This document shows positions 1 to 64,000 of a DNA stretch of 64,000 bases, one piece after another (the first letter of the stretch is position 1; the number at the start of each line of letters is the position of its first letter). This DNA comes from Candidatus Goldiibacteriota bacterium HGW-Goldbacteria-1 (GTDB lineage Bacteria; Oederibacteriota; PGYV01): assembly GCA_002839855.1 (NCBI GenBank), contig PGYV01000009.1, positions 10,187 to 74,186 on the forward strand, read 5' to 3'. The notes under the pieces are model-generated. The model was not told the origin of the DNA, ran no database searches, and saw nothing but the letters and a program-made list of their open reading frames with translations. The translations under genes and the position numbers were made by a program.

Positions 1-372
1 TGTAATGTAAGCTGACCTTGCCTGGTTATACTGCGCTTCCGATGCTTCAACCTGCTGCTTTGAAATTGAAGCGGAAGAATACAGCTCTTTAGCCCTGTCA
101 TAGGCGGCTTTTGCGGTATTATAGGAAGAATACGCCCCCTGCTGCTGCGCCTGTACTATTACACTTTCAAGGACGGCAACAGTTTCACCGGCTTTTACGG
201 TTTCCCCCGCATCCTTTAATTTTTTTATCACCCTTGCTGAAATTTTAGGCGCCACATCCACCTCTTTTATTTCAACAGTCCCGGAACCTGATATGGCCGT
301 ATTTTGTTTTGAACAGCCCGCAATTGCAAATATGGAAAGTACAACAATTAGAAGCGCAGTATTTTTTTTCAT
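1..372 (-). CDS. HlyD-family periplasmic adaptor lipoprotein (partial, 5' part only)
   Basis: The gene runs off the left edge, so only about the first 124 residues are present. The start is an ATG at 372, directly after the TAA of the TetR gene, and the GGAGG ribosome site lies inside the end of that gene. The protein opens with a short signal peptide and a lipobox (IAGC), then a biotinyl-lipoyl-like segment (VEIKEVDVAPKIS, GETVKAGETVAVLES) and the beginning of a coiled coil rich in Ala, Gln and Ser. This is the pattern of membrane-fusion adaptors of RND or ABC efflux systems, which bridge an inner-membrane pump and an outer-membrane channel. The pump genes would lie to the left. Co-transcription with a TetR regulator fits drug or solute efflux; the substrate is unknown. 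Confidence 0.85.
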   Translation of the reverse strand, partial: MKKNTALLIVVLSIFAIAGCSKQNTAISGSGTVEIKEVDVAPKISARVIKKLKDAGETVKAGETVAVLESVIVQAQQQGAYSSYNTAKAAYDRAKELYSSASISKQQVEASEAQYNQARSAYIT

Positions 373-1044
373 TTACTGTTTCCTCCTTTTATCTTCCGGC
401 AGCATTGAGCTTTTAAAATTATCCATAATATATTTTTTTCTGTCTTTTACGAATTTGCCTACTATTAACCTGTTAAATCCAATTTTGCCCGCAATATCTT
501 CCGCCATAGGTTTAACCATATACACGGGTGCAAGCTGAACAATAAAACTGATTAAAAACTGATAGATATTTACTTTTTTCATTCTGCCTTCTTTCATCTC
601 TTTACTAAGATACTTATACAGTTTTCCGTTTACCGGATTAAAGGGTATTTTGCTGAAATTTTCAATTATTATCTTTGGCATATGTTTTGCACCGCTTATC
701 ACTTCATATACCATCAGTTTAAGATGGCTTCTGTATTCATCAAACATCCTTTCATAAACATTAAGTATTTCTTCCATAACTTTCTCTGTCTTCCCGCCAT
801 TTTCAAAATCAATCGCGTTTATCCTTTCTATCAATATGCCAAAAACCGTCCTTAAAACCTGCTCATATATGTTTTCTTTTGATGAATAATAGTAATGAAG
901 CAGCGCTTTATTCACTTTTGCCCTGTCTGCTATCCTCTGCGTCCTTGCGCCGTAAAACCCGTATTCAACAAATTCATCAGACGCGGCTTTAAGTATTCTT
1001 TCTTTTGCCTTTAACTCTTTTTCCGGATCCTGTTTTTTTGACAC
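373..1044 (-). CDS. TetR/AcrR family transcriptional regulator
   Basis: About 223 residues. The N-terminal third carries a TetR helix-turn-helix (AKERILKAASDEF, then GARTQRIADRAKVNKALLHYYY), followed by a variable helical ligand domain. I chose the GTG at 1044 as start because GGAGG precedes it by about seven bases; a longer frame open to 1101 lacks such a site and adds an unconserved leader. It lies between the GNAT gene upstream and the efflux adaptor downstream in one operon. A perfect inverted repeat in the operon promoter (2332-2349) is the probable binding site, so autorepression is likely. The inducer cannot be predicted. Confidence 0.9.
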   Translation of the reverse strand: MSKKQDPEKELKAKERILKAASDEFVEYGFYGARTQRIADRAKVNKALLHYYYSSKENIYEQVLRTVFGILIERINAIDFENGGKTEKVMEEILNVYERMFDEYRSHLKLMVYEVISGAKHMPKIIIENFSKIPFNPVNGKLYKYLSKEMKEGRMKKVNIYQFLISFIVQLAPVYMVKPMAEDIAGKIGFNRLIVGKFVKDRKKYIMDNFKSSMLPEDKRRKQ

Positions 1045-1125
1045 TTTTAACCTCCGTATTCTTTCCGGCGAAAATAAAGTAAAAATTCCACTCCGGAACA
1101 AAAATTTTTATTTCAGCAGATTTTT

Positions 1126-2301
1126 TCATAGGAAATCAAAGTCCATATATAAAGGTTTAAGCAAAGGGAATGCCGCCTTTAATATTTTACTGTTACTTCC
1201 GGCCTTATATTTTATTCCAAGCACCATTTTCATAAATATGCCTTCGTTAACTTGCGCTATTATTTTTTGATTGTAGTAAAACGTTATCTTTCCCCGCGGG
1301 CCTTTTTCTGTCCTTTTCATATCAAATGTACCGTTTATCCCGGCTTTTTTAAACCGCTTTAATATGAGAGGAACAATTACTTTTTTTAATCCTTCAAAAT
1401 TGCCGATTCTGTACATTCTGATATATTTGGGAGTGATATATAAATCAATCTCTTTTTTTACAGGTTTTCTGGAACCTTCTATTTCTATCCCTTTGCCATT
1501 GTCATAATATATTTTATTTAAACCTTTTTGTTTTACATATTCAAATGCCTTTGCCGCAAGTGCTTTTGCGGCTTCTTCATGCCCCGGTAAATAACACAGC
1601 TCGGATATTTTTAGCGTATTTTTTTCAATATGATTTACAGGGCCCATTAAAAGATAACCGCATGCTTTTTTATTTTTATATGCTATATAAGCCGGAGATA
1701 TCCCGACTCCTTCCGACAATCCTTCTTTGTGAATGTATTTACACCCCAGTACCCATGTATTAAGCGGCCTTACCACCGGGCCTGTTTTATCCGCGCAGAA
1801 TTTTTCATGTATTTGTGCCATTGTTCTGATATTATTTTTTTTCAACGGATCCGCTTTTTTTACAGCGTACCCGTATTGTATTTTTAGTTTGTCATCCAAA
1901 TCCATAACTTTAAACGGAAACATAACCGGTGAAAACCCAAACTGCTTATAATAGGAGGTTTTGTAAGGATTAAGGTATGTAAGCGGATACCCTTCTTTTT
2001 TAATAAATTCCAGTGCGTCTCGTGTTATTACGGCAGCGTACCCTTTTCCCCTTTCATCCGGCGCGGTTGCCACTCCGGCTATACCTGCCGCTTTTACCTT
2101 TATACCGTCTATATATATTTCCCTTGGCAGAACGCACGCCATGCTGACAAGTTTTTTACCTTCATATAACAACCTTATGTTTTTATATGAGAACTGTTCT
2201 TCTTTCATTATGGATGTATTAAGAAAAGATGAATTAAAGACTTCAGCGCTTAATTTTACCGCGTCTTTGATGTTGATTTGATTTGCCTGTTTTATTTCCA
2301 T
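1126..2301 (-). CDS. Eis-like GNAT family N-acetyltransferase
   Basis: A 391-residue protein with an N-terminal GNAT domain. The acetyl-CoA binding stretch is visible around residues 76-88 (VATAPDERGKGYA), followed by a second, degenerate GNAT-like region and a C-terminal SCP2-like part. This is the architecture of the Eis/DUF4081-type family, which can acetylate amines including aminoglycosides. The gene is the first of an operon with a TetR regulator and an efflux adaptor, so a xenobiotic-response role is plausible but inferred. Transcription probably starts from the promoter at 2349-2376. Confidence 0.8.
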   Translation of the reverse strand: MEIKQANQINIKDAVKLSAEVFNSSFLNTSIMKEEQFSYKNIRLLYEGKKLVSMACVLPREIYIDGIKVKAAGIAGVATAPDERGKGYAAVITRDALEFIKKEGYPLTYLNPYKTSYYKQFGFSPVMFPFKVMDLDDKLKIQYGYAVKKADPLKKNNIRTMAQIHEKFCADKTGPVVRPLNTWVLGCKYIHKEGLSEGVGISPAYIAYKNKKACGYLLMGPVNHIEKNTLKISELCYLPGHEEAAKALAAKAFEYVKQKGLNKIYYDNGKGIEIEGSRKPVKKEIDLYITPKYIRMYRIGNFEGLKKVIVPLILKRFKKAGINGTFDMKRTEKGPRGKITFYYNQKIIAQVNEGIFMKMVLGIKYKAGSNSKILKAAFPLLKPLYMDFDFL

Positions 2302-2331
2302 TACAGCCGCCTGTTTAATTTAACTGATTAG

Positions 2332-2349
2332 TTTAACCATCTGGTTAAA
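2332..2349. promoter_or_regulatory. Inverted-repeat operator for the TetR regulator
   Basis: Perfect 8-bp arms TTTAACCA and TGGTTAAA separated by TC. The site abuts the -10 box of the minus-strand operon promoter, so a bound repressor would cover the transcription start. The TetR protein encoded in the same operon is the likely ligand; this is inferred from position. Confidence 0.7.
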
Positions 2350-2376
2350 TTATACAGTATTGACTTCAGAAATCAA
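2349..2376 (-). promoter_or_regulatory. Sigma-70 promoter of the GNAT-TetR-adaptor operon
   Basis: On the minus strand a TTGATT -35 box (2371-2376) and a TATAAT -10 box (2349-2354) are separated by 16 bases. Transcription would start inside the operator, about 40 bases before the GNAT start codon. Confidence 0.7.
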
Positions 2377-2408
2377 CAGCTTTTTTTAATTAAATTTGTC
2401 GGCTTGTT

Positions 2409-2600
2409 TTACTGTGCCCTGTAATTGCCGCATTTAGCAAAACTATTTGTTTCGGCAAACCCGCAGCAGATATCTGTCTGATCCCCGCCTTTATTGCAGT
2501 TTTCTCTTTTTAAAGCGCATACCCTGCGGTTTTTTTCCACCCATCCCTGTTCATTAGCCGCTTCCGAATAATCAATTTCTTCTTCTAAAAATCTGCACAT
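2409..2600 (-). CDS. Small Cys-rich hypothetical protein
   Basis: A 63-residue protein with six cysteines (positions 2, 28, 35, 45, 46 and 57), suggesting a small metal-binding or Fe-S-like fold. An AGGAGG ribosome site sits just before the ATG at 2600, which supports a real gene despite the length. It follows the AmrA-like gene on the same strand with about 100 bases between. I do not recognise the family. Confidence 0.55.
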   Translation of the reverse strand: MCRFLEEEIDYSEAANEQGWVEKNRRVCALKRENCNKGGDQTDICCGFAETNSFAKCGNYRAQ

Positions 2601-2699
2601 GCCGCCCTCCTAAAATAGGTTTTTTTAGCCCGTTAGGATTGTCTTTAACACTAAAATCAATTTCCGCATATGCTGCCGTTTTAAATAACGGTTTGTTGT

Positions 2700-3254
2700 T
2701 CAGCGATTCTCTTTTTCCCCAAAAACCTGCGCTTCAAAGACATATATTTCGGTTTTAGGGTCAAGATACGCGTCCTTTGACAATCCGGCTTTTCCTTCAC
2801 AAAGGTGTTCCATAAATTCTTTTTTACTCCACCCGGTTTCATCAGCCACCTGAGGAAGAAATACGCCTGCCGCAAAACCTTTTTTAACTATTACGCCGTG
2901 CCTGCCAAGTTCAATTTCATCAATACCGGACACCCTTCGCTTGGGTGACAGTATGGATACTTCCACATCAATATCTTTAAGCTCCTCTTCATTTACAGGT
3001 TCAAACCTTGGATCCTGTGTTGCAGACTCTATTGCCATTTCTTCAACTGTTTTATGTATTGGTTCATTGCTTTCTATTGTTCCAATACAGCCCCTAAGCT
3101 GCCCATTATTATGAATAGTGACAAAAGCGCCGCCGGTCTGATTAAACTCCGGGTCAGTGGAATTAAACCGCGGAATAATACTTTTTGTTATATATTGCTC
3201 TATCGTATTTCTGGCAAGTTTTAAGATTTCATCCTGCTGCTGTTTATTCAGCAT
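2700..3254 (-). CDS. amrA: AMMECR1-domain protein (AmmeMemoRadiSam protein A type)
   Basis: A 184-residue single-domain AMMECR1 protein. The family signature LRGCIG is at about residues 54-59, with GAFVTI before it and the DPRF and DIDVEVSIL segments after it. In many prokaryotes the protein belongs to a three-gene AmmeMemoRadiSam set with a Memo dioxygenase-like protein and a radical SAM enzyme; neither partner is in this window. Its start overlaps the end of the metallo-hydrolase gene by 11 bases, so the two are translationally coupled. The biochemical role of the family is not settled. Confidence 0.88.
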   Translation of the reverse strand: MLNKQQQDEILKLARNTIEQYITKSIIPRFNSTDPEFNQTGGAFVTIHNNGQLRGCIGTIESNEPIHKTVEEMAIESATQDPRFEPVNEEELKDIDVEVSILSPKRRVSGIDEIELGRHGVIVKKGFAAGVFLPQVADETGWSKKEFMEHLCEGKAGLSKDAYLDPKTEIYVFEAQVFGEKENR

Positions 3255-3987
3255 TTTTTACCTTCTTTTCTTCAGGTATAAATACCTTTATATTTTTATT
3301 TTTAATAAGTTTTTTAAATTCTTCCCCGTCATTTTTATTTCCCACAATAAGCCCGTAATGCATTGGAACCGCGATTTCAGGCTTTATCAAATCCACAGCT
3401 TCTGCCGCTTCTTTTGGTGTCATTACATAAGTGCCGGATACAGGCACAAGCGCCACTGATATTTTACCCAAACTCTTCATTTCGTCTATCAGGTCAGTGT
3501 CGCCCATATGGTATGTTCTTGTTCCTTCATAATTCAGGATATACCCCACTTTGCCGTCTTTTTTTGGATGAAATGGTTTTTTATTATTATATGCCGCAAC
3601 CGCTTCCACTTTTATATTGCCAAGCATGATAGAATCCCCGGGTTTTACTATTTTAAGATTATAGCCTTTAAGTTTATCAGCGCATTTTTCCGTACATACT
3701 ACTACTGTGTTTTTTGACGTGATTTTTTTTATATCCTCAGGCGAACAGTGGTCATGATGTTCGTGGGTAATCAGGATATAATCTGCCGGTATCCCGGCAT
3801 CAAGTTTAAAAGGGTCTATATAAATGATTTTTTTATCAAGTTTCAGCATAAATGAGTCGTGGTGAAACCATGTCATATTTTTTATTATCTGCTCTGCCGT
3901 CATATTGTTTTCCATGGCAAATCCCCCCGATACTGAAATTAAAATGAATACCTGCAGCAGAAACAGTTTAATAATGCCTTTACCCAT
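3244..3987 (-). CDS. Secreted MBL-fold metal-dependent hydrolase (UlaG-like)
   Basis: A 247-residue protein with an N-terminal signal peptide (about residues 1-24) and a metallo-beta-lactamase fold. The zinc-binding motif HEHHDH is at residues 75-80, with later ligands in MGDTD (about 161-165) and PMHYG. This branch includes UlaG-type lactonases and many uncharacterised hydrolases acting on phosphoesters or lactones. A GGAGG site precedes the ATG at 3987. It shares an operon with the AmrA-like gene and diverges from the tRNA gene. Confidence 0.85.
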   Translation of the reverse strand: MGKGIIKLFLLQVFILISVSGGFAMENNMTAEQIIKNMTWFHHDSFMLKLDKKIIYIDPFKLDAGIPADYILITHEHHDHCSPEDIKKITSKNTVVVCTEKCADKLKGYNLKIVKPGDSIMLGNIKVEAVAAYNNKKPFHPKKDGKVGYILNYEGTRTYHMGDTDLIDEMKSLGKISVALVPVSGTYVMTPKEAAEAVDLIKPEIAVPMHYGLIVGNKNDGEEFKKLIKNKNIKVFIPEEKKVKNAE

Positions 3988-4020
3988 AACAACCTCCCTG
4001 CATACTTCTTTATTATTCCC

Positions 4021-4048
4021 TTGACATTATACCTTAAAAAAATATAAT
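4021..4048 (+). promoter_or_regulatory. Promoter of the tRNA-Ile gene
   Basis: TTGACA (4021-4026), a 16-base spacer, and TATAAT (4043-4048). Transcription would start around 4055, about 22 bases before the mature tRNA. Confidence 0.8.
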
Positions 4049-4076
4049 ATAAAACACTTTGAAATTAACAAAAAGT

Positions 4077-4153
4077 GGGCCCTTAGCTCAGTTGGTTAGA
4101 GCAGTAGACTCATAATCTATTGGTCGTAGGTTCAAGTCCTACAGGGCCCACCA
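4077..4153 (+). tRNA. tRNA-Ile (anticodon CAU, lysidine-type)
   Basis: A full cloverleaf: the seven-pair acceptor stem GGGCCCT/AGGGCCC, D-arm GCTC/GAGC, anticodon stem with loop CTCATAA, T-arm GTAGG/CCTAC with TTCAAGT, and an encoded CCA. The CAU anticodon could be Met or Ile. The body closely matches bacterial tRNA-Ile2, with TTAGCTCAGTTGGTTAGAGC and the TGGTCGTAGG junction, rather than elongator or initiator Met. I therefore call the minor isoleucine tRNA whose C34 is changed to lysidine by TilS to read AUA. Confidence 0.85.
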
Positions 4154-4157
4154 TTTA

Positions 4158-4196
4158 AAATAAAAAAAGCGTACCTTGTGTACGCTTTTTTTATTT
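4158..4196 (+). terminator. Rho-independent terminator after tRNA-Ile
   Basis: A perfect 17-bp stem with a GCGTAC/GTACGC core and A/T flanks around a CTTGT loop, ending in a T run. The A and T tracts on both sides make it able to work in either direction; it directly follows the tRNA. Confidence 0.9.
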
Positions 4197-4251
4197 TATG
4201 GCCCTGCAGGGCTTGAATGGTTTTGCCAAAGTACTTTAAGTTCTTAATGTA

Positions 4252-4273
4252 GAGACGCAATATATTGCGTCTC
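4252..4273. repeat. Dispersed 22-bp perfect palindrome, copy 1
   Basis: Arms GAGACGCAATA and TATTGCGTCTC meet with no spacer. The same core recurs at 4371-4390 and 15008-15029, always between genes. Confidence 0.85.
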
Positions 4274-4370
4274 GTTTTTATACCCACCTTTAGCTTACAC
4301 GGTTTATATGTAATATAGGAGTGTTTACAATTAGATACATTTTATCTCACAGATTTAAAAACAAAACCTT

Positions 4371-4390
4371 AGACGCAATATATTGCGTCT
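4371..4390. repeat. Dispersed perfect palindrome, copy 2
   Basis: A 20-bp core of the same palindrome (AGACGCAATA and its complement). It lies five bases past the CapA-like stop codon, where it could form a hairpin in that transcript. Confidence 0.8.
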
Positions 4391-4395
4391 CTACT

Positions 4396-5475
4396 TTATA
4401 AACCAAGTTCTTTTAAATCAATACCTTCAAACTTTAACGCGTCAATAAACGCCTTTATCTCTGCGGAGTCCTGCATTATTTCAGGCCTATAATTTACAAG
4501 TTTTACCGGTATAAACTTAACTTTTTTTATTACTTTATTTTCTATTTCAAGATTTATTATGCCGCTTTTGTGTGTGTCTTCACGTTCAAGGTCAAATACA
4601 AAATTCCCAAGGCCATAAAATATATATTTACCGTTGTATTTTTCAACGTCCTGAAACAGGTGCGTATGAGAACCAAAAACAAAATCAACTCCGGAATCAA
4701 TTAATTTTCTTGCGAATTTTTTCTGATAATTTTTTACCTCTTCATATTCCCTCCCCCAGTGAAGATAAACAATTAAAATATCACTCTCTTTTCTGTGGGC
4801 CTTTATGTCTTTTTGTATTTCATCCATAAGCGCGGGTATTGTACCGTATCTGTCTTTGCCCGCGAAAAAGGTTTCATGGGATACGTTTGAATAACATAAA
4901 AATGAGACCTTTGCTCCATTGACATACTTCACGCACGGAACATTTGGTTTCCAAAGGTTATTTTTTCTTATTCCGCAGTGGTCAATACCCGTTTTTTCAA
5001 GCGCCTGCACAGTCTGTGTAAGCCCATACTGCCCGTAATCCAAAATATGATTATTAGCAAGTGATACTATATTGATTCCAGCGTCTGCCAGTGCCCGGGC
5101 ATCCCTTTCAAAACCATAAAGATGAACAGACTTATCCTTTCCCTGCTTTTTTAAATTTAAAAGGCTTTCTTTATTTACTAAAGGGGCTTCCAGGTTCCCA
5201 AACACAACTGATGATTTTTTAAACAGTTCTTTAACTTTTTCATATGGGTACCCAATTCCATTAACATCTATCAAAGGGGAAAGTTTTCTTCCCGGCATTA
5301 TATCGCCCACAAGCGTTATAATATTTGAACCATTTATGTTCTGCGTAATTACGCCTTTATCCTGCTGTAACTGCGCCTTATCTTCCGGCTTCACCGTAGC
5401 GCATCCCGCAGATAACCCGATTAAACCAAGCAGTGCTGCCGCGGACGCTATTTTCCAAAAAGTTGTTTTATTAAT
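4396..5475 (-). CDS. CapA-family metallophosphatase-like lipoprotein
   Basis: The body is a CapA/PGA-cap domain, a calcineurin-like fold used in poly-gamma-glutamate capsule systems: GDIMPGRK near the N-terminus, GNLEAPL, SLANNHILDYG, LHWGREY and GSHTHLFQ. The first canonical start is a GTG at 5394 (332 residues). Read further upstream, the frame encodes a textbook lipoprotein signal: basic MNKT, a hydrophobic stretch and a LSAGC lipobox with Cys25, beginning at an ATT at 5475. I therefore extend the gene to 5475 (359 residues) with a rare ATT start inside the AsmA-like gene, a 28-base overlap. No capBC partners are present, so the substrate is unknown. Confidence 0.8.
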   Translation of the reverse strand: MNKTTFWKIASAAALLGLIGLSAGCATVKPEDKAQLQQDKGVITQNINGSNIITLVGDIMPGRKLSPLIDVNGIGYPYEKVKELFKKSSVVFGNLEAPLVNKESLLNLKKQGKDKSVHLYGFERDARALADAGINIVSLANNHILDYGQYGLTQTVQALEKTGIDHCGIRKNNLWKPNVPCVKYVNGAKVSFLCYSNVSHETFFAGKDRYGTIPALMDEIQKDIKAHRKESDILIVYLHWGREYEEVKNYQKKFARKLIDSGVDFVFGSHTHLFQDVEKYNGKYIFYGLGNFVFDLEREDTHKSGIINLEIENKVIKKVKFIPVKLVNYRPEIMQDSAEIKAFIDALKFEGIDLKELGL

Positions 5476-7601
5476 TTTCCACCCTCTTTTTCCATGTACT
5501 TTTTGCCTTCTTCTTCGAGCTTTTTAGCAAGGTTCCTTTTTATATTATCCATCATCCTTGACTGTGAATAGTCGTACTTCTTCTGCGCTGTCGTGTTATA
5601 TACACGGAAATCAAAAGGCATCCAGCCTTCTTTATCATAAGCGTATCCCGCATCTTTTATTCCAAAATTCGCGGCAATATTTGCTTCAAACTGTTTTGCA
5701 AGTTTTGGGCTAATATCAGTTTCTGCTTTAAAATCAAGAGCCCTGTCCACGGTTATCCATCCCGCGCCTTTCACTTTTATATCGCCTGCTTTTCCGTCAG
5801 CGCCTTTATCAAGGCGGAAGTTTTTTATGTCAATTTTACCGGAAGCCATATTAAAACTGCCGCCCATAGTGTCAAATTCTATCGCATTTCCAAAATCTGT
5901 TATCCCCGTTTTTTTAGCAATATCTTTTCCCATTTCCAGCGGCCCCACAAGGCCGTTTGACACATTAAAAAGACCGCTTCCTTTTACAGTATGTAAAACA
6001 TCTTTAAATGTCACGCCTGAAAATTTTGCATTAATGGCGGCTTTGCCCTGAACTTTTCCTTTTAAATCGTCAATAAACGTTTTCTTTGCAGGGTCTTTTC
6101 TTGGAAGCACCGCTATCACGTCATCTATAAGGCGGGTCATCTGTACTTTAGAAGTTATAAAGTCAAATGAGTATGTCTCTTTATTAATGTCAGAAACCGC
6201 GCTGCTGTTTATGTTTCCACTGTAAGCGGCAGCTGAAGCTTCCATATAAAATTTATTATTAACAAGCCTTACATTTGCTATTGTCTTTCCAATTTCTATT
6301 TCTTTAAAGGAAATTGCATCGGCTTTAATATTCAGATAAGCACCGGGTGCCTTTATGGCTTTTTTTGTTTTAGCAGCAGCTGTTTTTGTATTTACTAACT
6401 CTTTTTTTACAGCTGACTTTTCTTTTTTTGGTATCAATGCCAGCAGGTATTCCACGGCAAGTTTGGGCGAGTATATATCAATATTAAAAACTCCGTTATC
6501 CAAGCTTGTAACATTGGTCCCGTTTATCTTTACGTTTACATTGTTACCGGCAAGTTTAAAGTCCATGTCTGATTTTAAATTATATGCAGATGTTATTTCT
6601 GCCATGCCGTTAAAGTTTTCCACCGCTTTTTTTCCAAGATACAACACTTCCGCCTTTTCAATAGCGGCTGAATCCGAAAATGTAAATTTACCGTTCATAA
6701 TAGAAAATTTTATATTATTTTTTACAACTCCGGAAAGAGTGACATCTTTCAACTTGGAAACAGTTGCTTCGGGCAGTATCTTTATTATACCGGGGATATC
6801 AGCAGTAGTTGTAATTTTACCTGTTACATCTTTAAAATTGGCAAGCTTTATATTCCCTTCACTTACCGTTCCCGCAATTACAAGTTTTCCCACGGCAATA
6901 TCCGCGTCTTTTGATTTAAGGTCAAGCCTTACCTGTGATTTTAAATCCACCGGTATGTTATAAGAACCATAAACAGCGGTAAAATCAGATTTAATATCCA
7001 CCGGAACCGCGGCGCTTAACAGCAGATTGCCTGTTGAAAAATTAAAATCTTTTAACTGCACGTTTACCGCTTTAACTTTTGAAACATCGGAATATATAAA
7101 ATTTCCTTTTTTTACCGCCACCCCTGTAACTATTATGTTATTAAATAAGGGTTTATCTGATTTTTTATCTTTCTTCAGGTTTTTCTTTTTTGCCGCTTTC
7201 TTTTCGCTGTTTAACATATCAGAAAAGTTAAACTTACCGTCCGGCTTTTTAATTATTTTGGCGTAGGGTGAAACAAGTTCTATTCTGTTGATAATAAGAT
7301 CTTTTTTTAGCAGGGCTAAAAGATTATACTTGAATACAACACTTTCGGATTTAAGAAAGTTTTCCTTATTAGCGGCTCCGCCCTCTTTTATATAAACATT
7401 ACTTATCTCTATACCTTTAAAAATATTAAATTTAAGTTCTCCAAGCCCTATTTCACGTCCCGTAGCTTCAGATGCTTCTTTTATTACAATCTGTTTTATC
7501 TTTTCCGGCGGAAACATAATGTAGACAGCTGCCGTGGCAGCGCCAAGCAATAAGACTATTATTCCTGTAATTATTAACACAACCTTTAAGAATTTTTTCA
7601 T
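5448..7601 (-). CDS. AsmA-family envelope protein
   Basis: A 717-residue protein with an N-terminal membrane anchor (about residues 7-29) followed by a long beta-rich periplasmic region. The AsmA start (EKIKQIVIKEASEATGREI, then LGELKFNIFKGIEISNV) and an AsmA C-terminal-like block (GLFNVSNGLVGPL, DFDTMGGSFN-like) are visible. AsmA-like proteins span the periplasm as lipid-transfer bridges to the outer membrane in Gram-negative bacteria. Lys-rich low-complexity stretches interrupt the middle. The CapA-like gene overlaps its 3' end. Confidence 0.8.
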   Translation of the reverse strand: MKKFLKVVLIITGIIVLLLGAATAAVYIMFPPEKIKQIVIKEASEATGREIGLGELKFNIFKGIEISNVYIKEGGAANKENFLKSESVVFKYNLLALLKKDLIINRIELVSPYAKIIKKPDGKFNFSDMLNSEKKAAKKKNLKKDKKSDKPLFNNIIVTGVAVKKGNFIYSDVSKVKAVNVQLKDFNFSTGNLLLSAAVPVDIKSDFTAVYGSYNIPVDLKSQVRLDLKSKDADIAVGKLVIAGTVSEGNIKLANFKDVTGKITTTADIPGIIKILPEATVSKLKDVTLSGVVKNNIKFSIMNGKFTFSDSAAIEKAEVLYLGKKAVENFNGMAEITSAYNLKSDMDFKLAGNNVNVKINGTNVTSLDNGVFNIDIYSPKLAVEYLLALIPKKEKSAVKKELVNTKTAAAKTKKAIKAPGAYLNIKADAISFKEIEIGKTIANVRLVNNKFYMEASAAAYSGNINSSAVSDINKETYSFDFITSKVQMTRLIDDVIAVLPRKDPAKKTFIDDLKGKVQGKAAINAKFSGVTFKDVLHTVKGSGLFNVSNGLVGPLEMGKDIAKKTGITDFGNAIEFDTMGGSFNMASGKIDIKNFRLDKGADGKAGDIKVKGAGWITVDRALDFKAETDISPKLAKQFEANIAANFGIKDAGYAYDKEGWMPFDFRVYNTTAQKKYDYSQSRMMDNIKRNLAKKLEEEGKKYMEKEGGKLIKQLFGK

Positions 7602-7701
7602 TGTATTACCTCCTTACATTTGACGTCATTTTAGCAGAAAGGGTTGCATAATGCATATACAAAACTTATATATTCAGTTTTATACCCTATAAAAACAAAA
7701 T

Positions 7702-7734
7702 GGCCGGCGGGGCCTCACAGGGCCCGCGCCGGCC
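7702..7734 (-). terminator. Terminator after the SOS operon
   Basis: A very GC-rich hairpin (outer stem GGCCGGCG/CGCCGGCC, inner GGGCC/GGCCC with one bulge). On the minus strand a T-rich run follows it. It lies about 75 bases after the S23-family stop codon. A second, weaker hairpin (ACGGTTTA/TAAACCGT) is at 7757-7784. Confidence 0.65.
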
Positions 7735-7809
7735 GGAAAACAAAGGGCGTCAATAAACGGTTTATGGTTTTTGCCTTAAACCGTGATATATGCTAATGGG
7801 GTAACATTA

Positions 7810-8223
7810 TTATACAGCCGCCTTTAAGTTTTCCTTTTTGTTTTTATCTTTATAAGCGGTGAATTTTTCCCGCGTGGACTTTATTGCAGAACCGCAGATC
7901 TGGGAAATTGCACCAGCTTCTTTTACCAGTTCATTAAACAAACCTTCCTTTTCAAGCCCGGCAAGCTGCAGGACTTCCATAAGATGCTTTGCCTCGTTTG
8001 AAAGCCTTTCTGTTTCTTCTAATCTTGAAAGAAAATCTTTTCCGGAACTGCTTTTACACGCCGCCCTGTAACTTGCGCCGGCCAAAGACGCGCATCTGAC
8101 AATCATTTCTCCCAGAATGTCTGCCTCTGTCTTGTCCGGAAGTTTCGCGCACGCTGTTGCCGCGTCTGCCCCAAATTTCAAAGTCCTTTCACACATTTCT
8201 TTGCTGAACTGTTCTTTTTCCAT
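7810..8223 (-). CDS. Four-helix-bundle protein of the S23 / intervening-sequence family
   Basis: A 137-residue all-helical protein. Conserved features of the S23-type four-helix bundle family are visible: LGEMIVRCASLAGASYRAAC in the second helix, the KDFLSRLEETERLSNEAKHLM helix and a C-terminal RSI-like helix. The family was named from insertions in 23S rRNA genes but is mostly found as stand-alone genes of unknown function. Here it is last in the lexA-recA run, only 49 bases after recA, so it may be SOS-induced; that is inference from position. Confidence 0.75.
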   Translation of the reverse strand: MEKEQFSKEMCERTLKFGADAATACAKLPDKTEADILGEMIVRCASLAGASYRAACKSSSGKDFLSRLEETERLSNEAKHLMEVLQLAGLEKEGLFNELVKEAGAISQICGSAIKSTREKFTAYKDKNKKENLKAAV

Positions 8224-8271
8224 AGCTCTACCCCTCTTTTTTCGGGACTCCCTGTCCCATAAATTTAAAAC

Positions 8272-9411
8272 CTATTTCTTTTTTGCCCCTTTTTTAGGTT
8301 TTTCAGTTTCTTCCGCTTTTACTTCTTCAGTGCCTTCCAAGTCTTCTAAATCATCTTCTTCCTCTTCTTCAACCGGCTCCGGCGCCTGGCCTGCCGCTTT
8401 TGCAAAGAACTTTTCTTTTGTTTCTTCTTCTATAGTTGTGGTAATTTCCGGATGTGCCGTCAGATAATTAACTGAATTTTCTTTGCCCTGCCCGATTTTT
8501 TCACCTTTGTATATGTACCAGCTTCCGCTTTTTTCCACCACTCCAAAATCTACAGCAGCTTCCAGCGTGGCAGGCTCCCTTAAAATTCCCTTGCCAAAGA
8601 TGATGTCAAAGAAGGCTTCCCTGAAAGGGGGCGCGACTTTGTTTTTTACAATTTTTGCTTTTACCCTGTTGCCCACCATTTCTTCGCCCTTCTTTATTGT
8701 TTCCACCCTTCTAATATCTATTCTGATGGATGAGTAAAACTTAAGCGCGCGTCCGCCCGGTGTGGTTTCCGGATTGCCAAACATAACGCCTATTTTTTCC
8801 CTTATCTGGTTAATGAAAATGACGATACACTTTGATTTATTTATTATGCCCGTCAATTTTCTCATTGCCTGTGACATAAGGCGTGCCTGAAGCCCCATAT
8901 GGCTGTCGCCCATATCGCCTTCAATTTCGGCTTTAGGTACAAGGGCTGCCACAGAGTCCACTACAATTATGTCAACAGCGCCGCTTCTTACAAGTTTTTC
9001 AACAATTTCAAGCCCCTGTTCCCCGGTATCCGGCTGGGAGATAAGAAGTTCGCCCACATCAACGCCCACTTTAGCCGCGTATTCCGCGTCCATGGCGTTT
9101 TCCGCGTCCACATAAGCGGCCACGCCGCCAAGTTTCTGCGCCTGCGCCACGATGTTAAGCGCAAGTGTGGATTTACCGGAAGATTCCGGCCCGAATACTT
9201 CAATTATTCTTCCCTTGGGTATACCGCCTCCACCAAGCGCTAAATCTAAAGATAAAGCCCCGGTAGGTATTGATTCTATCTTTCCTGTCTGTGTCTGTCC
9301 CAGTTTCATAATGGACCCCTTGCCGAATTCCTTTTCAATCTGCGCTATTGCAAGGCTTAACGCTTTTTTCTTTTCACTTTTACTTTCTTCCCTTTTGCTC
9401 TCTTCGCTCAT
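8272..9411 (-). CDS. recA: Recombinase RecA
   Basis: A 379-residue RecA. The Walker A motif GPESSGKST is at residues 74-82, followed by the Walker B region ([14 protein letters not shown]), the MSQAMRKLT helix and the [11 protein letters not shown]2 region. The C-terminal tail is unusual in having a run of Glu/Asp and then Lys residues. RecA pairs strands in recombination and triggers LexA self-cleavage. It lies downstream of lexA and an SNase-like gene on the same strand, with a 92-base gap before its start that could hold a second promoter. GGGAGG precedes the ATG. Confidence 0.98.
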
Positions 9412-9503
9412 TTCTGTTGCCTCCCTTTGTTTTCCTCTATGTTTTTTTGTACTGCGCCCTTTGTTTCCTTCTTGCCGGATAATTCTGCCGCTTTCCTATT
9501 ATA

Positions 9504-9779
9504 TTAATTCAGATACTCGTTTAAGTTTCTGCCGTTCACGAATATTTCCGCCACAAGGTCTTTTCCCTTCACCTTTACAACCTTTCCAACATGTATTCTT
9601 TTTCCAAGCACAAGCGCGGTTAACATCTTTACGGCTTTTTCATAACCCGGATTGCCCTTTCTTGGCCCGTGATAATTGGCAAGCCTTATAAAAGCGCCGC
9701 TTCTGCTTCCCATTTTCCACCCGTACATTACCCTAAACGCGTCCACTTCACTTACAGCACTTACAATAAATGGCGACAT
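9504..9779 (-). CDS. SNase-like OB-fold protein, probably non-catalytic
   Basis: A 91-residue protein. The middle and end match the staphylococcal-nuclease fold: RLANYHGP in place of the usual RLIGIDAPE, then EKAVKMLTALVLGKRIHV, and a C-terminal FVNGRNLNEYL like the family's vn..L ending. The acidic and arginine catalytic residues of nucleases are not evident, so a binding role is more likely than cleavage. It starts 15 bases after lexA with a good AGGAGG site, so it belongs to the SOS operon. The function is unknown. Confidence 0.65.
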   Translation of the reverse strand: MSPFIVSAVSEVDAFRVMYGWKMGSRSGAFIRLANYHGPRKGNPGYEKAVKMLTALVLGKRIHVGKVVKVKGKDLVAEIFVNGRNLNEYLN

Positions 9780-9794
9780 ATTTTCATCCTCCTG

Positions 9795-10415
9795 TTATAG
9801 TCCCGGTATGGTTGTGACAACAATTCCCTGTATCATGAAATCATTTGTCAGTATTATCGGTTTGTGTTTAAGGTTGCTTGATTTTGGTTTTAAAAGGACC
9901 ATATCCCCGCTTTTGTTGAATTCCTTTATTGTGGCTTCGTCGTCAATAAGCGCCACCACAATTTCTTTGTTGCGGGCAGTGCCCTGCTGCCTTACAAGCA
10001 CAGCGTCCCCGTCGTTGATTCCGGCAAGGTTCATGGAATCGCCCTTTGCGCGCAGCATGTAATACCTGTATGGCGGCGACGCAATGCGCGTGGACACCGG
10101 TATCATCTGTTCTATGTTCTCTTCCGCCAGAATGGGCGAACCGCACGCCACCTGCCCCACAAGCGGCACTTCAACGGTCTGGACCCTGCTTTCATCACCG
10201 GAAAAGTTTTCAATGATCTGCAGGCCGCCTTCCGCGTTTCTTCTTACATAGCCCTTTGCCGCGAGTTTTTTAATAAGCTCCGCGGTTGACCGCGGCGACT
10301 TATAACCAAGCTCCTCCATAAGCTCTCTCACGCTTGGGCTGTGCCCCTTCATCAGGGTGTTTCTTACAGCCTTAATCAACTCTGTTTCCTTTGAACTAAG
10401 TGTATGTTTCTTCAT
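9795..10415 (-). CDS. lexA: SOS repressor LexA
   Basis: A 206-residue LexA. The winged helix at residues 1-65 (SPSVRELMEELGYKSPRST) is followed by a peptidase S24 domain with the self-cleavage site at Cys91-Gly92 (QVACGSP), nucleophile Ser127 (KGDSM) and base Lys164 (EATIKEF). I chose the ATG at 10415 because the only upstream in-frame start (GTG at 10430) lies inside the promoter. There is no ribosome binding site: the A of this ATG is the expected transcription start, so the mRNA looks leaderless. LexA represses its own operon with recA. Confidence 0.96.
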   Translation of the reverse strand: MKKHTLSSKETELIKAVRNTLMKGHSPSVRELMEELGYKSPRSTAELIKKLAAKGYVRRNAEGGLQIIENFSGDESRVQTVEVPLVGQVACGSPILAEENIEQMIPVSTRIASPPYRYYMLRAKGDSMNLAGINDGDAVLVRQQGTARNKEIVVALIDDEATIKEFNKSGDMVLLKPKSSNLKHKPIILTNDFMIQGIVVTTIPGL

Positions 10416-10421
10416 GGCACA

Positions 10422-10450
10422 AGTATACACAATGTATACATTTGTGTCAA
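10422..10450 (-). promoter_or_regulatory. lexA promoter (leaderless)
   Basis: On the minus strand a consensus TTGACA (10445-10450) and TATACT (10422-10427) are separated by 17 bases. Six bases separate the -10 box from the ATG, which places the first transcribed base at or next to the start codon. Confidence 0.85.
10423..10439. promoter_or_regulatory. Probable LexA operator (SOS box)
   Basis: Perfect 7-bp arms GTATACA and TGTATAC around a 3-base centre, lying in the spacer and -10 box of the lexA promoter. A bound LexA dimer would block RNA polymerase. No second copy is visible upstream of recA, which fits control of recA from this promoter. Confidence 0.75.
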
Positions 10451-10715
10451 CAAAAATATACAGGTTATTTTAATTATTTTTATAGGGTATTTTTGTTAAT
10501 TTGAATATGTTATTAATCACTTAAAAAAACCGGTTTATTTTAAAACCGTCATATTGCCTCTTTCTGCGCATCAAGTGGATAATAAAACCAGGATCCGGAT
10601 CTGATTTCAGCATTTAACCCATTTTTTAATCGCAATAAATATAACACCTGATTTTAAGTTTTTTCAATAATTGCGCATATACATGCATCCCAAACAAATA
10701 CTTGTTCAAACCGCT
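10451..10715. other. Intergenic region between divergent lexA and HTH-nucleotidyltransferase genes
   Basis: AT-rich DNA with no credible gene. It holds the lexA promoter at its left edge and the palindromic operator of the toxin-antitoxin-like pair at its right edge. A terminator-like hairpin on the minus strand (CGGTTT/AAACCG at 10531-10548 followed by seven T) has no gene upstream of it. Confidence 0.6.
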
Positions 10716-10747
10716 TGACAATTGTAATATTTATATTACAATTGTCA
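10716..10747. promoter_or_regulatory. 32-bp palindromic operator of the HTH-MNT/HEPN operon
   Basis: Two perfect 15-base arms beginning TGACAATTGTAATAT are separated by TT. A TTGACA -35-like box (10715-10720) overlaps the left arm. It lies 24 bases before the first gene, whose product carries a winged helix, so autoregulation by that protein is likely. Confidence 0.75.
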
Positions 10748-10770
10748 TATAAATCAAATATAGGTGGATT

Positions 10771-11388
10771 ATGAAACTAAACAGCAGCCTTTCAGAATTA
10801 TTTAATACACAGTCAAAAATTACACTTATTAATTATATACTTACATCCGGATTCAACATGACAGGCAGGGAACTTTCGCGTGTATCCGGAATTTCCCATT
10901 CACAGGTAATTCTTATATTAAAAATATTTGAATCATATAATCTGGTACTTGGAAGGCGTGCCGGAAAATCAGTTGTATGGAGCGCAAAACCCGGCAGCTA
11001 TGCATTCAAATCTTTAGTTCGCATCTTTAAAAACAGTGAATTGCTGAATCCCGTTTCTGATTTAATAAAGCGGCTTCAGCAGTGGAGCCTGAATAACAGC
11101 AGCCTTATATACAAATCTATATTATTTGGGTCTGTATCATCAGGTTCTGAAAGATTATCAAGTGATATTGACTTTTATGTCCTTGCCGTTTCAACAGAAG
11201 CAAAAGACAAAACCTTAAAACAACTTGAAGAATTATCCTTATCATTTGTTTACTTATACGGCAATACACTTAGCCCATACATATTGACCAAAAAAGAACG
11301 GTCAGCCATAAAAAATAAAGCATTATTAAAAAACATAGACGGGGGGATAGTTATTTATGACAAGGAAGGTAAAAACAAAAGAAGTTGA
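10771..11388 (+). CDS. Winged-helix/MNT nucleotidyltransferase fusion (antitoxin-like)
   Basis: A 205-residue protein. Residues about 15-70 form a winged helix (MTGRELSRVSGISHSQVILIL). Residues about 112-140 carry the minimal nucleotidyltransferase signature: Gly120-Ser121, ten residues, then Asp132-x-Asp134 (SSDIDFYV). In HEPN-MNT modules the MNT protein is the antitoxin and may AMPylate or otherwise modify the HEPN partner. A GGTGG site precedes the ATG. The gene overlaps the HEPN gene by 32 bases. The fused DNA-binding domain and the 32-bp palindrome upstream suggest it also represses its own operon. Confidence 0.82.
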   Translation: MKLNSSLSELFNTQSKITLINYILTSGFNMTGRELSRVSGISHSQVILILKIFESYNLVLGRRAGKSVVWSAKPGSYAFKSLVRIFKNSELLNPVSDLIKRLQQWSLNNSSLIYKSILFGSVSSGSERLSSDIDFYVLAVSTEAKDKTLKQLEELSLSFVYLYGNTLSPYILTKKERSAIKNKALLKNIDGGIVIYDKEGKNKRS

Positions 11389-11776
11389 AAAACATTTTTA
11401 TATTAACTACCTGAAAAAGGCTTTTGAAAACTGTGATTCAGCCGGGAATGCTTTAAAAGAAAAAGCTTTCAACGCAGCGGCCGTAAGCGCTGTTCATTCA
11501 GCCATATCTTCAGCAGACACCTTATGTGTTTATGGACTTGGCAAAAGATGCGCTTCAGAAGACCACAAGGACGTTATTTCATTAATTATGGATTCTTCAC
11601 ATGCAAAAAAAGAAAATTCCGAAATTGTTAAACTTTTTGATACAATAATCAAAATGAAGAATATGGCGGAATATGAAGAACGCCTTATTAAACCCGGAGA
11701 AGCAGAAAAAGCCGTTTCTATAGCAACAGATTTGCTTAACCTTGTCATACTACAACTGCCAAAACAGCAGCAATAA
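11357..11776 (+). CDS. HEPN-domain protein (toxin partner of the MNT gene)
   Basis: A 139-residue helical HEPN protein. The conserved AAAVSAVHSAISSADTLCVY helix and the SEDHKDVISLI segment match HEPN proteins encoded next to minimal nucleotidyltransferases. The family's RNase motif R-x4-6-H is not obvious; the corresponding segment near residue 100 reads KNMAEYEERL, as in the subfamily with a Lys...Tyr-Glu pattern. It may therefore be a non-RNase or altered HEPN. It is translationally coupled to the MNT gene. Confidence 0.78.
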   Translation: MTRKVKTKEVEKHFYINYLKKAFENCDSAGNALKEKAFNAAAVSAVHSAISSADTLCVYGLGKRCASEDHKDVISLIMDSSHAKKENSEIVKLFDTIIKMKNMAEYEERLIKPGEAEKAVSIATDLLNLVILQLPKQQQ

Positions 11777-11821
11777 AGTCACAAACCGGTACTTAGCCAT
11801 ATATTTTGCAGAAACAAATAA

Positions 11822-12442
11822 TTACAGGTATTTTACCACCACATCAAGTTCGTGTTTGGAAGGCTGAACGCCCGGCTTGGCCGGATAGCCGATTGGAATA
11901 ATTGCCACAAATTCGCCTTCGGGCTCCCCAAGAAAACCAAGCACATCCTTCTGCATTAAAGCAAGCACGCCAAGCCACACAGTGCCCAGCCCCAGCGATG
12001 TTGCGGCAATCAGCATGTTCTGCACGCTGGCCGCGGAGCTTTGAACCTCCATTATCCTGAAAAAGTCGTGCGCTGTTTCTTTATCAATTTTAAAAAGCTC
12101 TGTACCTCTTCTAATCAGTTCGCCTGTGTTCATTACACCCACCACTACCGGCGCGTTTATAATGCTGCGCGACGCCATCCTTAGAAGCACGGCGGAAGGC
12201 TTGGGAAAATTTGATGAACGTTCGGCCACCATTGCCGCAAGGTCGTTTTTTGCCTTATCTTTTAGAACAATAAATTTCCACGACTGCTGATTGTGGGCGG
12301 ACGGCGCCTGATGAGCCGCGTGAAGTATTGTTAACAGGTCATCATCACTGATATTCTTATCTAAAAACGTGCGTATGCTTCTTCTGTCCCTTATACTGCG
12401 CAGAGTTTCATTCCTATCAAGGTATTGATTTGAATTTTGCAT
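11822..12442 (-). CDS. Nitroreductase-family FMN enzyme
   Basis: A 206-residue nitroreductase-fold protein. The FMN-binding opening RSIRDRRSIRTF is at about residues 16-27. QAPSAHNQQSWKFIV follows, then the helix with SAASVQNMLIAATSLGLGTVWLG and the terminal PIGYPA. Family members reduce nitro compounds, quinones or flavins with NAD(P)H. No neighbouring gene indicates the substrate. It follows pldA by 22 bases on the same strand. Confidence 0.9.
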   Translation of the reverse strand: MQNSNQYLDRNETLRSIRDRRSIRTFLDKNISDDDLLTILHAAHQAPSAHNQQSWKFIVLKDKAKNDLAAMVAERSSNFPKPSAVLLRMASRSIINAPVVVGVMNTGELIRRGTELFKIDKETAHDFFRIMEVQSSAASVQNMLIAATSLGLGTVWLGVLALMQKDVLGFLGEPEGEFVAIIPIGYPAKPGVQPSKHELDVVVKYL

Positions 12443-12464
12443 TATTACCTCCTGAAATTTTGTT

Positions 12465-13223
12465 TTAAAACCCTATACCTGCCCTGAAAACTGTACGTTC
12501 TACCTTGTAATCTATCAGCCTTTCCCCATATCCATGAAAAAACTGCAGAACTACAACCGGAAGAAACTGTTTCATGATAAACAAATTTCCGCGAAACGTT
12601 ATTTCCTGCCCGCCTTTTAAAAGATCAACAGATGACGGGCCGCCCGGGTATAACCTTATTGTAATGTCACTTCTGTCAAAAAATACTTTTGCAATATTAT
12701 TTATAATAACCTGCAGTTCAAACGTGCCCCTGTAACGCTGCAAGTCAGGAGAAGTGGGGTCAGGCACATATGGATACCACACTTTAAATGTCCAGTGCAG
12801 CTCGTTCTCCTGCCCTATAAACATACCGTCTGTGTATCGCAGATAAAGTTTGTTCCAACTGCGCGAATCTTCACCCTGCATCCCGTTAGATTCATGGTCT
12901 AAAAGCCCTATGTCAAGCCAGGCAGAACGTTTGTTTTCAACAACTATCCTGAAAAACATGTCAGGGTTGTAATTAACGTCATACATGGGATGCGAATCTT
13001 CCCAAAGCCCCCAGTACATCTGCTGCGTGTAGGCGACAAAAAGCCCGCCATCCTGAACAGCGCGGAATTTTGTGCTTATCTGCATTTTGGAATCAGGCAC
13101 GCCCAATATAAAATAATTTGAATTATAACCTTCCCCGGGCCAGTGCGGCGGATTGAATTCATTGGAATAGGAATATGCCGTCACAGGCAATAAAAGCATT
13201 ATCAATATTTTCAGTATCTTCAT
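12465..13223 (-). CDS. pldA: Outer-membrane phospholipase A (OMPLA)
   Basis: About 252 residues with a signal peptide ending near AYS. The catalytic triad pattern of OMPLA is clear (numbered from a GTG at 13229): His112 and Ser114 in LLDHESNG, and Asn126 in SRSWN, at the same spacing as in the Escherichia coli enzyme (142, 144, 156). The rest alternates aromatic and polar residues like a beta-barrel and ends in Phe. OMPLA hydrolyses phospholipids that reach the outer leaflet, so this gene is strong evidence for an outer membrane. I used the ATG at 13223; the GTG lies two codons upstream. Confidence 0.9.
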   Translation of the reverse strand: MKILKILIMLLLPVTAYSYSNEFNPPHWPGEGYNSNYFILGVPDSKMQISTKFRAVQDGGLFVAYTQQMYWGLWEDSHPMYDVNYNPDMFFRIVVENKRSAWLDIGLLDHESNGMQGEDSRSWNKLYLRYTDGMFIGQENELHWTFKVWYPYVPDPTSPDLQRYRGTFELQVIINNIAKVFFDRSDITIRLYPGGPSSVDLLKGGQEITFRGNLFIMKQFLPVVVLQFFHGYGERLIDYKVERTVFRAGIGF

Positions 13224-13298
13224 GTTCACCGTCGTTTTTAAAACATTATACGCCCGTGCAGCGGCCTTTTCAAGGCACAGCTTTTATTTATAAATCCG

Positions 13299-13547
13299 TC
13301 ATCCATGAATTGCGTGGCGCGGTTTTCTTAAATCTTTTACAGTCCGGCACACGCTTTTCTTGTGCTTTGCCCACATCCCAAAAGCCGGATCTTCCAAAAG
13401 ATTATATACCCCTTCCGGCACTAAATTAATAGGATATATAACACCCTTTTCTTTTCCCCTGTGGGTAAGTATCACTTTTTCTTTTTTATCCATAGCGGAT
13501 AAAATTAATTTCATTTTTCTTTTAACATTAAAAAAAGATACTTTCAT
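13299..13547 (-). CDS. Phd/YefM-like antitoxin, solitary
   Basis: 82 residues starting at the ATG at 13547, which has an AAGGAG site five bases upstream. The N-terminal half resembles Phd/YefM antitoxins (MKVSFFNVKRKMKLIL, then EKVILTHRGKEKGVIYPI). The C-terminal half contains DPAFGMWAKHKK, similar to the toxin-binding tail of that family. No toxin gene lies next to it, so this is an orphan antitoxin or a remnant. Confidence 0.6.
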   Translation of the reverse strand: MKVSFFNVKRKMKLILSAMDKKEKVILTHRGKEKGVIYPINLVPEGVYNLLEDPAFGMWAKHKKSVCRTVKDLRKPRHAIHG

Positions 13548-13650
13548 TTTTTCTCCTTTAAGAAACCTGTAAAACTCCGGCAGATAAATTGAATATATAA
13601 TTGTGTTTTTCAACTTCTACCTGCGCTTTGTACCTGAATTCAATCCCTCC

Positions 13651-13708
13651 ACATTCCCCTGATAAACCTATTTTCTTCTATTTCATTAAATATCTTATTT
13701 AAATCCAT
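13651..13708 (-). pseudogene. Antitoxin-tail-like micro-ORF (possible remnant)
   Basis: The 18-22 residue frame begins at an ATG overlapping the end of the ORF6N gene and ends in FIRGMWRD. That ending resembles the conserved C-terminal FxGMW motif of Phd-type antitoxins. It is too short to be a functional antitoxin, and I call it a possible remnant only. Confidence 0.25.
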
Positions 13709-14204
13709 ATTTTTTTACACTTTCATCTTTTGGTTTTTCTATCATTCTTCTTAAAGTTTCAAAAATTGCGTATATGTTTTTTTCACCTTTTTCCATTCTC
13801 ACTTCAATTTCCCTTATCTTTTTAAGAATCTCTTTATGTGATTCTATCATCTGCCTTAATTTCACAAATGTCCTCATAATAAGTATGTTTACCTGTACTG
13901 CCCTTTTGCTCCGAAGAATTCCGGACAACATAGCAACACCCTGTTCCGTGAATGCCCTTGGAAGTTTTCTTGTTCCTCCCCAACTTGATGTTCCAAAATG
14001 GAACTTCAAGTTTTGGAATTCTTCCTCTTTCAGTACAAACATAAAATCTTCCGGAAACCTATCAAGATTTCTTGATACAGCCTTATTTAGATTTTTAGTA
14101 CTTACGCCATATAAGGATGCAATATCCTTATCCAAAATTACTTTATGCGAACGTATTACAAGTATTTTACTCTCTATCATTTCAACCGGAACAAGAGAAT
14201 TCAT
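13695..14204 (-). CDS. ORF6N/KilA-N-type DNA-binding protein
   Basis: A 169-residue protein. Residues about 8-95 form an ORF6N domain: VIRSHKVILDKDIASLYGVSTKN-like start, RFPEDFMFVL, RKLPRAFTEQGVAML and SKRAVQVNILIMRTFV. A helical C-terminal tail follows. Such proteins are common in phages and mobile DNA but also occur as isolated chromosomal genes. Its function here is unknown. No other phage gene is nearby. Confidence 0.85.
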   Translation of the reverse strand: MNSLVPVEMIESKILVIRSHKVILDKDIASLYGVSTKNLNKAVSRNLDRFPEDFMFVLKEEEFQNLKFHFGTSSWGGTRKLPRAFTEQGVAMLSGILRSKRAVQVNILIMRTFVKLRQMIESHKEILKKIREIEVRMEKGEKNIYAIFETLRRMIEKPKDESVKKYGFK

Positions 14205-14338
14205 TGAATATAACCGAAAAAAAACAAGGACATAATTTTATTCATAATACCCCTCTATGAGTTTTTATGAGATTTAAATACTTTGTAAGTATAATTCAGA
14301 CTCTATTTTTGTCAATTAAAAAAAATACTTTTAATATT

Positions 14339-14911
14339 TCATACGAATTTTCTTAATTTTAAACAGTAATTCTTTTTTGCTGCGGTTACATCAAGAACTT
14401 CATGCATTACTTTTGCCCTTTCTTTTATATCCATCCCAGCGGAGTCATTTTTTGCCTTAACAATTACCTGCCGTAATTCTTCCGCAGTCATAACGGTGGC
14501 CGCGATACAGTAATAACTTTTAGAGCGGCCTTCATTAAAATCATTCAGCATTTCTTTCAACAGTTTTTCTTTTACTTTCTGTCCCTTAATAAACTCTTTA
14601 ACACCGTATTTTTGAACAAAAGCAATATCACCCTCAAGTGTCTGATAGCATTTAAAAGAGTCGTGCTTTTTCCCGGCTTCCCTGTGTTTTTTCCATTTAC
14701 CGCACGTTTTATTTTCTTCACAATCCCAGCAGAATTCAATCCCTTTATTTTTTACAGCACAGGTGATAAACGGGCATCCCGCGGACATTCTATAAGCGCT
14801 TTTACACCCCGGGCATCTGCTTTTTGCGTCTGTGTGATAATTGGGGCAAAGCCTGCACGATAACCCGCATATCCCCATTTCAGGATGTTTTATTTTCATA
14901 ACATATCCCAT
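14339..14911 (-). CDS. DUF3795-type Cys-rich protein
   Basis: A 190-residue protein with a Cys-rich N-terminal half: GICGLSCRLCPNY, CPGC, GCPFITCAVKNKGIEFCWDC and CGKW. This spacing is typical of the DUF3795 family, which probably binds a metal or Fe-S centre; its function is unknown. The C-terminal half is helical and carries no recognised motif. An alternative start four codons downstream (14899) is possible. Confidence 0.8.
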   Translation of the reverse strand: MGYVMKIKHPEMGICGLSCRLCPNYHTDAKSRCPGCKSAYRMSAGCPFITCAVKNKGIEFCWDCEENKTCGKWKKHREAGKKHDSFKCYQTLEGDIAFVQKYGVKEFIKGQKVKEKLLKEMLNDFNEGRSKSYYCIAATVMTAEELRQVIVKAKNDSAGMDIKERAKVMHEVLDVTAAKKNYCLKLRKFV

Positions 14912-14956
14912 AATGAATTTTTAATTCCCGATAACCGCTCCCGTTTAAAAACTAAA

Positions 14957-14984
14957 CCCGCGGGCTGAAGACCCGCGTCTACCA
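14957..14984. repeat. CGGGCTGAAG-type dispersed hairpin, copy 1
   Basis: Arms CCGCGGG and CCCGCG around GCTGAAGA, then TCTACCA. The same unit recurs at least nine times in the gaps at 49-50, 57-58, 60 and 63 kb. Confidence 0.8.
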
Positions 14985-15007
14985 CTGCAAATTCAACTAA
15001 TCAAAGC

Positions 15008-15029
15008 GAGACGCAATATATTGCGTCTC
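15008..15029. repeat. Dispersed 22-bp perfect palindrome, copy 3
   Basis: Identical to the palindrome at 4252-4273, in the gap between the DUF3795 gene and the YwqK-like gene. Confidence 0.85.
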
Positions 15030-15073
15030 TACTATAAAGAACGAATAATAACCGCGGACGGAGTTTATGGCAA

Positions 15074-15451
15074 TTACGGCGTATATGTTTTCTGCCTGAC
15101 CACGCTTCCATTCCTATAATACTCTGACTTTATCAGTTTGCCCTGTTTGTCATAATATTTAAATTCGCCGACGCGTTTGCCTTTTTTTATAACACCTTCG
15201 TGTTCTTTCACATTACCCTCGTAGTAAAAAACTATCATGCCGTTGGCTGAGCCTTTTTTAACTTCCTGCGTTATCTTTATATCGCCGGATTCGTAATACC
15301 AGATAAGTTTGCCGTGCTTAAGCCCTTTGACAATGGGTATTTCTGCCAGCAGCTTTCCTGAAGGATAAAATACCTTTTCTATTTTTTCAGGTTTGGCCGT
15401 ACACGCCGCCATTAACAGCAGCGCTATAAAAATTACCGAGATTTTTTTCAT
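15074..15451 (-). CDS. YwqK-like repeat lipoprotein
   Basis: 125 residues. A signal peptide ends in the lipobox MAAC (Cys17). Short repeats follow of the MORN-like YwqK type: YPSGKLLAEIPIVKGLKHG, YYESGDIKITQEVKKGSANG and YYEGNVKEHEGVIKKGKRVG. The protein should sit as a lipoprotein in the envelope; its role is unknown. The ATG overlaps the stop of the preceding small gene, so the two are coupled. Confidence 0.75.
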   Translation of the reverse strand: MKKISVIFIALLLMAACTAKPEKIEKVFYPSGKLLAEIPIVKGLKHGKLIWYYESGDIKITQEVKKGSANGMIVFYYEGNVKEHEGVIKKGKRVGEFKYYDKQGKLIKSEYYRNGSVVRQKTYTP

Positions 15452-15663
15452 CAGATTCGTTTCCCGTCCTTATATTTTGCCTTTGTATCAGGTTTTATTT
15501 CCTGCTGCTCTTTTTCAAGCACTTCTTTTTCTTTTTTAATAAGTTCTTCTTTAAAGTTTTTTTTATGCTTTCCTTTGTTGTGCGCGGGCTGGACTGCATT
15601 GTGCCTCTGGTCAATGCGCATTGACCTGTCAGTGTCAATAGGAGTCAGTTTTTCATCGCTCAT
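15451..15663 (-). CDS. Small charged hypothetical protein
   Basis: 70 residues from the ATG at 15663, which has a GGGGGTG-like site just upstream. The protein is hydrophilic and very rich in Lys and Glu (KHKKNFKEELIKKEKEVLEKE), probably helical or disordered. I do not recognise it. It is coupled by overlap to the YwqK-like lipoprotein gene and follows aroE by 23 bases. Confidence 0.5.
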   Translation of the reverse strand: MSDEKLTPIDTDRSMRIDQRHNAVQPAHNKGKHKKNFKEELIKKEKEVLEKEQQEIKPDTKAKYKDGKRI

Positions 15664-15686
15664 ACAACACACCCCCTTAAAACAAT

Positions 15687-16523
15687 TTATTTTTTATTAA
15701 AGTATTTATTAAGTTTCTCTTTTATAAGCGGATAGTCGGATTTTTTTCCTGTCCATATTTTAAAAGATTCCATCCCCTGATAAATTAGCATATCCAGCCC
15801 GTTTATTATTTTCGCGCCCATCTTTTCCCCGCGCGCCAGAAACTCCGTTTTTTCGGGGTTGTAAATAATATCATAAACAACCGCGCCTTTTTTTAACTTT
15901 TCAATTTCATACACCACGTGATTGCCGTGCATGCCGACTGACGTGCAGTTAATTATAAAATCCGCGGAGGCAATAACTTTATCTTTTGCAGCGCTTTTTT
16001 TAATATCCCCTATCACGGCTTTTTTTAATCCCAGTTTCTTAACAAGATTTTTTGTCATTGGAATATCTATGTTATAAATATAAAAGTTGGAAGGTTTCTG
16101 TGTCATCAAAGCGTAGCCAATTGCATGCGCCGCGCCGCCGGCTCCCAGCATTACCGCTTTTTTGCCTTTAAGATTTATCTTTGCTTTTTTCAGAGTGGCA
16201 AGAAACCCCAGATAGTCCGTATTGTATCCCGTAAGCCTGCCATTGACGTTTTTAACGGTATTAACCGCACCTATTCGTTCTGCCGCTGCGTCAATTTCAT
16301 CCAGCAGAGGCATTACAGCGTGCTTGTGCGGAATTGTGACGTTAATACCCTTTATATTTTCTTTTCTTACGCGCTCTATCATGGCGGGTACATTTTCCGG
16401 TTCTGTTTCAAACACCCTGTATTCCCAGTTCATTTTGTATTTTTTAAACACAGCGTTGTGCATTACAGGTGATAAGGTATGGGAAAGAGGAAACCCGATT
16501 ATTCCGGTGATTGTTTTTTTCAT
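15687..16523 (-). CDS. aroE: Shikimate dehydrogenase
   Basis: A 278-residue AroE. It starts with GIIGFPLSHTLSPVMHN, followed by INVTIPHKHAV (catalytic Lys) and TGYNTDYLGF. The NADP-binding Rossmann loop is LGAGGAAHAIGYAL at about residues 127-140, and the protein ends with GLDMLIYQGMESFKIWTG. It reduces 3-dehydroshikimate to shikimate in aromatic amino-acid biosynthesis. It is in the long minus-strand run after the PmbA-family gene, with only 20 bases between. Confidence 0.97.
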   Translation of the reverse strand: MKKTITGIIGFPLSHTLSPVMHNAVFKKYKMNWEYRVFETEPENVPAMIERVRKENIKGINVTIPHKHAVMPLLDEIDAAAERIGAVNTVKNVNGRLTGYNTDYLGFLATLKKAKINLKGKKAVMLGAGGAAHAIGYALMTQKPSNFYIYNIDIPMTKNLVKKLGLKKAVIGDIKKSAAKDKVIASADFIINCTSVGMHGNHVVYEIEKLKKGAVVYDIIYNPEKTEFLARGEKMGAKIINGLDMLIYQGMESFKIWTGKKSDYPLIKEKLNKYFNKK

Positions 16524-16543
16524 TATCTGCTCCTGATTATCTT

Positions 16544-17860
16544 TTATCTTCCTGCAGCTGTCATATCCCCTATTACAATTGTGGGGCTTCCATAATTAAA
16601 ATAAAATACGCTGTCCTCACATACATCTTTCACATTCATTAACACGTCTTTTATATTGCCTGTTACAAGCATTTCCTTTACCGCCTGCTTTATTTCCCCT
16701 TTTTCCAGCAGCCACCCGTTTAAACCAAGCGAAAAATTACCGGACACAGGGTCAGCGGTATGAAGCCCCATTAAAGAGTTTATTATAAGGCCGCTGCCTT
16801 TCATTATTTTATCTTTCCTGGAATCCCCCGGCACAATGTAGAAGTTGGACACCCCGCATTCCGGAAGCGTCTTAAAACTGCCGCGTATGCCGTTGCCGCC
16901 CGGCGTTTTTTTAAAGAAATCCGCGGATGATATGTCATATAAAAATTCCATAAGCCTGCCGTGTTTAATAAGCATTTTATTGGCGCCGGCAGTCCCTTCG
17001 CCGTCTGTTCCAAAACTGCCCGCGCGAAAAGTCAGAAGCGCATCATCATTAATATTAAGTATGGACGAAGCAACCGTGTCGCCTTCTTTATTGGCGCCAA
17101 AAAGCGATTTGCCCTTGCGGATATTGGAAGCGTAAAATAACGGCGCAAGTATCTGCAAAAAATCCACAGCAGCCTGAGGCGGCAGTATAAGGTCGTATCT
17201 TCCTGTCTTTAACGCGCCGCCGCCTAAAAGCATATCCGCTTTTTGTGCGGCCTCACGGCCAAGCGCTTCAGCGTTAATATCCTTAAATACACACGAACCT
17301 GTCATAACCTCTGACGCTTCCTGAACGGCGCCGTCTGAAGATATTGCGGAAGTAAAACAGTAAAAATAAGTCTTGTCAGATGAAGAAACAGCGCCCTGCG
17401 TGTTCATGTAATGGGAGCTGCTTTTTACGTCTGTAAGATTTGTATCCCTTACAAACTTAACTTTTTTTCCGTATTTTTTTACCGCCGCTTCAGTTTCAAG
17501 CGCCTTGTCCTGCCTTATCTTTGAAGTGATACTGCTGTAATCAGGGTCAATGGTATCCGGAGGGGTGCATTTGCAGAAAGACGGCATTGTATATGTTTCA
17601 TATCCTTCTATAAGGGCCGTGTCAGCGGCTTTATGAACCGCATTCTTTGCCTCTGCCGCATCTTTAGCCGTGAAATATGAAAAACCCATTTTTCCGTTTT
17701 TAAAAACCCTTACAGCACACCCAAAAGAATCTGACTGCCTTATCTGGTCAATTTCACCGTCGTTAACCATTGTTTCATTTTTAAGGTTTTCTTCGCAGTA
17801 AGCGTCGCCTTTTAACCCAAGCGCGTTTATTTCTGCAAGTACAGTTTTTAAGATTTCCAC
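16544..17860 (-). CDS. pmbA: TldD/PmbA-family metalloprotease-like protein (PmbA/TldE type)
   Basis: A 438-residue protein with the PmbA/TldE layout: a YCEENLKNETMVNDGEIDQIRQSDSFGCAVRVF-like N-terminus, a central insert, and C-terminal GTAGANKMLIKHG, NSLMGLHTADPVSGNFSLG and NYGSPTIVIGDM. It lacks the HExxxH motif of the active TldD subunit, as expected for TldE. In characterised systems TldD and TldE form a heterodimeric protease that processes small modified peptides. A TldD partner is not in the window. The gene overlaps rsmE by 13 bases. Confidence 0.85.
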   Translation of the reverse strand: MEILKTVLAEINALGLKGDAYCEENLKNETMVNDGEIDQIRQSDSFGCAVRVFKNGKMGFSYFTAKDAAEAKNAVHKAADTALIEGYETYTMPSFCKCTPPDTIDPDYSSITSKIRQDKALETEAAVKKYGKKVKFVRDTNLTDVKSSSHYMNTQGAVSSSDKTYFYCFTSAISSDGAVQEASEVMTGSCVFKDINAEALGREAAQKADMLLGGGALKTGRYDLILPPQAAVDFLQILAPLFYASNIRKGKSLFGANKEGDTVASSILNINDDALLTFRAGSFGTDGEGTAGANKMLIKHGRLMEFLYDISSADFFKKTPGGNGIRGSFKTLPECGVSNFYIVPGDSRKDKIMKGSGLIINSLMGLHTADPVSGNFSLGLNGWLLEKGEIKQAVKEMLVTGNIKDVLMNVKDVCEDSVFYFNYGSPTIVIGDMTAAGR

Positions 17861-18597
17861 GTGCTTCTCCTTATCGCCTGCACCAGAACAGTTGCCGCCG
17901 CAATGGCCGCGGTTTCCGCCCTTAAAATGGTATCGCCTATGCTGACCGGTATGAATTCTTTTTTTATCAGGATTTCCGCTTCTGATTCGTCAAAGCCGCC
18001 TTCGGGCCCTATTATAAAATATACCTTTTCTTCAAACCCTTCAAGTTTTACCGCTTCATCTATCAAAAAATTCTTTTCTTCTTTTTCATAAATAAAAAAT
18101 TTAAGCGAATGTTCAGCAGTTTCAAGCGCGGATACGCTTTCAACAACCGGCAGTAATTTTGGTTTGTTCATTCTGCCGCACTGTTTTACGGCTGTATAAA
18201 TTATCTTTTCCCACCTGTCATTCTTTTTTTCTTCATCCTTAATTTTTATTATAGTGCGGTTTGTTATTACGGGTATTATTTCATCCACGCCAAGTTCGGT
18301 TAATTTTTCAAGCATAAGTTCCATCTTATCTTTTTTAATAAGCGAAATTATGGCGCATATCTGCGCTGTGCTTTTCTTTCTGTCCCGTATTTTATTTAAG
18401 ACTTTAATCCTTATTACCCCGTCGTGCCTGTCTATTTCTTTTATTTCCGCTTCATATTCGCCGTGTTCATAGTTGAACACATTAACTTTCTCGCCCGGTT
18501 CCATCCGCAGCACGGTTACGGCGTGGTTGTAATCATTTCCTGTTATTTCCGCGCTTTCTTGTGATATCTTATTTACAAAAAACCTGTGGCGTGCCAT
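17848..18597 (-). CDS. rsmE: 16S rRNA (uracil-1498-N3)-methyltransferase RsmE
   Basis: 249 residues from the ATG at 18597, where AAGGAG precedes it; the longer open frame overlaps the upstream lipoprotein gene and is not conserved. The opening HRFFVNKI is the PUA-like domain start. The SPOUT methyltransferase part shows LEKLTELGVDEIIPVITNRTI and the knot motifs IGPEGGFDESE and ILRAETAAIAAATVL. It methylates U1498 of 16S rRNA. Confidence 0.93.
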   Translation of the reverse strand: MARHRFFVNKISQESAEITGNDYNHAVTVLRMEPGEKVNVFNYEHGEYEAEIKEIDRHDGVIRIKVLNKIRDRKKSTAQICAIISLIKKDKMELMLEKLTELGVDEIIPVITNRTIIKIKDEEKKNDRWEKIIYTAVKQCGRMNKPKLLPVVESVSALETAEHSLKFFIYEKEEKNFLIDEAVKLEGFEEKVYFIIGPEGGFDESEAEILIKKEFIPVSIGDTILRAETAAIAAATVLVQAIRRSTWKS

Positions 18598-18634
18598 AAA
18601 ACTCCTTATGCAGACAATCTTCCTTTTTTTCCAG

Positions 18635-19507
18635 TTACGGTTCAAATACCTTTATGCTTGCCGCGTTTTCAACATAAACAAAAGTGTTGTTTACATCTAT
18701 TAAAGACGGTTTTATAACTTTACCGTTTCCTTCGCCGTAATCCGCCCACGTCTTTAATTTATTTCCGTTTGAACAGCTGTATTCCATTATCCCAGCTTCA
18801 CAAGGCACATACAAAATTCCGTCTTTAACGTCTATTCCTTTTATATCCGTACCGGGCTCTATTTTTCTTAAAAAACCGCCGCTTAGATTTAAAAACGATA
18901 TCCTGTCAAGCTCTGAATCCGCGACTACTATTTCATTATTATAAAAACACATATCAGAAATTTCCATAAACTGCCCGTCAGCCGTCCCCGCGGAGCCAAT
19001 AATAATATTTGTGGAATTCAGTTTGTTTAAAATTATATCTTTATTGTACTTTTCAATATACGTCTCATAGGCTATATAAATAAAGCTGTCATCCACAATT
19101 ACTTTATGGGCGTTAGCGGTAAGATTCACCGCAAAATCAGATAAAATACCCGATGTTGATATAACTGTTAAAGTATTTCCATCCGGCGCGCCCCACGCGT
19201 CAAGCACATAAATATATGAATTATTCAGATGTACACTTTTGGGCGCTTTAAAAACATCCGGTTCTGTTTCCCATTTTTCATCGCCGTTTTTATCAAAACA
19301 ATAAAGAAGCGCGGCGGTTTCATCAACAATAAAAATATCATTGCCATAAGCGTCAAAATCCGTCACTTCAGATAAATTGCCTATGCTTCCGGTATAGTGC
19401 ATTCCGGCATAATTGGATGCTGCAGGGTCGGTGGGGTTAACACGTTTCATGTCCTTGCAGGATATTATAAATATAACTGCAATAACCATTACAATAATTT
19501 TTTTCAT
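18635..19507 (-). CDS. Beta-propeller lipoprotein, tandem copy B
   Basis: About 290 residues. A lipobox (IISC) follows a short signal, then NPTDPAASNYAGMHY, then propeller-like repeats with periodic NHL/PQQ-type strands such as DFDAYGNDIFIVDE, GNTLTVISTSG and NNEIVVADSELDR. It is a paralogue of the lipoprotein at 20333-21199: both begin N-P-x-D-P-(A/S)-x-x-Y-x-G and end with a propeller blade followed by SIKVFEP or TIKKFGE. Its 5' end overlaps the TPR gene. A surface or periplasmic assembly function is likely; the partner is unknown. Confidence 0.7.
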   Translation of the reverse strand: MKKIIVMVIAVIFIISCKDMKRVNPTDPAASNYAGMHYTGSIGNLSEVTDFDAYGNDIFIVDETAALLYCFDKNGDEKWETEPDVFKAPKSVHLNNSYIYVLDAWGAPDGNTLTVISTSGILSDFAVNLTANAHKVIVDDSFIYIAYETYIEKYNKDIILNKLNSTNIIIGSAGTADGQFMEISDMCFYNNEIVVADSELDRISFLNLSGGFLRKIEPGTDIKGIDVKDGILYVPCEAGIMEYSCSNGNKLKTWADYGEGNGKVIKPSLIDVNNTFVYVENAASIKVFEP

Positions 19508-19509
19508 AT

Positions 19510-20325
19510 TTACCACCTTATTTCCGCGGACGCCATAACCGCGCCGCTTTCATTTATATACACAACACCTCTGGCTTCGGGGCTGTTATAACTTAACCCC
19601 GCGTCCACAATGCCGGCGGCATAAAGCCCGCCCGCTACCAGCCCGAAAATAAGCGCGCTTGTCGCGGCTTCTTCCGCTTTTTTAAAAGCCGCTTCCTGGT
19701 TTTCATTTGTCTTTAAATACTTGTCATATTTTGTATGCTGGTCTGCCACATTGTAAATTGTAAGGGCTGTACTAAGGGCAAATGACGCGCCCACTAATAC
19801 CCCTTTTAAATGCTGCCCATTATGCATCTGCCCGAACCCAGGCAGCACGGCTGAACGCCAGATAGAATCTATGGGTTCCCTTGGCTGCGTGGCTTTCTGC
19901 TTTTTTTCTATAAAAGAATTATAATATTCCATAAAATCTTTGGCATCTTTATCTTCGGGGTCAAGTTCCATCACTTTTCTGAAAAGCGGAAGCGCGTATT
20001 TATGCTGTTTCATCTGATAGTAGCAGAATCCCGTATTTTTCCACCCTTCTTTAAACGTGGGGTCTATTTTAACCGACGCGTAAAAAAACCTTGCAGCATT
20101 TTTATAATCTTTTGCCTTAAACAGAGCTTCTCCCTTTTTAAAATACAACATTGCCTTGTCGCGCACAGGGTTTTTCATTTTTTCGGATTCAGTTTGCACC
20201 TGCTGAAGAAATACAGACATGGCTTCATCTTCGCTCTGTGCTTTTTCTGTTTCTTCATAAAAAGCAGATGCCGCAGATGAAACGATTAAACAAATTATTA
20301 TCATGAACAAAATACTTTTTTTCAT
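19510..20325 (-). CDS. TPR protein with DUF5683-like membrane domain, tandem copy B
   Basis: A 271-residue protein with a signal peptide. Two or three TPR units follow at about residues 57-125 (AMLYFKKGEALFKAKDYKNAARFFY, GWKNTGFCYYQMKQHKYAL). The C-terminal domain holds the motif RSAVLPGFGQMHNGQ and two hydrophobic helices, as in DUF5683-type envelope proteins. It is a paralogue of 21201-21953 and is followed by a propeller lipoprotein in the same order. The TPRs are probably periplasmic. Confidence 0.75.
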   Translation of the reverse strand: MKKSILFMIIICLIVSSAASAFYEETEKAQSEDEAMSVFLQQVQTESEKMKNPVRDKAMLYFKKGEALFKAKDYKNAARFFYASVKIDPTFKEGWKNTGFCYYQMKQHKYALPLFRKVMELDPEDKDAKDFMEYYNSFIEKKQKATQPREPIDSIWRSAVLPGFGQMHNGQHLKGVLVGASFALSTALTIYNVADQHTKYDKYLKTNENQEAAFKKAEEAATSALIFGLVAGGLYAAGIVDAGLSYNSPEARGVVYINESGAVMASAEIRW

Positions 20326-20332
20326 CTTATTT

Positions 20333-21199
20333 TTACTCCCCGAATTTCTTTATAGTTGAACCGTCCTGGATATATATTAACCCGTCAGCGGCATTATAGG
20401 CAATACTTTTTCCGTTTAAAACCCTGCCCGGCCCTTCGCCAAAATCCCCCCACTTAAGCAAAACTTCAAGCGCGCCGTCTGTTTTGTAAACCGCGCTTTC
20501 CGACAATATTTGCAGCGCGCCTTCCTGAATACATGCATCTATAATATTGGCGGTAAAATCAATTACCTGCGGATTGCTTAAATTCTGGTCGTATTTAATT
20601 ACCTGTTTTTTATTAAGTTTGTTTACCACATATACGGAAGTGTTGAACTTAAAAATCTCCCCCGGAGTAAAGTAACCCTGCGCGGTCACGCTTACAGGTA
20701 CAGTTAACTGCGCGCCGCCGGTGTCAGAAATACGGTATATTTCATTGTCATATTCGTTGGAAATGTATAAATTGCCGTTCATCCATTCTATATATAAGCT
20801 GTCAATTCCCGAAGAAGCGGTAAAGGCAAGCGGGGTTATCGTATTAAACATATCATTCTGAATTTTCTGCACGTTTTCGGACCTGTCAACGCCATAAATA
20901 TTTCCGCTGTCATCCGCGCATATATCAGAAATTCCGCTAAACAAACCAAGCGGCGTACCTGATGCCGTTTTTACAACGCAGCCGCCGTAATTTTCTTTTG
21001 TCACAGCGTAAGCAATATAGCCGCCGGCGTAAGCAATTGATTCTATCTGAAAATCTGCAGGATAAAGTTCTTCCCCTTTATAGGTAATTCCCCTGTAGTC
21101 TGCCGAAGACGGATCACACGGATTTTTCCGTGAAAGTTCGCTGCATCCGGAAAAAACAGCTGTTAAAATCAGTATGAAAAGAAGGTTAAATTTACGCAT
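20333..21199 (-). CDS. Beta-propeller lipoprotein, tandem copy A
   Basis: A 288-residue protein with lipobox FSGC (Cys19), then KNPCDPSSADYRGITY, then about five propeller-type repeats (SIAYAGGYIAYAVTKEN, DICADDSGNIYGVDRSE, WMNGNLYISNEYDNEIYRI). It is a paralogue of the lipoprotein at 18635. It starts one base after the TPR copy A stop, which suggests coupled translation and joint work with that protein. Function unknown. Confidence 0.7.
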   Translation of the reverse strand: MRKFNLLFILILTAVFSGCSELSRKNPCDPSSADYRGITYKGEELYPADFQIESIAYAGGYIAYAVTKENYGGCVVKTASGTPLGLFSGISDICADDSGNIYGVDRSENVQKIQNDMFNTITPLAFTASSGIDSLYIEWMNGNLYISNEYDNEIYRISDTGGAQLTVPVSVTAQGYFTPGEIFKFNTSVYVVNKLNKKQVIKYDQNLSNPQVIDFTANIIDACIQEGALQILSESAVYKTDGALEVLLKWGDFGEGPGRVLNGKSIAYNAADGLIYIQDGSTIKKFGE

Positions 21200-21200
21200 A

Positions 21201-21953
21201 TTAATACCTGTAGTTTATGATATTAAAGGCAAGCATATCGCCTTTTATTTCTATCATAGAATTCATTTTGTTCATATCCACACCGATTTTATCATACTCC
21301 GCGCCTGTCATGAAGCCGTCCACTATGGAAATAAGCCACACGGTTCCAAGCATGGCAAGCGGTATGATTACGCGGCTGTTAGCATCCTGCGCGGCCTTAT
21401 ATTTTAAATCAAAATCAGTATTGGCGTTGTAATAAGCGTCCACAGCCTGCTGCTGATCAATTGTATATTTAATTACCGCAGCGGTGCTGGCAAGAAATGA
21501 GAGCGAGTATATGTACCCTTTTACAAGCTCGTCATTGTAAAACTGCCCAAGGCCCGGAAACACCGCGGAGCGCCACATAATATCGCCTTTTAATTTCTTC
21601 TGCTTTTTTCCTGCTGCGGCTGTTTTGGAAGGCTCATTTATTTTGGGGTTTATCATATCCAGATATTTTTCAGCAGTTTTTTCGCCGGGTTTTATCATAA
21701 GCACGTATTTGAAAATAAGCTTGGCATTACGGTACTTTTTCATGTTGTAATAGCACATTCCAAGCCCAAGCCACGCCTGCCACATTTTTTTATCTTTCTT
21801 GACTGCAGCATTATAATATTGAAGGGCCTTATTAAGGTCATTCTGCTTATGGTAGGTTATGGCATATTTGTAATATTTGACAGCCAGACTGTCAGCGGCA
21901 AAAACATTTGTGATAAAAACAGTAAGTAATACCGTTATTACAAGCCTTTTCAA
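21201..21953 (-). CDS. TPR protein with DUF5683-like membrane domain, tandem copy A
   Basis: A 250-residue protein with a signal peptide, TPRs at about residues 27-95 (KYAITYHKQNDLNKALQYYN, WLGLGMCYYNMKKYRNAKLIF) and a C-terminal domain starting with WRSAVFPGLGQFYNDELVKG. It is the first gene of a run that continues through the two lipoproteins, TPR copy B, rsmE, pmbA and aroE. It is a paralogue of 19510-20325. A role in envelope assembly is likely but not shown. Confidence 0.75.
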   Translation of the reverse strand: MKRLVITVLLTVFITNVFAADSLAVKYYKYAITYHKQNDLNKALQYYNAAVKKDKKMWQAWLGLGMCYYNMKKYRNAKLIFKYVLMIKPGEKTAEKYLDMINPKINEPSKTAAAGKKQKKLKGDIMWRSAVFPGLGQFYNDELVKGYIYSLSFLASTAAVIKYTIDQQQAVDAYYNANTDFDLKYKAAQDANSRVIIPLAMLGTVWLISIVDGFMTGAEYDKIGVDMNKMNSMIEIKGDMLAFNIINYRY

Positions 21954-22071
21954 CTCTTTGCCACCCCGTGATATTTTGTCGGTTATCTTAAATTTACCAA
22001 AAAATCTGGCAAAATGAAAGGTATATTTGGGTTTTTCAATACGGGACAGGTGTATTAAAAGTACCCGCCAA

Positions 22072-23652
22072 TTATAAAATTTTATATATAATTAATTCAT
22101 TTTCTTTGCCTTCATTAAAAATTTTAACTGATATAAATCCGTATTTTTCCGCTTCTTTTGGTGACATTAAAAATTTAAGGTTATTTCTTAATTGAAACAT
22201 AAATCTTTTATCCGCAATTATATAATCCACTTCATTTTCAGCAAAAAATCTTTTAATATCAGGTATCTTCGTATCAACAGATGGAAGTTTAACTTGCCAG
22301 GCATCGCAATAATAAATTACAAAACTTTTGCGTGAACTGATTCTTAAAGAAGCAGGCAAAATATGATTTTCTTTAAGCCATAAACCTGCATCTCTATGTT
22401 CAACAGGGTAGTTGTCTTTTATATAATCATAATTAAAATGACTGGCCGTCAGCTTTATATTAAACAGCAGAAAAACCGGTATAACCAGCAATAACAATAC
22501 AGCAGTTATATCAGTTGTTCTGGAATTTGAATTAAATAACGACATAATTAAACAAATCACCAAAAAAGAATAAGAATATAAATATCTTTCCTCCGCGTGA
22601 AAAATAAAATATACAAAAATTAACAGCAGAAATATGACTGTTGTTGCTAAAAAACGAATATTGATTTTCGGCTTTTCTTTAGTTAGCTTCGTCAAAATTA
22701 ACAACAGTAAAATAATAATAAAAATATAACCTGCGCCGTTTTCTTTTAATAGAAAATTCAGCGTTCTGGCGCCGTGATATGAAACAATTTTAACAACCAT
22801 AAAAGGATCCGAAATTATGTCAGAAAATAAAGTTGATTTATTTTTTTCTGTTTCTTCCCACGAATACTTATCAGAAACAAAAGATTTTGATTGCGAATAA
22901 ACCAGATTGGATTTACCGGATATTTTAAACTCACCCGTTTTAGATTTTATAAACATAATATATGGAGAAACAGTAATTAATACAAAAACAACAAGTAAAA
23001 AAGCATGTAATATTTTCTTTTTTAAAGACGATTGTTTTAAAAAAATAATTATAACAATGTATAACAGCAGCAGAAAGACAGCTTCCGGCCTTGCAAAATA
23101 TAATAAACCTATTAAAAAACCTGAAAGTATAGTTTCATTAAAACCAAGAGATGTATTCTTTAATGATAATAAAAATAAAAGACATAATAAAAATGAAAAC
23201 ACAGCTTCACCAAGGGCGCTGCCCGATAAGAAAAATAAATGAGGATGAAACAGTAAAACCGATGACGAAGCAAATAGCACAAAAATATTTACTTTATCTT
23301 TTAGACTGACAAAAAGCAACAATGGGATAAGCGTTGTAACAACGCTGTTAAAAATTTTCGCCCATAAGAATACATCATTTGTAATCAGCGATATAAATCC
23401 AAGTATTGCGGGATAAAGAGGGCTTCTTAATAAATTAAAACCTGTTCCGGTTTTAGGCGATTCGTAACCATACCCATGTAAAAGATTATAACCAAGCTCT
23501 TCCATTGCGATGTAGTCTGTAGGAGGAATTGGAATATTAAAAACATATAACATTTTGTTAAAAAAAGATATCCCAAGTAAACTGAAAAAAATCCAATTTA
23601 AAGTTTTTACAGAGTAATTAACAGGCTCCATAAACTTAAAAAGCTTCAACAT
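22072..23652 (-). CDS. GT39-like polytopic glycosyltransferase
   Basis: A 526-residue integral membrane protein with about 12 hydrophobic helices and a soluble C-terminal domain. The N-terminal region has LRSPLYPAILGF and a long loop with LLHGYGYESP, as in GT-C dolichyl/undecaprenyl-phosphate-sugar transferases of the PMT/ArnT type. It probably moves a sugar from a lipid carrier to an envelope acceptor. It lies in the polysaccharide region and its start overlaps the broken gene upstream. Confidence 0.72.
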   Translation of the reverse strand: MLKLFKFMEPVNYSVKTLNWIFFSLLGISFFNKMLYVFNIPIPPTDYIAMEELGYNLLHGYGYESPKTGTGFNLLRSPLYPAILGFISLITNDVFLWAKIFNSVVTTLIPLLLFVSLKDKVNIFVLFASSSVLLFHPHLFFLSGSALGEAVFSFLLCLLFLLSLKNTSLGFNETILSGFLIGLLYFARPEAVFLLLLYIVIIIFLKQSSLKKKILHAFLLVVFVLITVSPYIMFIKSKTGEFKISGKSNLVYSQSKSFVSDKYSWEETEKNKSTLFSDIISDPFMVVKIVSYHGARTLNFLLKENGAGYIFIIILLLLILTKLTKEKPKINIRFLATTVIFLLLIFVYFIFHAEERYLYSYSFLVICLIMSLFNSNSRTTDITAVLLLLVIPVFLLFNIKLTASHFNYDYIKDNYPVEHRDAGLWLKENHILPASLRISSRKSFVIYYCDAWQVKLPSVDTKIPDIKRFFAENEVDYIIADKRFMFQLRNNLKFLMSPKEAEKYGFISVKIFNEGKENELIIYKIL

Positions 23653-23864
23653 TCCCCCTTTTTACCCCAAAAATAGGCGCTATTTTCCATGCCGCCAGGA
23701 AAAAATTCACCATTAAAAGTTTTATCAAATATTTCGCCAAGGTTAACCCGGTCAAGGTTGTCATGAATAAGCACAACAGAATCTTTTCCCTTAATAATGT
23801 ATCTTGTGAAAAAATTAAAAATGCCGCGGCTGTAAACAGTAACAATAGTTTTTTTGACGAAAGG
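23646..23864 (-). pseudogene. Truncated membrane-protein fragment with an HDNLD motif
   Basis: A 72-codon open stretch without a canonical start reads protein-like: KKTIVTVYSR, then GKDSVVLIHDNLDRVN and GGMENSAYFWGKKG, and stops at TGA overlapping the GT39 start (ATGTTGA). The HDNLD segment recalls the N-terminus of large polytopic membrane proteins of the DUF6044 type, here cut off after about 70 residues. The longer open frame in another phase (23636-23887) is more hydrophobic but less protein-like. I read this as a gene remnant; confidence is modest. Confidence 0.35.
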
Positions 23865-23899
23865 TTAATAACGAATCCCCCCTGCATACTTTAATTATT

Positions 23900-24739
23900 T
23901 TATTCTCCGGTGTCTTTTCTGAAAGAAGCGATAATGAATCCGGAAGTTATTGCAAAATCAATCATTATTTTAAAAAATAAAAATAACGGGCTTTTGAATT
24001 TCAATGATTTATATAATCCTATGGGAATTGACCTGAATATTGAATATTTTAAAAGCAATTTTATAACCGCGGCAGCGTTTTTTACGTGGTGTATTCTTCC
24101 TTTGCCGTATTTTTTTGCGTCATTATATGCCCTTTCAAGGGTATCGGGATTATAATGAAAAGCCACCGAATCCTTAACAATAAATGCCTTACGCCCCACC
24201 CTGTCCGCAATGACATCCTGTCCCTGAGCCCTTTCAACATGATTTCCGCCGCAATTTATAAATACATCTTTCTTAATGGCTCTGAATACGTCATAATACT
24301 CCGCATCAGCGCCTATCGGAAAAGCCTTTCTGTCAAAAGGTTCATTATGGGCTATGCTCCACAGCCTTGAAACTTTATTTTCAGGATTCGCAACCTTTTC
24401 AATCCCTATAAATGTACCCGCTTCTTTCCCGTCCAAAATAGGTTTAACCAGTTTCTCAATTGTATCTTCCTGCAAAAACATATCTCCGTCAATAAATACC
24501 AGTATCTGCCCCTTTGCTTCTTTGGCTCCCCAATTTCTTGCCGTACCCGCCCCCTTATGTTCCTGGCGAAGAATTACAACATCTTCCTTTTTAAGGATTT
24601 CAAGGGTACTGTCTTTTGAACCGTCATCAATAACAATAATTTCAATACCATGCGGATATGTCTGGTTTTTTATTGAATCAATACATTTTTTAATGTATTT
24701 TTCTTCATTATATACGGGAATAATCACGGAAACCTGCAT
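23900..24739 (-). CDS. GT2 family glycosyltransferase
   Basis: A 279-residue inverting glycosyltransferase of the GT-A fold. SVIIPVYNEEKYIKKCIDSI opens it, with IIVIDDGSKDSTLE, then GAGTARNWGAKEAKG and the DxD-type FIDGDMFL. A C-terminal hydrophobic segment may touch the membrane. It should add one sugar to a lipid-linked polysaccharide. It diverges from the neuB-type gene. Confidence 0.92.
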   Translation of the reverse strand: MQVSVIIPVYNEEKYIKKCIDSIKNQTYPHGIEIIVIDDGSKDSTLEILKKEDVVILRQEHKGAGTARNWGAKEAKGQILVFIDGDMFLQEDTIEKLVKPILDGKEAGTFIGIEKVANPENKVSRLWSIAHNEPFDRKAFPIGADAEYYDVFRAIKKDVFINCGGNHVERAQGQDVIADRVGRKAFIVKDSVAFHYNPDTLERAYNDAKKYGKGRIHHVKNAAAVIKLLLKYSIFRSIPIGLYKSLKFKSPLFLFFKIMIDFAITSGFIIASFRKDTGE

Positions 24740-24854
24740 TAATTCCTCCTCTGCGGTTATTGTTCAGTATTGTAAACTACTTTTAAGTGGAAATCAATAT
24801 TTACTTGTTGTATACTCATTTTACGCAGAAAAAATATAATATTCCGGATAAAAA

Positions 24855-25910
24855 ATGAAAAAAACACTTAAAAACGCAGAGTATTTGGACCCTTATATTA
24901 TTGCCGAAATCGGCGTTAATCACGGCGGCAGTATGGATCTGGCTAAAAAAATAATACAACTGGCTGCCGCAGCAGGGGCTGATGCCGCAAAATTTCAAAC
25001 TTACAAAGCCGATAAACTGGCATCAAAAGGACATTCTCCTTATTATTGGGATATTAACGAAGAACCTGCTGAAAATCAGCACTCTCTTTTTTCAATGTAT
25101 GACAAATTTGGAGAAACTGAATACAAAGAACTTAAAAAATGCTGTGATGAAAATAATATTGATTTTTTGTCCACCCCGTTTGACCTGGAATCAGCAGATA
25201 TGATTGACCCGCTTGTGCCGTTTCACAAAATCGCATCGGCAGACATTACCAATATCCCATTATTGCGTAAAATAGCGTCAAAGAAAAAAACAATACTTCT
25301 TTCCACGGGAGCATCCACAAACAAAGAAATAACAAACGCGATAAATACCTTATACAACCCGGACTTATCTGAAATATATCTGCTACACTGCGTTCTTAAT
25401 TACCCCACCCCCAAAGAACACGCGCAATTGGCCCTTTTGACAAATCTTAAAGCGGATTTTAAAAACGTTTCGGGATTCGGCTATTCCGATCACGTTGCCC
25501 CAAACACAGACGGAACAATGCCGGCGCTTGAAATGGCGGCGATTCAGGGCGCGGTTATTATAGAAAAACATTTTACCCATGACAAAAAACTTAAAGGCAA
25601 CGATCATTATCACGCAATGGATGAAAAAGACCTGAAAGCTTTCAGGATAAAACTTTCAGAATATAAAGAAATTTACGGCAGCGGAAAAAGAAATCTTGAA
25701 TGGGAAAAAAAAGCCGTAACAAATGCAAGAAGGCGCATTGTCGCATCCAAAAACATTAAAACCGGCGATGAAATCAATGAAGGCAACATTATTGCATTAA
25801 GGGCAAATACAGGAATAGAAGTATCTTTCTGGGATAATATTATCGGAAAAAAAGCGGCAGCGGACATTCCTTCAGGAAAGCCGCTTGAAAACAATGATAT
25901 TTCTGAATAA
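24855..25910 (+). CDS. NeuB/PseI-type nonulosonic acid synthase
   Basis: A 351-residue protein with an N-terminal TIM-barrel synthase domain (IIAEIGVNHGG, AAKFQTYKADKL, FLSTPFDLESADM, KIASADITN, GYSDH, IEKHFTHDKKLKGNDH) and a C-terminal SAF domain (RRIVASKNIKTGDEI). Such enzymes condense phosphoenolpyruvate with a hexosamine to make sialic, legionaminic or pseudaminic acid. The NeuA-PseG fusion nearby favours the pseudaminic pathway. First gene of a four-gene plus-strand operon. Confidence 0.88.
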   Translation: MKKTLKNAEYLDPYIIAEIGVNHGGSMDLAKKIIQLAAAAGADAAKFQTYKADKLASKGHSPYYWDINEEPAENQHSLFSMYDKFGETEYKELKKCCDENNIDFLSTPFDLESADMIDPLVPFHKIASADITNIPLLRKIASKKKTILLSTGASTNKEITNAINTLYNPDLSEIYLLHCVLNYPTPKEHAQLALLTNLKADFKNVSGFGYSDHVAPNTDGTMPALEMAAIQGAVIIEKHFTHDKKLKGNDHYHAMDEKDLKAFRIKLSEYKEIYGSGKRNLEWEKKAVTNARRRIVASKNIKTGDEINEGNIIALRANTGIEVSFWDNIIGKKAAADIPSGKPLENNDISE

Positions 25911-25931
25911 TTTTTTATCCCCGGTGCCTCT

Positions 25932-26933
25932 ATGATAATAACCATAACAGGCGCTTTTAGAAACGCGGGAGACCACCTGATTGTTGACCGCGCATTAACG
26001 CTTCTGCGGAAATATTCTGACAAAGACATAATAAACATTAACAGAAAACATATTAAAGAAACTGATTACCGGCTTTTTAATAAAGCAAAAGCCGTTATCC
26101 TGTGCGGCGGGCCCGCATATCAGGAAAATATTTACCCTGAAATATATAACCTTGATTTAAACAGAATAAACGCCCCCGTCATTCCGCTTGGGCTTGGTTA
26201 TAAACAAGCATCGGAAAAATTCAGTTTTTCAGAAAAAAGCCTTGATTTTATAAGGACTATACATAAAAAAATTAAAAATTCAAGCGCCAGGGATATAATG
26301 ACAAAAGAAGTTTTAAAAAAGATTAAAATCAACAACGTTATAATGACGGGATGCCCGGCTTGGTATAATATGGATAAGTTAAATAAAAATTTTACCTTTA
26401 AAAAAGAATCGCAGATTAATAAAGTTGCTTTTTCAGTACCCGCAAAAGTAACAGCGGATACAATTAAAATAATGAAGTATATATCAGAAAGATTTTCCGA
26501 AAAAAAACTTATATGCACTTTTCATCACGGTTTTTTCACCAGATTTGACAGGGACGGCATTAAAACCATGATTGGCTTTTTAAAATGCGCGTCTTACGCA
26601 AAAAAATACGGCTTTAAAACAGAAGATATGAATTCAAGTTCTTCAAAATTTAAAATCTATGACGATGTGGACCTTCACATAGGTTACAGGGTTCATGCCC
26701 ATATATTCTTCCTTTCAGAAAGAAAAGCCACACTTCTTATTTCAGAAGACAGCAGGGCCAAAGGGCAGTCAGCCACCCTTGGCACCCCGGATATATGCGG
26801 AATTGATACGGTATCCGCCCTAAAAAAAGAAATTGACGCCCACTTTCATACAAAAGGAACGGCAATTAAACGCGCCGTAAATAAAATGAAAAAAACATTT
26901 CCTGTCATGAAAAATTTTTTAAAGGGCATATAA
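25932..26933 (+). CDS. Polysaccharide pyruvyltransferase-family protein
   Basis: A 333-residue protein. The N-terminal GAFRNAGDHLIVDRALTLLRKY and ILCGGPAY, and the C-terminal IGYRVHAHIFFLSERKATLLISEDSR, are family signatures. The family adds pyruvyl ketals or, in relatives, transfers sugars or phosphates onto surface glycans. It starts 21 bases after the synthase gene and ends directly before the flippase start, so the three are co-translated. Confidence 0.8.
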   Translation: MIITITGAFRNAGDHLIVDRALTLLRKYSDKDIININRKHIKETDYRLFNKAKAVILCGGPAYQENIYPEIYNLDLNRINAPVIPLGLGYKQASEKFSFSEKSLDFIRTIHKKIKNSSARDIMTKEVLKKIKINNVIMTGCPAWYNMDKLNKNFTFKKESQINKVAFSVPAKVTADTIKIMKYISERFSEKKLICTFHHGFFTRFDRDGIKTMIGFLKCASYAKKYGFKTEDMNSSSSKFKIYDDVDLHIGYRVHAHIFFLSERKATLLISEDSRAKGQSATLGTPDICGIDTVSALKKEIDAHFHTKGTAIKRAVNKMKKTFPVMKNFLKGI

Positions 26934-28205
26934 TTGAAAAAAAATTCTTTATTAAACCATTTTACTTTTCATTTTGGAATATACTTTACTTCAACCATTA
27001 TTTCAAAGATAATACCTTTTTTACTGCTTCCGGTAATTACAAAAATTCTTATACCGGCAGAATACGGAAAATGGTCGGTTTTTTCTTCAATACTGGTTTT
27101 TACCGTCCCCTTTGCCGGCTTAATGATGAGATATCATATAGCAAGGTCATATTACAAATTATCCAGAGAAAAAATGGGGGAATTACTTTCTAATGTCATT
27201 TTTATAACCCTGATAAGCAGCATTTCCATTTTTCTTCTTTCTTTAATATTTTCATTGTTTTATAAAAACTTTTTTCTGGACTACCGTATATACCTGATTC
27301 CTTTATTGGCCTTTTTAACATGCATTTCCGAATATTTTACCACTATATTAAGATATGAAAAGAAACCCCTTCTTTACGCTGTTTTTGAATTAAGCGGCAC
27401 CCTGATTCTTTGGACAATCGCGGTCGCGCTGATTATATCGGATATTATGAAATGGGAAGGCATGCTTGCCGGTTCTGTCTTATCCGCCTTTTTAATAACC
27501 GTATTTTCGCTTATATATTTCAGAAAAAATGGTTTTCTTATTTTTAAATTTTCCAAAGAAGCGGTAAAATCAGCTGTAAAAATAGGAATACCTCTGCTTC
27601 CTCACGCGGCTGCCGCTTCAATAATCGCGATGAGCGACCGCCTTATTCTTGTAAAAATGACCACCACGGAAATAGTGGGTATATATTCCGTTGGATATGC
27701 CCTTGGAATGACTGTTAATATTTTTATTGAAGCCTTTAACAAAAATTGGGGCCCCTGGATATATGAAAAGCTTACGGAAATATCCGAAGAAATAAAAATT
27801 CTTATAGTAAAAAATACATACATTTTTATTGCGGTATTAACGGCCGCTTTTATCGCGGTCTGTGCCGGAGGCAGCCTTTATATTAATTTCTTCATAGATC
27901 CAAAATACCATTCAGCGGTGCCTGTCCTTTATTGGGCCGCTTTAGCGGCGTTTTTTAGAGGGCTTTACATAGCAATCTTTCCATATATGACTTATCTTGG
28001 AATAACTTACATCTATTCCGTAATTTCGGTAATATCAGGTGTTTTCAATGTAATACTTACCATTATCCTGGTTAAGTATTACGGAATGATAGGCGCCGCA
28101 CAGGCGACAGCGGCGGCATTTTTTCTTATGTTTATTTTGCTCTTTATATTCAGTAATTCCAGATTTCCGATGCCGTGGCTTTTCTTTTTAAAAAGGGTTA
28201 AATAA
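26934..28205 (+). CDS. Wzx-type oligosaccharide flippase
   Basis: A 423-residue protein with about 12-13 transmembrane helices and the MATE/MVF-like flippase pattern: IIPFLLLPVITKILIPAEYGKWSV at the N-terminus, GIPLLPHAAAASIIAMSDRLIL in the middle. It moves lipid-linked glycan units across the inner membrane. It starts with TTG directly after the TAA of the pyruvyltransferase-like gene, with a weak AAAGGG site. Confidence 0.88.
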   Translation: MKKNSLLNHFTFHFGIYFTSTIISKIIPFLLLPVITKILIPAEYGKWSVFSSILVFTVPFAGLMMRYHIARSYYKLSREKMGELLSNVIFITLISSISIFLLSLIFSLFYKNFFLDYRIYLIPLLAFLTCISEYFTTILRYEKKPLLYAVFELSGTLILWTIAVALIISDIMKWEGMLAGSVLSAFLITVFSLIYFRKNGFLIFKFSKEAVKSAVKIGIPLLPHAAAASIIAMSDRLILVKMTTTEIVGIYSVGYALGMTVNIFIEAFNKNWGPWIYEKLTEISEEIKILIVKNTYIFIAVLTAAFIAVCAGGSLYINFFIDPKYHSAVPVLYWAALAAFFRGLYIAIFPYMTYLGITYIYSVISVISGVFNVILTIILVKYYGMIGAAQATAAAFFLMFILLFIFSNSRFPMPWLFFLKRVK

Positions 28206-29567
28206 ATGGGAAAAAACCATTCCGTTAATGATGTATGCGGTTTTTTCTGGAACATAGAAAAAAAATATAACCTTTTAAACCGCAGCATTAACGGAATTTA
28301 TATCTGGCAGGCTTTAAGAATAGACGTATATTATAAATTAACCGCCAAAATAGGCCTTTTTACCCCTCCTGCTCCCCCTCGCAAGAAAACAATTATGGGA
28401 AGGGCTTTAAAATTATTGACAGAATTTTATTATTTTGTATTTAATAACCCTTTCTTAAAAACAAAAAACACAGACACTGCTGTCCTTCTTCATCCAAGAA
28501 AAATATCCCGGCAGGACATATATTCTTCTTCACTTCTAAAAGAATTTAAGAGAATTAACAAGGACATTTACATATTTGATGTTATGGGTTCTCCTGAAAA
28601 TGATTACGTTACATTTGATCCATATAAAAAAGCCGCGCATATATGGGCGGTTATCAATAAAAAATATATTTCGCTTTCCCCTGCCGATTTGGAAGTAATT
28701 AAAAACATAGAACAGGAAATATATTCCGAATACGCTGTCCGCCTTGACCTTTTACCGCTTATTAAATACAACATAATCAACTTTAAATTTCTTCTCGCCG
28801 TATATCGTAAATTTCTCAGGCAAAAAAAAGTTAAAAAACTTTATGTGGTCGTGGGGTATGTTAATACCCCTCTGATAGCCGCGGCTAAAAGCGTTAATAC
28901 AGAAGTCATAGAACTTCAGCACGGTATAATTACAAAATATCACCTTGGTTACAGTTATCCTGACAAAGGAAATATACACTACATGCCGGACAAGCTTTTG
29001 TGTTTTGGAAAATACTGGTATGAATCAACACCCCTTCCTTCAAATACAAAAACAGCGGTTTTAGGCGCCCCTTTTATCCTTGAACCGGGTAAAAAATACA
29101 GCGCACAAAAAGAAAAAAACTCCGTCCTTTTTGTTTCTCAGGGCGTTATTGGAGAAAAACTTTTCAATTTTGCCCTTCAAACCGCGAAAATACTGCCTTC
29201 TTATAACATCAAATTTAACCCGCATCCAAGTGAAAATTACAATGATTATGAAAAACTTTTTTCAGAAAATACTTTAAAGAATTTTTCATTAACAGAAAAA
29301 AAATACAACATATTTGAACTTCTGGCAATGTCAGAATATCAGGCGGGGGTCTTCTCAACCACCCTTTTTGAAGGAATGGTGCTTAATACAAAAATTATAC
29401 TTATTGACATGGCAGGATCCGAATATATGGCGCCGGTTATTGAAAAAAAAGACGCCATTCTTGTAAAAACACCGGAAGAACTGGCTTTAAAAATAAACAC
29501 AGCCGGATTAGCGGCAAATATTTCAGATTATTACGCGCAGCCGGCCGATAAAATCACGGATTTATAA
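28206..29567 (+). CDS. GT-B-like capsule/surface-glycan transferase
   Basis: A 453-residue protein. The C-terminal half resembles a GT-B nucleotide-sugar domain of the capsule/sialyltransferase type: VIELQHGIITKYH, LLCFGKYWY, FNPHPSE, and GVFSTTLFEGMVLN-like near the end. It follows the flippase with no gap, and its 3' end overlaps the NeuA-PseG fusion by six bases in convergent orientation. A transferase using the CMP-nonulosonate made by this cluster is plausible; the acceptor is unknown. Confidence 0.65.
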   Translation: MGKNHSVNDVCGFFWNIEKKYNLLNRSINGIYIWQALRIDVYYKLTAKIGLFTPPAPPRKKTIMGRALKLLTEFYYFVFNNPFLKTKNTDTAVLLHPRKISRQDIYSSSLLKEFKRINKDIYIFDVMGSPENDYVTFDPYKKAAHIWAVINKKYISLSPADLEVIKNIEQEIYSEYAVRLDLLPLIKYNIINFKFLLAVYRKFLRQKKVKKLYVVVGYVNTPLIAAAKSVNTEVIELQHGIITKYHLGYSYPDKGNIHYMPDKLLCFGKYWYESTPLPSNTKTAVLGAPFILEPGKKYSAQKEKNSVLFVSQGVIGEKLFNFALQTAKILPSYNIKFNPHPSENYNDYEKLFSENTLKNFSLTEKKYNIFELLAMSEYQAGVFSTTLFEGMVLNTKIILIDMAGSEYMAPVIEKKDAILVKTPEELALKINTAGLAANISDYYAQPADKITDL

Positions 29568-31199
29568 TTCAACTTTTATTATATTGGATATTTTTCTGAC
29601 TATTTCCCTGTTTGTCCGGCCTTTGACCGTTGTTTTGGCGTAAAAATGAAGTTTTTTCCTTAATTCATAGTTTTGTATCAGTTTATTTATCTCTTCAGAT
29701 AATTTCTTATCGCTGATATCCGCGCCTAACCCCAGATTTATTACCCCGCATTCTTTTTTTGCGTGCGTGTGCGTGGTTTCCTTTTTATTCTGACACATAC
29801 ATAACACGGGAGTTCCCAGCGTCATAAGTTCCGTTATTGTCCTTCCGGCGCTTGAAAGCGCAATATCCGCTTCTTTCATTATTTTTGGCATATATTTTAC
29901 ATTGGTAAGCACTTCGCCTTTTAAACCGTATTCATTTAAATCTATCTTTCTGTTTTTTCTGCCAAGTCCCTGTACTGCCCTGACAAACCCCTTATATTTA
30001 ATTGCTTTAAGCGCGTTTAAGGCTTTTATTGTAAGATTTGAAGGATCTGTCCCTCCAAAAAGCAGCAGAATATTATCAACAGATTTATTTATTTTCTTAT
30101 CCGGATTAACCCAAGTAAATGAGGGGTGTAAAAAAGCATTTTGGACTCCTGTCAGTTGTTTGGCGTCTTCCACTTCCGGGTTTTTATACAGGTCGCTTAT
30201 AAGAAGATCCGCAATTTTAGCCCCGGGCCCCATATCCTCCAGTGTTATAACAACCGCACCCGTGGACTTCAACCGCTTTACATAATCATACCGTGTATCA
30301 AGCTGATCAAGAATAATTATGTCCGGCTTCATTCTTTGGGAAAGTTTTACAAATTCAGAATCACTTTTTACGCCTATAAAATTATGGGGCATATCCTTAA
30401 AAAAAGAGCTGCTTAATTTTTTATTTCCATAAATATTTGAAACAATATACGTTTCATGTTCTGAAAGTTCATAAGCAATTGCGGAACTTCTGTACAGATG
30501 GCCCATGCCAATTTTCAGGCTTGAATCCGCTTTTATAAGTATTCTTTTCCTTTTTACTATATACTCTGCCGCGTACCAGTCTATATAATCATCGATATCC
30601 ATGCCTTCAACTTTATCAACCGAAATAACAGCAACCGGTTTTATTATTCTTGTTTTATGTTTTTGAATATCTTTTACCCTGGCTCCTATAATTGCGCCTG
30701 ATTCAATGTAATTGGCAGGCAGTTCCTGCCTGTTTACCCTTTTTTTATACGCCGGAATCAGCTCCCCTTTGCTGTTCATTTTCCATGACAAAAACCTGTC
30801 ATCCACAGCTGTCAAAATTGAACCATTATTTTTTATAAGCTTTTTTGCTTTAATTATGGTTTCGGTCTTTAAAAAAGGGCAGGTTGCCTGGACAGTAAAA
30901 AAATAATCATCCCCTTTTGCCCCTAATTTATAAAGTTCACTGAGTGTATTATAAGCCACATTATCAAGGGTTGCCTTGCCTGTTGTTTTTTCTTCCATTA
31001 CAATATTAACTTCATAACCGCGGGCAATTTCACTCAGTTCTGCATCATCAGTAACAACAACAACCTGTTTTTTATTTTCAACTTTCAAAATAGTTTCCAG
31101 AACATACGCCAAAAGGGGTTTGCCTCCAAGATTCCTGGCATTCTTTCTTAAAACATCTTTAGAACCGCCTCTGACGGGTATCATGTACCATGTTTTCAT
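29562..31199 (-). CDS. NeuA-PseG fusion: CMP-nonulosonate cytidylyltransferase and UDP-sugar hydrolase
   Basis: About 545 residues from an ATG at 31199 with GGAG upstream; the open frame continues another 29 codons without a good start. Residues about 1-225 are a cytidylyltransferase (MIPVRGGSKDVLRKNARNLGGKPLL, TVQATCPFL, ESGAIIG). Residues about 235-545 are a PseG-type hydrolase (ADSSLKIGMGHLYRS, LLFGGTDPSNLTIKALNALK, ALSSAGRTITELMTLGTPVLC). The fused steps are not consecutive: PseG acts before, and NeuA/PseF after, the NeuB-type synthase encoded opposite. This points to pseudaminic acid. Confidence 0.85.
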   Translation of the reverse strand: MKTWYMIPVRGGSKDVLRKNARNLGGKPLLAYVLETILKVENKKQVVVVTDDAELSEIARGYEVNIVMEEKTTGKATLDNVAYNTLSELYKLGAKGDDYFFTVQATCPFLKTETIIKAKKLIKNNGSILTAVDDRFLSWKMNSKGELIPAYKKRVNRQELPANYIESGAIIGARVKDIQKHKTRIIKPVAVISVDKVEGMDIDDYIDWYAAEYIVKRKRILIKADSSLKIGMGHLYRSSAIAYELSEHETYIVSNIYGNKKLSSSFFKDMPHNFIGVKSDSEFVKLSQRMKPDIIILDQLDTRYDYVKRLKSTGAVVITLEDMGPGAKIADLLISDLYKNPEVEDAKQLTGVQNAFLHPSFTWVNPDKKINKSVDNILLLFGGTDPSNLTIKALNALKAIKYKGFVRAVQGLGRKNRKIDLNEYGLKGEVLTNVKYMPKIMKEADIALSSAGRTITELMTLGTPVLCMCQNKKETTHTHAKKECGVINLGLGADISDKKLSEEINKLIQNYELRKKLHFYAKTTVKGRTNREIVRKISNIIKVEL

Positions 31200-31291
31200 G
31201 CAGTCGCTCCATTTTACGGCTGTAATTATTTTTATTGATAAAATAACCTTATCTGACAGATTATTACACATTTTAATATAAATCAAACAAT

Positions 31292-31327
31292 AAAAAAAGG
31301 ACGGCTTATAATAAGCCGTCCTTTTTT
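31292..31327 (-). terminator. Terminator after the ankyrin gene
   Basis: An 11-bp stem (GGACGGCTTAT/ATAAGCCGTCC) flanked by A and T tracts; on the minus strand a T run follows. It lies 16 bases past the ankyrin stop codon, and the tracts on both sides could also stop readthrough from the left. Confidence 0.85.
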
Positions 31328-31342
31328 ACTTAATAACTGTAT

Positions 31343-32233
31343 TTACTTATTCTTTTTTGCCCAGTCAGCTTCCGCCTGAACAAGCATTTCCTTAATATCC
31401 CACAATTTCAAATGATTCGCGTATGACCTGGCTATTTTTCCGTTACTGTCCTTATAAGTGGGATCAGCGCCCATATCAAGAATAGTTTTAACCACGTCTA
31501 TTTTTTTTGACTGAACCGCATAAATAAGAACTGAATTACCCTGTTTATCTTTTGCATTTGGATTGGCGACTTTCACTTTTCTTTTTTTATCGCCTTCAAT
31601 TATGGCATTCAAAACATCTATTTTGCCTTTCCATGCAGCTGCTAAAAAAGCATCTATTCCCTGCGAATTTTTTATTGTCACGTCAGCACCGGCTTCAACA
31701 AGCATCAGGCCTATCTTGCCGTCTCCCTTTCCGGTTGCAAGCGCAGTAATTAAGGCTGTATTTCCCTGGTTCTTTTCTTTTGCATTTAAATCAGCACCTG
31801 CTTCTATTAATAGAGGGAAAACATTCTTGTGTTTTTTAAACGCGGCATAAAGAAGAGGCGTTATTCCTTCTTTATCAACTATATTAACTTCTGCTCCGTT
31901 GGCTATAAGGCTTTTAACAATGTCAGCATTGCCGTCGGCTACGGCATAATAAAGCGCGCTTCTTCCGTCTTTATCCAGAACATTTATATCCCCTTTATAA
32001 GCAACAAGCGCTTTAAGAATTGCATTTACAATTTTTACCTGGCCTTTTGATGTAGCATACATAAGGGCTGTCCTTCCGCCGTCATCAACAGCATCCCTGT
32101 ACTCTTTATCCTTCATTAAATCCATTACATTACCTGTCTGCTCTGCCTGACTGAAAATCTTAATTAATTTATCATTTGCAATTAAAGATGAAGCAAAAAC
32201 TAAAACAAACAAAACAAGAATGATTTTTTTCAT
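31343..32233 (-). CDS. Secreted ankyrin-repeat protein
   Basis: A 296-residue protein with a signal peptide ending near ASSLIAN and about seven ankyrin repeats. Each holds the DGRTALMYAT, GRSALYYAVADGNADIV or EGITPLLYAAFKKH type core with short linkers. Ankyrin repeats mediate protein contacts; here they should be periplasmic. The gene has its own promoter and terminator and stands apart from the polysaccharide genes. Confidence 0.9.
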   Translation of the reverse strand: MKKIILVLFVLVFASSLIANDKLIKIFSQAEQTGNVMDLMKDKEYRDAVDDGGRTALMYATSKGQVKIVNAILKALVAYKGDINVLDKDGRSALYYAVADGNADIVKSLIANGAEVNIVDKEGITPLLYAAFKKHKNVFPLLIEAGADLNAKEKNQGNTALITALATGKGDGKIGLMLVEAGADVTIKNSQGIDAFLAAAWKGKIDVLNAIIEGDKKRKVKVANPNAKDKQGNSVLIYAVQSKKIDVVKTILDMGADPTYKDSNGKIARSYANHLKLWDIKEMLVQAEADWAKKNK

Positions 32234-32256
32234 TTAAACCTCCCATTTTTTTTTAA

Positions 32257-32285
32257 ATTTTACCACTTCTATGGCTGTCTTTCAA
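32257..32285 (-). promoter_or_regulatory. Promoter of the ankyrin gene
   Basis: TTGAAA (32280-32285), a 17-base spacer, and TAAAAT (32257-32262) on the minus strand, about 24 bases before the ATG. Confidence 0.6.
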
Positions 32286-32417
32286 GGAAAAATCACGGAT
32301 ATGTCAATGCTTTAAACCTGCAGGACTGTTCTGCGTCCAAAACTATATCAGTAAAAAGATAATACTTTTTCTTACTTTTCCGTTTATAGTGTCACGCAAT
32401 CTGCCGTATTGAAAAAA

Positions 32418-33404
32418 TTATTTTTTTTGACTGTTAATTATGAAATTTTTATAGTACTCCATGGTCTCTTTCAGCCCCTGTTCAAGGGTATATTCGGTTT
32501 CAAAAGCAATTTTGTCCTTTGCCTTTTGATTAAGAGAACTTCTTCTCTCATAACCTTCCGGCCTTGAAGTATCATAAACAATCTTCACATTAAGCCCCGA
32601 TATTTTAATTATTGTTTCTGCCACTTCTCTTATTGTGTATTCCCTGTCATTGCCAAGGTTTACGGGGTCAGCTTCCGGATATTTTTCGGCAGCAAGCATC
32701 ATGCCTTTAACAGCGTCTTTTACATATAAAAGAGCCCTTGTCTGATTGCCGCTTCCCCACACCTGTATTGTGCCGTCAGCCGCGCCGTACACTTTATTAA
32801 TAAGCGCGGCAACAACATGCGAATGCTTTGGGTCAAATTTATCACGCGGCCCGTAGGCGTTATACGGCCTGACCACAGCCACATTTATTCCCTTATACTT
32901 TTTAAGGTACTTAGCGGAAAGTTCAAGCGCGCGTTTTGCCCAGCCATAGCCTTCGTTTGTTTCTTCCGGGTCAGAACGAAAACCTTCTGTTTCCGGCGTG
33001 GGGATTATGGCATCATGCGGATAAACGCAAGCGGAGCTTACAAAAAGCGCTTCTTTTATATTGTTTTCTATTATGGATTTTGTAACCGCGGACAGCATAA
33101 GCAGATTATCCGCGTAAACTTCAGCCATATATTTCATATTGTATTCAATTCCGCCTACCCTGGCCGCTAAGTGCATTACCATATCCTGCCCTTTAAAATT
33201 TTCAATAACCTGCTTATAGTCAAAAAGGTCTGTCTTTAAAAACCTGATTTTATTTTTATGCACGCTTTGCCCTATATGCCCTTCATTTATATCCGCTGAT
33301 GTCACTATAGCGCCAGCTTCACACAAAGCTTCACATAAATGTGACCCGATAAAACCCCCGCCGCCGGTGACTGTTACTTTTTTATCCTTCCAGAATGAAG
33401 ACAT
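32418..33404 (-). CDS. Fcl/ColC-like NAD(P)-dependent sugar reductase-epimerase
   Basis: A 328-residue extended SDR. A Rossmann loop GGGGFIGSHL at about residues 14-23 is followed by MHLAARVGGIEYN, SSACVYPHD, EETNEGYGWAKRALEL with the catalytic Tyr-x-x-x-Lys, VRPYNAYGP, and VWGSGNQTRALLYVKD. These match GDP-fucose synthase/ColC, which epimerise and reduce 4-keto-6-deoxy sugars. It is the last gene of the gmd operon, so it should finish the GDP-sugar made there; the exact product is inferred. Confidence 0.82.
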   Translation of the reverse strand: MSSFWKDKKVTVTGGGGFIGSHLCEALCEAGAIVTSADINEGHIGQSVHKNKIRFLKTDLFDYKQVIENFKGQDMVMHLAARVGGIEYNMKYMAEVYADNLLMLSAVTKSIIENNIKEALFVSSACVYPHDAIIPTPETEGFRSDPEETNEGYGWAKRALELSAKYLKKYKGINVAVVRPYNAYGPRDKFDPKHSHVVAALINKVYGAADGTIQVWGSGNQTRALLYVKDAVKGMMLAAEKYPEADPVNLGNDREYTIREVAETIIKISGLNVKIVYDTSRPEGYERRSSLNQKAKDKIAFETEYTLEQGLKETMEYYKNFIINSQKK

Positions 33405-33415
33405 ATCTGCCCCCG

Positions 33416-34609
33416 TTATTTTAAAGCCGCGTCAAACGCCGCTTCTATTATTTTGATATCCTCTTTTTCTATATACTGGTGGCAGCCGATGTAAAAACCA
33501 TTAGTCCCTATAAATTCGGCCTCCGGTAATTTTCCCGCATATTCGTCTTTCAGATAGGAATAAGCAGGCTGCTGTGTCGGGATGCACCCAAACAGCGGGC
33601 GGCTTTCCACATTATTTTTTGCAAGTTTTATACGCAGGTCACGCCTGCTGATTTTGGCTGATTTTTTTATAACCAAAGGATAAGCCAGATAGCTTACATT
33701 TTCCATGTATTCCGGCAGCCTGAATATATCTTCATATTTTTTAAGCGCTTTGTTTATCGCCGCAATATTCTGCCTGCGTTTTTCCATTATTTCATCAAAA
33801 CGCTTTAACTGCAAAAGCCCCAGCGCGGCAGTAAATTCCATTGTTTTGAAATTATACCCGATCAGATTATGCGTGAACCTTGGGTCCATATCGCGTTCAT
33901 CTTCCGGTTCGTGCGGGCATATGCCGTCATTCCTGGTACATACAAGGCAGTCGCAGACCCTGCCATTTGCCTTTATCTGCCTTACCAGGCGCGCAAGAGC
34001 CATATCATTGGTTGTCACCGCGCCCATCTCGCCCACCTGAATATTGTGGGCTATATAGAATGAATAATCCGCGAGAATGGAAAAGTTACCCACGTTTACG
34101 CCGTTTATCTTTGTACCGTGTGCCTGCGCCGCGTCTTCAAAAATAAGCAGGCCATATTTAGCCGCGACTTCATTTATTTTAATCATGTCGCATGGGTATC
34201 CCATAAGGTGCACCGGAAGTATAAGCGAACACTTGTCCGCGCCTTCACGTTTTATCGCTTCTTCTATCTGACCGGGCCCAATGTTAAGCGTGCCGGGTTC
34301 AATATCCGCAAAAACAGGCTTTAACCCGGCAAGCACAATAGCGCTTACCGTGGAGATATACGTGACGGGGGTTGTAATAACACTGCTGCCTTTTTTTATT
34401 TTACCCGAATAAATCAGGGCAAGCAGCCCGGCTACAAGCGCCGATGTGCCTGACGATACCGCTATGCCGTGGCGTACGCCTATTTTTTCGGCGAATTCTC
34501 GTTCAAACTGTTTTACATTTTTGCCTTCGGAAATATGCCCTGAATCCAGAACCGCGTTTATCGCGGCTTTTTCTTCCGGCCCTATTTTCATGTCTCCTAC
34601 GTGTATCAT
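33416..34609 (-). CDS. DegT-family sugar 3-dehydratase with His in place of the PLP lysine
   Basis: A 397-residue DegT/DnrJ/EryC1 protein with Asp159 (EDAAQAHG) for PLP binding. Where aminotransferases carry the Schiff-base Lys, this one has His188 (FYIAHNIQVGEMGAV). That substitution is characteristic of ColD and RfbH/E1 3-dehydratases. A cluster of four Cys (219, 221, 224, 231) follows, resembling part of the E1 Fe-S site but with different spacing. Between gmd and a ColC/Fcl-like gene, it most likely removes the 3-hydroxyl of GDP-4-keto-6-deoxymannose. Confidence 0.82.
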   Translation of the reverse strand: MIHVGDMKIGPEEKAAINAVLDSGHISEGKNVKQFEREFAEKIGVRHGIAVSSGTSALVAGLLALIYSGKIKKGSSVITTPVTYISTVSAIVLAGLKPVFADIEPGTLNIGPGQIEEAIKREGADKCSLILPVHLMGYPCDMIKINEVAAKYGLLIFEDAAQAHGTKINGVNVGNFSILADYSFYIAHNIQVGEMGAVTTNDMALARLVRQIKANGRVCDCLVCTRNDGICPHEPEDERDMDPRFTHNLIGYNFKTMEFTAALGLLQLKRFDEIMEKRRQNIAAINKALKKYEDIFRLPEYMENVSYLAYPLVIKKSAKISRRDLRIKLAKNNVESRPLFGCIPTQQPAYSYLKDEYAGKLPEAEFIGTNGFYIGCHQYIEKEDIKIIEAAFDAALK

Positions 34610-34622
34610 TATATGGCTCCTG

Positions 34623-35612
34623 TTATTTATTTACACCGGCTTCCTTTAAATCGGCATCCACCATAATTTTCACAAGTTCCTTAAAATTTGTTTTTGGAAC
34701 CCATCCAAGCTTTTCTTTAGCTTTTGTAGCATCGCCTATCAGAAGGTCCACTTCAGCCGGACGGAAATAACGCGGGTCTATTTCAACATATTTATTCCAG
34801 TCAAGCCCGGCATATGAAAAAGCTTCCTGCAAAAATTCTTTAACCGAATGGGTTTCCCCGGTTGCTATTACATAATCATCCGGTTTATCCTGCTGCAGCA
34901 TAAGCCACATGGCTTCAACATAATCTTTCGCGTAACCCCAGTCCCTTTTGGCATCAAGGTTGCCTAAAAATAATTTATCCTGTTTTTTGGCTGCAATATT
35001 TGCCAGTGCCCTTGTTATTTTCTTGGTGACAAAGGTACCGCCCCTTCTGGGGCTTTCATGGTTGAACAATATTCCATTACACGCAAACATATTATAACTT
35101 TCCCTGTAATTTACCGCCATCCAGTAAGCGTACAATTTTGCGGCGCCATACGGGCTGCGCGGATAAAAGGGCGTGGTCTCTTTCTGAGGAACCTCCTGGG
35201 CAAGGCCGTACAATTCGCTTGAAGACGCCTGATAAAATTTTGTCTCTATCTGCGTTTCCCTTACGGCTTCAAGAAGCCTTGTGGTACCCATTCCTGTAAT
35301 ATCGCCTGTATAAACAGGAATATCAAAACTGACCCTTACGTGGCTTTGCGCTCCCAGGTTATATATTTCATCCGGTTTTATTTTTTCAAGCAGGCGGGAA
35401 AGGTTTGTTCCATCAGCCAAATCACCGTAATACATAAAAAGTTTATTATTCATTATTTCTTTATTGTCCATAAGGTGGTCAATTCTTTCCGTGTTAAACG
35501 CGCTTGAACGCCTCATAATTCCATGAACTTCATAACCCTTGGAAATAAGAAATTCCGTAAGATAAGAACCATCCTGCCCCGTAATGCCCGTAATAAAAGC
35601 TTTTTTATTCAT
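34623..35612 (-). CDS. gmd: GDP-mannose 4,6-dehydratase
   Basis: A 329-residue Gmd. [23 protein letters not shown] at the N-terminus, [62 protein letters not shown] and [14 protein letters not shown] are all present. It converts GDP-mannose to GDP-4-keto-6-deoxymannose and is the entry enzyme for the two genes downstream, 13 and 11 bases apart from their neighbours. Confidence 0.97.
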
Positions 35613-35645
35613 TTTATCCCTCTCAGCTTTTTATAATTTTATTAT

Positions 35646-36083
35646 TTAGGCGCGTTTTTTTGTCTTACCCTTTGACTTTGGCTTTACCTTAATTACTTTT
35701 GAACTTTTATTAAGCGTATTTACAAGCAGCTGTATTTTATCCGTGCTTTCAGCGCTTATTAAGTGCTGTATTTTGGAGGCTTCTTCTTTTGCCCTGTTTT
35801 CACCTGTTTTTACAGTGTTTTGAAGGAAGTCCAATAGTATTTCATATTTGCGGTTTATGGCTTCTGCCGCCTGTTTACCGCGCGGGGTCAGGGTGATAAA
35901 CCCGTAGCGCTCGTGCTGAATAAGCTCCGCCCTTTTAAGGTAGTTGACGGCGGATACCACGCTTGCTTTTCTCACTTCCATTTTACGCCCAATATCCGAA
36001 ACCCTGGCTACCTTTTTTTCCTTTTCAAGCAGGTATATTATCTTTAAATAATCCGCCATGGCGGCAGACAGCTTATTTTCCAT
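35646..36083 (-). CDS. DtxR/MntR-like metalloregulator (short form)
   Basis: 145 residues. An N-terminal winged helix (MADYLKIIYLLEKEKKVARVSDIGRKMEVRKASVVSAVNYLKRAELI) and a helical dimerisation region match the iron/manganese-dependent DtxR family. The SH3-like third domain is absent and the C-terminus is a Lys-rich tail. It has its own promoter and lies 33 bases before gmd, so it may share a transcript with the sugar operon. Confidence 0.85.
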   Translation of the reverse strand: MENKLSAAMADYLKIIYLLEKEKKVARVSDIGRKMEVRKASVVSAVNYLKRAELIQHERYGFITLTPRGKQAAEAINRKYEILLDFLQNTVKTGENRAKEEASKIQHLISAESTDKIQLLVNTLNKSSKVIKVKPKSKGKTKKRA

Positions 36084-36120
36084 TTAAACCACCCTTTATT
36101 TGTTATATGAACCTAACAAG

Positions 36121-36149
36121 ATTATATAAGATTAATAGGTTTACGTCAA
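36121..36149 (-). promoter_or_regulatory. Promoter of the DtxR-like gene
   Basis: TTGACG (36144-36149), a 17-base spacer and TATAAT (36121-36126) on the minus strand. AACCTA (36110-36115) and TAGGTT (36136-36141) form divergent half-sites that flank the -10 box; a metalloregulator could bind there, but the match to DtxR boxes is weak. Confidence 0.65.
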
Positions 36150-36175
36150 TGCGATGCAAGCTAAATTAAATACTG

Positions 36176-37024
36176 TTACTTTTCTGTATTCCTATATGCG
36201 TAAAGCAAAATGTCCTGAAATGTATTTTTTTTAAAAACAGGCAGTATATTGGTGCTTATCTGATACTTAAAACCGGCTTTAACCGCCTGATCAAGTATCA
36301 CAGATGTTATTTCTTTGCTCATATCAATATTATGGTGTATTTCTATCACCATCTCTTTAATTTCATTTATCTTTTTACTCGCTGTAATTTCATTCATCAC
36401 AGCATCTTCAGCGCCTTCAATATCCATTTTTAAAAAATCAATTTTTTCATTTATATACGAAGAAAGCATTGCGGTTTTTACAGGCAATTTATTGCCTTTG
36501 CTGTTTCTGTTTTCCGATATACTCATCTGCAGACTGCCTTTATTTTTATCAGGAATATAAAAATCAATTGTCTTTTCACTGTCATATAAAGCGGCATTTA
36601 CAATTGTTGCATTATTAATGCCATTTATTTCTACATTTTCTTTAAGCAGTCTGAATGTTTCCGGATCAGGTTCAAATGCAGTTATTTTCGCGTTTTTATA
36701 CAGGTATTTGAAGTATAGAACAGACATCCCCATATTGCTGCCGCAGTCAAGTATTTTTGGAGCAGCCTCTTGGGTTTCAAAATAATACTGTTTTGTAAGA
36801 AATATTTCTTCAAATAATCCATAAAATGTATAAAACTCAAAAAAATTAACTTTAAATCCAAGAAATTTGGTTTTTAAAATTTTCAACCGCAGAAGTTTAA
36901 CAAAAAATATGTATTTTAAGAACAGCCCGGTATAAGTTGATGCCATTACAACCCTTTCTTTCCCTTTATAATTGCTGATTAACCTTTTAAAGTAGTAAAA
37001 AAACTCTCTAAATGCATATATCAT
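36176..37024 (-). CDS. FkbM-family SAM-dependent methyltransferase
   Basis: A 282-residue methyltransferase with the FkbM pattern: KILDCGSNMGMSVLYFKYL as motif I, AFEPDPETFRLLKENVEING, and FLKMDIEGAEDAVM. Such enzymes O-methylate sugars in surface glycans. It lies between the gmd operon and a GT39 gene. Confidence 0.9.
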   Translation of the reverse strand: MIYAFREFFYYFKRLISNYKGKERVVMASTYTGLFLKYIFFVKLLRLKILKTKFLGFKVNFFEFYTFYGLFEEIFLTKQYYFETQEAAPKILDCGSNMGMSVLYFKYLYKNAKITAFEPDPETFRLLKENVEINGINNATIVNAALYDSEKTIDFYIPDKNKGSLQMSISENRNSKGNKLPVKTAMLSSYINEKIDFLKMDIEGAEDAVMNEITASKKINEIKEMVIEIHHNIDMSKEITSVILDQAVKAGFKYQISTNILPVFKKNTFQDILLYAYRNTEK

Positions 37025-37143
37025 TTCTCACCCCTGTCATTTATTAATAAAACCTTACATAAAAGGAGATGTGAAGTAAATATCCGGTATTGCGTACAAT
37101 AAACCTAAAAATATAAACCCCCCGGCAAATATCAGGTTTGCCG

Positions 37144-38739
37144 CTATTGCCATCTGCGCTCCATTTTATATATTACAGTGCCGTAATACTTTTTTGTCTC
37201 TTTTATATTAAACCGGTCTTTAACCCATTTAATTTCTTCCGCGTTTAAAGGTGATTCAAATTTATTTTTGGAATGCCACACACTGCCTGCGGGCAGCCAC
37301 GGCTGTTTGATTCCGATACTGTCATCATTTACAAACCACACTTCCCTGTAATTTCTGATAATACCGGCAAGTTCATTTTCTGTTATAAGGTTTTTGTCTT
37401 CCCCGCCGCGTATTTCAAGTTTAAACTTTTTTACCAGAATTTCGTCCCTGAACTTTTCCCATTTTACCCTTATGTTATATCTTAACCCTTTTTTCTTTGT
37501 TTCAGTTACTTTGCCTATGTACCTGTTTTCAAAATTACTTCTGTGTTTAACCCTGTTATAAAATTCAAAGGCAGAATAGGAATTTATGCTGCTGTGAACG
37601 ACAAACGCGCCTTCTTTTGCGTCTTTAACAAATTCAGAATACTGTTTTTTATAATCAATCTTCCTGTATTTTTCATTTCCGTAATAATTATAAAAAGCCA
37701 CGCCATAAAATATGAACATCACCGACAGCGCCAGTATAATGCCTTCTCTTGATAAATAAGATATGCCTATTGCTAAAAGCACAAGTACAAGCGCGCATAA
37801 AAGGATAAGCCCGCTTTCCGGATATATGAACCTGCCAAAAGCAGCTGCCAGCCACGGTATGACAAAATAAAGAAGAGTAACCCAGGAGATAACCGAAATA
37901 ATTTTCATGTTCTTATGCCTGTATGTGAAAACCGCCATTATAATAAGGTAAAGGACTCCCGCAAAACCTATTCCGGAAATAAAATTAAAATCAGCCGTAA
38001 AGCCAAACAGATAATCCTTAAGCGCTATAAACGGCGCCAGCAGGGTATTTGCCTTTAAAACCACCCCTGAAACACCCTTTAAAAGAAAAGGCAATGCCGG
38101 CAGAATAAGGATAAGTATTATCACCTGCGCCTTTATCCACAGGTTTATCCTGATTTCATCCCTGTATTTTATGAAAATAAGCAGGTTAAAAATAATAAGA
38201 AGCACAGCGGTAAGGCTGTGGGTATATATTCCCACTACCGACCATAAGACAAAAGGTTTCAGCAGAAAACTGTTGTACTTTACCGACATCAGAAAATAAT
38301 ATGTCAGAAGAAGGGAAACAAATAAAAACATACTGAAAACCGCGGCTTCCTGCGAGTAATAAACAAGGTACGGGTTTAAAGCAAACAGAAAGAAAGCTGT
38401 AAGGCTTATTGTCTCGCTGAAAAACGCGCGCACAAGGCGGTAAAACACAAGCATTGAGGCAATTGAAAATAAAAGCGGCAGCAGCCTTAATGATGTTTCC
38501 GAGTACCCGAAAATATTACAGGTAATATGCTGCATCATGTAAAACAGAGGCGGATGCGGCTGTGACGCGAAACTGTTCCAGAAAACCGTAATTAAATTTG
38601 AATCTGCCGCGAAACGCGCGGTTATAAATTCATCCGGCCCTATGCTTTGGCCTGAAATGCCGATTACCCTTAAAGCCGTCCCTGCCAGAAATAAAAGCAC
38701 AAGATACAGCCCGCTGTTTGCGTTAATGTTCAGTTTCAT
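37144..38739 (-). CDS. GT39/ArnT-like membrane glycosyltransferase
   Basis: A 531-residue protein with about 11-12 membrane helices. The N-terminal loop holds SIGPDEFITARF and QPHPPLFYMM, with YYSQEAAVFSM further on; these are GT-C landmarks of PMT/ArnT-type transferases that use a lipid-phosphate sugar. A soluble C-terminal region follows. Its 5' end overlaps the GT4 gene stop by 17 bases, which suggests one operon. Confidence 0.82.
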   Translation of the reverse strand: MKLNINANSGLYLVLLFLAGTALRVIGISGQSIGPDEFITARFAADSNLITVFWNSFASQPHPPLFYMMQHITCNIFGYSETSLRLLPLLFSIASMLVFYRLVRAFFSETISLTAFFLFALNPYLVYYSQEAAVFSMFLFVSLLLTYYFLMSVKYNSFLLKPFVLWSVVGIYTHSLTAVLLIIFNLLIFIKYRDEIRINLWIKAQVIILILILPALPFLLKGVSGVVLKANTLLAPFIALKDYLFGFTADFNFISGIGFAGVLYLIIMAVFTYRHKNMKIISVISWVTLLYFVIPWLAAAFGRFIYPESGLILLCALVLVLLAIGISYLSREGIILALSVMFIFYGVAFYNYYGNEKYRKIDYKKQYSEFVKDAKEGAFVVHSSINSYSAFEFYNRVKHRSNFENRYIGKVTETKKKGLRYNIRVKWEKFRDEILVKKFKLEIRGGEDKNLITENELAGIIRNYREVWFVNDDSIGIKQPWLPAGSVWHSKNKFESPLNAEEIKWVKDRFNIKETKKYYGTVIYKMERRWQ

Positions 38740-39880
38740 TTTTCACCGCTGATAGGTATATTTTTAATGTCTCCTGTGCTGTTTCTTTCCAGGAAAAAGT
38801 TTTTACCCTTTCAAGTCCAAGTTCCGTTAACGCTTTTCTTTTTGCCTCGCTTTTTTCCAGTTCTGTCATTGCCCTTACCATGTCTTCGGCGGAAAAAGGG
38901 TCAATGAACATGGCCGCATCCCCCGCCACCTCTTTTAAAGAGGTGTTGTCGGATGTAATTACAGGCAGGCCGCACGCGAAAGCTTCAAGCACCTGCAGGC
39001 CAAACCCTTCCCACATCGACGGAAAAAAGAAAAATAAAGCGTTATTATACAGCATTACCATGTCATCATCCCCGACATATTCAGTTATGATTACATATTT
39101 TTCAAGATTCTTTTCCTTTATTACTTTTTCTATATTTGTGGTCTGAAGTTCTTTTTTCCCTATGGACGTGATAACCAGCTGGTATTTATACTCGCATATG
39201 TTATTAAAAAGGTTAAAAGCGTGAAGCGCGCGTTCGGTATTTTTTCTTAAATCCGCGGCAGCGCTTATCATTACATAAGGCTTGGTAATTTTATATTTTG
39301 CTTTTACTTTTTCGCTTCTGTTTTTGTCATTTACTATTTTATATTTTTTATCAACGCCTTCTTTTATTACCGCAATCTTTTCTGCTTTAACACCCGCGTG
39401 CTTTATTATGTCGTTTTTTGAATACTCAGATACGGTTATCACCTTATCCGCCGTCTTTCCGGATATGGGTATTGAAATCTTATTGTAAATATCCACCAGC
39501 CTCTGTTTTAAACTGGGTTTTAAAATGGCTTTTGTTATGGGCCTTATGAACATTGTATCGTGAATGGTCACCACTTTTTTGCCACGAAACAGCGGCATCA
39601 TATATGGGATTGTGTTGTCCGTGCCGTGCAGAACGTCTATTTTATCTTTTGCCGCGGCAAGAGGCAGGTGAAACTGTTCATACATAAATGCGTTAGTTGT
39701 GTTTAATCTGCGGATGACGCAGTTTTTTGCGGTGATAAGGTCGGCCAGCACGGTATTACGGTCAAGGTAAATAAAATAATGATTTTCCCTGTCTTCGGCA
39801 AGCAGATGGCTGAACAGGTTTGCAATATAGCGGCCCACTCCCCGCCTGTACATTATTCTGGCGTCTATCCCTATGCGCAT
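38723..39880 (-). CDS. GT4 family glycosyltransferase
   Basis: A 385-residue GT-B retaining enzyme. RRGVGRYIANLFSHLL is near the N-terminus, and the C-terminal nucleotide-sugar part has AADLRKNTERALHAFN and SMWEGFGLQVLEAFACGLPVI with the Glu-x7-Glu motif. It resembles mannosyltransferases of O-antigen clusters. Its specificity cannot be read from sequence. Confidence 0.92.
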   Translation of the reverse strand: MRIGIDARIMYRRGVGRYIANLFSHLLAEDRENHYFIYLDRNTVLADLITAKNCVIRRLNTTNAFMYEQFHLPLAAAKDKIDVLHGTDNTIPYMMPLFRGKKVVTIHDTMFIRPITKAILKPSLKQRLVDIYNKISIPISGKTADKVITVSEYSKNDIIKHAGVKAEKIAVIKEGVDKKYKIVNDKNRSEKVKAKYKITKPYVMISAAADLRKNTERALHAFNLFNNICEYKYQLVITSIGKKELQTTNIEKVIKEKNLEKYVIITEYVGDDDMVMLYNNALFFFFPSMWEGFGLQVLEAFACGLPVITSDNTSLKEVAGDAAMFIDPFSAEDMVRAMTELEKSEAKRKALTELGLERVKTFSWKETAQETLKIYLSAVKNETEH

Positions 39881-39902
39881 ATAATAAAATCCCTGTTGGT
39901 TT

Positions 39903-40652
39903 TCATTTCTTTCCCGTCACTATGAAACTTCCGCCTTTTTTATTTAGCAAAAGCGAACCTACAGCATCTGTCAGGTTAAGAAGCCCAAACACAAAACCCT
40001 GCGGCATTTTGCCAAGCGCGTCTTCAAGGCCATACGGCAGCCTTAAATAATTGGTGTTTATTATTTTAACAGACTGAAAACCGGCGTTTTTAAAAAGTTC
40101 AGCCGTTTCATCCGGGCTGAAGTTAAACAGGTGGTCTTTGTGTTCTTCTTCCAGCTGCTTTGCCTTTTTCTTAAATAATGCCTTATAATAAGAATTTTTA
40201 TTGGTTAAAGTGACTATAAGGGAGCCGCCTGTATTAAGCGCGGTATAAGCGTTTTTTATCACTGTCTGCGGCTCATAACAGTGGTCAAGCACCTCTTTTA
40301 TAAGAACCGCGTCAAATTCATCTTTATATGTTATTTCTTCCCCTGTACCCCTTTTAAGCTGGTATTCTTCTTCATTTATGTCAAATTCAAGCATAGCTTC
40401 AGAAGGTTCTATACCCACATACCTTTTAACAATATCCTTTACTTCCCCAAAAAACTCTCCCCTGCCCGCCCCGATATCCAGCATTGTGATATATCCGTTC
40501 TGTTCCACAACTTCATCAGCAATAATACGGCATATTTTTTTATTAAGCCTTACCCACCTTTTTTTCATAAGGGCATTGGCTTTATATTTTAGAAAATCCT
40601 TATCATCCCATTTTAACTGCGTCTCTTCCCACTGCTTTTTTTTGTCTTCCAA
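39903..40652 (-). CDS. Class I SAM-dependent methyltransferase
   Basis: 249 residues. Motif I LDIGAGRGEFFGEVKD is at about residues 60-75, with IEPSEAMLEFD and VLIKEVLDHCYEP following. The unconserved ends differ from the neighbouring methyltransferase. The likely substrate is a glycan or lipid intermediate of this cluster. Confidence 0.85.
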   Translation of the reverse strand: MEDKKKQWEETQLKWDDKDFLKYKANALMKKRWVRLNKKICRIIADEVVEQNGYITMLDIGAGRGEFFGEVKDIVKRYVGIEPSEAMLEFDINEEEYQLKRGTGEEITYKDEFDAVLIKEVLDHCYEPQTVIKNAYTALNTGGSLIVTLTNKNSYYKALFKKKAKQLEEEHKDHLFNFSPDETAELFKNAGFQSVKIINTNYLRLPYGLEDALGKMPQGFVFGLLNLTDAVGSLLLNKKGGSFIVTGKK

Positions 40653-40688
40653 AAAGCCCTCCGCTTGTCATTTAAATTTTCTAAAAAA

Positions 40689-41585
40689 TTACCGCTTTTT
40701 ACGCGCACCAACAAAAAAACCGTTGCTTAACCCGAAAAGTTTCCACGGCAGCTCCAGAAATTCCATTACCGGCCGCAGTATGTAAAAAAAACGGTATACC
40801 GCCTTCTTTTTTCCGCCCGCTGTATCCACAGGCGTTTTTTTAACATTATTACCTTTCATTTTATTCCTCACCATTTTAAACAATAACTCATCCGCAAGCA
40901 ACGTAAAAAAAGAGTGAAGAAACCCTATTTTAACATCAGGGCAGCCAAGTTTATATACGGCATGTGCTGTTTTGTATGGCTCGGCAAACTGCTCCCTGAA
41001 ATGGCCGCCTTCGGTATCCTGTCCAAGTTTTCCAAAGGTAATTAAACGCAGGAACCAGTGCCATGTGAATATATCCCTTTTGGAAATTGCATAAATTAAA
41101 AGTTTTCCTCCGGGTTTTAATACCCTAACCATTTCTGATAAAACCTTTTCCTTGCTTTCCACATGTTCCAGTACATCAAAAGAAACAACGGCATCAAAAT
41201 AGTTTTTATCAAAAGGCATTTTTTCAAGCACGGAATTTTTGTAAGTTATTTTTTTTGAACCCGCTTCTTTGGCGCGCTGAAGCGCAAGTTTGGACAGGTC
41301 ACAGCCATACCCTTTTATTTTGTACATTGCTTCCAGCTGATTAATAAGGACTCCGGGGCCGCACCCCGCGTCCAAAACTTTCATACCCGGCTTTAATTCA
41401 AGTTTTTCAAGTTCTTTAATATTACGGGCGGCTTTAAAACTTACGCCCAGCATCCTGTTATCACGCGCGTCAGCAACGTGGGATTTCATATATTCAATAA
41501 AAAACTTTTTATCTTCATATATAGGCCTGTATTCTTTGTCTTTGCCGTCATACAGGTCTTTTTGAATTTTTGTAATTTTTTTCAT
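40689..41585 (-). CDS. Class I SAM-dependent methyltransferase (UbiE-like fold)
   Basis: A 298-residue protein. Motif I VLDAGCGPGVLINQLEAM, then DAVVSFDVLEHVESKEKVLSEMVRVLKPGGKLLIYAI, typical of methyltransferase domain 11. The C-terminal region is basic. It lies between a GT9 enzyme and another methyltransferase on the same strand, so glycan or lipid decoration is likely. Confidence 0.88.
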   Translation of the reverse strand: MKKITKIQKDLYDGKDKEYRPIYEDKKFFIEYMKSHVADARDNRMLGVSFKAARNIKELEKLELKPGMKVLDAGCGPGVLINQLEAMYKIKGYGCDLSKLALQRAKEAGSKKITYKNSVLEKMPFDKNYFDAVVSFDVLEHVESKEKVLSEMVRVLKPGGKLLIYAISKRDIFTWHWFLRLITFGKLGQDTEGGHFREQFAEPYKTAHAVYKLGCPDVKIGFLHSFFTLLADELLFKMVRNKMKGNNVKKTPVDTAGGKKKAVYRFFYILRPVMEFLELPWKLFGLSNGFFVGARKKR

Positions 41586-41614
41586 GATTGCCTCTCATGT
41601 CATTTTCCTGCTGC

Positions 41615-42685
41615 CTAAAACAGTTCGTCCTCTTTTACATACTGTATTATATTGTGTTTCTGTTTGTTTTTTAATATCCTGTCCGCAATAGAATGGATGA
41701 ATTCCGGGGGAATTTCAAGGCATATCTTTCCCCTGTCGCATTCTGCCTGCTGGCACTTAGCGCACGGCACGTCTTTTGTGACTATGTATGAATTTTTACC
41801 CAAAGCACCCCACTCTTTATAATCCGCCGCGCCGGAAAAAACGGTAAGTGATTTCACGTTAAAAGCGGATGCAATATGCACAGCCGCGGAGTCATTGCCT
41901 ATCACTATCTGCGCGCGCTTTATAAGCGAACCCATCTCCCTTACTGTTATTATTCCCGAAAGGTTGACTATATTTTTGCCTTTAATTGACATTATATCGC
42001 CGTCTGTTTTATTGCCCACCACCACCACGTTGATTTTTTTTGCAAGCATGGCCGCAAGGTTTCTGTAATTATCAATCCCCCAGTCCTTTGAAGAATGGCC
42101 GGAAACCGGGTGCAATACGGCGAATTTTTCCACTTCGCCTTTTTTTAAAAGCCTTGTGATATTTTCTTCGCTCTGTTTTGACAGCGCAAAACCAAGTTTT
42201 ACCGGGTATTTTTTTCCGGTAATACGCTGCAAAAATAAAATATGTTTTTCAGTTTCATGAATGTTTCTTTTGGGAGATGCCATTTTTCTGTTAATGCCAA
42301 AACCCGCCCCGTTTACATCATACCCGTATTTATCGCGGGCATTTGAAAATGACAGTATTAAGGAGCTTAACCTGTCCTGCCACCTAAGCGAAATAAGCGT
42401 GTCAAAATGGTGTTTGTTTACATGTTTTAAAACAGATAAAGCAGAACCCCACCTTTCAAACAGTGATTTCTTTTCATATGACAGCCATAATGGATTTATT
42501 ACCTCTATTTTATCAAACAACCCAAGCCCTTCAAGCGCTTCTTTGCCCGCGGGGCTTAAAAAAGCGGTAATGTGCGCGTGTTTATAGTGCTGCCTTAAAC
42601 CGAAAAAAAACGGAGACGCAAGTACTGCGTCTCCGATTCCGTCTGCTTTAATCACGCCTATCCTGATTTTACGGTTTTTTTCCAT
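41615..42685 (-). CDS. GT9 heptosyltransferase-family protein
   Basis: A 356-residue GT-B enzyme of the ADP-heptose:LPS transferase family. KADGIGDAVLASPFFFGLRQ, FAVLHPVSGHSSKDWG, and GNDSAAVHIASAFNVKSLTVFSGA are visible; a Cys-rich end (CAKCQQAECDRGKICLEIPPE) is usual for the group. It supports an LPS- or core-type glycolipid. The sugar donor is not certain. Confidence 0.92.
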   Translation of the reverse strand: MEKNRKIRIGVIKADGIGDAVLASPFFFGLRQHYKHAHITAFLSPAGKEALEGLGLFDKIEVINPLWLSYEKKSLFERWGSALSVLKHVNKHHFDTLISLRWQDRLSSLILSFSNARDKYGYDVNGAGFGINRKMASPKRNIHETEKHILFLQRITGKKYPVKLGFALSKQSEENITRLLKKGEVEKFAVLHPVSGHSSKDWGIDNYRNLAAMLAKKINVVVVGNKTDGDIMSIKGKNIVNLSGIITVREMGSLIKRAQIVIGNDSAAVHIASAFNVKSLTVFSGAADYKEWGALGKNSYIVTKDVPCAKCQQAECDRGKICLEIPPEFIHSIADRILKNKQKHNIIQYVKEDELF

Positions 42686-42817
42686 TATGCTCCGTTTAAA
42701 AAATAGCGCTTTAACGAATTAAGCATTTAAGCTATAGCGAGAACACTGCTGCTTTTCATATTTTTCTTTGCTTATCTTAATTGCTTAACTGCTTATATGT
42801 TTAATACGCTATTTTTT

Positions 42818-44560
42818 TTAGTCCATGAACCCTTTTAAGTTTTTTGCCCTTGCAGGGTGCCTTAATTTTCTTAACGCTTTTGCCTCTATCTGCCTTACGC
42901 GTTCGCGCGTAACCTTGAATATTTTTCCCACTTCTTCAAGGGTGTGCGGCACTCCGTCGCCTATTCCAAAACGCAGGCGCAGGACTTCCGCTTCCCTTTC
43001 CTTTAATGTATGCAGCACTTTTTCAATCTGTTCTTTTAACAGTACGTTAACCGCCGCTGCTGCCGGCGATATTGCGTCTTTATCTTCAATGAAATCGCCA
43101 AGGTGAGAATCTTTTTCCTCGCCTATGGGTGTTTCAAGCGAAATAGGGTGCTGTGATATTTTAAGCACAGAACGCACTTTTTCCGCGGACATACCCATTT
43201 TTTTTGCTATTTCTTCCGGCTTTGGTTCGCGGCCATACTGCTGCACAAACTGGCGCGCCACTTTATTTAGTTTATTTATGGTCTCTATCATGTGCACTGG
43301 TATGCGGATTGTGCGCGCCTGATCCGCGATAGCCCTTGTAATTGCCTGCCTTATCCACCATGTGGCGTAAGTGGAGAACTTATAGCCGCGCTTGTATTCA
43401 AACCGCTCTACAGCGCGCATTAGCCCAATATTTCCTTCCTGAATAAGATCAAGGAAAGACAGCCCTTTATTGATATACTTTTTTGCGATGGATACAACAA
43501 GCCTTAAATTGGCCACAACAAGTTCTTTTCTTGTTATGCGCGCTTCAAGCATATTCTTTTTTATCTTGTAGGCAATGGACTTTAAATCTTCCTTTTTCAT
43601 CCCTACAAAATCTTCTTCCCGTTTAATGCTGTTTTTTATATCCTTTACTTCTTTTAAAACATCCGTGAACCTTGCCTTGTTCATTCTTTTCTTTTTTAAA
43701 AATTCATTAAGCTGTTTTCCGCCCCTGCCAAGCGAAACAAATTCTTCCGCTGTCTTGCCGTACTTCTTTTCATATACAAGCAGGTCGCGTTCATCCTTGT
43801 TTATTTTTCCCACAATACCCATTATCTTTTTGGCAATAAGGTTAATCTGCTCGTTATTAAGCTTAAGCATGTGCAGATCATCAAGTTTTTTACGGATATG
43901 CCTGTCGCGTACTTTTTCAAGTTTTTCTTTTCTGGCCGGGGTTAACCCCTTCTTTTGAAGCGCTGCTTTTACTTTTGCCGCTTCTTTTTCTTTTTTATCC
44001 GCGCTTTTAATATACTTGCTGAAACGGTCTATAAGCCTGCTTTCCACCGACGGCGGGATTTCCCCTTCAAGCTTTGTCTTGATTATATCAACTATTTTTA
44101 TCGTGCCTGAATGAAGGTCATCGTCAAGCTTCTTTATTTCGTCATACCCTATCTTTGTGTCAAATATAATATTCTTTACGTTTATTTCCGCTGTCTCTAT
44201 TTTCTTTGCTATCCTGACTTCGTCCTCACGGCGCTCTAAAAGCGGCACCTTTCCCATCTCGTGAAGGTACATCTGCACGGGGTCAGCCGAAAAACCGTCC
44301 GTGTCAGCTTCAAGATAGTCCACATCTTCCGCTTTTTCCGCAGGTTTTTCCGCGTTAACCGGCTGCTTGCCGTCTTCCTTTATTTCTATGTCAAACTCTT
44401 CCATGATATTAAGCATGTTATCAATGTCTTCAACAGACGTAAAATCATTGGGAAGCGAATCGTTTAACTCTTCATAAGTTAAGAAACCTTTTTCTTTTCC
44501 TTTTTTTATCAGTTCCTGTACTGCCGGCATATTCTTTAAATTCTTACTCAAGATGTTCAC
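42818..44560 (-). CDS. rpoD: RNA polymerase primary sigma factor
   Basis: A 580-residue sigma-70. Region 1.2 starts at [22 protein letters not shown]. The conserved region 2 reads [54 protein letters not shown], and region 4 ends [32 protein letters not shown]. It is the last gene of the macromolecular-synthesis operon and overlaps dnaG by 17 bases. Confidence 0.98.
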
Positions 44561-46352
44561 CTCTTTGGCTTAGTATGTTCTGAATTTCCTGCTTTTCCTT
44601 TATATACTGCGTTACCCTATCAAAATCTTTTTCCAGCTCTGCCTGCTTTATCTTTGCCTGCAGTTCGGCCAACTTTACCGTTACCTTGTCGCCAAGAATC
44701 CTGGCTAAACAGTCGTCCATCATATTCTTAATGTCTTCTGTGGCCGACTTTGCGGTATCGCGGCTTAACGCTTCAGAGATAAAAGCAATGGCGTCATTGT
44801 CCTGCCCGAAATCAATCTGCAGGCGCGACATCACGTTTTTTTCACCCAAAGCATAAAGCTCTTCCGTCTTTTTTAATACCGCGGAATAAAGAGCGTTTAA
44901 AAAATCATCGTGTGCGATGCCTAACAGTTCGCGCTTGTTTGTCAGATGCCTTAAAAGGACATCACGATCGTCGCGCTCAAAGGCGCAAAGCGCGTAAACG
45001 GTCAACAGCCGCTCCGCTGATTCTCTTCCTTTCTCTTTCATTCCCGCCGGTTTTTTTTCTTCCGGCGCCTTAATTATTTCCGGTTCCTGTTTTTCTTTTC
45101 CGGAAACATATCTATCAATTATACCTTCCGGAATGTCAAAAAGCAAAGAAGCGCGCTTTACGCACTCCCGCCTGATAACGGGGCTGTCGGCTTTCGCGAT
45201 TAGGGAGGCAATCTCCCTTGCTGCCGTTTCCTTATAATAAGGATTTTTTATATCACCCGCTTCTATCAGGCGCTGTACCCTGAAATCAAAAAACGGAACG
45301 GCTGAATCAATTCGTTTTTTGAATTCTTCAGCTCCGAACTTTTTGATGAACTCATCAGGGTCCTTTGCACCTTCAAAACTTACCACACCCGCGTCTATTC
45401 CCGCTTCAAAAAGATTGTCGCCTCCGCGCACTGCTCCGGCTTTGCCGGCTTCATCCATATCATAGATAAGGTACGCTTTCTGAGTGTATCTTTTTAAAAG
45501 CCTGGCCTGGTCGGGCGTTAAAGCCGTGCCTAAAGACGCGGCTGTATTTTTAAACCCGGCAGTGTACATTGCAATCGCGTCCATATACCCTTCGGTAATG
45601 TTCACGGAACCTGCCGCGTGTTTTCTTGCGTTATTTAAATTATATAAGTTCTTTCCTTTTGAATACGCCGGTGTCTCGGCGGAATTAATGTATTTTGGCA
45701 GCGAATCATCAAGCACCCTTGCGCCAAACGCCACAGGGTCGTTGTAGACATTCAGAATGGGAAATATTATCCTGTTTCTGAATACGTCATATCCGCCGCC
45801 TGTGTCGCCTTTCTTGCAAATCCAGGCTTTGTATATAAGTTCTTCTGAATACCCTTTTGATTTTAACAGGCCGAATAATCCCGAACCCGGGGGCGCGTAG
45901 CCAAGCATAAATTCATCCACAGTTTCCTGTGAAATACCGCGCGCCTTGATATATTCTTTGGCGGCAGGATTTTTTTCCAGGTTTTCCCTGAAATAATCCA
46001 AAGCTGCTTTATTGATGGCTATTATTTTTTCACGCTCATCAAACTTTCCGCCCGTGTACTGCTGTTCTTCAATCTGTATGCCGGAGCGCCTTGCAAGAAG
46101 CCTTACCGCTTCCACAAAGTTCAGGTTCTCCTGTTTTTGAATGAACGTAAATACGTTTCCGCCGGCGCCGCAGCCAAAGCAGTGATATATCTGCTTGTCA
46201 GGGCTGACCATAAACGACGCGGTCTTTTCGCCGTGAAAAGGGCACCTTGCCTTAAAATTGCTCCCGGATTTCTTAAGTTCCAGATATTCGGAAAGCACTT
46301 CAACTATGTCGCTTGCGCTTTTTATGTCCTCTATCTTTTCGGGCGGTATCAT
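44544..46352 (-). CDS. dnaG: DNA primase
   Basis: A 602-residue primase. The N-terminal CHC2 zinc finger is [12 protein letters not shown]...HCFGCGAGG. The RNA-polymerase core follows, with a Toprim domain ([29 protein letters not shown]). The C-terminal part is the helicase-binding region. It overlaps the YaiI-like gene by four bases and rpoD by 17. Confidence 0.97.
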
Positions 46353-46801
46353 ATGTGTGAACCCGTTATTGCCTTTTCTACAGCGGTTAAAAGCCTGTTT
46401 TTATCCTCATCCGTAAAAGCATGCGGCCCTTTAATTCTTATTTTTCCTGTTTTCTTTCTGCGCGACTTTTTTGCTTTTGACGCGGCTTCCATGGCGCCGC
46501 GCGCCGTGTCCGCGTCAAGCAGAAACCCGCGGCTGTTTATCGTAATTACGCCTTTGCCCTGCAGCACGTATGCCAGCGGGCTGTCCTGCGTTATGGCTAT
46601 GTCGCCCGGCTGCGCTATGTTCATTATTTTTATGTCCGCCGCCTGAGGCTCGCTTTCAACATTTATAATCTCTTCGCCGTCTTCTTTTTCCGTGTGGTGC
46701 GCAAAGCTCATTACCGACACCGCTTTTATTCCGCGCGCTTTGGCAAGTTTTATGATTTCTTTCCTGCAGGGCTGCGCGTCCGCGTCTATTACTATTTTCA
46801 C
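46349..46801 (-). CDS. YaiI/YqxD-family protein (DUF188)
   Basis: 150 residues with the family start IVIDADAQPCRKEI and ITQDSPLAYVLQGKGV, then GFLLDADTARGAM. It is a NYN/PIN-like small nuclease-fold family of unsettled function. The gene overlaps nif3 and dnaG by four bases each (ATGA type), so it is translated together with them. Confidence 0.9.
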   Translation of the reverse strand: MKIVIDADAQPCRKEIIKLAKARGIKAVSVMSFAHHTEKEDGEEIINVESEPQAADIKIMNIAQPGDIAITQDSPLAYVLQGKGVITINSRGFLLDADTARGAMEAASKAKKSRRKKTGKIRIKGPHAFTDEDKNRLLTAVEKAITGSHI

Positions 46802-47754
46802 TTACGTTTAAACCTTATAAAACCGGAGCTGTCCACCACATTAAGCTTTCCGCATTTCTTTTCTATAGCATCCAGCACAATGTTCATTCCAACCACGTCA
46901 GAAGAAATATGCCCGGCTATGACAACGTTCAAATTTGCTTTTTCAAGTTCTTTCTTGTGGTCAGCCGAAAAATGCATGCCCACTATTGTGTCCACGCCCG
47001 CGGCCGCTATTTTTTCATAAATTTCCTTGGGGCCTTCCGTGCCGCCTGTCATATCCACCATTACTTTCTTAACAGAGCGGTCCTTATTGCCTACAAGTAT
47101 TTCCGGGCCGTTGCCCCTTTTCGCGTATTCCTTATATTCAGGTTCTTCCATCAGCATGTCTATAATATCGGATACTTTTTTTGGTTTTTCGGAATCAAAC
47201 CTTTTCTGCAGGTACTTTACAACGCTATTATCAGCCGGCGTGTGCATGTTCATCATGGATATATTCAGGAGCTTTGCCGCGTCCTGTACCCTGTAATGGT
47301 TGCCGGCGCTTACGCGCTCTCCCACTTCTTTTTTTCTTTTATCAAGCAGCGCTTCAGAGGCGGCTATGTTTACCCCGAAACTGTTAAAGATATCCGCCTG
47401 CATGGACATTACCTCATAAAAGTTCACCATGGCGCACCCTTCGGGGTGGTGGGCGATAACCGCGTCTATCTTCATCCCTTTTTCATTAAGCCTGTCCATT
47501 AAAAGCAGTTCGGGAACTTCCATATCTATTCCCACAAGCACGGTCTTTATATTGTTGCCCGCGTCGTGAAGTATCCTGGAATCGGCGTAAGGGTTATACA
47601 GTTTTTGCGTATCATAGTATTTTTTACGGTCAGGGCTTAAGCCGGAATATTTTTTTGAAGTTTCTTTTAATATCGCATTTACAGCTGCAGCGCCGCGTGG
47701 GTCATTGTTTATCCCTGTTTCCACAGCTGCTTTATATATTTCGGTAAGTTTCAT
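46798..47754 (-). CDS. NIF3-like dinuclear metal protein
   Basis: A 318-residue NIF3-family protein. AVIAHHPEG holds the metal-binding HH, with GIDMEVPELLLMDRL, and NMHTPADN and GMHFSADHKKELEKANLNVVIAGH in the second half. NIF3 proteins bind two metal ions and may act as GTP cyclohydrolase-like hydrolases; the role is not firm. It is part of the rpsU-rpoD operon. Confidence 0.82.
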   Translation of the reverse strand: MKLTEIYKAAVETGINNDPRGAAAVNAILKETSKKYSGLSPDRKKYYDTQKLYNPYADSRILHDAGNNIKTVLVGIDMEVPELLLMDRLNEKGMKIDAVIAHHPEGCAMVNFYEVMSMQADIFNSFGVNIAASEALLDKRKKEVGERVSAGNHYRVQDAAKLLNISMMNMHTPADNSVVKYLQKRFDSEKPKKVSDIIDMLMEEPEYKEYAKRGNGPEILVGNKDRSVKKVMVDMTGGTEGPKEIYEKIAAAGVDTIVGMHFSADHKKELEKANLNVVIAGHISSDVVGMNIVLDAIEKKCGKLNVVDSSGFIRFKRK

Positions 47755-47767
47755 AGGTCCCTCCGCG

Positions 47768-48376
47768 TCATGGTTTTGAAACGTAACTGTTTCCCTTTAT
47801 GTAAAATCTCCACTTTAAATTCAGCCCGGTCTTTATGCCTATTCTGCTTTTGGCTGCAACGCTGAACTTTTCTTTTGGCCCGTCGCATACATATATTTCA
47901 TTTTTCATCAAATCCGCTTTATTCTGTTCTTTTCCTATTGCCATTGCCTGCGTAAACTTTGCCGGCCCGTTGGTAAGATTTATGCCTTCGGCATTTCTGT
48001 TCTTCTTCATTTCTTTTATTCCGCTTACAGGTTCTACCGCCCTGATAAGGACAGCTGCCGCAATACCTTCAGGCTCCGTGACTATGTTAAAAAGGTGGTG
48101 ATTTCCGTAACAGAAGTAAACGTAAGCCCGCCCCGGTGGACCAAACATAACTTCGTTTCTTGGCGTTCTTTTTTTAAACGCGTGGCTTCCGGGATCTTTT
48201 TTCCCCCTGTACGCTTCGGTTTCAACTATTTTCGCGGCCATAATAACCGCTCCCTGTCTGCGCACCAGATATTTTCCAAGAAGCGCTTTGGCTGCGCTTA
48301 CAGAATTCTGAAGATAAAAACCGGCTTTAATTTTTCTTAACTTCAATTTATTTAAGAAACTCTTTGACAATAACAC
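47768..48376 (-). CDS. 3-methyladenine DNA glycosylase (AAG/MPG type)
   Basis: A 202-residue AAG-family glycosylase: ALLGKYLVRRQG, KIVETEAYRGKKDPGSHAFKKRTPRNEVMFGPPGRAYVYFCYGNHHLFNIVT and NGPAKFTQAMAI are the signatures. It removes alkylated purines in base-excision repair. Its start overlaps yqeY by 29 bases. Such a gene inside the rpsU-dnaG-rpoD operon is uncommon. Confidence 0.94.
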   Translation of the reverse strand: MLLSKSFLNKLKLRKIKAGFYLQNSVSAAKALLGKYLVRRQGAVIMAAKIVETEAYRGKKDPGSHAFKKRTPRNEVMFGPPGRAYVYFCYGNHHLFNIVTEPEGIAAAVLIRAVEPVSGIKEMKKNRNAEGINLTNGPAKFTQAMAIGKEQNKADLMKNEIYVCDGPKEKFSVAAKSRIGIKTGLNLKWRFYIKGNSYVSKP

Positions 48377-48791
48377 CTATTTTAGTGCCGTCTGCCCTGC
48401 CTTTTACCTTTGGCATTACGGCGCCCATTACTTTTCCCATTTCCTTGGCTGACTGCGCGTTTACCGCGGTAATTGTCTCTTTGACAATTTCCCTTAATTC
48501 ATCATCGGTAAGCTGCTTGGGAAGGTATCCCATTATGATTTCAAGTTCCTGTTTTTCTTTTTCCGCCAGTTCCGGCCTGTTGCCTTTTGTGAAGCTTTCA
48601 ATGGATTCGTTGTGGGCTTTGGATAAAGAAAAGATGACGGAGACGATATCGTCATCCGTCATCTCTTTTTTTAACTTTATCTCTGCGTTCATGACAGCGG
48701 TCTTTATCTGCCTTATTACGGCAGTTTTAGTTTCGTCTTTCGCTTTCATGGACGCTTTTAAATCTTCTGACAGTTTTTCGTTTAAGCTCAT
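48348..48791 (-). CDS. yqeY: GatB/YqeY domain protein
   Basis: 147 residues from the ATG at 48791; I prefer this over the longer frame since the extra leader lies in the rpsU end. MSLNEKLSEDLKASMKAKD is the family start; the end has GKVMGAVMPKVKGRADG. YqeY shares the tail domain of GatB and is often found between rpsU and dnaG. Its function in tRNA-dependent amidation is unproven. Confidence 0.93.
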   Translation of the reverse strand: MSLNEKLSEDLKASMKAKDETKTAVIRQIKTAVMNAEIKLKKEMTDDDIVSVIFSLSKAHNESIESFTKGNRPELAEKEKQELEIIMGYLPKQLTDDELREIVKETITAVNAQSAKEMGKVMGAVMPKVKGRADGTKIGVIVKEFLK

Positions 48792-48982
48792 TTCTTTATG
48801 GGCCTTTTTTTCTTGCGTTTTTTGCTGGCAGCCCACATTTTCTGTTTCTTTCTTACTGACGGCGGTTCGTAATACTCCCTTTTCTTCATTTCCTGAAGAA
48901 TACCGGCGTCCTGCACTTTTTTCTTAAAGCGCTTCATTGCGTCGTCTAAGCTTTCATTTTCCTTTATTGAAATCTCAGCCAT
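48788..48982 (-). CDS. rpsU: Ribosomal protein bS21
   Basis: 64 residues from the ATG at 48982. GGAGGG lies 10 bases upstream; the earlier TTG is the ribosome site itself. ENESLDDAMKRFKKKVQDAGILQEMKKREYYEPPSVRKKQK is the S21 pattern, ending in a basic tail. S21 is the first gene of the macromolecular-synthesis operon. Its stop overlaps the yqeY start. Confidence 0.97.
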   Translation of the reverse strand: MAEISIKENESLDDAMKRFKKKVQDAGILQEMKKREYYEPPSVRKKQKMWAASKKRKKKRPIKK

Positions 48983-49063
48983 GTAAAATAATCCCTCCAA
49001 ACTGTTCTGGAATAAAATTTTTCCCTGTATTTACAGCAATTAACATAAATACAAAGTCAAAAA

Positions 49064-49080
49064 AAAGCAAAAATTGCTTT
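49064..49080 (-). promoter_or_regulatory. Terminator-like hairpin at the 5' end of the rpsU leader
   Basis: Stem AAAGCAA/TTGCTTT with a three-base loop, followed by about eight T on the transcribed minus strand. It begins at the expected transcription start and could attenuate or stabilise the rpsU-rpoD mRNA. Confidence 0.45.
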
Positions 49081-49085
49081 GAACA

Positions 49086-49114
49086 ATTATACAGATTATG
49101 CGACGGAAAGTCAA
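49086..49114 (-). promoter_or_regulatory. Promoter of the rpsU-dnaG-rpoD operon
   Basis: TTGACT (49109-49114), a 17-base spacer, and TATAAT (49086-49091) on the minus strand, about 100 bases before rpsU. Confidence 0.8.
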
Positions 49115-49267
49115 TAAATAGATAAAGCCCATACATAAGCCCATAGATAATAAGCCATATCCCATAAATAATGATTAAATGCCTATTTTGGGATTATTTA
49201 ATAGATAAATAATGCCTTTTCATCTAACTACACGGCATGTATTGCGCCTTATTCTTATGTTCAGCCT

Positions 49268-49300
49268 TGGTAGACGCGGGTCTTCAGCCCGCGGTAGTTT
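49268..49300. repeat. Dispersed hairpin repeat, copy 2
   Basis: TGGTAGACGCGGGTCTTCAG followed by the complementary CCCGCGG. Same unit as the repeat at 60776-60810, in the same orientation. Confidence 0.8.
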
Positions 49301-49318
49301 GTTTTGGATTTAAGTACT

Positions 49319-49349
49319 GGTAGGCGCGCCTTTTAAGGCGCGGCAGTTG
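49319..49349. repeat. Dispersed hairpin repeat, copy 3 (variant core)
   Basis: GGTAGGCGCGCC, TTTTAA, GGCGCGGCAGTTG: same flanks GGTAG and GGCAGTTG but a different, compensated stem. Nearly the same variant as 57846-57876. Confidence 0.75.
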
Positions 49350-49370
49350 CTTTAAAAATTATTAAAAAAA

Positions 49371-49402
49371 CGCGCGGGCTAAAGACCCGCGTCTACCAAA
49401 CC
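49371..49402. repeat. Dispersed hairpin repeat, copy 4 (inverted)
   Basis: CGCGCGGGCTAAAGACCCGC then GTCTACCAAACC. It is also the beginning of the direct repeat that flanks the toxin-antitoxin pair. Confidence 0.75.
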
Positions 49403-49432
49403 ACTCTCACGAGCTGCTTCTTTTACCCGATT
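49381..49432. repeat. Left direct repeat flanking the HigBA module
   Basis: Shares AGACCCGCGT, TACCAAACCACTCTC, GAGCTG and TTCTTTTACCCG with 50296-50356 in the same orientation, with small indels. The two copies bracket the toxin-antitoxin genes. Confidence 0.7.
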
Positions 49433-49486
49433 TTGCTTATCAAATTATGAAACTGTATTTGTTTGTATTATAAAAACCGGCGTATT

Positions 49487-49786
49487 TTATATCAATTTTA
49501 GAACAAGGCGTTTATTAACGCCATGGGCTATTTTTGAGAGCGTGGCAACTTCCGCGTTTTCCCCATTGTCAAAAACCCGCGATACCACCTGTGGTTTTAA
49601 ACCCGCCTTTTTTGCCAGAGCGTATTTGGTCATATGTTTTTTATCAAGTTCTTTTTCAACGCTTGATAAAAAATCACACAAAGCCAATTCATCTTTAAAT
49701 TCGCTCTGCGAAACATTAATATTATCAAAAAAATTCTTAACATTTTCTTTCTTTGCGGTTGTAACCTGTTTTTTTGTAAGTTTCAT
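49487..49786 (-). CDS. XRE-family antitoxin (HigA-like)
   Basis: A 99-residue protein with a C-terminal helix-turn-helix (MTKYALAKKAGLKPQVVSRVFDNGENAEVATLSKIAHGVN). Toxin first and antitoxin second is the HigBA order. It starts one base after the toxin stop. It should neutralise the toxin and bind the palindrome in the promoter. Confidence 0.88.
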   Translation of the reverse strand: MKLTKKQVTTAKKENVKNFFDNINVSQSEFKDELALCDFLSSVEKELDKKHMTKYALAKKAGLKPQVVSRVFDNGENAEVATLSKIAHGVNKRLVLKLI

Positions 49787-49787
49787 A

Positions 49788-50126
49788 TCATTTTCTCCCT
49801 TCTCTTGCTATTCTTATTTTTTCTGCCGTTTCATACTCTCTTTGGTTTGTCTTTTTGTTTCCGCGTTCATAAAAAGTATGTATTATCTGCGCAGACTTGC
49901 CTTTCCAATAAAACAACATCCTGAATTCAATATTGTGAAAATGCGGCCTTAATTCAAATAAGCCCTTGTATCCTTCCACCTTGTCCATATATTGCGAAGG
50001 AAGATTAAAACCGCGCAATTCAAGCAGCTCAATATATACTTTAATCTTCTTTTTAAGCCCTTCTTCTTTTATTTCCTGTACCGCTTCTAAAACCGCTTCG
50101 GTCATGTCATAAGAAAACAGATTCAT
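49788..50126 (-). CDS. RelE/HigB-type toxin (Gp49 family)
   Basis: 112 residues from the ATG at 50126 with AAGGAG upstream. GLFELRPHFHNIEFRMLFYWKGKSAQIIHTFYERG followed by a Lys-rich helix matches the phage-derived Gp49/HigB-like family of ribosome-dependent mRNA interferases. The toxin is first in the operon. The extended frame to 50150 runs into the promoter. Confidence 0.88.
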   Translation of the reverse strand: MNLFSYDMTEAVLEAVQEIKEEGLKKKIKVYIELLELRGFNLPSQYMDKVEGYKGLFELRPHFHNIEFRMLFYWKGKSAQIIHTFYERGNKKTNQREYETAEKIRIAREGRK

Positions 50127-50141
50127 GTTAACTCCTTTCAA

Positions 50142-50170
50142 AGTATACAATTTAAATTGTATAGTGTCAA
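50142..50170 (-). promoter_or_regulatory. HigBA promoter
   Basis: TTGACA (50165-50170), a 17-base spacer and TATACT (50142-50147) on the minus strand, 16 bases before the toxin ATG. Confidence 0.85.
50144..50163. promoter_or_regulatory. Palindromic operator in the HigBA promoter
   Basis: A 20-bp perfect palindrome with arm TATACAATTT fills the spacer and part of the -10 box. The XRE antitoxin is the likely ligand. Confidence 0.8.
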
Positions 50171-50234
50171 GTTATTATGATTTAAAGCGTGATTTTTTAC
50201 CAAACCCTCCCACAGGGCATTGCATAAATCTAAA

Positions 50235-50264
50235 ACCACGCGCCCTAAAAGGACGCGGCTACCA
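50235..50264. repeat. Dispersed hairpin repeat, copy 5
   Basis: ACCACGCGCCCTAAAAGGAC then GCGGCTACCA; a variant of the family with CGCGCC/GGACGCG arms. Confidence 0.65.
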
Positions 50265-50286
50265 AATCTTACATTTAAATTCACTT

Positions 50287-50312
50287 CCGTGGGCTGAAGA
50301 CCCGCGTGTACC
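50287..50312. repeat. Dispersed hairpin repeat, copy 6
   Basis: CGTGGGCTGAAGACCCGCGT then GTACCA; same orientation as copy 4, forming part of the right direct repeat. Confidence 0.7.
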
Positions 50313-50356
50313 AAACCACTCTCTTTAACTGCCGAGCTGATTCTTTTACCCGCTTC
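50296..50356. repeat. Right direct repeat flanking the HigBA module
   Basis: Matches 49381-49432 over most of its length (GACCCGCGTnTACCAAACC, then GAGCTG and TTCTTTTACCCG), same orientation. Confidence 0.7.
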
Positions 50357-50454
50357 TGCTTATCTGCTTATTGCTTAACCCTCTATTCTTTTCATTCCCC
50401 GGCACCGACATCAGAACTCCATTATCTTTATATAACAACATCATAAATAATTAA

Positions 50455-51393
50455 TTAAAATAAAAATTTAATGCTATTATTCTCTCTGTTCTTCATCATT
50501 TTCCTTCCTATATCCATCCATACAGATGTATCCTCTTTATTAAAAAATACAAAATCATTTATAATAGAAGTTATTAATTTGTTTAACCATGAAACAAGCT
50601 GTTTTTTTCTTAAACGAAACATTCTTCCAGTTCTTAAAAAATCATAATTCTTTTTATATTCCTGGTATACATTCCAACTAAGCCATTTATTATTATCACT
50701 TGAACCAACCGGAAATTTTCCAAGCTTCGATTTGATTATTATCATACCCAGCCTCTTACTTTCTTCGTCAAACTCAATTTTTAATATTCTCGATTGATTG
50801 TTGGTAAAATATATCTCAAAATTAAAGTATTTTTTTTGCTTATATAAGTAACTGTAAGAATTATTTTTTAAAAACACATTCATTTCTTTTAAACAGATAC
50901 TGACAAATTCATTAAAACCAACAAAAGGATTTTTCTTGTTGTTAATTTGCAGGCGTATCATCAAACGCTTAGATATATTGACACCATCAAAAGAACCTTC
51001 TTCAATAGCATTCTTCAATATTTTTCTATTTTCAATAAATTTAATTATATTTGTATTTGTATTTTTTATACATTCTTTAATTAAAATAAAATTATTATTA
51101 TCGTATTTTAAAATTAACTCATTAATTAATTCCCTGTATTCGAAATATTTACCAACATCCTCCCCTATTTGAAACCAAATATCAAATTTTTTAACGCCGA
51201 TAGCAGTTCTCTTAATGTCTTTTAAACAATTAATTCCTATCTTTATACTTGCAGAACCATCTTTTTTTGATACATTTAGAAAAAAAACAATCACACCAGA
51301 GGGTAAATATTTAATAAACTTATTTCGATTTTGCTTATAACCCAATTTTTCAAAAATTAAGTATAATTTTTTAATAAACAGATTATTATCCAT
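50455..51393 (-). CDS. AT-rich orphan protein with DUF4304-like N-terminus
   Basis: 312 residues from the ATG at 51393. The first part (NLFIKKLYLIFEKLGYKQ, then GVIVFFLNVSKKDGSASIKIGINCL) resembles DUF4304 domains, which occur in scattered bacteria and polymorphic-toxin immunity contexts. The rest is Asn-, Ile- and Lys-rich with no recognised motif. The coding DNA is visibly more AT-rich than its neighbours, a sign of recent transfer. Function unknown. Confidence 0.6.
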   Translation of the reverse strand: MDNNLFIKKLYLIFEKLGYKQNRNKFIKYLPSGVIVFFLNVSKKDGSASIKIGINCLKDIKRTAIGVKKFDIWFQIGEDVGKYFEYRELINELILKYDNNNFILIKECIKNTNTNIIKFIENRKILKNAIEEGSFDGVNISKRLMIRLQINNKKNPFVGFNEFVSICLKEMNVFLKNNSYSYLYKQKKYFNFEIYFTNNQSRILKIEFDEESKRLGMIIIKSKLGKFPVGSSDNNKWLSWNVYQEYKKNYDFLRTGRMFRLRKKQLVSWLNKLITSIINDFVFFNKEDTSVWMDIGRKMMKNRENNSIKFLF

Positions 51394-51494
51394 AGTGTTT
51401 TTTATTCTCCCGTTCAGATACAAAATATCTCCCTTAAACAAACGTTAAATTTCCACTACATTTATATATTAAATCAAATAACAAAACCGCAAGG

Positions 51495-52868
51495 TTAATA
51501 TATAAACGACGCTTTTTCTACCTTTTCTATATGCGGGTAGGAGGAGTATGTGGCCATGACCCTTATATTGGTGTTATAGGTCATTCCCGGCAGAAATAAC
51601 GGCACATATTCCAGCGGTATTTCCCATGAAATTGAATTTTCGCCCTGTTCCAGTTGTATGTTTTTGCATACAGTGACTTTCTTGTCCTTATCCAGTTCTA
51701 TTTCCATTGTCACAAAACTCTTTTCCGTCAGGAAAAAATCAAACTGCATGGCGTTCACCGGCGGCACCGCCTGTATCCTGCCCACGCGGAAATTTGTCAC
51801 ATCGCTTCCTATCCAGAAATACTGCGCCGATTCTTTATCTGATACTATTACCTGCCCATAATGCCTGTATATGGAAATTCCGGTTGGTTTTTCAAATTTA
51901 TAGTCATCCGTGCCGTAGGAGCCGTAAGAGGTAATATACGCAAGGTCAGGCGAGAATTTATGTATCTGGGAATTAAAATAATCCACAAGGTAAATATTGC
52001 CGTAATAATCATAATCAAGGGTGGTTAAAACCACTTTTCTTCCCAGCTTTTCGTCCACCCTTACGCCGCGGACAATATTCCCGTTTAAATCAAATTTCTG
52101 CAGCCTGTTAAAATTTCCGTCTATCACATACATATAATTCTGTTTGTATCCCAGATATCGCTGTCCGTCGTCAATAACGCAGATGCCGCGCGGGTTGGAA
52201 ATGCCTTTTGTCTGGTCAATTGAATATAAATATCCGCCGGACTTGGAAAAAACCTGTATTCTGTTATTGCCGTTATCCGACACATACAGTTTTCCGCCGG
52301 AATCAAGCTTTACATATAACGGCCTGTTGAATTCCCCGTCGCCGCTTCCCCCTTTTCCTATATTTCTTATAAACCTAAGTTTTCCATCTTTATAAAACAG
52401 CCTTACTATCCTGTTATTGCCGGTATCGGCCACATAAACGTCGCCGTATTCATTACACGAAATGCCCGTAGGCCTGTTGAATTCGCCGTCGCCCGTGCCC
52501 ACGTTTCCATACACGGCAAGACCGCTCATTGATACATTATAAATTATTTCCCCGCGCCCTGAATTAACACCAAATGCCGTAAGCTGCCAGTCGTCCTTGC
52601 CGGGGTTTATTCCGCCGTAATCTGAAAGCATCTTTGTGGTCGCCACATCCTGCGGGTCTGAAAAATATGTTTTGTTGCCCAGAAAAACTTTAAGCCAGAA
52701 AGCCGTGCCGCGGTGCACCCCAAACGGGGTGTGCCAGAAACTTGGATAGACAAGCGTGGACGGCACATTTGTAAGGGTTACAAGTTCATCTTCTTTTTTA
52801 CTCTCCGCGAAAGAAAAAGATGAAAGTAATAATATGAATGCTGTAAGGAGCACAAACTTTTTTTTCAT
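51495..52868 (-). CDS. Secreted NHL-repeat protein
   Basis: A 457-residue protein with a signal peptide ending near FSFAES. Central NHL blades (GDGEFNRPTGISCNEYGDVYVADTGNN, GDGEFNRPLYVKL, KFEKPTGISIY) form a six-bladed propeller, followed by a beta-sandwich-like C-terminal domain (MQFDFFLTEKSFVTMEIELDKD) of the FlgD-Ig type. It is probably exported or periplasmic; its ligand is unknown. The PAP2 gene is upstream with 19 bases between. Confidence 0.85.
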   Translation of the reverse strand: MKKKFVLLTAFILLLSSFSFAESKKEDELVTLTNVPSTLVYPSFWHTPFGVHRGTAFWLKVFLGNKTYFSDPQDVATTKMLSDYGGINPGKDDWQLTAFGVNSGRGEIIYNVSMSGLAVYGNVGTGDGEFNRPTGISCNEYGDVYVADTGNNRIVRLFYKDGKLRFIRNIGKGGSGDGEFNRPLYVKLDSGGKLYVSDNGNNRIQVFSKSGGYLYSIDQTKGISNPRGICVIDDGQRYLGYKQNYMYVIDGNFNRLQKFDLNGNIVRGVRVDEKLGRKVVLTTLDYDYYGNIYLVDYFNSQIHKFSPDLAYITSYGSYGTDDYKFEKPTGISIYRHYGQVIVSDKESAQYFWIGSDVTNFRVGRIQAVPPVNAMQFDFFLTEKSFVTMEIELDKDKKVTVCKNIQLEQGENSISWEIPLEYVPLFLPGMTYNTNIRVMATYSSYPHIEKVEKASFIY

Positions 52869-52887
52869 CTTTTATCCTTATACTTTT

Positions 52888-53652
52888 TTAAAAACGGTAC
52901 TTAACAGTCATATAATCCATTCCATACCCGCTTTCAACGGATAGTTCCGCCTTCAGCCTGTCGTGCAGTTCATCCACCACAAAAGCGGAAAATATGCCAA
53001 GCGCGGCGCCTGCAAACACATCAGACACCCAGTGCTTATCTTTATAGACGCGCGCCGCAGCCACTGTGATGGCGGCGGGGTAAGTGATAAAATACAGCCA
53101 GCGGTTGTAATGTTCCGGTATCATTGTCGCCCACATAAAAGCGGTGGACGTGTGCCCCGACGGAAATGACATGTCCGAAAATGACACGTGCCAAAAGCTG
53201 AACTGATTATCTGTCTGCGAAGGCCTTTGCCTTCCTGTAACTGTTTTTACAACGTATCCGGTAAGCCCGGATAAGGCAAGCCCTTCAAGCAGTTTGGCGC
53301 CGAATTCTTTTTCACGCGGGCTGTCCAGCGCGTAAAACACCGCCGCGCCTGCCATTACAACCATTCCATCCCCTGCATAGTTGGCTATATCAAATATTGT
53401 GTCTTTTGTTTTGTCGTGATATTTGCTTATCCCATTACTTAACCATAAATCATTATTTATAAGCAGCGCGGTTGCCCCCGCAATACCGCCAAGAATTAAA
53501 GTTGTTTTTAACGGGTTTTCAATTATTGCCCCGCCCATGGCAGGGTAATCTTTAAATATAATATGTTCCAATACCGGCTCCGGCTGTTCTGCCGCGTAAC
53601 AAAACGCGATTGCCGTAAGGATAAGCGATATGATAAATATAATCCTTTTCAT
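52888..53652 (-). CDS. PAP2-family membrane phosphatase
   Basis: 254 residues with a signal peptide. The three phosphatase motifs are complete: KTVTGRQRP, PSGHT, and RVYKDKHWVSD. The enzyme could dephosphorylate undecaprenyl-pyrophosphate or lipid phosphates on the outer side of the inner membrane. It sits just before the NHL gene and after nadD. Confidence 0.9.
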   Translation of the reverse strand: MKRIIFIISLILTAIAFCYAAEQPEPVLEHIIFKDYPAMGGAIIENPLKTTLILGGIAGATALLINNDLWLSNGISKYHDKTKDTIFDIANYAGDGMVVMAGAAVFYALDSPREKEFGAKLLEGLALSGLTGYVVKTVTGRQRPSQTDNQFSFWHVSFSDMSFPSGHTSTAFMWATMIPEHYNRWLYFITYPAAITVAAARVYKDKHWVSDVFAGAALGIFSAFVVDELHDRLKAELSVESGYGMDYMTVKYRF

Positions 53653-53685
53653 CCTGCCTCCGCTTATTATTAAAACTGCCTGTTT

Positions 53686-54282
53686 CTATTTGTACAGCTG
53701 ATTTTTATTGATGTATTCCCACACCGCAGCGCCCACTTCTTCGCGGATATTATTGCCGTACTTTATGCGCGTCCTTAATTCTGACGCTGACAGGTCAATT
53801 AAGTGCGGGTTTGCCCAAAACATATCCGCGGCTTCGGGGTGTTTTTTTATGACTTTTTCCCTGGAAAAATCCGTGCGTTCAAATATTATGAATTTTATAA
53901 GCTTAAGAAGTTCTTTATAATCTTTCCATGTTTCAATAAAATAAAACGCGTCTGACCCTGTGATAAAATAAAATTCCTTGCCCGGAAATTCCGTCATAAA
54001 ATATTTTATGGTATTGATTGAATAAGATATCCCCTGCTTTTTAATTTCATATTCCGACAGGATAAAATCCGGGTCGCCGGATATTAAAAGCTGCGTCATT
54101 TTTTCCCTGTGCCCGGAATCTATTATTCCCGCGTGGTCCTTGTGCGGCGGAAGGTATGAAGGCACAAAAAATATTTTGTCCAGCCCGAATTGTTTTTTTA
54201 CATCCTTTGCCAGCAGGTAATGCCCGACGTGAGGGGGGTTAAACGTACCGCCGAAAATCCCCACCTTTTTTGCTTTATCCAC
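53686..54282 (-). CDS. nadD: Nicotinate-nucleotide adenylyltransferase
   Basis: A 198-residue NadD. GIFGGTFNPPHVGHYLLA is the nucleotide-binding loop, VPSYLPPHKD follows, and LSASELRTRIKYG near the end is the ISSTxIR motif. It makes deamido-NAD. Its start overlaps proA by eight bases. Confidence 0.96.
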   Translation of the reverse strand: MDKAKKVGIFGGTFNPPHVGHYLLAKDVKKQFGLDKIFFVPSYLPPHKDHAGIIDSGHREKMTQLLISGDPDFILSEYEIKKQGISYSINTIKYFMTEFPGKEFYFITGSDAFYFIETWKDYKELLKLIKFIIFERTDFSREKVIKKHPEAADMFWANPHLIDLSASELRTRIKYGNNIREEVGAAVWEYINKNQLYK

Positions 54283-55531
54283 GTATCTGCCCGCTGCCCG
54301 TAATTATGTATTTTTCAGACGTAAGCCCCAAAAGCGCCAAAGGCCCCCTGACGTGCAGTTTCTGGTTGGAAATGCCCATTTCCGCGCCAAGGCCAAATTC
54401 GTTGCCGTCCGTGAACCTTGTGGAAGCGTTTACATAAACCGCGGCTGAATCCACTTCATTTAAAAAACGTGATGAAGCTGTTTTATCCTGCGTTATTATC
54501 GCGTCGGAATGGTGAGAGCTGTATGTGTTGATGTGCTCTATTGCTTCATCAAGGTTGTCCACTATTTTAATAGAAAGTATTAAATCATTATATTCGGTTA
54601 TCCAGTCCTGCTCTGTGGCTTCTTTTATATTTTTAAGTATGGTTCTTGTCCTGTCATCGCCTCGAAGTTCTACTTTTACCTTTGCATATTCCGCAGCCAT
54701 TACAGGCAGAAACTTATCCGCTATCTTTGAATTAACAAGCAATGTTTCCATTGCGTTGCATGTGCTTGGCCTTTGCACCTTGGCGTTAAAACAAACCTTT
54801 ACCGCCATGTCCATGTCAGTTGATGAGTCCACATACGTATGGCATATGCCCGCGTCGTGCCTTATAACGGGGATAAGGGAGTTTTCTTCTATAAATTTAA
54901 TAAGCCCGTAACCGCCGCGGGGGATTATGACATCCACGTACTCTTTCATCTTTACAAGGTGGGCGGCAGCTTCCCTGCTTGTGGATTCTATGACTTCAAC
55001 AGCGCCTTCAGGAAGGCCGGCATTTTTAATACCTTCTTTAATTATTCCGGTAAGGCAGATGTTTGAATTAATAGCGTCAGAACCGCCTTTTAGAATAACC
55101 GCGTTTCCGGATTTTAAAGTTAAAGACGCCGCTTCCACGCAGACATTGGGGCGGGATTCAAAAATAATCCCTATTACGCCAAGGGGCATTCTTATTTTTT
55201 GTATCTTTAAACCGTTGGGCCTTATTTCAGTGTGCGTTATTTCGCCGACAGGGTCTGGTAATTGTATTACGTCTTTTAATGCCTTTATCATTTCATCTAT
55301 TCTTTTATCGTTTAAAGCAAGCCTGTCAAGAAACGCTTCTGACAGCCCTTTTGTTTTGCCGTTGGCCAAATCAATATTATTCTGCTCTTTAATAGCAGCG
55401 CGATTTTTATCCAGCCCTTCAGCGATAAGTGAAAGCGCGCGGTTTTTGTCAGCTGTGCTGAATTTTACAAGTTCTCTGGAAGCTTTTTTGACGCTTTTAC
55501 ATTTTAAAAGCACCGCTTCTTTTTCATCCAC
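54275..55531 (-). CDS. proA: Glutamate-5-semialdehyde dehydrogenase
   Basis: 418 residues from a GTG at 55531 with a GGGG-type site upstream, matching the family length. The longer frame to 55633 enters the repeat element and is not conserved. MPLGVIGIIFESRPNV, GGSDAINSN, the Cys in RPSTCNAMETLLV, and TDGNEFGLGAEMGIS are signatures. It catalyses the second step of proline biosynthesis; proB is not in the window. Confidence 0.96.
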   Translation of the reverse strand: MDEKEAVLLKCKSVKKASRELVKFSTADKNRALSLIAEGLDKNRAAIKEQNNIDLANGKTKGLSEAFLDRLALNDKRIDEMIKALKDVIQLPDPVGEITHTEIRPNGLKIQKIRMPLGVIGIIFESRPNVCVEAASLTLKSGNAVILKGGSDAINSNICLTGIIKEGIKNAGLPEGAVEVIESTSREAAAHLVKMKEYVDVIIPRGGYGLIKFIEENSLIPVIRHDAGICHTYVDSSTDMDMAVKVCFNAKVQRPSTCNAMETLLVNSKIADKFLPVMAAEYAKVKVELRGDDRTRTILKNIKEATEQDWITEYNDLILSIKIVDNLDEAIEHINTYSSHHSDAIITQDKTASSRFLNEVDSAAVYVNASTRFTDGNEFGLGAEMGISNQKLHVRGPLALLGLTSEKYIITGSGQIRG

Positions 55532-55582
55532 TGTTAAACCCCTTTTTTTTATCAAACCACTATTTGTTCTGTACTTGCTCTC

Positions 55583-55689
55583 GTAGGGACAGCGCTCCCG
55601 CGCTGTCCGGTTCTTGTTCTTTTGTAAATTCAACTACGCGGACAGCGTGAATGCCATGGCAACGCCCGCATTCAAGCAGCTGTCCCTAC
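55583..55689. repeat. 107-bp element with 11-bp inverted terminal repeats
   Basis: The ends GTAGGGACAGC and GCTGTCCCTAC are perfect inverted repeats. Inside are further GGACAGCG/CGCTGTCC arms. It contains no coding capacity and resembles a miniature inverted-repeat or large REP-like element. Confidence 0.75.
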
Positions 55690-55705
55690 AAAATCTAATG
55701 TTTAC

Positions 55706-56839
55706 TTAAAAAAATAAAGCAATTACCGTGTTAGAAACCATCATGCCTTTTCTTGTAAGCGCTATAACTTCCGGGTTATCTGTCAAAAGCCCGCCTTTAA
55801 GGGGCCTTTCAATGATTTTACCAAACCGCCCGTCAAAATCATAACCAAATCTTTCCTTAAAATCCGTTTTATTTATCCCCGCCACTGTCCTTAATTTAAG
55901 CATTATAAATTCTTTAAGTTCCATGTCAGGCGTTATTTTTTCGCTTGTCTCTGCGGGGTCTTCATTCTTTTTTAACCGCTTTATGTACTCTTCTATGTTT
56001 TTTACATTTACATACCTTAACCCGTCAAAATAAGAAGCTGCGGCAGTGCCGATGCCTATATATTTTCCGGAATCCCAGTAATTCAGATTATGAAGACACT
56101 CTTTGCCGTCTTTGCAGAAATTGGCAATTTCATACTGCCTGTAATCATTACCTTCCAGAAAACCCGCGCCTGTTATGAACATATCGGTTATGTCATCGTC
56201 AGACGGCAGTTTTAACGCGCCGCTTTCAATCAATTTTCCTGTGGGCGTTTCGGGATACGGCGTGAACATATAAAAAGAAATATGCTCCGCGCCTATGGAT
56301 GACGCCTCTTCAATATCGGATATAACCATTGATACATTCTGCCCGGGAATACCGTACATAAGATCAAGGTTGATATTAGTGATATTATTTTCCCGCAGTA
56401 AGGTAAAAGCTTCTTTTATCTTTTCTGCGTTATGCACGCGGCCAAGAGTTTTCAGGATATTATCATCAAAACTCTGCGCGCCCATGCTTACCCTGTTTAC
56501 GTTTGCCGCAAGCACCTTCGCGGTTTTGTCGGTTATTGTTTCCGGGTTTGCCTCTATGGTTATTTCCTTAAAGTTCTTTTTTGGATAAAGTGAATATATT
56601 CCCGTGAAAAGAGAGTCCAGCTGTTTTTCAGTAAGGACAGTGGGTGTCCCGCCGCCGATGAAAAGGGTTGAAAATTCAATTTCATATTTGTTCTTATAAT
56701 ATTTTAACTCTTTTATCGCCGCTTCTATATAATCGTCAATATAATAAAATTTATCGTCACAGGAATAAAAGTCGCAGTAGCCGCATTTTTGAACGCAGAA
56801 AGGAATGTGAATATACAGCCCGGTATTATTGTTTATCAT
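55706..56839 (-). CDS. hemW: HemW-like radical SAM protein
   Basis: A 377-residue radical SAM protein. YIHIPFCVQKCGYCDFYS carries the CxxxCxxC cluster motif in the HemW form (CDF), not the HemN CxC form. LFIGGGTPTVL, EANPETIT and VNRVSMGAQSFDD follow. HemW is a heme chaperone, often misannotated as coproporphyrinogen oxidase. It lies before proA and after lepB on the same strand. Confidence 0.93.
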   Translation of the reverse strand: MINNNTGLYIHIPFCVQKCGYCDFYSCDDKFYYIDDYIEAAIKELKYYKNKYEIEFSTLFIGGGTPTVLTEKQLDSLFTGIYSLYPKKNFKEITIEANPETITDKTAKVLAANVNRVSMGAQSFDDNILKTLGRVHNAEKIKEAFTLLRENNITNINLDLMYGIPGQNVSMVISDIEEASSIGAEHISFYMFTPYPETPTGKLIESGALKLPSDDDITDMFITGAGFLEGNDYRQYEIANFCKDGKECLHNLNYWDSGKYIGIGTAAASYFDGLRYVNVKNIEEYIKRLKKNEDPAETSEKITPDMELKEFIMLKLRTVAGINKTDFKERFGYDFDGRFGKIIERPLKGGLLTDNPEVIALTRKGMMVSNTVIALFF

Positions 56840-56871
56840 AGTATCCCGCTTTCAGGCTTTTACGCGGCTGA

Positions 56872-57621
56872 TTATTTTACCGCAGCTGCCGGCGCCGCGG
56901 CTTCATCCGCTTTTACCGGTTTATCAAGTTTAAGGTGTTTAATCGCCTTCCACCTTGTGGGCGGCCAGTAAACTATCCACGCCTTGCCCCTGATATTTTT
57001 ACGGGGTAAAAAGCCCCAGAACCTGCTGTCAGATGAATTGTCCCTGTTATCACCCATCATAAAATAACTGTCCGGCGGGACTGTCACAGGCCCAAAGTTA
57101 TCGCGCGGGGCTATAGAGCCGGGGAAAATTCTCATATCCTTATGAAAAGTAAAACTTTCATCCAGTTTTTTTCCGTTTATAAAAAGAACTTTATCTTTCA
57201 TCTCTATTTTATCCCCCGGCAGCCCCATGCACCTTTTGATAAACATAAAACGCGGGTCTTCGGGATACCTGAAAATAAGCACATCGCCCCTTTTAGGGTC
57301 GGCAAAACGCAGCACAGTATCTTCCTTCCACGGCAGGTACGTGCCGTAAACAAATTTATTGGCAATGATATGGTCGCCTATTAATAAATTGTCTTCCATG
57401 GAAGAGGACGGGATACGAAAAGCCTGGATAAAAAGCGTGCGGATGATAATGGCTATTATAATGGCTTCAAATGCGGGTTCCACCCAGTCGCGCACCACGT
57501 TTTCTTTTGAAAGTTTAAAAACAAAAACTACAAGTATTTCCCCTATTGTAAGCAGTACAAAAAGCGCCCAAAATATGAATTCTGTGGTTTCTATACCAAA
57601 AATTGTAGCACCGGGTGGCAT
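56872..57621 (-). CDS. lepB: Signal peptidase I
   Basis: A 249-residue LepB with two N-terminal membrane segments. RIPSSSMEDNLLIGD holds the nucleophile Ser74, FIKRCMGLPGDKIE the general base Lys129, and MGDNRDNSSDSRFWG the final family box. It cleaves signal peptides on the periplasmic side. The C-terminal Ala-rich tail is unusual but not conserved. Confidence 0.96.
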   Translation of the reverse strand: MPPGATIFGIETTEFIFWALFVLLTIGEILVVFVFKLSKENVVRDWVEPAFEAIIIAIIIRTLFIQAFRIPSSSMEDNLLIGDHIIANKFVYGTYLPWKEDTVLRFADPKRGDVLIFRYPEDPRFMFIKRCMGLPGDKIEMKDKVLFINGKKLDESFTFHKDMRIFPGSIAPRDNFGPVTVPPDSYFMMGDNRDNSSDSRFWGFLPRKNIRGKAWIVYWPPTRWKAIKHLKLDKPVKADEAAAPAAAVK

Positions 57622-57700
57622 GTTTTTTCCTCCATTAAATTAAAAGATGGTTTAAATTATATGCCAAAAGAGGAAAAAAGCAAGAACTTTAAGGGCGGAA

Positions 57701-57722
57701 GCTGGGCGGCTTGGCAGCTGGG
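57701..57722. repeat. GCTGGGCGGC direct repeat, copy 1
   Basis: 20 of 22 bases match 57790-57811. Both contain GCAGCTGGG, also seen inverted near 57970-58001. Confidence 0.6.
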
Positions 57723-57789
57723 AAGCTGGGAAGTAACAACACGAGGGACAGATGCACGGAGGGACGAAAGGAATGGCTGTAAAGGCGCG

Positions 57790-57811
57790 GCTGGGCGGCT
57801 AAGCAGCTGGG
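57790..57811. repeat. GCTGGGCGGC direct repeat, copy 2
   Basis: Second copy of the short repeat at 57701-57722. Confidence 0.6.
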
Positions 57812-57845
57812 CAAAGGCGAAAGGCCGGAAGATCGGTTTGGATCT

Positions 57846-57876
57846 GGTAGGCGCACCTTTTAAGGTGCGGCAGTTG
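57846..57876. repeat. Dispersed hairpin repeat, copy 7
   Basis: GGTAGGCGCACC, TTTTAA, GGTGCGGCAGTTG. The stem differs from copy 3 by compensating changes (GCGCACC/GGTGCG against GCGCGCC/GGCGCG), so the pairing is conserved. Confidence 0.78.
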
Positions 57877-57922
57877 ATTTAGGTTTAGGTGTAGATGTTT
57901 ACCAAAATGAAATGAAAAAAAC

Positions 57923-57954
57923 CAACTGCCCCGGGCTAAAGCCCGCGCCTACCA
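57923..57954. repeat. Dispersed hairpin repeat, copy 8 (inverted)
   Basis: CAACTGCCCCGGGCTAAAGC then CCGCGCCTACCA; opposite orientation to copy 7, 47 bases away. Confidence 0.78.
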
Positions 57955-58011
57955 ATACCAAACCATGTTACCCAGTTACCCAGCTGCCTAGCTGCCTAGC
58001 CTCCGTTCCCC

Positions 58012-58040
58012 TTGACACCCTATTTTAAAAGTGTTATAAA
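58012..58040 (+). promoter_or_regulatory. Promoter of the inositol-lipid operon
   Basis: TTGACA (58012-58017), 17 bases, TATAAA (58035-58040), about 37 bases before the first start codon. Confidence 0.82.
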
Positions 58041-58076
58041 TCATATGTTTTATATAATTGGAGGGAAATTGTAAAA

Positions 58077-58676
58077 ATGGGATACAAAACAGCCAGAGAC
58101 GGCCTGAAAAAGTTCTTTGAAAACGCAATGGTGCCTTTACTTGTACTTTTAAATAAATTGCATATTACACCCAATTTTGTAACATGGGTTGGGCTTATTA
58201 TTAATTTAGCAGGCGCTTTTCTTATATATAAGGGGCAATTTGTTGCAGGCGCAATTGTTATCATATTCGCAAGCATTTTTGACATGATAGACGGCTCCCT
58301 TGCCAGATATACAAACCAGAAATCAAAATTCGGCGGGTTTCTTGATTCCGTAACCGACAGGATATCAGAAGGCGCCCTTTACCTGGCTATTCTGATTTAT
58401 TACCTGAACCTTGAGATACCAAATAAAACCGCGGTTGTTTTATGTTATGTGGTTATGTTTTCATCATTTCTTGTCAGCTATTTAAGGGCGCGCGCGGGCG
58501 GACTTAAAATAGACTGTTCCGGCGGAATCTTTACCCGCCCGGAGCGGATGGTGGTTATTTTACTTGGGCTTTTAATTAATCAGGCAGTCCCGGCGCTTTG
58601 GATTATGGCAGTATTATCCATAGTAACGGTTATTCAGCGGTTTTTGCTTGTCAACGAACAGGCAAAACATATTTAA
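58077..58676 (+). CDS. CDP-alcohol phosphotransferase, probably phosphatidylinositol-phosphate synthase
   Basis: A 199-residue membrane protein with the complete CDP-alcohol motif: Asp69, Asp72-Gly73, Ala76-Arg77, Gly86, Asp90, Asp94 (DMIDGSLAR, eight residues, GGFLDSVTD). GGAGGG precedes the ATG. The family couples a CDP-lipid with an alcohol or alcohol phosphate. Because the next gene makes inositol-3-phosphate, the likely reaction is CDP-diacylglycerol plus inositol phosphate to phosphatidylinositol phosphate, as in mycobacterial PgsA1 and archaeal homologues. The substrate is inferred from context. Confidence 0.88.
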   Translation: MGYKTARDGLKKFFENAMVPLLVLLNKLHITPNFVTWVGLIINLAGAFLIYKGQFVAGAIVIIFASIFDMIDGSLARYTNQKSKFGGFLDSVTDRISEGALYLAILIYYLNLEIPNKTAVVLCYVVMFSSFLVSYLRARAGGLKIDCSGGIFTRPERMVVILLGLLINQAVPALWIMAVLSIVTVIQRFLLVNEQAKHI

Positions 58677-58703
58677 ATTCATAGAAATTTCAGGAGGAGA
58701 AAG

Positions 58704-59834
58704 ATGGCAAAGATTAGAATGGCAATTGCAGGTTTAGGCAACTGCGCCTGGTCCCTGATGCAGGGGCTGGAGTTTTACAAGGACGTACAGGACAGCACGT
58801 TTATCCCCGGACTTATGAACGCCAACCTTGGGGGATACAGGGTGCGCGACATTGAACTTGTCGCGGCTTTTGACGTGGACAGCAATAAGGTTGGAAAAGA
58901 CGTAAAGGACGCGCTGGAAGCCCTGCCTAACAACACGATTGAATTCGCTAAAATGAAAAAGACCGGCGTGAAATGCATGAGGGGCCCGACACTGGACGGC
59001 CTTGGCAAGTATTACAGGGAAGTTGTAACAGAGTCAGACGAGATTCCGGTTGACGTGGCAAAAGTATTAAAGGAAAAGAAAGTGGACGTGTTTGTAAGCT
59101 ACATGCCTGTAGGGTCAGAAGAAGCGGTTCAGTATTACGCTTCGTGCGCCCTTGAAGCAAAATGCGCTTTTGTAAATGCCATCCCGGTCTTTATCGCGTC
59201 AAAGCCGGAATGGGCGGCAAAGTTTAAAAAAGCGGGGCTTCCTATTATCGGGGATGACATCAAATCGCAGGTAGGCGCCACGATAGTGCACAGGGTTTTA
59301 ACCCAGCTTTTTGGAGACAGGGGCGTAAAAATACTGCGCACCTATCAGATTAACTTTGGCGGTAACATGGACTTTAAAAACATGCTGGAACGCGAACGCC
59401 TGTATTCAAAAAAGATTTCCAAAACCAACGCGGTTCTGTCCGCGATGCAGAATGACATTGACAGCAAAGAAGACGTTCACGTAGGGCCGTCTGACCACAT
59501 CCCATGGCTTAAAGACCGCAAATGGTGCCACATAAGGATGGAAGGCGAAAACTTTGGAGGTGTCCCTTTAAACCTTGAATTAAAGCTGGAAGTATGGGAT
59601 TCACCCAACAGCGCCGGCGTTATTATTGACGCGGTACGCTGCGCCAAGATAGCCCTTGATAAAAAAATAGGCGGAATACTGGAAGGGCCTTCGGCTTACT
59701 TTATGAAGACGCCCCCTATCCAGTACGATGACAACCTTGCCAAGACAATGGTTCAGAAATTTGTGGACAGCAAACAAACACCTGTTAAAAAATCCGCTAA
59801 AAAAGCGGTAAAAAAATCTTCAAAGAAGAAATAA
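58704..59834 (+). CDS. ino1: Inositol-3-phosphate synthase
   Basis: A 376-residue synthase of the short bacterial/archaeal type. [19 protein letters not shown] is the NAD-binding start, with [40 protein letters not shown] and [22 protein letters not shown]. It cyclises glucose-6-phosphate to inositol-3-phosphate. A Lys-rich tail ([17 protein letters not shown]) is added at the end. It starts 27 bases after the phosphotransferase gene with AGGAGG. Confidence 0.95.
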
Positions 59835-60683
59835 ATGTACCGCCTGCTTAAATTTACAGGCATGCTGTTAAAAAATATCCCGCGTACAGCGGGATATTTT
59901 TTTTTCAGCGCCATCTCTCTTATTTTATTTGCACTGGACGGCAATAAAAAGAAAATACTTCAAGACAATTTAAAACATGTCCTTAGCAAATTACCTGACA
60001 ACAGGACGCTTAAAAAAAATTATTACAATTATGCAAGGTACTATTTTGACCTTTTTAAAAATACGTCTGAACTTTCAAAAAGTTTTAACCGCGAATCTTT
60101 TAAACCCATGGCAGATACCGTAAAAAGATACCTTGATAGCGGCAAAAGCATGATAATTACCACAATGCACTACGGCAACTGGGATTTAGGCGGCGCGATT
60201 TTAGCATCGTACTTTCCGGGTAAAGTAACAGCAGTGGTGGAAGAATTATCAGACGGAGCTTTTAAATGGTTTACCGAAACAAGAAGCAGCTGGGGTATGA
60301 ATGTTATAAAATCCACGGATTTAAAAGCCATGTTAAAAGTCTTAAAATCAGGAAACCTTCTTGTACTTGTCTCTGACAGGGATTTGGAAAAAACAGGTTT
60401 TAATCCTTTATTTTTTGGCAAAAAAGCGTACATCCCTTCCGGGCCCGCGAAACTGTCGCTTTTATCGGGGGCTCCGGTGCTTTTTGCTGTTTTTAAAAGA
60501 AATGAAACTGACCTATTTAAATATGAACTTTCCTGGGATAACACTCTTATAAACAGTGAAAATCTTCCCCGCACCCCGGAAAACGAGGAAAAAATTACTA
60601 AAGAACTTGTATCAAAATTTGAAACTGTATTGAAACAGGATGCGTCACAGTGGTGCATGCTGCAGAAGGTTTGGCTGGAATAG
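59835..60683 (+). CDS. LpxL/PatA-like acyltransferase, copy 1
   Basis: A 282-residue lysophospholipid-type acyltransferase. The catalytic HxxxxD is His112-Tyr-Gly-Asn-Trp-Asp117; LVSDRD and PSGPAKLSLLSGAPVLFAV follow. The start is an ATG directly after the ino1 TAA. The family includes LpxL/HtrB of lipid A and PatA, which acylates mannose of phosphatidylinositol mannosides. In this operon the PatA role is favoured. A strong terminator-like hairpin lies within codons 12-24. Confidence 0.85.
   Translation: MYRLLKFTGMLLKNIPRTAGYFFFSAISLILFALDGNKKKILQDNLKHVLSKLPDNRTLKKNYYNYARYYFDLFKNTSELSKSFNRESFKPMADTVKRYLDSGKSMIITTMHYGNWDLGGAILASYFPGKVTAVVEELSDGAFKWFTETRSSWGMNVIKSTDLKAMLKVLKSGNLLVLVSDRDLEKTGFNPLFFGKKAYIPSGPAKLSLLSGAPVLFAVFKRNETDLFKYELSWDNTLINSENLPRTPENEEKITKELVSKFETVLKQDASQWCMLQKVWLE
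59870..59905 (+). terminator. Intragenic terminator-like hairpin in acyltransferase copy 1
   Basis: A perfect 14-bp stem (core TATCCCGC/GCGGGATA), five-base loop GTACA, then nine T. It has every feature of an intrinsic terminator but encodes KNIPRTAGYFFF of a plausible acyltransferase N-terminus. It may set polarity between ino1 and the acyltransferase. Confidence 0.7.
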
Positions 60684-60691
60684 TTTTGGAC

Positions 60692-60721
60692 GCTTGGATG
60701 GTTAGAGGCTTAGAGGCTTGG
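60692..60721. repeat. GCTTGGATGG direct repeat, copy 1
   Basis: GCTTGGATGGTTAGAGGCTT followed by AGAGGCTTGG; 29 of 30 bases match 63740-63769. Both copies directly follow an operon segment end. Confidence 0.75.
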
Positions 60722-60764
60722 CTGGAGCGAGCCTGCGAAGTTAAAATCCCCGGGCTTACGCGGA
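60722..60764. repeat. GGAGCGAGCCTG repeat, inverted relative to 63813-63855
   Basis: CTGGAGCGAGCCTGCGAAG then ATCCCCGGGCTTACGCGG; the reverse complement appears, imperfectly, at 63813-63855. Confidence 0.65.
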
Positions 60765-60775
60765 TTATTTGGCTT

Positions 60776-60810
60776 TGGTAGACGCGGGTCTTTAGCCCGC
60801 GGCAGTTGAT
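60776..60810. repeat. Dispersed hairpin repeat, copy 9
   Basis: TTGGTAGACGCGGGTCTTTA then GCCCGCGGCAGTTGAT; same orientation as copy 2 at 49268-49300. Confidence 0.8.
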
Positions 60811-60900
60811 TTTTTTGGTGCATTAAAAACAAAACCTATACATAAATATTTATTTTATTTATAATAAACCGCTGTTAAAAATATTACAAAAAGAGAATAT

Positions 60901-62055
60901 ATGCCTGATACTTTTAAAAAAATAGCCATAGTGACGCCGTATTATTACCCGCTTTACGGCGGCGTACAGGAATACGTCTATCACCTTAAAAAAGAGTATC
61001 AAAAACTTGGATATTTTATAAAAGTAATCACTTCGCGTTTTAATAACGGCATATCTGAAGATGAAAAAGACGTAATAAGGATAGGGCGCGGGTATCCTAT
61101 AACAGTAAACGGTTCCACAGGCAGAATAATACTGATGCGTGATAAAACAGAAATTAAAAAAGCGCTGGATGAGTATAATTTTGACATAATACATTATCAG
61201 GAACCCTTTGTCCCCTTTCTGTCGCATGAAGTTATAAAATATTCCAAAGCGCTAAACATAGCCACTTTTCACGCCAACTTTACTTCAAACATTTACTACA
61301 GGGCCGGAAAACTTTTTATTTCGCCTTTATGGAAAAAACTTCACGGAAAAATAGCGGTATCCCCTTCCGCAAAAAGCAGCATTTCCAGGTATTTTGACGG
61401 TACTGAAGTTGAAATAATACCAAACGGCGTTTCAACGTCGCGCTTTTCCCCCATAGGGGATAAAATAGAAAAATTCAACGACGGGATGTTAAACATACTT
61501 TTCACGGGCAGAATAGAAAAAAGAAAAGGGCTTGTGTATCTTATAAAAGCCTATGAAAAACTTAAAAAAACGCATTCACACATAAGGCTTATTGTTGTGG
61601 GACGCGGCCCTTTAATGCCGCAGCTTCAGAAATACATAAAAAAACACGCAATAAAAGACATCTTTTTTGAAGGTTTTGTTTCCACGGATGACCTTCCAAA
61701 ATATTACAGGACCGCGCAGATATACTGCTCGCCCGCGCTTTTTGGCGAAAGTTTCGGCATTGTTTTGCTGGAAGCCATGTCCGCGGGAGTGCCTGTTGTT
61801 GCTTTTAACATAAGCGGATATAACGACGTTGTATCAAATATGGACGACGGTTTTCTTGCGCAGCCGCGCGACGTGCATGACCTGTCGCAGAAACTGGAAA
61901 TTCTTATAACAAAAAAGCCCATTATGCTTGAACTTGGCGCGCGCGGCAGGATAAAAGCCAAACGCCACGCCTGGCCGGAAATAGCCAAAAAAAACCTGGA
62001 ATTTTATAAAACTGTCTGGAATAAGAAGCTTACAGACAAAACAGAGGCGGTTTAA
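60901..62055 (+). CDS. PimA-like GT4 glycosyltransferase
   Basis: A 384-residue GT-B enzyme. IVTPYYYPLYGGVQEYVYHLKKEYQ at the N-terminus, ATFHANFTSN, FTGRIEKRKGLVYLIKAYEKL, VVGRGPLM and PALFGESFGIVLLEAMSAGVPVVAFN with Glu-x7-Glu. The length and motifs fit PimA/PimB-type mannosyltransferases and other GT4 enzymes. With an inositol-lipid synthase and two acyltransferases around it, mannosylation of phosphatidylinositol is the best reading. Its stop overlaps the next start by one base. Confidence 0.85.
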   Translation: MPDTFKKIAIVTPYYYPLYGGVQEYVYHLKKEYQKLGYFIKVITSRFNNGISEDEKDVIRIGRGYPITVNGSTGRIILMRDKTEIKKALDEYNFDIIHYQEPFVPFLSHEVIKYSKALNIATFHANFTSNIYYRAGKLFISPLWKKLHGKIAVSPSAKSSISRYFDGTEVEIIPNGVSTSRFSPIGDKIEKFNDGMLNILFTGRIEKRKGLVYLIKAYEKLKKTHSHIRLIVVGRGPLMPQLQKYIKKHAIKDIFFEGFVSTDDLPKYYRTAQIYCSPALFGESFGIVLLEAMSAGVPVVAFNISGYNDVVSNMDDGFLAQPRDVHDLSQKLEILITKKPIMLELGARGRIKAKRHAWPEIAKKNLEFYKTVWNKKLTDKTEAV

Positions 62056-62915
62056 TGTACTACATTATCGTGATTTTTACGGCTTTAATAACCCTTATCC
62101 CCATCAGGGCGCTGTACGCGGCCGCGTATTACATAACAAAAGTAATATTTTTTTTCTGGGCTGAAAAGTATAAAAATGTTGAGGATAATTATAAAACCGT
62201 ACTGTTAAAAAAACTTGGCCGTTCCCCTTCTGATGCCGAACTTAAAAACACCATAAACGATAACCTTAAAAATTACGCCATGTTTAACGTGGAATTTTTA
62301 TACCTTAATAAAATGGTAAAAAAAGGGGCTGTTCCTGAAATCCGCGGAACAGAAAAACTGGATGAATCCCTTAAAAAAGGCAAGGGCGTCATAATGTGCA
62401 CCCTTCATTTTTCAAACTGGGATATTGCGGGGCTTACAATTTCTTCCCACTACGATAATGTCTGGGCGGTTGCCGATGACCTTGGCGGCGGATATTCAAA
62501 ATTTATACAGGAAACCCGCGGAAAATACGGCATACATATTGTGCTTCCAAATAAAAACCTTAAAGACGCCTACCGCTGCCTGGAAAATAACGGCATTTTA
62601 AACGTGCTTGTGGACAGGCCTGTTACGCCTTTGGAAAAAGGCGCTGTGGAAGTGGAATTTTTTGGAAGAAAAACACATGTGGCATCTTTTGCCGCAAGGC
62701 TTGCTTTAAAAACAGGCGCAGCATTAATGCTTGGCTGCGTCATAAGGGAAAATGAAAAGTTTTACGGAAATCCCGGAGAAATTATAGAGTATAATGTTAC
62801 CGGTAATACCGATACAGACCTGCAGGTAATAACACAAAAAATAATGAATCACGCGGAAAAACTTATATCAGCACATCCGGAACAGTGGTATATGTTCCGC
62901 AGGTTTTGGAAATAA
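62055..62915 (+). CDS. LpxL/PatA-like acyltransferase, copy 2
   Basis: A 286-residue acyltransferase with an N-terminal membrane segment. His118-Phe-Ser-Asn-Trp-Asp123 is the HxxxxD motif; VDRPVTP and AARLALKTGAALMLG follow, and the end EQWYMFRRFW is like LpxL. Copy 1 and copy 2 differ in the flanks, so they probably act on different positions. It is translationally coupled to the PimA-like gene (TAATG). Confidence 0.88.
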   Translation: MYYIIVIFTALITLIPIRALYAAAYYITKVIFFFWAEKYKNVEDNYKTVLLKKLGRSPSDAELKNTINDNLKNYAMFNVEFLYLNKMVKKGAVPEIRGTEKLDESLKKGKGVIMCTLHFSNWDIAGLTISSHYDNVWAVADDLGGGYSKFIQETRGKYGIHIVLPNKNLKDAYRCLENNGILNVLVDRPVTPLEKGAVEVEFFGRKTHVASFAARLALKTGAALMLGCVIRENEKFYGNPGEIIEYNVTGNTDTDLQVITQKIMNHAEKLISAHPEQWYMFRRFWK

Positions 62916-62946
62916 AAAAAACCTATTTTAATCATAAGGAGCTTCA

Positions 62947-63732
62947 ATGTCAAAAAAGAAAAATTCATTTTTTACACAGCACCCTCCACACGGCTACGCG
63001 GTGGACAGGCATATGGAATTCATAAAACAGGAACACCTTATCGGATACAGTAAAGCGGATACCCACCTGCATACAACCGCCAGCGACGCTGTGAACACGC
63101 CTGAAGAGGTTGTGGACTATGTGGAACATCACACCGACCTATCTATTATAGGGGTTACTGACCACGACCAGATAAAAGGCGGAATAGCCGCGCAGGAATA
63201 CGCCCTTAAAAAAAAATACAGGGTTCAGGTAATTGTGGGAGAAGAAGTAAGCACTTTAAAAGGCCACCTTATAGGGCTTTTTATGAAAAAAAGGATAAGA
63301 AGATACACATCTTTAATTGACACTATAAAATCAATTCACGAACAGGGCGGAATAGTGGTTGTCCCGCATCCTTTAAGCTGGCTTACCACATCTGTGGGAG
63401 AACAGGCATTTAAAACGGTAATAGACCATAAGGACCCGCTTGTATATTTTGACGCTGTGGAACTTTTAAACCCCGCCATAGCAGGCAAGATAACCGACGG
63501 CAAAGCAGCTAAAATCAATAAGGAATTCTGGAAACTTCCCGTAACCGGCGGGTCTGACAGCCATTCTTTTGAAGGCGTGGGCGATGCCTATACTTTGTTT
63601 AAGGGAAAAACAATTGAAGACTTCCGCACCGCCATCAAAGAAGGCACCACGTTTTTTGGCGGCACATACTGGGACTTTCAGGACCACTGGGATTTGTTTA
63701 TAAAAAAGGTCAAGAAATTCAAGGTTTTTTAA
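62947..63732 (+). CDS. PHP-family metal-dependent phosphoesterase
   Basis: A 261-residue PHP domain protein with a full set of metal ligands: His40 and His42 (DTHLHT), Asp72-His73, Glu100, His107, His141 and the closing SDSH. It has AAGGAG before the ATG and is the last gene of the operon. PHP enzymes hydrolyse phosphoesters. In this context it could be the phosphatidylinositol-phosphate phosphatase or an inositol-phosphate phosphatase, which is inference; nucleoside phosphatases of this type are also common. Confidence 0.85.
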   Translation: MSKKKNSFFTQHPPHGYAVDRHMEFIKQEHLIGYSKADTHLHTTASDAVNTPEEVVDYVEHHTDLSIIGVTDHDQIKGGIAAQEYALKKKYRVQVIVGEEVSTLKGHLIGLFMKKRIRRYTSLIDTIKSIHEQGGIVVVPHPLSWLTTSVGEQAFKTVIDHKDPLVYFDAVELLNPAIAGKITDGKAAKINKEFWKLPVTGGSDSHSFEGVGDAYTLFKGKTIEDFRTAIKEGTTFFGGTYWDFQDHWDLFIKKVKKFKVF

Positions 63733-63739
63733 AATAGAT

Positions 63740-63769
63740 GCTTGGATGGTTAGAGGCTTAGAAGCTTGG
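63740..63769. repeat. GCTTGGATGG direct repeat, copy 2
   Basis: 29 of 30 bases match 60692-60721. It begins eight bases after the PHP stop codon. Confidence 0.75.
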
Positions 63770-63778
63770 TAAAATCTA

Positions 63779-63889
63779 AATCAACTGCCCCCTAACACTT
63801 GCGCTCGTAAACTCACGCAAGCCCGGGGATTTCCGCTTCACAGGTTCGCTCCAACCGCGGGCTAAAGGGACGCGCCTGCCACTGCATAC
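63779..63889. repeat. Dispersed hairpin repeat, copy 10, interrupted
   Basis: The left arm CAACTGCC and the right arm CGCGGGCTAAAGG plus GACGCGCCTGCCA of the family are separated by about 70 bases that include the inverted GAGCGAACC/CCCGGGG block. It looks like a copy split by an insertion. Confidence 0.6.
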
Positions 63890-63961
63890 AACAAACCCCG
63901 GTAAGGCCGAGGGACGGAAGCAACGATAAACATTGAGATTCGAAATTCGAAAATTTGATTA

Positions 63962-63989
63962 ACACCTGCAGGGGTTGGGTGTGTTTTTT
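63962..63989 (+). terminator. Weak terminator-like hairpin
   Basis: ACACC/GGTGT stem around a G-rich loop followed by GTTTTTT. The short stem makes it uncertain; it may end the inositol-lipid operon. Confidence 0.3.
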
Positions 63990-64000
63990 CAGTATGCGCC

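Follow-up and report, generated by a model that had tools for sequence, protein, structure and literature searches.

Mannosylated and acylated inositol lipids are known mainly from Actinobacteria, and a gene cluster that resembles the machinery for their synthesis, but that lies in the genome of a diderm bacterium, raises the question of what lipid it makes. Inositol lipids themselves are rare in bacteria (PMC9246714). The cluster was found in a 64-kb stretch of DNA, here called the window, from a relative of the Goldbacteria/Goldiibacteriota (FCPU426) that carries LPS genes. The host genome encodes LpxC and contains an lpxL-lptC-lptA-lptB gene run, and a gene for a GT9 enzyme lies within the window, which bears out the view of the preliminary description that the host is diderm and non-actinobacterial. 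That description was also right about the six genes: all six ORFs lie on the + strand, and the Pfam and NCBIfam assignments agree with the families that it had named (Table 1). Judged by these and the further homologies described below, the operon probably makes phosphatidylinositol (PI) and a PI derivative that is both acylated and glycosylated, with mannose as the most likely sugar; its diderm host has lipid A as well.

Table 1. Features of the six-gene locus, with positions in the window
Feature	Position	Strand	Basis or remark
Whole six-gene set	58077-63732	+	order PIPS-INO1-AT1-GT4-AT2-PHP
Promoter-like TTGACA-17-TATAAA, upstream of operon	58013..58041	+	sequence, conserved in two congeners
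PIPS, phosphatidylinositol-phosphate synthase (CDP-alcohol phosphotransferase)	58077..58676	+	NF045883, PDB 6h53, residues, tree
INO1, inositol-phosphate synthase, actinobacterial type	58704..59834	+	TIGR03450, PDB 1gr0
AT1, PatA-like acyltransferase	59835..60683	+	PRK07920, PatA 5oce, catalytic residues
Possible internal promoter TATACA-17-TATAAT before GT4	60837..60865	+	conserved in three congeners
GT4, PimA-like retaining glycosyltransferase	60901..62055	+	sequence, profile, fold, residues
AT2, second PatA-like acyltransferase	62055..62915	+	PRK07920, PatA match, own clade
PHP, metal-dependent phosphoesterase, candidate PIP phosphatase	62947..63732	+	PF02811/PF13263, fold, ligands, linkage/fusion

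In the pathway that these families suggest, INO1 would convert glucose-6-phosphate into inositol phosphate, and PIPS would combine this product with CDP-diacylglycerol to form PI-phosphate (PIP). The PHP protein would take the phosphate off PIP to yield PI, and the PimA-like GT4 would transfer one hexose onto the lipid, with a nucleotide sugar (most probably GDP-mannose) as donor. AT1 would then acylate that sugar in the manner of PatA, and the glycolipid would receive a second acyl chain from AT2. We infer in which order the steps run, which sugar is added, where the acyl chains sit, what the PHP protein acts on and which membrane holds the product. What the analysis observed directly is which genes are present and conserved, the families and residues of their products, and the presence of GDP-mannose genes and of a lipid A acyltransferase outside the operon. 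A search for the same gene order in related genomes, as the preliminary description had proposed, found the block intact in 10 of the 14 genomes of the host's order; in two others a contig edge interrupts it, one genome retains only PIPS and INO1, and one lacks the block. A chance arrangement is excluded, since all 10 genomes have the six genes in one order, with PIPS proteins 51-95% identical to that of the window. The contig ends where the window ends, and in relatives the PHP gene is the last gene of the block. Each enzyme of the operon except PHP has an actinobacterial counterpart as its best solved relative.

The enzyme that converts PIP to PI has been described as unidentified in prokaryotes (PMC4634129), and the PHP protein is the best candidate for this activity in the lineages considered here, based on linkage, fusion and partial co-occurrence. 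The protein contains PF02811 and PF13263 domains with conserved metal ligands, and Foldseek assigned it the PHP fold (2anu, 3e38, 7ug9). Its gene is linked or fused to a PimA-like GT4 gene in two other phyla, and this clustering in Chloroflexota and fusion in Actinomycetota argue that the protein is a specific member of the pathway. In the rest of the host's phylum, a strong PHP relative occurs in five of the nine genomes with PIPS and in none of the 22 without it, although the five are closely related to each other. The PHP protein is nonetheless ruled out as a universal partner of PIPS, since many PIPS-INO1 clusters have no adjoining PHP gene (nor, among the neighbours scanned, an evident alternative phosphatase), and the family is not exclusive to the pathway, since a related PHP gene is found without PIPS in G055, G204, G237 and G258. 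The gene tracks the PimA-like GT4 more tightly than it tracks PIPS. Among the Actinomycetota sampled, 273 of 296 had no PHP match at 1e-20, and so the protein need not be the mycobacterial PIP phosphatase.

Between the PIPS and PimA steps the pathway needs a phosphomonoesterase, and fusion to a PimA-like GT4 fits consecutive steps. Together with the conserved metal ligands and the restriction of strong relatives to PIPS-containing genomes in the phylum, these points weigh against a different assignment, in which PHP follows the GT4 in the pathway (with glycosylated PIP as one possible substrate) or hydrolyses some other ester bond, and PIP is dephosphorylated by a general enzyme of the PgpA/PgpB type. 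This assignment is a strong competitor, to which we give somewhat less than an even chance. It has a precedent in Bacteroides, where the PIP phosphatase is the PgpA-like protein BT_1525 (PMC9246714), and it is consistent with the finding that PIPS-INO1 clusters without a PimA-like GT4 mostly lack an adjoining PHP gene. The PHP fold family also includes nucleases and other hydrolases. Furthermore, PIPS and INO1 are present in genome G005 (82% complete), in which neither a PHP nor a GT4 gene of the operon kind was found, so that PIP there would need another phosphatase.

The best solved relatives of GT4 are the PimA structures 2gej/4n9w; PimA was matched at 1e-40 (143 bits) versus 9e-16 (61 bits) for the next solved enzyme, and at 185 versus 84 bits in a profile comparison. 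PimA also ranks first in the fold search, while LPS and other GT4 transferases score far lower by sequence, and an LPS-type identity is ruled out by sequence rank and fold. The PimA residues Y9, G16, N63, S65, H118, R196, K202, E274 and E282 are kept, and Y62, K123 and T126 are among the positions that are not. The base of a 44-row GT4 tree is poorly resolved and does not fix the placement of PimA; the GT4s from PIPS-linked Chloroflexota loci cluster with those of Goldbacteria (90/98).

Mannose is the most likely sugar to be added by GT4, to judge from the genes for GDP-mannose metabolism. The window contains a Gmd gene (TIGR01472, 551 bits; cut-off 415), and a gene whose product scores best with NF052502 (Rv-type mannose-1-phosphate guanylyltransferase) adjoins a phosphohexomutase gene. 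A search with TIGR01479 for GDP-mannose synthesis gave weak matches only, which we do not read as absence because the model is also silent in Corynebacterium. Donor preference is not readable from the kept residues, and the lack of conservation at Y62, K123 and T126 leaves some room for the idea that PI is made but that GT4 attaches another sugar in place of mannose, giving a different acylated glycosyl-PI. Since GDP-mannose genes are present, and since PimA is clearly the top match by sequence and leads the fold search, we consider this idea unlikely, though still to be reckoned with. Neither the operon nor those GT4 paralogues of the same genome that were scanned yielded a PimB'-like second mannosyltransferase (the paralogues had other best models), so that PIM2 and higher forms are not expected. 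The locus had initially been called a complete-looking PIM-type operon; that reading is supported, but the word complete needs qualifying in view of this negative search, and mannose should be read as a probable assignment.

Both acyltransferases resemble PatA. For AT1 the best NCBIfam model is PRK07920 (PIM acyltransferase), at 142 bits and so below the equivalog cut-off of 209; PatA 5oce is matched at 8e-17, and the catalytic residues are H112 and D181. AT2, which is 26% identical to AT1, also has PRK07920 as its best model, and PDB comparisons gave 5e-13 for PatA and 5e-7 for a lipid A acyltransferase. Every AT1 and AT2 protein has H at the position of PatA H126 and D at that of E200, which does not separate PatA from LpxL, because the acidic residue of block 3 is E or D in PatA, HtrB and MsbB alike (PMC4792965). 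AT1 and AT2 are members of PF03279, the LpxL/LpxM/PatA superfamily, and the scores of AT2 with PRK07920 and with a lipid A model are nearly the same (116 and 109 bits). Even so, it is improbable that the two adjoin the PI genes by chance and serve to acylate lipid A or, more generally, lysophospholipids. A third PF03279 protein of the host, encoded beside lptC-lptA-lptB, groups with LpxL, so that AT1 and AT2 are not needed for lipid A. In the PF03279 tree LpxL has a clade to itself (100/99), and AT1 and AT2 form clades of their own with a weak branch to PatA; together with the separate LpxL gene next to lptCAB, this makes a lipid A role for both proteins unlikely. The Chloroflexota clusters also hold paired acyltransferases; the tree did not settle the orthology of AT1 and AT2 with these two proteins.

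The best NCBIfam model for PIPS is NF045883 (PIPSynth), at 165.3 bits against an equivalog cut-off of 170, which it falls below, and its best PDB matches are the actinobacterial PIPS enzymes (6h53 at 6e-28). The motif DxxDGxxAR...GxxxDxxxD of the CDP-alcohol phosphotransferases is present, with D69, D72, G73, A76, R77, G86, D90 and D94 in 11 of 11 sequences from the order. The M. tuberculosis pocket residues R94, R137, R152, R155 and R195 are kept in these 11 proteins, the sole change being R at K135. R95, R157 and R188, which correspond to the inositol-phosphate arginines R94, R155 and R195 of M. tuberculosis, are invariant; the binding roles of these residues are known, and the R155/R195 pair is not conserved in eukaryotic PI synthases (PMC4634129, PMC6506517). 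INO1 matches TIGR03450 at 551 bits (below the equivalog cut-off of 638) and the inositol-3-phosphate synthase 1gr0 at 2e-143. The CDP-alcohol phosphotransferases are a diverse family. Related enzymes in Archaea and Thermotogales make products such as the soluble osmolyte di-myo-inositol phosphate, but it is very improbable that the enzyme here yields an osmolyte of this sort or a different lipid (PG, PS), with Ino1 serving osmolyte or thiol synthesis, given that PIPS is the best NCBIfam model, the IPCT/DIPPS model reaches only 67 of 580 bits, the PIPS-specific arginines are kept, and the host's own PgsA is encoded elsewhere and is very distant in the tree. Identity as PgsA, PssA or DIPP synthase is ruled out by the NCBIfam ranking, the arginines and the tree, and the preliminary assignment to the PI-phosphate synthases stands. 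Thus neither of the two sequence outcomes that the preliminary description had named as refuting it, a phosphotransferase that groups with other enzymes and a GT4 that groups with LPS transferases unrelated to PimA, was observed.

The gene set is best described as a variant of a known pathway that is not unique to this genome. It shares a PIP synthase, Ino1, a PimA-like GT4 and a PatA-like acyltransferase with mycobacterial PIM synthesis. The mycobacterial locus comprises PgsA1, PatA and PimA, with Ino1 elsewhere, whereas here ino1 is part of the operon, PHP and another PatA-like acyltransferase are added, no PimB'-like gene was found, and the host is a diderm with LPS genes. The internal ino1 and the second acyltransferase had been singled out from the start as departures from mycobacteria, and both are indeed present, but they are not peculiar to this organism. 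In many Chloroflexota the same six families, including both acyltransferases and PHP, are clustered on one strand in the order INO1-AT-AT-PHP-GT4-PIPS; these clusters differ in order (PIPS is usually last) and in their lower identity, and some have no INO1 or PIPS nearby. Actinomycetota/Thermoleophilia likewise have a PimA-like GT4 and PHP next to PIPS-INO1, but as one protein of about 630-730 aa, and no paired acyltransferases were seen. A literature search found no paper on PIM-like lipids in Chloroflexota or Goldbacteria and no description of the Chloroflexota clusters; acylated phosphoinositol mannosides on long-chain diols have reportedly been seen in Thermomicrobia. Another diderm, Bacteroides thetaiotaomicron, also clusters MIPS and a PIP synthase with a phosphatase (BT_1522-BT_1526), but this phosphatase is PgpA-like, the products are PI and phosphoinositol dihydroceramide, and PimA and PatA are lacking (PMC9246714).

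The occurrence of the set in a diderm phylum and in Chloroflexota would make the pathway much older, or much more mobile, than work on mycobacteria implies, and would show that coexistence with lipid A is possible. It also names testable candidates for the conversion of PIP to PI (PHP) and for the second acylation step (AT2). A fuller model can be advanced tentatively, with slightly more doubt than confidence: acylated glycosyl-PI would be made by a widespread pathway of six genes, with PHP as its PIP phosphatase and AT2 as its dedicated second acyltransferase, and Goldbacteria and Chloroflexota would share this pathway with deep Actinomycetota, where PimA and PHP are fused. If true, diderms that also have lipid A would contain a tetra-acylated PIM-like lipid.

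The consensus promoter reported at the head of the operon is present, with a spacer of about 17 nt, but a strict promoter scan did not report the site at 58013, and promoter-like matches in the region are near chance (17 found versus 12.4 expected). Its conservation in the two congeners is what supports it as a promoter. A 217-bp gap separates AT1 from GT4, and because this gap holds a second promoter-like site that is conserved in the genus, the operon may have two transcription starts.

The six genes that the preliminary description had assigned to an inositol-phospholipid mannoside pathway are real, contiguous open reading frames on a single strand, and domain searches match its assignments: a phosphatidylinositol-phosphate (PIP) synthase (PIPS), an inositol-phosphate synthase (INO1), two PatA-like acyltransferases (AT1 and AT2), a PimA-like glycosyltransferase (GT4) and a metal-dependent phosphoesterase with PHP/PHP_C domains (PHP). 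The window (G000:C9:10187-74186) finishes at the contig end; the genome comprises 2.86 Mb in 18 contigs and is 100% complete by the tool's figure. The promoter described ahead of the operon is supported by conservation, with TTGACA at 58013 kept in two congeners, and the 217 bp between AT1 and GT4 contain a second promoter-like site, also conserved. An intergenic element that resembles a dispersed repeat and has long imperfect inverted repeats (GGCAGTTGATTT / GCCCGCGG) flanks the operon (57696-58005, 63729-63881) and also fills the AT1-GT4 gap (60681-60816); the gap copy is missing from one congener.

Coordinates of the operon genes and of other genes noted in the window
Feature	Position	Strand	Type
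PIPS	58077-58676	+	ORF
INO1	58704-59834	+	ORF
AT1	59835-60683	+	ORF
GT4	60901-62055	+	ORF
AT2	62055-62915	+	ORF
PHP	62947-63732	+	ORF
GDP-mannose 4,6-dehydratase	34623-35612	-	
CTP_transf_3/PseG-like protein	29562-31286	-	
Ankyrin-repeat protein	31343-32233	-	

The top NCBIfam model for PIPS is PIPS itself (165 bits, below the cut-off of 170), and the closest solved structures are actinobacterial PIP synthases. All eight CDP-AP signature residues are invariant across the order, as are the arginines that bind inositol phosphate (for their roles, see PMC4634129, PMC6506517). In the tree, the PgsA-type protein encoded elsewhere in this genome (G000:C4) sits on a branch of 8.4 changes per column. 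INO1 matches PDB entry 1gr0 at 2e-143. Among solved enzymes, the single GT4 sequence matches PimA at 1e-40 and the second-best at 9e-16; as a profile it scores 185 bits with PimA, 84 with the next, 74 with MshA (3c4q) and 65 with PimB'. A fold search with its AlphaFold model (mean pLDDT 74.7, built from only 10 sequences) also placed PimA first, with other GT4 enzymes close behind because one fold is common to all. No PimB'-like gene was found in the operon or among those of the genome's GT4 paralogues that were examined, which leads us to expect a monohexosyl lipid as the product.

PatA is the best match for both AT1 and AT2, in PDB and NCBIfam, and both carry the catalytic His and block-3 acid; they share only 26% identity and form two separate clades across the order. 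LpxC is present in 13 of the 14 order genomes, this one included, and a third PF03279 protein, encoded beside lptC, lptA and lptB, clusters with LpxL, so AT1 and AT2 appear surplus to lipid A. GDP-mannose, the donor for the PimA reaction, is very probably available, since the genome encodes a GDP-mannose 4,6-dehydratase (551 bits, curated cut-off 415) and, next to a phosphohexomutase gene elsewhere, a protein best matched by the model for Rv-type mannose-1-phosphate guanylyltransferase (279 bits, cut-off 440). Judged by family affinities, conserved residues and GDP-mannose genes, the central proposal of the preliminary description holds: the cell would make phosphatidylinositol (PI) and an acylated, mannosylated derivative.

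In the proposed pathway, INO1 would convert glucose-6-phosphate to inositol phosphate, PIPS would combine this with CDP-DAG to give PIP, and PHP would convert PIP to PI. GT4 would then form hexosyl-PI from PI and a GDP-hexose, presumably GDP-mannose, AT1 would acylate the sugar by analogy with PatA, and AT2 would add a second acyl chain to the glycolipid. In mycobacteria it is the inositol that receives the second acyl chain; PMC9490103 describes the responsible enzyme as unidentified, probably periplasmic and perhaps different from PatA, and AT2 is therefore not to be equated with it. The pathway itself is of a known kind; new, as far as we have checked, are the diderm host, the combination of six genes including two acyltransferases, and the association with PHP in three phyla.

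The order PIPS-INO1-AT1-GT4-AT2-PHP is intact in 10 of the 14 order genomes, including this one. The INO1-AT1-GT4-AT2-PHP block meets a contig end in two others (G008, G011), G005 (82% complete) retains PIPS-INO1 alone, and the search of G006 found none of PIPS, GT4 and PHP. At the lowest, PIPS is about 45% identical to its counterpart in the window, and GT4 and PHP about 60%, and thus the gene order has survived considerable sequence divergence. PIPS-INO1 is also present outside this order, in a sister group within the phylum; it has no PimA-like GT4 there and in several genomes lies downstream of lptC-lptA-lptB, with lpxL upstream of these; loci L044, L045, L047 and L048 have PIPS-INO1 in this position, near rpoN (annotated in L047).

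Four Chloroflexota contigs with INO1-AT-PHP-GT4-PIPS emerged from a scan of genome contigs with the order's PIPS, and a PHP profile matched 222 of 301 Chloroflexota genomes at 1e-20. In the best 29 new PHP loci (stretches up to 3.7 kb), a PimA-like GT4 was found in 28, an acyltransferase in 26 and PIPS at the edge of the stretch in 18. Eleven of 15 wider regions have all six families with paired acyltransferases; the clusters at L266-L268 and L273-L280 read INO1-AT-AT-PHP-GT4-PIPS, the same families as in Goldbacteria but in another order. At one Dehalococcoidia locus (L072), INO1 and PIPS are separated by a xylose-isomerase-like TIM barrel (PF01261; 7031-7939), and adenylosuccinate synthetase comes after PIPS; other Dehalococcoidia loci have genes of similar size at both places.

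Ten Actinomycetota loci (L103, L106, L109, L110, L112, L116, L121, L122, L125, L133) have PIPS-INO1 followed shortly by a single protein of ~650 aa in which a PimA-like GT4 and PHP are fused. Besides that of L121, 16 genomes in a sample of 296 carry the long PHP protein, always 2-8 kb from PIPS. For the GT4 domain of one fusion, PimA scores 3e-40 and the next match 5e-12; for a more divergent fusion PimA is the sole solved match (1e-6).

PI synthesis in prokaryotes requires a phosphatase that acts after PIPS and before PimA, an enzyme that was unidentified as of PMC4634129; Bacteroides uses a PgpA-like protein for this step (PMC9246714). PHP occurs in every full Goldbacteria block, is common in the Chloroflexota block and is fused to the PimA-like enzyme in Actinomycetota. 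A metal-dependent phosphoesterase so linked to the pathway genes in three phyla is a natural candidate for the PIP phosphatase, with a chance that we put at nearly even. The window protein keeps the metal ligands, as do nearly all entries in a comparison set of 35 fused and 50 stand-alone ones, in which some loci are counted twice, and its model (mean pLDDT 74.2) has the PHP fold by Foldseek. Elsewhere in the phylum, 5 of the 9 genomes that have PIPS also have a strong PHP relative, versus 0 of the 22 that lack PIPS (one-sided Fisher test, 7e-4), a weak test because the five positive genomes are one family. PHP may instead act on a later intermediate, since its presence follows GT4 more than PIPS, G005 has PIPS without PHP, and a related PHP occurs in a few genomes that lack PIPS. 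The combined reading, with PHP as the PIP phosphatase of a shared six-gene pathway and AT2 as its second acyltransferase, is tentative and falls somewhat short of an even chance.

Other sugar and lipid genes were also seen in this genome. The GDP-mannose 4,6-dehydratase gene lies near a GDP-fucose-synthase-like epimerase. A 574-aa protein joins a CTP_transf_3 cytidylyltransferase to a PseG-like domain and perhaps serves a sialic-acid-like sugar; an ankyrin-repeat protein adjoins the sugar genes. The cell may also make glycosyl-diacylglycerols, because two adjacent GT4 proteins elsewhere (L156, 4357-6803) best match monoglucosyldiacylglycerol synthase.
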